From Spartobacteria bacterium (GTDB lineage: Bacteria > Verrucomicrobiota > Verrucomicrobiia > Chthoniobacterales > Chthoniobacteraceae), in contig JANXWU010000230.1 of assembly GCA_025350985.1 (NCBI GenBank), forward strand, positions 1 through 11,768: a DNA stretch of 11,768 nucleotides, read 5' to 3'. Below the pieces are notes generated by a model that was not told where the DNA came from, searched no databases, and saw nothing but the letters and a program-made list of their open reading frames with translations. Each line of letters starts with the position of its first letter. The stretch's first letter is position 1. The translations under genes and the position numbers were made by a program. Positions 1 to 11,768 of the stretch are shown here, piece after piece.

Positions 1-269
1 TCCAGGAAGTTAATGCCGCCATCGATCGCCGTGCGGATAATGCGGATGCTTTCCTCCTCGTCCTTTTGCTGGCCGATATGAAAGCCACCCAAGCCCACCA
101 TCGACACCTTTTCGCCCGTCCGACCCAAGGCGCGGCGGGGAATGCCACCGGACTTCTCCGCCGCCCAAGCCTCACTTTTCACGCTGATCGTCACCCCCAT
201 CGCGATCGCCGCGCGGACAAAGTCCCGGCGAGTTACTTCAAAATCTGGTCTTGGAGAATTGGTCTTCAT
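1..269 (-). CDS. Tat-exported aldo/keto reductase, N-terminal part
   Basis: Partial gene: the minus strand is open from an ATG at 269 to the left edge, giving 89 codons. The N-terminus is a twin-arginine signal: TRRDFVRAA (R14, R15), then a weakly hydrophobic stretch (AIAMGVTISV) and an AWA site near residues 34-36. The start of an aldo/keto reductase barrel follows: RRALGRTGEKVSMVGLGGFH (about 45-64), then the EEESIRIIRTAIDGGINFL strand (71-89). The cut falls just at the Asp expected in the GINFxDTA motif. Family members are NAD(P)H-dependent oxidoreductases. Tat export suggests this one folds with cofactor before leaving the cytoplasm, which is common for exported paralogues in these phyla. 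Its substrate cannot be told. A weak GGAAAG lies about 10 nt before the ATG. It is co-oriented with topB but separated by a 434-bp repeat-rich gap, so it probably has its own promoter. Confidence 0.88.
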   Translation of the reverse strand, partial: MKTNSPRPDFEVTRRDFVRAAIAMGVTISVKSEAWAAEKSGGIPRRALGRTGEKVSMVGLGGFHIGQQKDEEESIRIIRTAIDGGINFL

Positions 270-285
270 AAGTCGTCTTTCCAAA

Positions 286-311
286 CCTTTCGCAACTCGA
301 ATCGCGAAAGG
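286..311. promoter_or_regulatory. Inverted repeat just upstream of the aldo/keto reductase
   Basis: CCTTTCGC (286-293) and GCGAAAGG (304-311) form a perfect 8-bp inverted repeat with a 10-nt spacer, 16 nt upstream of the ATG at 269. This position suits an operator for a dimeric regulator or a hairpin in the 5' leader. No regulator can be named. Confidence 0.35.
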
Positions 312-319
312 CTGCTTGC

Positions 320-339
320 CTCTTCCTGAGTTGGAAGAG
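320..339. promoter_or_regulatory. Second small hairpin upstream of the aldo/keto reductase
   Basis: CTCTTCC (320-326), a TGAGTT loop and GGAAGAG (333-339) form a perfect 7-bp stem. It lies 8 nt beyond the first inverted repeat and just outside the 171-bp element that begins at 360. There is no U-tract on either strand, so it is not a clear intrinsic terminator. A leader structure or protein-binding site is possible. Confidence 0.3.
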
Positions 340-359
340 TCGATAACTTCGACCTTAAA

Positions 360-530
360 GGGCGTCTAAAAAGTCTTGATGCGTGTGGAAAGCGGCGCGA
401 GGACGCGCCGCACTCCAAAGCGGCTGCGCTGCAAAACTAAGCTGCCGCGCCTTTTTCCGCGCCAAGCGCTTTGGAGTGCGCTGCGTCCCCGCAGCGCTTT
501 CAACACGCGCGCCCCAACTTTTAGACGCCC
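360..530. repeat. 171-bp palindromic element with 12-bp perfect terminal inverted repeats
   Basis: The ends are GGGCGTCTAAAA (360-371) and its exact complement TTTTAGACGCCC (519-530). Each arm carries a hairpin bordered by the same flanks, read outward to inward as GAAAGCG, stem-loop-stem, then CACTCCAAAGCG. The left hairpin is GCGGCGCG-AGGA-CGCGCCGC (392-411). The right hairpin is GCGCTGCG-TCCC-CGCAGCGC (478-497). The stems differ between arms but both pair perfectly, which points to selection on structure. There is no coding potential: the short reading frames across it are chance. It resembles a MITE or REP-type element and lacks a transposase. No clean target-site duplication is visible. 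Confidence 0.8.
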
Positions 531-533
531 TCT

Positions 534-688
534 TAGAACCTATCCGAAAGCCGCGCGGCGGAACACAAGCATCTTGCCCATACCGGACAGCAGGCTTCCA
601 GCCTGCCTAGTTGAGCCTCAGCAGGCAAGGATGCCCGCCTGCCCGCACCGCTTGGAAGACGGTGTTCCGATTGGTCGGATAGCTTCTA
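534..688. repeat. 155-bp inverted-repeat element between topB and the aldo/keto reductase
   Basis: TAGAACCTATCCGA (534-547) and TCGGATAGCTTCTA (675-688) are inverted copies matching at 13 of 14 positions. The similarity resumes inward at CGGAACAC (559-566) against GTGTTCCG (662-669). The element starts three bases after the 171-bp element ends, so together they fill most of the 434-bp gap. Its core holds the two-motif GCAGGC repeat at 590-642. No open reading frame of merit lies in it. A small non-autonomous mobile element is the simplest reading. Confidence 0.6.
590..642. repeat. GCAGGC two-motif palindromic repeat, copy 1
   Basis: GCAGGCTTCCAGCCTGC (590-606) is a near-perfect palindrome with 7-bp arms. 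After 14 nt it is followed by a second motif beginning GCAGGCAAGGATGCCC (from 621) and ending GCCTGC (637-642). The same two motifs, in inverted orientation and with the same 14-nt spacer, occur at 4823-4871. The spacer sequences differ, so the layout rather than the whole sequence is kept. Confidence 0.7.
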
Positions 689-701
689 GTCTTATTGGCC
701 G

Positions 702-722
702 GGTCAAGCCGCCGTCTTGACC
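702..722 (-). terminator. Hairpin across the 3' end of topB
   Basis: GGTCAAG (702-708) and CTTGACC (716-722) pair perfectly around a 7-nt loop, and the topB stop codon (704-706) lies in one arm. It is placed where a transcript end or 3' stabilising structure would be. On the minus strand no U-run follows, so it is not a classical intrinsic terminator. Confidence 0.3.
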
Positions 723-3178
723 GGACGAACGGCCTTGGGCTTCTTCTCCCGCGGCGCAAACTCGAACCCAACCTTGCCCGCTTCCAGCTTGAGAAAAGCC
801 GCGAACGCCCGCCCTTTTTTCGAAATGAATTTCGGCAGTAAATCAGTCTTACCCGTCGTGAGCATTTTCTTCACCTGCTCGGGCGCGATTTGCTTTTGCA
901 AAATGGTTTTGCCCATCCGCAGCGTGCAGGTTTTTTGGCCGCCGACCGCGTGCTCACAGGCAAAGGCGTTGTCGAGTTCATAGACTTGGCCCTTTTGACA
1001 AACCGGACACGGCGCGAGGGGCGTGAGCTTGGAAAAATCAATCGCCTCGCCCTCCTTCGCCTCCGAATTTTCAAAGTCGAACTTCGGCTTAAAATCTTCT
1101 CCGAGCGTGACGAGGGCGGAGAAGGCGCGGCCCATCTTGCTGCGGAATCCTTCCAGCGGGCCGAGACGTTTTTCGGTGAGCAGCGTGATGACTTCCTCGG
1201 GCGTGAATTGCCGCGACGCCATCGTTTTCCAAATGAGCAAACCGCACTGCTTGCACTCGAAGGTTTTGTAAGTCTCCTTGATCGGCCCGCCGCCGCACTT
1301 CGGGCACGGCGCTTCGATGGTCGCGTATTCGCCTTGAATCGTCTCGCCGCGGAAGCCCTTGACCTTATCGATGATTTCGCGCGTCAGCCCGCGAATCTGC
1401 TCCATGAACTGCGCGCGCCCGAGCTTCCCCTGCTCCATTTGTTTGAGCTTGAACTCCCACTCGCCCGTCAGTTCTGGTTTGCAAAGCACGTCGGTGCCGA
1501 GATTGCGCAGCAGCGTGATGAGCGACATCCCTTTCGCGCTCACGATCAACTCCCGGCCCTTGCGCTCGATGTAGCCTTCAAAAATCAGCCCCTCGATCAC
1601 CTGCGCGCGCGTCGCCGGAGTGCCGAGTCCGCGCTCGGCCATCGCCTCGCGCAGTTCTTCGTCATCGACGAGTTTGCCCGCGCCTTCCATCGCGGAAAGC
1701 AGCGTCGCTTCATTAAAACGCGCCGGCGGTTTCGTTTCGTTTTCCTTCACTTCAATCGCGAGCACGTTCGCGATTTCGCCCGGTGAGATCGGGACAATCG
1801 ACTCGTTTTCACCCGCCGCTTCTTTTCCATAAACGGCGAGCCAACCGGGATCGACGATGATTTTCCCGTCGGTTTTAAAAGCCTCGCCTTCGACGCGGGT
1901 GATGCGCGTGGTGACTTCAAATTGCGCCGCCGGAAAAAACACCGCGATGGTCCGCCGCGCCACCATGTCGAAAACTTTGCGCTCGAAATCGTCAAGGCCC
2001 GCCGCCGATTTTCCGGTCGGGATGATGGCGTGGTGATCGCTGACTTTGGCGTTGTTGAAGACGCGCTTGGTCGGAATGACCCAGCCGTTGCGGAGCGCCT
2101 TTTCGGCGTGGACCGAGAGCGACGAATCGTCAAAGCTTTTCAGCACGGTTTTCACCTGGCCGAGATTGTCCTCGGGCAAATAGCGCGAGTCGGTTCGCGG
2201 ATAGGTCAGTACTTTGTGTTTCTCGTAAAGCGCCTGCGCGAGTTGCAGCGTCCGCCGCGCGCTCAGGCCGAAGCGGCCATTCGCCTCCCGCTGCAAAGTC
2301 GTGAGGTCGTACAGCAGCGGCGACGCCTGCGTGGTCGGCTTTTTCTCCTCGGTGATGACGCCGGTCTTGCCGTCGCATTTCGCCTGAATCGCCTCGGCTT
2401 GTTCCCGATTCCAGATGCGTTCCGCGCGCGTATCTTCTTCGCCATCTTTCTTAAATTTCTCGTCAAACCAGCGTCCGCGATAACTGCCGGCTTTCACGCC
2501 GAAATCGCCGAACACTTCAAAATAGGTGCGCGGTTTGAACGAGCGGATTTTCTCCTCGCGCTCGGCAAGAATGGCGAGCGTCGGCGTCTGCACGCGACCT
2601 GCCGTCGTCTTTTGAAAACCACCCTCGCGCGAGTTGAACGACGTGAGCGCGCGCGTTGAATTGATGCCAACCAGCCAGTCGCTTTCGGCGCGGGACATGG
2701 CCGCGTCCGCCAGCGGTTGCATCGATTCGTCGCTCCGCAAATTCCGAAACGCCTCGCGAATCGCCTCGCTCGTCATCGATTGCAGCCAGAGCCGTTGCAG
2801 CGGCTTTTTCGAGCCGGTCCACTTGACGACGTTGCGAAAAATCAGTTCGCCTTCGCGCCCGGCGTCGCAGGCGTTGATCAGCTCCGTCACGTCCTTGCGC
2901 GCGATCAATTTTTTCAGCACCCGCAGCCGTCCCTCATTCCTCTCGATCGGCGTCAGGTCGAACTCCGGCGGCAGTACTGGCAGATTCTCCAGATTCCATT
3001 TCCCGCGTTTCACCTCGACGCCTTCCGGCGGCACGATCTCGACCAAATGACCCACCGCCGACGAGATGACAAACTGCTCGTTTTCGAAAAAATCCTTCTC
3101 GCGTTTGAACTTGCCCAGCACGCGCGCCAAGTCGGCGGCGACGCTGGGTTTTTCGGCGATGACGAGAGTTTTGCCCAT
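704..3178 (-). CDS. topB: DNA topoisomerase III (type IA)
   Basis: An 824-residue type IA topoisomerase that cuts one DNA strand through a tyrosyl-5'-phosphate link and passes a strand through the gap. It starts with the TOPRIM signature MGKTLVIAEKPSVA. The TOPRIM acidic motif reads CDAGREGE (104-111), so the usual DxDxE is DxGxE (D105, G107, E109), a form I recall in a branch of TopB proteins. The active site is HKVLTYPRTDS with nucleophile Y326. SDHHAIIPT (380-388) and GLGTPATRA (517-525) are further conserved segments. The tail holds two zinc-ribbon-like C-terminal repeats with C625/C628/C642/C645 and C724/C727/C741/C751. Each is followed by a GRAFxA segment of the Toprim_Crpt type, at 683 and 789. 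The ATG at 3178 has no Shine-Dalgarno. A 26-bp repeat arm ends 10 nt upstream of it. It lies 29 bp after the GxxExxY gene and probably shares a transcript with dprA. Confidence 0.96.
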   Translation of the reverse strand: MGKTLVIAEKPSVAADLARVLGKFKREKDFFENEQFVISSAVGHLVEIVPPEGVEVKRGKWNLENLPVLPPEFDLTPIERNEGRLRVLKKLIARKDVTELINACDAGREGELIFRNVVKWTGSKKPLQRLWLQSMTSEAIREAFRNLRSDESMQPLADAAMSRAESDWLVGINSTRALTSFNSREGGFQKTTAGRVQTPTLAILAEREEKIRSFKPRTYFEVFGDFGVKAGSYRGRWFDEKFKKDGEEDTRAERIWNREQAEAIQAKCDGKTGVITEEKKPTTQASPLLYDLTTLQREANGRFGLSARRTLQLAQALYEKHKVLTYPRTDSRYLPEDNLGQVKTVLKSFDDSSLSVHAEKALRNGWVIPTKRVFNNAKVSDHHAIIPTGKSAAGLDDFERKVFDMVARRTIAVFFPAAQFEVTTRITRVEGEAFKTDGKIIVDPGWLAVYGKEAAGENESIVPISPGEIANVLAIEVKENETKPPARFNEATLLSAMEGAGKLVDDEELREAMAERGLGTPATRAQVIEGLIFEGYIERKGRELIVSAKGMSLITLLRNLGTDVLCKPELTGEWEFKLKQMEQGKLGRAQFMEQIRGLTREIIDKVKGFRGETIQGEYATIEAPCPKCGGGPIKETYKTFECKQCGLLIWKTMASRQFTPEEVITLLTEKRLGPLEGFRSKMGRAFSALVTLGEDFKPKFDFENSEAKEGEAIDFSKLTPLAPCPVCQKGQVYELDNAFACEHAVGGQKTCTLRMGKTILQKQIAPEQVKKMLTTGKTDLLPKFISKKGRAFAAFLKLEAGKVGFEFAPREKKPKAVRPVKTAA

Positions 3179-3188
3179 GAGGAAAAGT

Positions 3189-3214
3189 GAATCTGGAACT
3201 CAGGAACTCAGGAA
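3189..3214. repeat. Left arm of the 26-bp inverted repeat bounding the GxxExxY gene
   Basis: These 26 bases are an exact inverted copy of 3632-3657. They contain the 8-bp unit GGAACTCA twice plus a partial third copy, preceded by GAATCT. The stop codon of the GxxExxY gene (3208-3210) lies inside this arm. The arm also sits 10 nt before the topB start, where it replaces any Shine-Dalgarno. Matching stops at once on the outer side. Confidence 0.9.
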
Positions 3215-3660
3215 TGGGAACGAGGAAAATCAATCGATCCCGGCTCGATGGGCCGCTCACGGCCCACGCGTTTGATCGTCAGCGGCATGGCGGCAAAATT
3301 AAACAGCAGGGCGTCCTGAAGGTTTGCGGCTTTGAGGTACGAACGGACGATGGAGAAATGAATGCGCTCCAATTCCGCCACCGCTTTCAATTCAACAACG
3401 AATAATCCTTCGACTAGAAAATCGAGGCGGTGTTCGCCAATCCCTCTTCCGCGATAAAACAACGGGAGTGTTTTTTGACGCTCGTAACGAACGCCTGTCA
3501 ACTCCAACTCGACCGCGAGAGCCGCTTCGTAGGCTGATTCCAAAAATCCCGGCCCGAGTTCGCGATGCACGGCGATGGCGGCGGCAATGATCCTGTCACT
3601 CCGATGCCTGTTCTGGATCTCTTCCGATTCTTTCCTGAGTTCCTGAGTTCCAGATTCCAT
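3208..3660 (-). CDS. GxxExxY protein (PDDEXK_3 nuclease-like fold)
   Basis: A 150-residue protein of the GxxExxY family. HRELGPGFLESAYEAAL (32-48) holds the naming residues G38, E41 and Y44. RLDFLVEG (D80) and VVELKAV (E90, K92) form the D...ExK core of the PD-(D/E)XK nuclease superfamily. SIVRSYLKAANLQDALLFNF (103-122) is the usual C-terminal signature. The family's role is not established; nuclease activity is inferred from the fold. The ATG overlaps the dprA stop as TAATG, suggesting translational coupling. Residues 2-10 (ESGTQELRK) are encoded by one repeat arm and the stop codon by the other, so the coding region fits exactly within the inverted repeat. The conserved part begins near residue 20, so the first residues are probably repeat-derived. 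A cassette inserted behind dprA is likely. Confidence 0.9.
   Translation of the reverse strand: MESGTQELRKESEEIQNRHRSDRIIAAAIAVHRELGPGFLESAYEAALAVELELTGVRYERQKTLPLFYRGRGIGEHRLDFLVEGLFVVELKAVAELERIHFSIVRSYLKAANLQDALLFNFAAMPLTIKRVGRERPIEPGSIDFPRSHS
3632..3657. repeat. Right arm of the 26-bp inverted repeat bounding the GxxExxY gene
   Basis: Exact inverted copy of 3189-3214 (26 of 26). On the minus strand it begins at the third base of the GxxExxY start codon's following residue and encodes ESGTQELRK. It lies immediately after the dprA stop codon, which marks the likely insertion point. Confidence 0.9.
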
Positions 3661-4757
3661 TAAAGAAGTTTCACAAAATGCTGGCCGGGCAGTTGTTTCA
3701 CTAGCCGTTTCATTTCAAGGGCGAGGAGCGTCGATGAGACTGTGGAGGTTGGCAAGCGGGTTTTGGAGATGATCGCGTCGATGGCTGTCTCGGAGTCGCC
3801 GATGGCGTCATACACCAGTTTCTCCTCGGGCTGGAGCGCATCGGCGCGCGGCGAGCTGGCGGTGAGTTTCGGCGTTTCGGGAAAAAGTGTCTGCATGTCA
3901 TCGACGATGTCGTTCGCGCTCATCACCAGTTTTGCGCCTTGTTGAATGAGGCGGTTCGAGCCCGCGCTGGTCGGGCGATCAATCGGTCCGGGCACCGCGA
4001 AAACATTGCGCCCCTGTTCGGCGGCTTGTCCGGCGGTGATCAGCGCGCCGCTGCCGAGACCGGCTTCGACCACCAGCACGCCGAAGCTCCAGCCGCTGAC
4101 GATCCGGTTACGCATCGGAAACGTCTGCGTGTCCGCTTTCACCTCCATCGAAAACTCGCTGACGACCGCCGCGCCCGACTCGACGATTTTCTCCGCGAGC
4201 CCGAGGTTTTCCTTCGGGTAGATATTTAGAAATCCCGAGCCGAGCACCGCGACCGTGCGACCTTTTGCCGCGAGCGCGCCCTGATGCGCCGCCGTGTCAA
4301 TGCCGCGCGCCAGTCCGCTGACCACCGTGAGGCCAGCGTAGGCGAGCTGATAGGAAAGTTTCTTCGTGCATTCGAGTCCGTAGTGCGAGGTCTGCCGCGA
4401 GCCGACGATGGCGATGCCGTGATGATCGCGGTCCGTCAGCGTGCCCCAGACGTAAAGCACGATTGGCGGGTTGTGGATTTCGCGCAGCAGCTTGGGATAC
4501 TCCGGCGATTCCTGCGTGATGACGTGCGCGCCAAAGTCCGCGACACGTTTCAGTTCGGCTTCGAGATCAACGTGCTTCTCCCAGCCTGCGACGTTTTCCG
4601 CAACCTCGTTGCCGATGCCATCGACCGTGCGCAGTTCGCTCGCGCGCGCGACCAGAATCCGCTGCGGGGTTTCGAAAACTTCGAGCAGATTCCGCAACCG
4701 CACCGGCCCCATTTTCGGAACCATATTCAGCGCGATGCAAGCCTCGGTGTGCGTCAC
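3660..4757 (-). CDS. dprA: DNA-processing protein DprA (Smf)
   Basis: DprA binds incoming single-stranded DNA and loads RecA during natural transformation; it is also widespread in species not known to be competent. This 365-residue protein has the full layout. It begins with a helix-hairpin-helix-type N-terminus (ALNMVPKMGPVRLRNLL, 9-25). The Rossmann-like core carries VGSR (118-121), SGLARGID (147-154), FPMRNRI (213-219), EAGLGSGALITAG (231-243), VPGP (255-258) and GSNRLIQQGA (266-275). A DprA winged-helix domain fills about 310-365. The start codon is GTG: an in-frame TAG lies four codons upstream, and the next ATG (M12) would break the conserved N-terminal helix. No Shine-Dalgarno is visible. 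The stop overlaps the ATG of the GxxExxY gene by one base. A palindromic repeat lies 37 bp upstream. Confidence 0.95.
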   Translation of the reverse strand: MTHTEACIALNMVPKMGPVRLRNLLEVFETPQRILVARASELRTVDGIGNEVAENVAGWEKHVDLEAELKRVADFGAHVITQESPEYPKLLREIHNPPIVLYVWGTLTDRDHHGIAIVGSRQTSHYGLECTKKLSYQLAYAGLTVVSGLARGIDTAAHQGALAAKGRTVAVLGSGFLNIYPKENLGLAEKIVESGAAVVSEFSMEVKADTQTFPMRNRIVSGWSFGVLVVEAGLGSGALITAGQAAEQGRNVFAVPGPIDRPTSAGSNRLIQQGAKLVMSANDIVDDMQTLFPETPKLTASSPRADALQPEEKLVYDAIGDSETAIDAIISKTRLPTSTVSSTLLALEMKRLVKQLPGQHFVKLL

Positions 4758-4793
4758 GCGGCCAAGCTAGCACGGGGGTCAATCTGCGCCGAA

Positions 4794-4900
4794 GTAGCAC
4801 AGCCTTCCAGGCTGTGGGGGGAGCCGGGCATCCTGCCTGCCGATGCACCGGAACGCAGGCTAGAAGCCTGCTCGCCGCACACGCTGGAAGCCTGTGCTAC
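4794..4900. repeat. 107-bp palindromic element, GCAGGC repeat copy 2
   Basis: The outer ends are imperfect inverted repeats: GTAGCACAG-CTTCCAG-type sequence at 4794-4816 against CACGCTGGAAGCCTGTGC at 4880-4897. Inside, GCCGGGCATCCTGCCTGC (4823-4840), 14 nt, then GCAGGCTAGAAGCCTGC (4855-4871) repeat the two motifs of 590-642 in inverted orientation, the second with 16 of 17 bases alike. It fills the 155-bp gap between the hydrolase stop and the dprA start. It could fold in the RNA if the two genes are co-transcribed. No coding potential is seen. Confidence 0.75.
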
Positions 4901-4912
4901 GGGCGCGCGGCT

Positions 4913-5782
4913 TTACAACGTGACTTCGTCGCCCTCACGCGCGGCTTCGATTTGCAGCGTGCTTTCCTTGGACACCGCCAGCTCGCGGGCACGCCCGACC
5001 ATCGCGTGGATGAATGGATCGTCGTGCTCCGGGTCGTGGTGGAAAAGGAAAAGCCGTTTCACTTCCGCTTCGATCGCCAGCTCGACCACCGCCGTCAGGC
5101 AGCCGTGACCCCAGCCGACGTGCGCCTCATATTCGTCCTCGTCGTAGTGGGCGTCGATGATGAGCGCGTCCGCCCCGCGCGCAAACTCGATCAGTCTTTC
5201 GTCCACGCCCTCGGCGTCCGCGATGTGCGCCGTGCGGCGTTGGCCGTAGAGTTCGTTGTCCGGCAGATACGCGATGGAGCCGCTGCTGGTCTCCAGACGA
5301 AAACCCATCGTGACGCCGGGATGGTTCGCGCGATGCGTGCCCACCTTCACCGGGCCGATGGAAAACTCCGCGCCCGTCAATTCCTCGATAACAATGTTCG
5401 CCGACATCTCCGCAAACGCGATGGGGAAATATGGCGCCTCCATCTGGCCTGCCAGCGCCTTTTCGAGCCCGGCCTGAAAGTCGGCGCAGCCCCGCACGCA
5501 GATTTTGTTCTTCGCGTCGTAGGCCGGCTGGAAAAAGGGAAAGCCGTGGATGTGATCCCAGTGCGGATGCGAGATCAGCAGGGTCAGGGCGGCGGGAGCG
5601 CCAGCGAACTCCTTCGCCAGCGCAAGGCCGAGCGGACGAATGCCCGTCCCGGCGTCGAGCACGATGATTTCGCCATCGGCGCGGACTTCGACACACGGCG
5701 TGTTGCCGCCAAAAAAGAGGGTCGAGGGGCCGGGCGTCGGCACCGAACCGCGGACGCCCCAGAATTTAAACCGGCAGGACAT
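4913..5782 (-). CDS. Metallo-beta-lactamase-fold hydrolase
   Basis: A 289-residue member of the metallo-beta-lactamase fold, in the ribonuclease Z/PhnP-like group of phosphodiesterase-type enzymes. FKFWGVRGSVPTPGP opens the protein and FGGNTPCVEV follows (24-33). The metal motif is SHPHWDH (71-77), with further candidate ligands in NHPG (H154), IIDAHYDEDE (D210, H212) and LFHHDPEHDD (H248, H249, H253). The reading frame could start 38 codons earlier, at 5896. I chose M39 because the family begins with this WGVRGS strand and because the extension translates a 14-bp tandem repeat. The substrate is unknown; a cyclic nucleotide or nucleic acid phosphodiester is plausible. It could lead the dprA run, though a 155-bp repeat-bearing gap intervenes. 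Confidence 0.9.
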   Translation of the reverse strand: MSCRFKFWGVRGSVPTPGPSTLFFGGNTPCVEVRADGEIIVLDAGTGIRPLGLALAKEFAGAPAALTLLISHPHWDHIHGFPFFQPAYDAKNKICVRGCADFQAGLEKALAGQMEAPYFPIAFAEMSANIVIEELTGAEFSIGPVKVGTHRANHPGVTMGFRLETSSGSIAYLPDNELYGQRRTAHIADAEGVDERLIEFARGADALIIDAHYDEDEYEAHVGWGHGCLTAVVELAIEAEVKRLFLFHHDPEHDDPFIHAMVGRARELAVSKESTLQIEAAREGDEVTL

Positions 5783-5894
5783 TAAGGATTTTTGATCGAG
5801 GATTTGCGATTGAAGGTTGCAGCAGAACGTCTCTTCTCCGCAAAATGCACGCCACTGGCTATTCCAAACTTCACTCAACCCCATCTCCACACCC
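5783..5894. promoter_or_regulatory. Divergent intergenic region between the hydrolase and DUF5069 genes
   Basis: This 112-bp region must hold the promoters for both divergent genes. No convincing -35/-10 pair could be picked on either strand, and neither start has a Shine-Dalgarno. It contains the 14-bp tandem repeat at 5786-5813. Confidence 0.4.
5786..5813. repeat. 14-bp imperfect tandem repeat
   Basis: GGATTTTTGATCGA (5786-5799) is followed directly by GGATTTGCGATTGA (5800-5813), matching at 11 of 14 positions. On the minus strand it lies 4 nt before the chosen ATG of the hydrolase gene. Read in frame it would give the NLQSQILDQKS part of the rejected N-terminal extension, a composition typical of translated intergenic repeats. 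Confidence 0.6.
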
Positions 5895-6332
5895 ATGAAC
5901 GTCCCTCAACTCCGCAGTCCGTCGGAAAAACTCGGCGGCCTTGTTTACCTTCCCCGCCTCATCGACAAAGTCCGCCTGCACCAAGCCGGGACGCTGCCCG
6001 CCGATTACCACGCGAATTTGGGCAAGGGGTTCGACGGTCGTTGCGTCAATTTTTTGCAAGTAACCTACGACGCGCTCGCGGAACGCGTGCAACAAGGCGG
6101 GGACGACGCGGCGATCCTCGCCTGGTGTTTCGAGCAGGGTCGCAAACCGAGCGAGGAGGAAATCGAGATTTGGAACGAGTTCCTGCGCAAACGCGGCTGG
6201 AACGACGAGGCCACGGAAATTCTGCTGAAACGAAAAAAAGACGCCGGCGCCGAGGGCCGTGCCGACATCCAGACGATGTTCGATTACATCGACTTCGACG
6301 AAGGACGGGAGCCGGCTGGGAAGAAAGTTTGA
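5895..6332 (+). CDS. DUF5069 protein
   Basis: A 145-residue protein matching the DUF5069 family. Its landmarks are LRSPSEKLGGLVYLPRLIDK (6-25), KVRLHQAGTLPADYHANLGK (25-44), FDGRCVNFLQV (46-56), WCFEQGRKPSEEEIEIWNEF (82-101) and KRGWNDEA (104-111). No function is known. It has no signal peptide or membrane segment, so it is probably cytoplasmic. The frame stays open back to an ATG at 5817, but the family begins at the LRSP region, so the ATG at 5895 is preferred. No Shine-Dalgarno precedes either one. It is divergent from the hydrolase and ends 117 bp before the sigma factor, so it is likely a single-gene unit. Confidence 0.88.
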   Translation: MNVPQLRSPSEKLGGLVYLPRLIDKVRLHQAGTLPADYHANLGKGFDGRCVNFLQVTYDALAERVQQGGDDAAILAWCFEQGRKPSEEEIEIWNEFLRKRGWNDEATEILLKRKKDAGAEGRADIQTMFDYIDFDEGREPAGKKV

Positions 6333-6449
6333 GGACGATCTTCATGCGCCCGCGCCGCCATCCTCCCGCCGCCAATCCGCTGTCAGAGCCGATGGAGCGG
6401 CGACACAGTTGGCTAAGTTGCAGAGGGGACGGCGTCATTCTCCTGACGA

Positions 6450-7034
6450 ATGACGCTCACCCACTGTCTGGCCTCCCTGATGGACGACGCGCCTGAAATC
6501 GTGCCAGCCGCGAGCCCGGCGGAGCATACCGTCCGGGTGCAGCAGCTTTTCGTCAAAAGCCAAGGTTCGCTGAAGGCGTTCCTGCTCGCCCTCGTGCCCG
6601 ATTTTACCGAGGCCGAGGACTTGTTGCAGGAGGTTTTTCTCGTCGTCACGCAAAAGGCGGGGACGTTCAAGGAAGGGACGAACTTCATGGCGTGGGCGCG
6701 GCAAATCGCGCGCTTCAAGGCGATGAGCTCGATGCGCAAGCGGCGCAACTCACCCTCCGTCCTCGCCGAGGACGTCGTCGAATCATTGGTCGCCGCGGAA
6801 CCCGAGGTGCCTTACGACGAGTCGCAGATCGCCGCGGTCCGCGACTGTTTGAAAAAACTCGCGCCACACGCCCGCCAACTCGTGACGATGCGCTACATGA
6901 ACGAACACGGGCCCGGCGAAATCGCCCAGCGCATGTCGTGGTCGGAAAACGCCGTCAACGTAACCCTGTCCCGCGCCCGCACGACTTTGCGCGAGTGCGT
7001 GCAGCGACAGCTTCAGCGGCTGGAGGTGACATGA
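6450..7034 (+). CDS. ECF-type sigma-70 factor, Rhodopirellula/Verrucomicrobium type
   Basis: A 194-residue sigma factor of the short two-domain type. Region 2 spans about 31-100: QQLFVKSQGSLKAFLLALVP, then TEAEDLLQEVFLVVTQKA (53-70) and FMAWARQIARFKAMSSMRKR (79-98). Region 4 spans about 126-186 with LKKLAPHARQLVTMRYMN and a helix-turn-helix EIAQRMSWSENAVNVTLSRA (157-176). It should direct RNA polymerase to a small regulon and probably to its own promoter. An internal ATG at 6480 (M11) is an alternative start. Neither start has a Shine-Dalgarno. It overlaps the FecR-like gene by ATGA, the usual arrangement for a sigma factor and its membrane partner. The partner may act as anti-sigma or as sensor. 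Confidence 0.92.
   Translation: MTLTHCLASLMDDAPEIVPAASPAEHTVRVQQLFVKSQGSLKAFLLALVPDFTEAEDLLQEVFLVVTQKAGTFKEGTNFMAWARQIARFKAMSSMRKRRNSPSVLAEDVVESLVAAEPEVPYDESQIAAVRDCLKKLAPHARQLVTMRYMNEHGPGEIAQRMSWSENAVNVTLSRARTTLRECVQRQLQRLEVT
7022..7030 (+). promoter_or_regulatory. Strong Shine-Dalgarno for the FecR-like gene
   Basis: GGAGGTGAC directly precedes the ATG at 7031 and lies within the end of the sigma-factor gene. It is the only clear Shine-Dalgarno found among the gene starts of this window. It fixes the start at 7031, against an in-frame ATG far upstream at 6692 inside the sigma gene. Confidence 0.85.
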
Positions 7035-8530
7035 AAGACGAGCGCCTCAACGTCCTCCTCAGCGCCTATCTGGACGGCGCGCTCGCGCCCGACGAAAAGC
7101 TCGAACTTGAAGGCCAGCTTCGCTCCTCGGCCAGTGCGCGCACGGAGTTTTGGGACCACGCGCGGATGCACGCCGTGCTCCACGAAGTCGAGCAACGCCA
7201 CGCCATCGATCACCCCGAAGATGCCGATGAAACCAAGCGCCGCGGGGAAAGCCCGGTGGATTTTTTGCGCTCGCGCTGGCGTCCGAGCTGGCTCCCGATC
7301 GCGCTCAGCGCCGTGGCGTGGCTCATCCTCGCAGCCTTCCTCGTGCGAAACATGGCGCAGCAAAAAGCGGTGGCACCCAAGCGAGTTTATGTGGGGGAAT
7401 TGCGCCATGATCTCGATGCCGTCTGGGCCGGGGACAGCCCGCAGATTGCCGTCCACCAGCCGCTCAAAGTCGAGACGCTTCACCTCCAATCCGGCGCGGT
7501 GGAAATCGCGCTGGTCAGCGGCGCGCTCATCGCCATCCAAGGGCCCGCGAAGTTTGAATTTCGGTCCGCCGACCGCATCGTCCTCGTGCAAGGCCGCATC
7601 GGCGTGACCGCGCCGTCCCAAGCGCGCGGCTTCACCGTCGAAACGCCGTCGCTCAAAGTGGTCGATCGCGGCACCCGCTTCGGCGTCAGCGTCGATGCGG
7701 ACGGCGTCGCGGAGGCGGAAGTTTTCGAGGGAAAAGTCGATGTCTTCCCCAACCGGGATGTCGTTAAAAAATCGACGGGACCCCAGCGGATCACGGAAAA
7801 TCATGCGGTCCGGGTCGATCCCGCCAAAAAAGAAATGCTCGCGATCAAAAGCGATCCGAATCGTTTTCCGCAACCCGAACGGCTCACCGACAACCTGCTC
7901 AACGACCCCAGTTTCGAAGCCGGCGCCGACCCTGCGCCAGACGGGCTGCCGAGCAAATTCGGTGAATGGGGCGGCGACTTTTGCCACGTCACCGGCGCGG
8001 AACTGGGCATCCAGCCGCAGACGGGAAAAGCGATGCTGCGTTTCCTGCGCGGCGACAACACACGCTCGAATGGCGAGACGCATCCGAACTCCGAATTGTG
8101 GCAGATGATTGATCTGCGCCCGCACAAAAAGCTCATGGCCAAGGCGCGCGTCGAAGCGGAACTGTCATGCTATTTCAACCACGTCGCCGGCGAGCCCGGA
8201 AGTTCCCAGCGGTTTGGCATGAATGTGTTTGCGTTTCGCGGCACGCCCGGCGACCCGGACGAACTGTGGGCCAGGCGCAACAAAGTCGCCGTGGGACGCG
8301 CGCACGCGGAGATGCTCACCGACGACATGCCCGCGACGTGGCAGCGTCTGGACGGCAAGATGCCTGTGCCCGCCGGCGCCGATTTTCTCATTGTGCAAAT
8401 CTACGCGAGCAATCGCGAGGGATTGACCGCCGAGCAGCCCGTGCTGGTGGGCAACTATGCCGACTCCGCGATGCTGCGGCTGCGCGTCCCACCAAAGCTC
8501 GGAACGGCACCGGTGGTGAAGGCGCGTTGA
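7031..8530 (+). CDS. FecR-like single-pass membrane protein with lectin-like C-terminus
   Basis: A 499-residue protein translationally coupled to the ECF sigma factor by ATGA overlap. The N-terminus (1-55) is a short helical anti-sigma-like region (LNVLLSAYLDGALAPDEKLELEGQL) without an HxxxCxxC zinc motif. One membrane helix follows at about 86-107 (SWLPIALSAVAWLILAAFLV), which puts residues after 110 outside the cytoplasm. The FecR core lies near 150-260: LQSGAVEIALVSGALIAIQGP, then FTVETPSLKVVDRGTRFGVS (201-220) and EAEVFEGKVDVF (228-239). From about 286 a probable jelly-roll region begins with LTDNLLNDPSFEAG and ends with VGNYADSAMLRL, reminiscent of carbohydrate-binding modules. The likely job is to sense an envelope or glycan signal and gate the sigma factor. 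The glycan part is inference. Confidence 0.88.
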   Translation: MKDERLNVLLSAYLDGALAPDEKLELEGQLRSSASARTEFWDHARMHAVLHEVEQRHAIDHPEDADETKRRGESPVDFLRSRWRPSWLPIALSAVAWLILAAFLVRNMAQQKAVAPKRVYVGELRHDLDAVWAGDSPQIAVHQPLKVETLHLQSGAVEIALVSGALIAIQGPAKFEFRSADRIVLVQGRIGVTAPSQARGFTVETPSLKVVDRGTRFGVSVDADGVAEAEVFEGKVDVFPNRDVVKKSTGPQRITENHAVRVDPAKKEMLAIKSDPNRFPQPERLTDNLLNDPSFEAGADPAPDGLPSKFGEWGGDFCHVTGAELGIQPQTGKAMLRFLRGDNTRSNGETHPNSELWQMIDLRPHKKLMAKARVEAELSCYFNHVAGEPGSSQRFGMNVFAFRGTPGDPDELWARRNKVAVGRAHAEMLTDDMPATWQRLDGKMPVPAGADFLIVQIYASNREGLTAEQPVLVGNYADSAMLRLRVPPKLGTAPVVKAR

Positions 8531-8553
8531 GGGCGGGACGCTGCCTCCCACCC
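8531..8553 (+). terminator. GC-rich hairpin directly after the FecR-like gene
   Basis: GGGCGGGA (8531-8538) pairs with TCCCACCC (8546-8553) with one mismatch and a 7-nt loop. It begins at the first base after the stop codon. No U-run follows, so it may be a weak terminator, an RNA-stabilising structure or a small palindromic repeat. Confidence 0.35.
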
Positions 8554-8593
8554 GCTGACTCTCCGAAGGCTCCGCCCACCCCACTGACTTTCC
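8547..8593. repeat. Short direct repeat in the FecR to DUF1549/DUF1553 gap
   Basis: CCCACCCGCTGACTCTCC (8547-8564) is repeated imperfectly as CCCACCCCACTGACTTTCC (8575-8593). It is followed by TTGACT (8598-8603), a -35-like hexamer, but the nearest TATCTT is only 7 nt downstream, too close for a standard sigma-70 promoter. The repeats could be regulator sites for the large gene starting at 8626. Confidence 0.4.
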
Positions 8594-8625
8594 AATTTTG
8601 ACTTTTCGAGTATCTTTTGCCTCCC

Positions 8626-11600
8626 ATGAATCGCACCCCTCGAATCTCTGCCGCGGCGACCGCATGTGCCGTCGCGAGTTTTTTCCCCCTGGCGGTTTTG
8701 ACCGCCGACGAGTTGCAATTCAACCGCGACATCCGCCCGATTCTTTCCGAAAATTGCTACCACTGCCACGGGGCTGACCCCGGCACGCGCAAGGAGGGTT
8801 TGCGGCTCGACCGGTCCGAGGGTTTGTTCGACAAGCGCGACGCGGGCACGCCGGTTGTTCCGGGAAAAGTGGACGACAGCACCTTGATCGAGCGCATTTT
8901 CTCGGACGATCCAGAAGAGTTGATGCCGCCGAAAAAGTCGCAGAAAAAACTCACGGCGCAGCAAAAGGAGCTGGTGAAAACCTGGGTGGCGCAAGGTGCG
9001 AAGTGGGAGCCGCACTGGTCCTTCATCGTGCCGCAGCGTGCGGCGCTGCCCCCAGTCAAAGACGCCGCGTGGACGAAGACTCCGATCGACAATTTCATTC
9101 TGGCAAAACTGGAGGCGAACAACCTGAAACCCGCTCCAGAGGCCGATCGCCGGTCCCTCGCCCGCCGCGTGGCGCTCGATCTCACCGGTCTTCCTCCGAC
9201 GTTCGCCGCGGTGGAAAGTTTCGTCCACGATCAGTCGCCCGCCGCCTACGAAAAATTTGTCGATCAGCAACTGGCGTCGCCGCATTACGGCGAGCACCGG
9301 GCGCGTTATTGGCTCGATGCCGCGCGCTACGCCGACACGCACGGGCTGCACTTCGACAACTACCGCGAGATGTGGCCGTATCGGGACTGGGTCATCAAGG
9401 CCTTCAACGCCGACATGCCGTTCAACCAATTCACCATCGAACAGCTCGCGGGCGATCTTTTGCCAAATCCGACGCTCGATCAAAAAGTCGCGAGCGGCTT
9501 CCACCGTTGCAACATCACGACGAACGAAGGCGGCACGATTGCCGAGGAGAACTTGGCGCTTTACGCCCGCGACCGTGTCGAGACGACGGGCGAAACGTGG
9601 CTCGGCCTGACCGTCGGCTGCGCCGTCTGCCACGACCATAAATTCGATCCGATTTTGACGAAAGAGTTTTACCAGTTGTCGGCTTTTTTCCGCAATACCA
9701 CGCAGGATGCCTTCGACAATAATGTCGCCGACACGCAGCCGAGCATTTTGGTGCCGTCGGAAAAAGACGCGCCGCGCTGGAACGCGATTCCGCTCGAAGT
9801 GGACGGCACGAAGGAAAAAATGGCGGCGCGCGAAAAGGAAATAGCCCCTGCCTTCGCCGCGTGGCAGAAGGATTTGCGCCCGGCGGAATTTGACCAGCCG
9901 GTGAGCGCGGAAAAGCTCGACCTCTACCTTCCGCTGCGAGCCGGCTTCGGGCGCGCGGTCTGGAACGAGGCGACGAAAGACGGCGCGTTGGCCGCCCTGC
10001 CGGAAGGCGCCGAGTGGAAAATCGATCCGAAGCTCGGGCCGTATCTTTATTTTGCCAAAGACGGGCTCGCGCTGGACCTCGCCGACTCCGGCGACGTGGA
10101 TACGCACGATGCGTTTTCTTACGGCGCGTGGGTGAAGCCCGACGCGAACGTCGCGTCCGCTTCGCTGCTGTCGCGGATGGACGACGACCAGGAGTTTCGG
10201 GGCTGGGATGTCTCCATTTACAGCGGGAAAAAAGTGACGGCCCATCTCGTCCACAAATGGGGTGAGGACGCGTTGAAAATCTCGACCACCAAAGACGTGC
10301 TCAAGCCGGGCGAATGGAATCACGTCTTCGTCACGCACGACGGCAGCGCGAAAGCGGAGGGGCTTTTGATTTACGTCAACGGCGAAGCGGTGAAAACGAA
10401 AACGGAGACGGACACTTTGAAAGACACGATCCGCACGAAGACGCCGATGCGCCTCGGCGCGCGCAAAAAGAGCTGGCATCTCGCGAACGGCGGCGTGCAG
10501 GACGTGCGTTTTTACAAACGGCAACTTTCCGCGGAGGAGGTGAACTTGGTGTCGGACGGGATCGAGTTGCGCGCGCTGGCGTCGTCGCCCCCGGACGAAA
10601 AACGCGATGGGGAGTTGCGGAAATTTTATGTCGCGACCAAGGACGAGCCGTCTCAGGGGTTCAAAAAGGAAATCGCCAAACTCAACGCGGAGCAAAAGGA
10701 AATCCGCGCGCGCAATCCCGTGACGCACATCATGAAAGAAAAGGAAACGCCGCCGACGGCGTTCGTGCTCAAGCGCGGCGCATACGATCAAAAAGGCGAC
10801 GAGGTCGAGGCCGGGGTCATCGCCGCGCTGAACCCGTTTCCCGAAGGCGCGCCGAAGAGCCGGCTGGGTCTGGCGCAATGGATTGTCGCGCCGGAAAATC
10901 CGCTCACCGCGCGGGTGACGGTGAATCGTTTTTGGCAGGAACTTTTCGGCACGGGTCTCGTCAAGACGGCGGAGGACTTTGGGATCATGGGCGAGAATCC
11001 GTCGCATCCCGAACTGCTCGACTGGCTCGCGGTGGAGTTTCGAGAATCAGGCTGGGACACGAAAAAAATGTTGAAGCTGATCGTTTCGAGTTCGGCCTAC
11101 CGTCAGGCTTCCGCGGCGACCAAGGAGAAAATCGAGAAGGATCCCGCGAACCGGCTGCTCTCGCACGGTCCGCGTTTTCGCATGGACGCGGAGATGGTGC
11201 GCGATTACGCGCTGGCCGCGAGCGGGATGCTTGTCGCAAACATCGGCGGGCCCAGCGTGCGGCCGTACCAACCGGACGGCGTGTGGGAGGCCGTCGCAAT
11301 GCCGAACAGCGACACGCGCCTCTACAAACGCGACACGGGCGAAAGCCTTTACCGGCGCAGTCTTTACACTTTTTGGAAACGCGCGGCACCGCCGGCTTCG
11401 ATGGACATTTTCAACGCGCCCTCGCGCGAGGTCTGCACCGTGCGGCGCGAACGCACGAACACGCCGCTGCAGGCGCTGGTCACTTTGAACGATCCGCAGT
11501 TTGTCGAGGCGGCGCGGCATCTGGCGGAACTGGCGTTGAAAGAAGGCGGAGAGACGAAGCAGAGCCGCCTGGACTTCATCGCGAACCGGCTGCTGGCGCG

Positions 11601-11768
11601 ACCGTTCCGCGCTGAGGAAATGCCGATCGTCGAGAAGTCGCTCGACCAGTTTTCGAGTTATTACCAAGCGCACGAAGAAGACGCGAAAAAGGTGATCGCG
11701 ATTGGCGAGTCGAAGCCGGACGAAAAACTCGAACCGCCGCAACTGGCCGCGTGGACGATGGCGACGAA
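8626..11768 (+). CDS. Exported PSCyt1/DUF1549/LamG/DUF1553 protein, C-terminus cut
   Basis: Open from an ATG at 8626 to the right edge, 1047 codons without a stop. A signal peptide covers about 1-27 (RISAAATACAVASFFPLAVLTA). A planctomycete cytochrome c-type domain follows with CYHCH (C44, C47, H48) and MPPKKS. DUF1549 spans about 149-355 (TPIDNFILAKLE, DLTGLPPTF, YWLDAARYADTHG) and includes a second CxxCH, CAVCHDHKFDP (C332, C335, H336). A LamG-like region lies near 484-640 (FSYGAWVKPDA, GEWNHVFVTHDG, RLGARKKSW). DUF1553 begins near 710-746 (TAFVLKRGAYD, RLGLAQWI) and continues with LTARVTVNRFWQELFGTGLVK and RRERTNTPLQALVTLNDP (940-957) to the edge. Such proteins are abundant in Planctomycetes and Verrucomicrobia and are thought to act on polysaccharides outside the cytoplasm; no reaction is proven. 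There is no Shine-Dalgarno. It sits 95 bp behind the FecR-like gene, co-oriented. A DUF1501 gene often comes next. Confidence 0.93.
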   Translation, partial: MNRTPRISAAATACAVASFFPLAVLTADELQFNRDIRPILSENCYHCHGADPGTRKEGLRLDRSEGLFDKRDAGTPVVPGKVDDSTLIERIFSDDPEELMPPKKSQKKLTAQQKELVKTWVAQGAKWEPHWSFIVPQRAALPPVKDAAWTKTPIDNFILAKLEANNLKPAPEADRRSLARRVALDLTGLPPTFAAVESFVHDQSPAAYEKFVDQQLASPHYGEHRARYWLDAARYADTHGLHFDNYREMWPYRDWVIKAFNADMPFNQFTIEQLAGDLLPNPTLDQKVASGFHRCNITTNEGGTIAEENLALYARDRVETTGETWLGLTVGCAVCHDHKFDPILTKEFYQLSAFFRNTTQDAFDNNVADTQPSILVPSEKDAPRWNAIPLEVDGTKEKMAAREKEIAPAFAAWQKDLRPAEFDQPVSAEKLDLYLPLRAGFGRAVWNEATKDGALAALPEGAEWKIDPKLGPYLYFAKDGLALDLADSGDVDTHDAFSYGAWVKPDANVASASLLSRMDDDQEFRGWDVSIYSGKKVTAHLVHKWGEDALKISTTKDVLKPGEWNHVFVTHDGSAKAEGLLIYVNGEAVKTKTETDTLKDTIRTKTPMRLGARKKSWHLANGGVQDVRFYKRQLSAEEVNLVSDGIELRALASSPPDEKRDGELRKFYVATKDEPSQGFKKEIAKLNAEQKEIRARNPVTHIMKEKETPPTAFVLKRGAYDQKGDEVEAGVIAALNPFPEGAPKSRLGLAQWIVAPENPLTARVTVNRFWQELFGTGLVKTAEDFGIMGENPSHPELLDWLAVEFRESGWDTKKMLKLIVSSSAYRQASAATKEKIEKDPANRLLSHGPRFRMDAEMVRDYALAASGMLVANIGGPSVRPYQPDGVWEAVAMPNSDTRLYKRDTGESLYRRSLYTFWKRAAPPASMDIFNAPSREVCTVRRERTNTPLQALVTLNDPQFVEAARHLAELALKEGGETKQSRLDFIANRLLARPFRAEEMPIVEKSLDQFSSYYQAHEEDAKKVIAIGESKPDEKLEPPQLAAWTMAT

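Follow-up and report, generated by a model that had tools for sequence, protein, structure and literature searches.

A GxxExxY gene framed by inverted arms of tandem units: a candidate miniature mobile cassette recurring in bacteria and archaea

A GxxExxY gene lies between dprA and topB inside a perfect 26-bp inverted repeat, and we consider it probable that this unit of about 470 bp is a miniature mobile or selfish cassette, built of inverted arms of tandem 8-bp units around a PD-(D/E)XK gene that is matched to the arms. Observed directly were the layout and its recurrence, the match between protein and arm, scattered copies lacking the gene, empty sites, and conservation of the catalytic residues. 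The window (the whole stretch of DNA analysed, 11,768 nucleotides) corresponds to contig 92 in a draft genome of 2.74 Mb, 88% complete. Its relevant features are the following:

704 to 3178, minus strand: topB, intact, downstream neighbour of the GxxExxY gene; it abuts or overlaps dprA in six relatives.
3179 to 3188, minus strand: 10 nt rich in pyrimidines that separate the arm from the topB ATG, a putative part of the element.
3189 to 3214, minus strand: 3' arm, 26/26 inverted match, holding the TGA stop of the GxxExxY gene.
3208 to 3660, minus strand: GxxExxY gene, 150 aa, PD-(D/E)XK family PF13366 / TIGR04256, with D80, E90, K92 and E41 present.
3632 to 3657, minus strand: 5' arm in the reading direction of the gene, GAATCTGGAACTCAGGAACTCAGGAA, 26/26 inverted match, encoding codon 2 into codon 10.
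3655 to 3662, minus strand: dprA-side junction, TAATGGAA.
3660 to 4757, minus strand: dprA, intact, upstream neighbour of the GxxExxY gene.

The original prediction had described perfect 26-bp inverted arms containing a tandem 8-bp unit, one arm encoding residues 2-10 and the other supplying the stop codon, with the start codon of the gene overlapping the dprA stop, and all of this was borne out. The arms (3189-3214 and 3632-3657) are identical in inverted orientation at 26 of 26 positions, lie 417 nt apart and read GGAACTCA-GGAACTCA-GGAA. Arm 3632-3657 starts at codon 2 and ends inside codon 10, the TGA (3210-3208) falls inside arm 3189-3214, and start codon and dprA stop overlap in TAATG. 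The flank match score of the cassette was 26, compared to 14.5 for the best of 200 shuffles. The sole ORF of at least 80 aa wholly within the unit encodes the 150-aa GxxExxY protein, and profile searches revealed no transposase family match in the cassette. ATGG is present at the dprA-side junction (3655-3662) and again at the topB start (3178-3175), which is compatible with a 4-bp target duplication, as yet unproven. Stretches similar to the one at 3179-3188 were seen by eye on the outer side of several other dyads, suggesting that it came with the element.

The window protein is a clear member of the GxxExxY/PDDEXK_3 family (TIGR04256, 119.2 bits vs. a cut-off of 35; PF13366, 115.8 bits vs. 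a cut-off of 22); these family models supply a name, not a function. Residues D80, E/D90, K92 and E41 were intact in all of the 173 aligned rows (two duplicates included), both in the 141 armed rows and in the 32 without arms, which argues for retention of the nuclease reaction in GxxExxY proteins. A profile search gave no PDB relative of the window protein. No paper joining the GxxExxY family to repeats was found in a literature search that mostly did not cover subscription journals, so an earlier description is possible; in the literature found, the name occurs only in passing. Three loci (L064, L091 and L115, in genomes G011, G028 and G002) encode a tandem pair of GxxExxY domains in one frame of 308-388 aa.

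Five GxxExxY genes were found in the window's own genome and all five lie between inverted arms, each scoring above its 200 shuffles (the weakest cassette, C188, scored 15.5 vs. 15.0 in the shuffles). Their arms differ: cassettes C92 and C38 have GGAAnnCAGGAAnnCAGGAA in common, with one change in one C38 arm, while the units of the other three are CGCAGAG, GCGACGAAC and CACGGAG. The search of the own and related genomes gave 109 GxxExxY matches, from which 13 weak or partial ones were left out; 77 of 94 loci from these genomes reached p ≤ 0.005 in the arm test. A second set of 81 loci, of which 65 passed the same threshold, consisted of the 80 best among at least 563 relatives in public genomes plus one locus from IMG/VR. 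By record title, these 81 loci belong to Planctomycetota, Thermodesulfobacteriota, Chloroflexota, Bacteroidota, Nitrospirota, Acidobacteria, cyanobacteria, spirochaetes and two archaea, among others; within the best 80 of at least 563, the closest named relatives of the window protein come from Verrucomicrobiota and include several Udaeobacter or Chthoniobacterales.

Inverted arms (score ≥15) were present at 127 of 164 distinct full-flank GxxExxY loci, bacterial and archaeal, and the remaining 37 showed no arms by this test. Three duplicate or overlapping loci (L115/L057, L131/L037 and L160/L041) were removed before the count of 164; some duplicates are retained in the arm tests of 94 and 81 loci, the arm-protein identity bins, the tree and the 173 rows. 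Sham frames of equal length within those loci had arms in 11 of 1765 cases (4/716 and 7/1049), and dprA genes used as a control had none (0/26). When left and right flanks were paired across different loci, 91 of 1433 pairs scored ≥15, because arm types are common to several loci. The median outer span of the cassettes was 470 bp (n = 132), and their arms are tandem units of 8-10 bp. The original prediction had named other GxxExxY genes with the same arms as an outcome that would support it. The presence of arms held for most of the loci tested; their sameness did not, each protein clade tending to have its own unit, and a single universal arm for all GxxExxY genes was consequently rejected. 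There was also no support for phages or plasmids as the main carriers (one relative among 59 IMG/VR pattern matches; 7 of 72,556 plasmid records matching the window protein), in searches that reach close relatives best.

The arm unit followed the protein and not the genome. Protein and arm similarity were correlated over 137 distinct loci (Mantel rho 0.344), a value reached in none of 1000 permutations (null maximum 0.081). On the protein tree (139 rows), in which few columns were available and many forks stay open, arm type changed 28 times, compared to a minimum of 68 in 300 shuffles, and the AGGAA type of the window changed three times (shuffled minimum 15). These analyses took loci with an arm score ≥14 (143 of 175 reach it, 139 were used) and omitted L091, L115, L064, L165 and L105, which have double domains or doubtful arms. 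Genome of origin did not cluster on the tree (65 changes vs. a shuffled mean of 64.3; 75 rows, 34 genomes), and it was therefore rejected as the source of arm similarity. The AGGAA type is found in Verrucomicrobiota, Planctomycetota, Thermodesulfobacteriota and Wallbacteria. At 50-70% protein identity, arm similarity climbs from 0.25 to 0.37-0.46, with 32-35% identity at third codon positions and scores of 0.24-0.30 for the sequence outside the arms (0.24 in distant pairs). The arm similarity thus exceeds what leftover neutral resemblance would give. With outer flanks near baseline and arms clearly above it, selection or co-evolution probably keeps the arms; that the unit is inherited as a whole remains part of the explanation, the two being incompletely separated here.

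Arms were also scattered away from GxxExxY genes. In the own genome, the 20-nt arm core gave 28 matches (some overlapping) at up to two mismatches and its reversed pattern gave none. A looser arm pattern matched 59 sites, of which 55 lie beyond the C92 and C38 cassettes; 28 of the 59 have the C92-type dinucleotide and 25 the C38-type. In the own-genome stretches 19 dyads could be paired, 17 of them gene-less, with loops of 12-285 bp. A stop ending an open frame of at least 100 codons lay within -10 to 25 bp of the edge in 10 of these 19 dyads, compared to 368 of 3005 random placements (open frames, not annotated genes). The scattered copies are extragenic inverted doublets, as judged from open frames and by eye.

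Over 54 genomes the arm pattern gave 751 matches, a sum that counts the cassettes' own arms, compared to 5 for the reversed pattern. The six genomes with a known window-type gene have 59, 153, 254, 35, 10 and 5 copies and surpass the remaining 48 (Mann-Whitney p 1e-4), in which the pattern is mostly rare; exceptions with many arms in which a window-type gene was not found are G018 (87), G025 (37), G016 (27), G001 (24) and G004 (17). The GCGAAG-type pattern matched 11 of the 54 genomes, including the two that have a gene of this type (G004, 10 matches; G022, 3), with further matches in G016 (5), G033 (4) and G043 (3), 11 in G003 that form one tandem run, and single matches in others; its reversed control gave 5 matches, all in G005. 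In 18 public genomes, the 11 with an AGGAA cassette have 1-153 copies of AGGAA-type arms (one of these genomes is apparently G013), and the seven with non-AGGAA cassettes have 10, 0, 0, 11, 0, 0 and 0. This scatter of gene-less copies suggests that the replicating unit may be the dyad, the gene being one of its fillings.

Repeats of other kinds were seen along the way. Downstream of topB, the window contains a long imperfect palindrome at 357-535 (GTCTAAAAAGT...CTCCAAAGCG...); since a similar stretch was seen by eye next to an arm in L006, the palindrome may itself be a scattered repeat. A palindromic stretch upstream of dprA (4795-4910; AGCCTTCCAGGCTG ... GGAAGCCTGTGCTAC, by eye) has similar words at 580-690. 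The loops of some gene-less dyads in L027 and L028 contain words of another repeat (GTCATTCTGAGCG...GAATCTC), that is, nested repeats by eye. Beside the C38 cassette, dyad arms form a head-to-tail array that repeats roughly every 124 bp (L004:1860-2142). About 30 bp beside the G023 cassette (L038:2964-2997) have dozens of matches in G008 and further ones in G001 and G013, and may be a further repeat family. Finally, inverted repeats of another kind flank two of the three own-genome Y1_Tnp genes (L235, AGCCCTGTAAGGGCG; L237, CCGGTAGGGATGGC).

Comparison of orthologous junctions revealed sites with and without the cassette. At 29 dprA loci of relatives, none of the fetched stretches contained a GxxExxY gene, and topB was the next gene in 23. 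The dprA-topB gap was -1 to 2 bp in six of these 23, vs. 481 bp in the window, and the empty sites anticipated by the original prediction were thereby found. Both neighbouring genes are intact and the cassette is absent in relatives, in agreement with a discrete unit harmless to dprA and topB; the outcome named as refuting, arms and gene kept in all relatives and none elsewhere, did not occur. In G001 the two genes overlap (TTTAATGGG), which may be the ancestral state. In G008 a gene-less insert of 101 bp occupies the junction, its units being of another arm type (by eye).

Presence and absence were seen at three more junctions. The cassette of G040 (L100) occupies 454 bp between aligned flanks, where G056 has 30 bp of unrelated filler; that of G052 (L065) occupies 474 bp, where G042 has 23 bp of unrelated filler. 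The cassette of G023 (L038) is present at the same site in G013, showing that such units can be stable and inherited, and the site is short in G018. The short site of G018 has one AGGAA word, which could be a cassette remnant; other repeats occupy this site in G001 and G008. These three further sites are too diverged to show a target-site duplication. Any single case of presence and absence may be read as gain or as loss.

The layout was not confined to GxxExxY genes. In a sample of 30 PF05635 loci (23S rRNA intervening-sequence / four-helix-bundle family; L257-L286, one top locus per genome), 22 of 27 with full flanks lie between inverted arms. These arms are tandem units of 7-9 bp and are unlike GxxExxY arms (0.03% of cross pairs similar; L280 and L286 omitted from the arm comparison), and the correlation between protein and arm over 24 loci was reached by 1 of 2000 permutations. 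PF05635 proteins are not known to be nucleases. The cassette layout is thus more general than GxxExxY, which widens the finding and weakens the claim that it is driven by the nuclease: the nuclease may not be the mover, and cutting by the encoded protein may be dispensable.

In the mechanism we favour for a mobile cassette, several copies of the protein would bind the tandem units of both arms, bridge the cassette ends and then cut there or nearby. The dyad would thereby move, or be copied, into intergenic gaps, often directly after a stop codon, and the protein may also act in trans, on dyads that share its unit but lack the gene. A free-standing homing endonuclease is likewise a lone nuclease gene that spreads, although the sequence matched in the present case is the element's own arms and not an empty allele. 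A homing variant fits much of the same evidence. In it, a host process would spread the dyads, the nuclease would cut gene-less dyads of its own type, and repair from a gene-bearing copy would fill them, making the protein a homing endonuclease and not a transposase. In its favour, gene-bearing and gene-less dyads of one genome have the same arms, and gene-less inserts of other arm types (by eye) occupy the same junctions in relatives (dprA-topB in G008, the L038 site in G001). However, the closest relatives have no dyad at all at dprA-topB, which makes direct insertion of the whole unit at least as simple. We regard homing as unlikely.

We think it less probable still that other machinery (a RAYT, an IS element or replication slippage) moves the cassette, with the GxxExxY gene as a passenger carried along or kept for another role. 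The PF05635 genes with the same layout, the three Y1_Tnp matches in the own genome and the genomes rich in arms in which no window-type gene was found speak for a passenger; against it, arm sequence goes with the GxxExxY protein, even between phyla, rather than with the genome, and the four arm patterns searched are absent around the three own-genome Y1_Tnp genes, two of which (L235 and L237) have other inverted repeats. On that result (0 of 4 patterns), RAYT was rejected as the obvious mover. Closely spaced dyads would be expected to form long hairpins and, as shown above, dyads lie near stops of long frames more often than random placements do (10/19 vs. 368/3005), as if the arms were 3'-end hairpins and the protein a structure-specific processing enzyme with no mobility involved. 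Such a regulatory or RNA-processing role is very unlikely given cassettes present and absent at orthologous junctions, different arms on paralogues within one genome and the same arm type on proteins from different phyla. Chance or an ordinary terminator is hardly credible: nothing was found in its favour, and the shuffle, sham-frame and dprA controls contradict it.

The mobile cassette resembles several known systems in part. REPINs are short extragenic inverted doublets scattered in a genome, each group with a cognate RAYT protein (PMC3116915), and GxxExxY arms are likewise scattered as inverted doublets tied to a cognate protein. By contrast, the GxxExxY protein belongs to the PD-(D/E)XK nucleases and is not a tyrosine transposase, its gene lies inside a dyad, and the arms are tandem 8-10-bp units, whereas REPs are described as palindromes tagged with GTAG (PMC3733652). 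The best reading is of a cassette REPIN/RAYT-like in logic and unrelated in protein and repeat. The Coxiella 23S intervening sequence is a 428-nt unit with one small ORF and terminal inverted repeats, termed a selfish element; its origin was called unclear, and mobility by its own ORF was proposed (PMC4990558). The GxxExxY cassette shares the small size, the single ORF and the inverted ends with these S23/PF05635 units, but its protein is unrelated, it lies between dprA and topB instead of in rRNA, and its arm sequences differ. With MITEs and insertion sequences it shares terminal inverted repeats and the occurrence of gene-bearing and gene-less versions with the same ends; unlike them, it encodes no known transposase, only the PD-(D/E)XK ORF. 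By the features tested, the cassette belongs to neither REPIN/RAYT nor the 23S intervening sequences, and a recurring cassette with protein-matched ends points to an undescribed class of tiny selfish element.

A broader reading is attractive, though we hold it tentatively and at slightly short of an even chance. GxxExxY proteins would be the enzymes of undescribed miniature mobile elements that span phyla of bacteria and archaea, PD-(D/E)XK proteins that read a clade-specific code of tandem units in their own ends and mobilise themselves and gene-less dyads. Such a class would amount to a second REPIN/RAYT-like world, descended from another enzyme fold and paralleled by the rRNA intervening sequences, which share its architecture. 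If true, the widespread GxxExxY family would gain both a function and its natural substrate, a large group of the short repeats scattered through environmental genomes would be accounted for, and the numerous natural pairs of protein and arm would provide a protein-to-DNA specificity code. The old question of what mobilises the small ORF-bearing intervening sequences of 23S rRNA also becomes testable; their protein family here has the same architecture with other arms.
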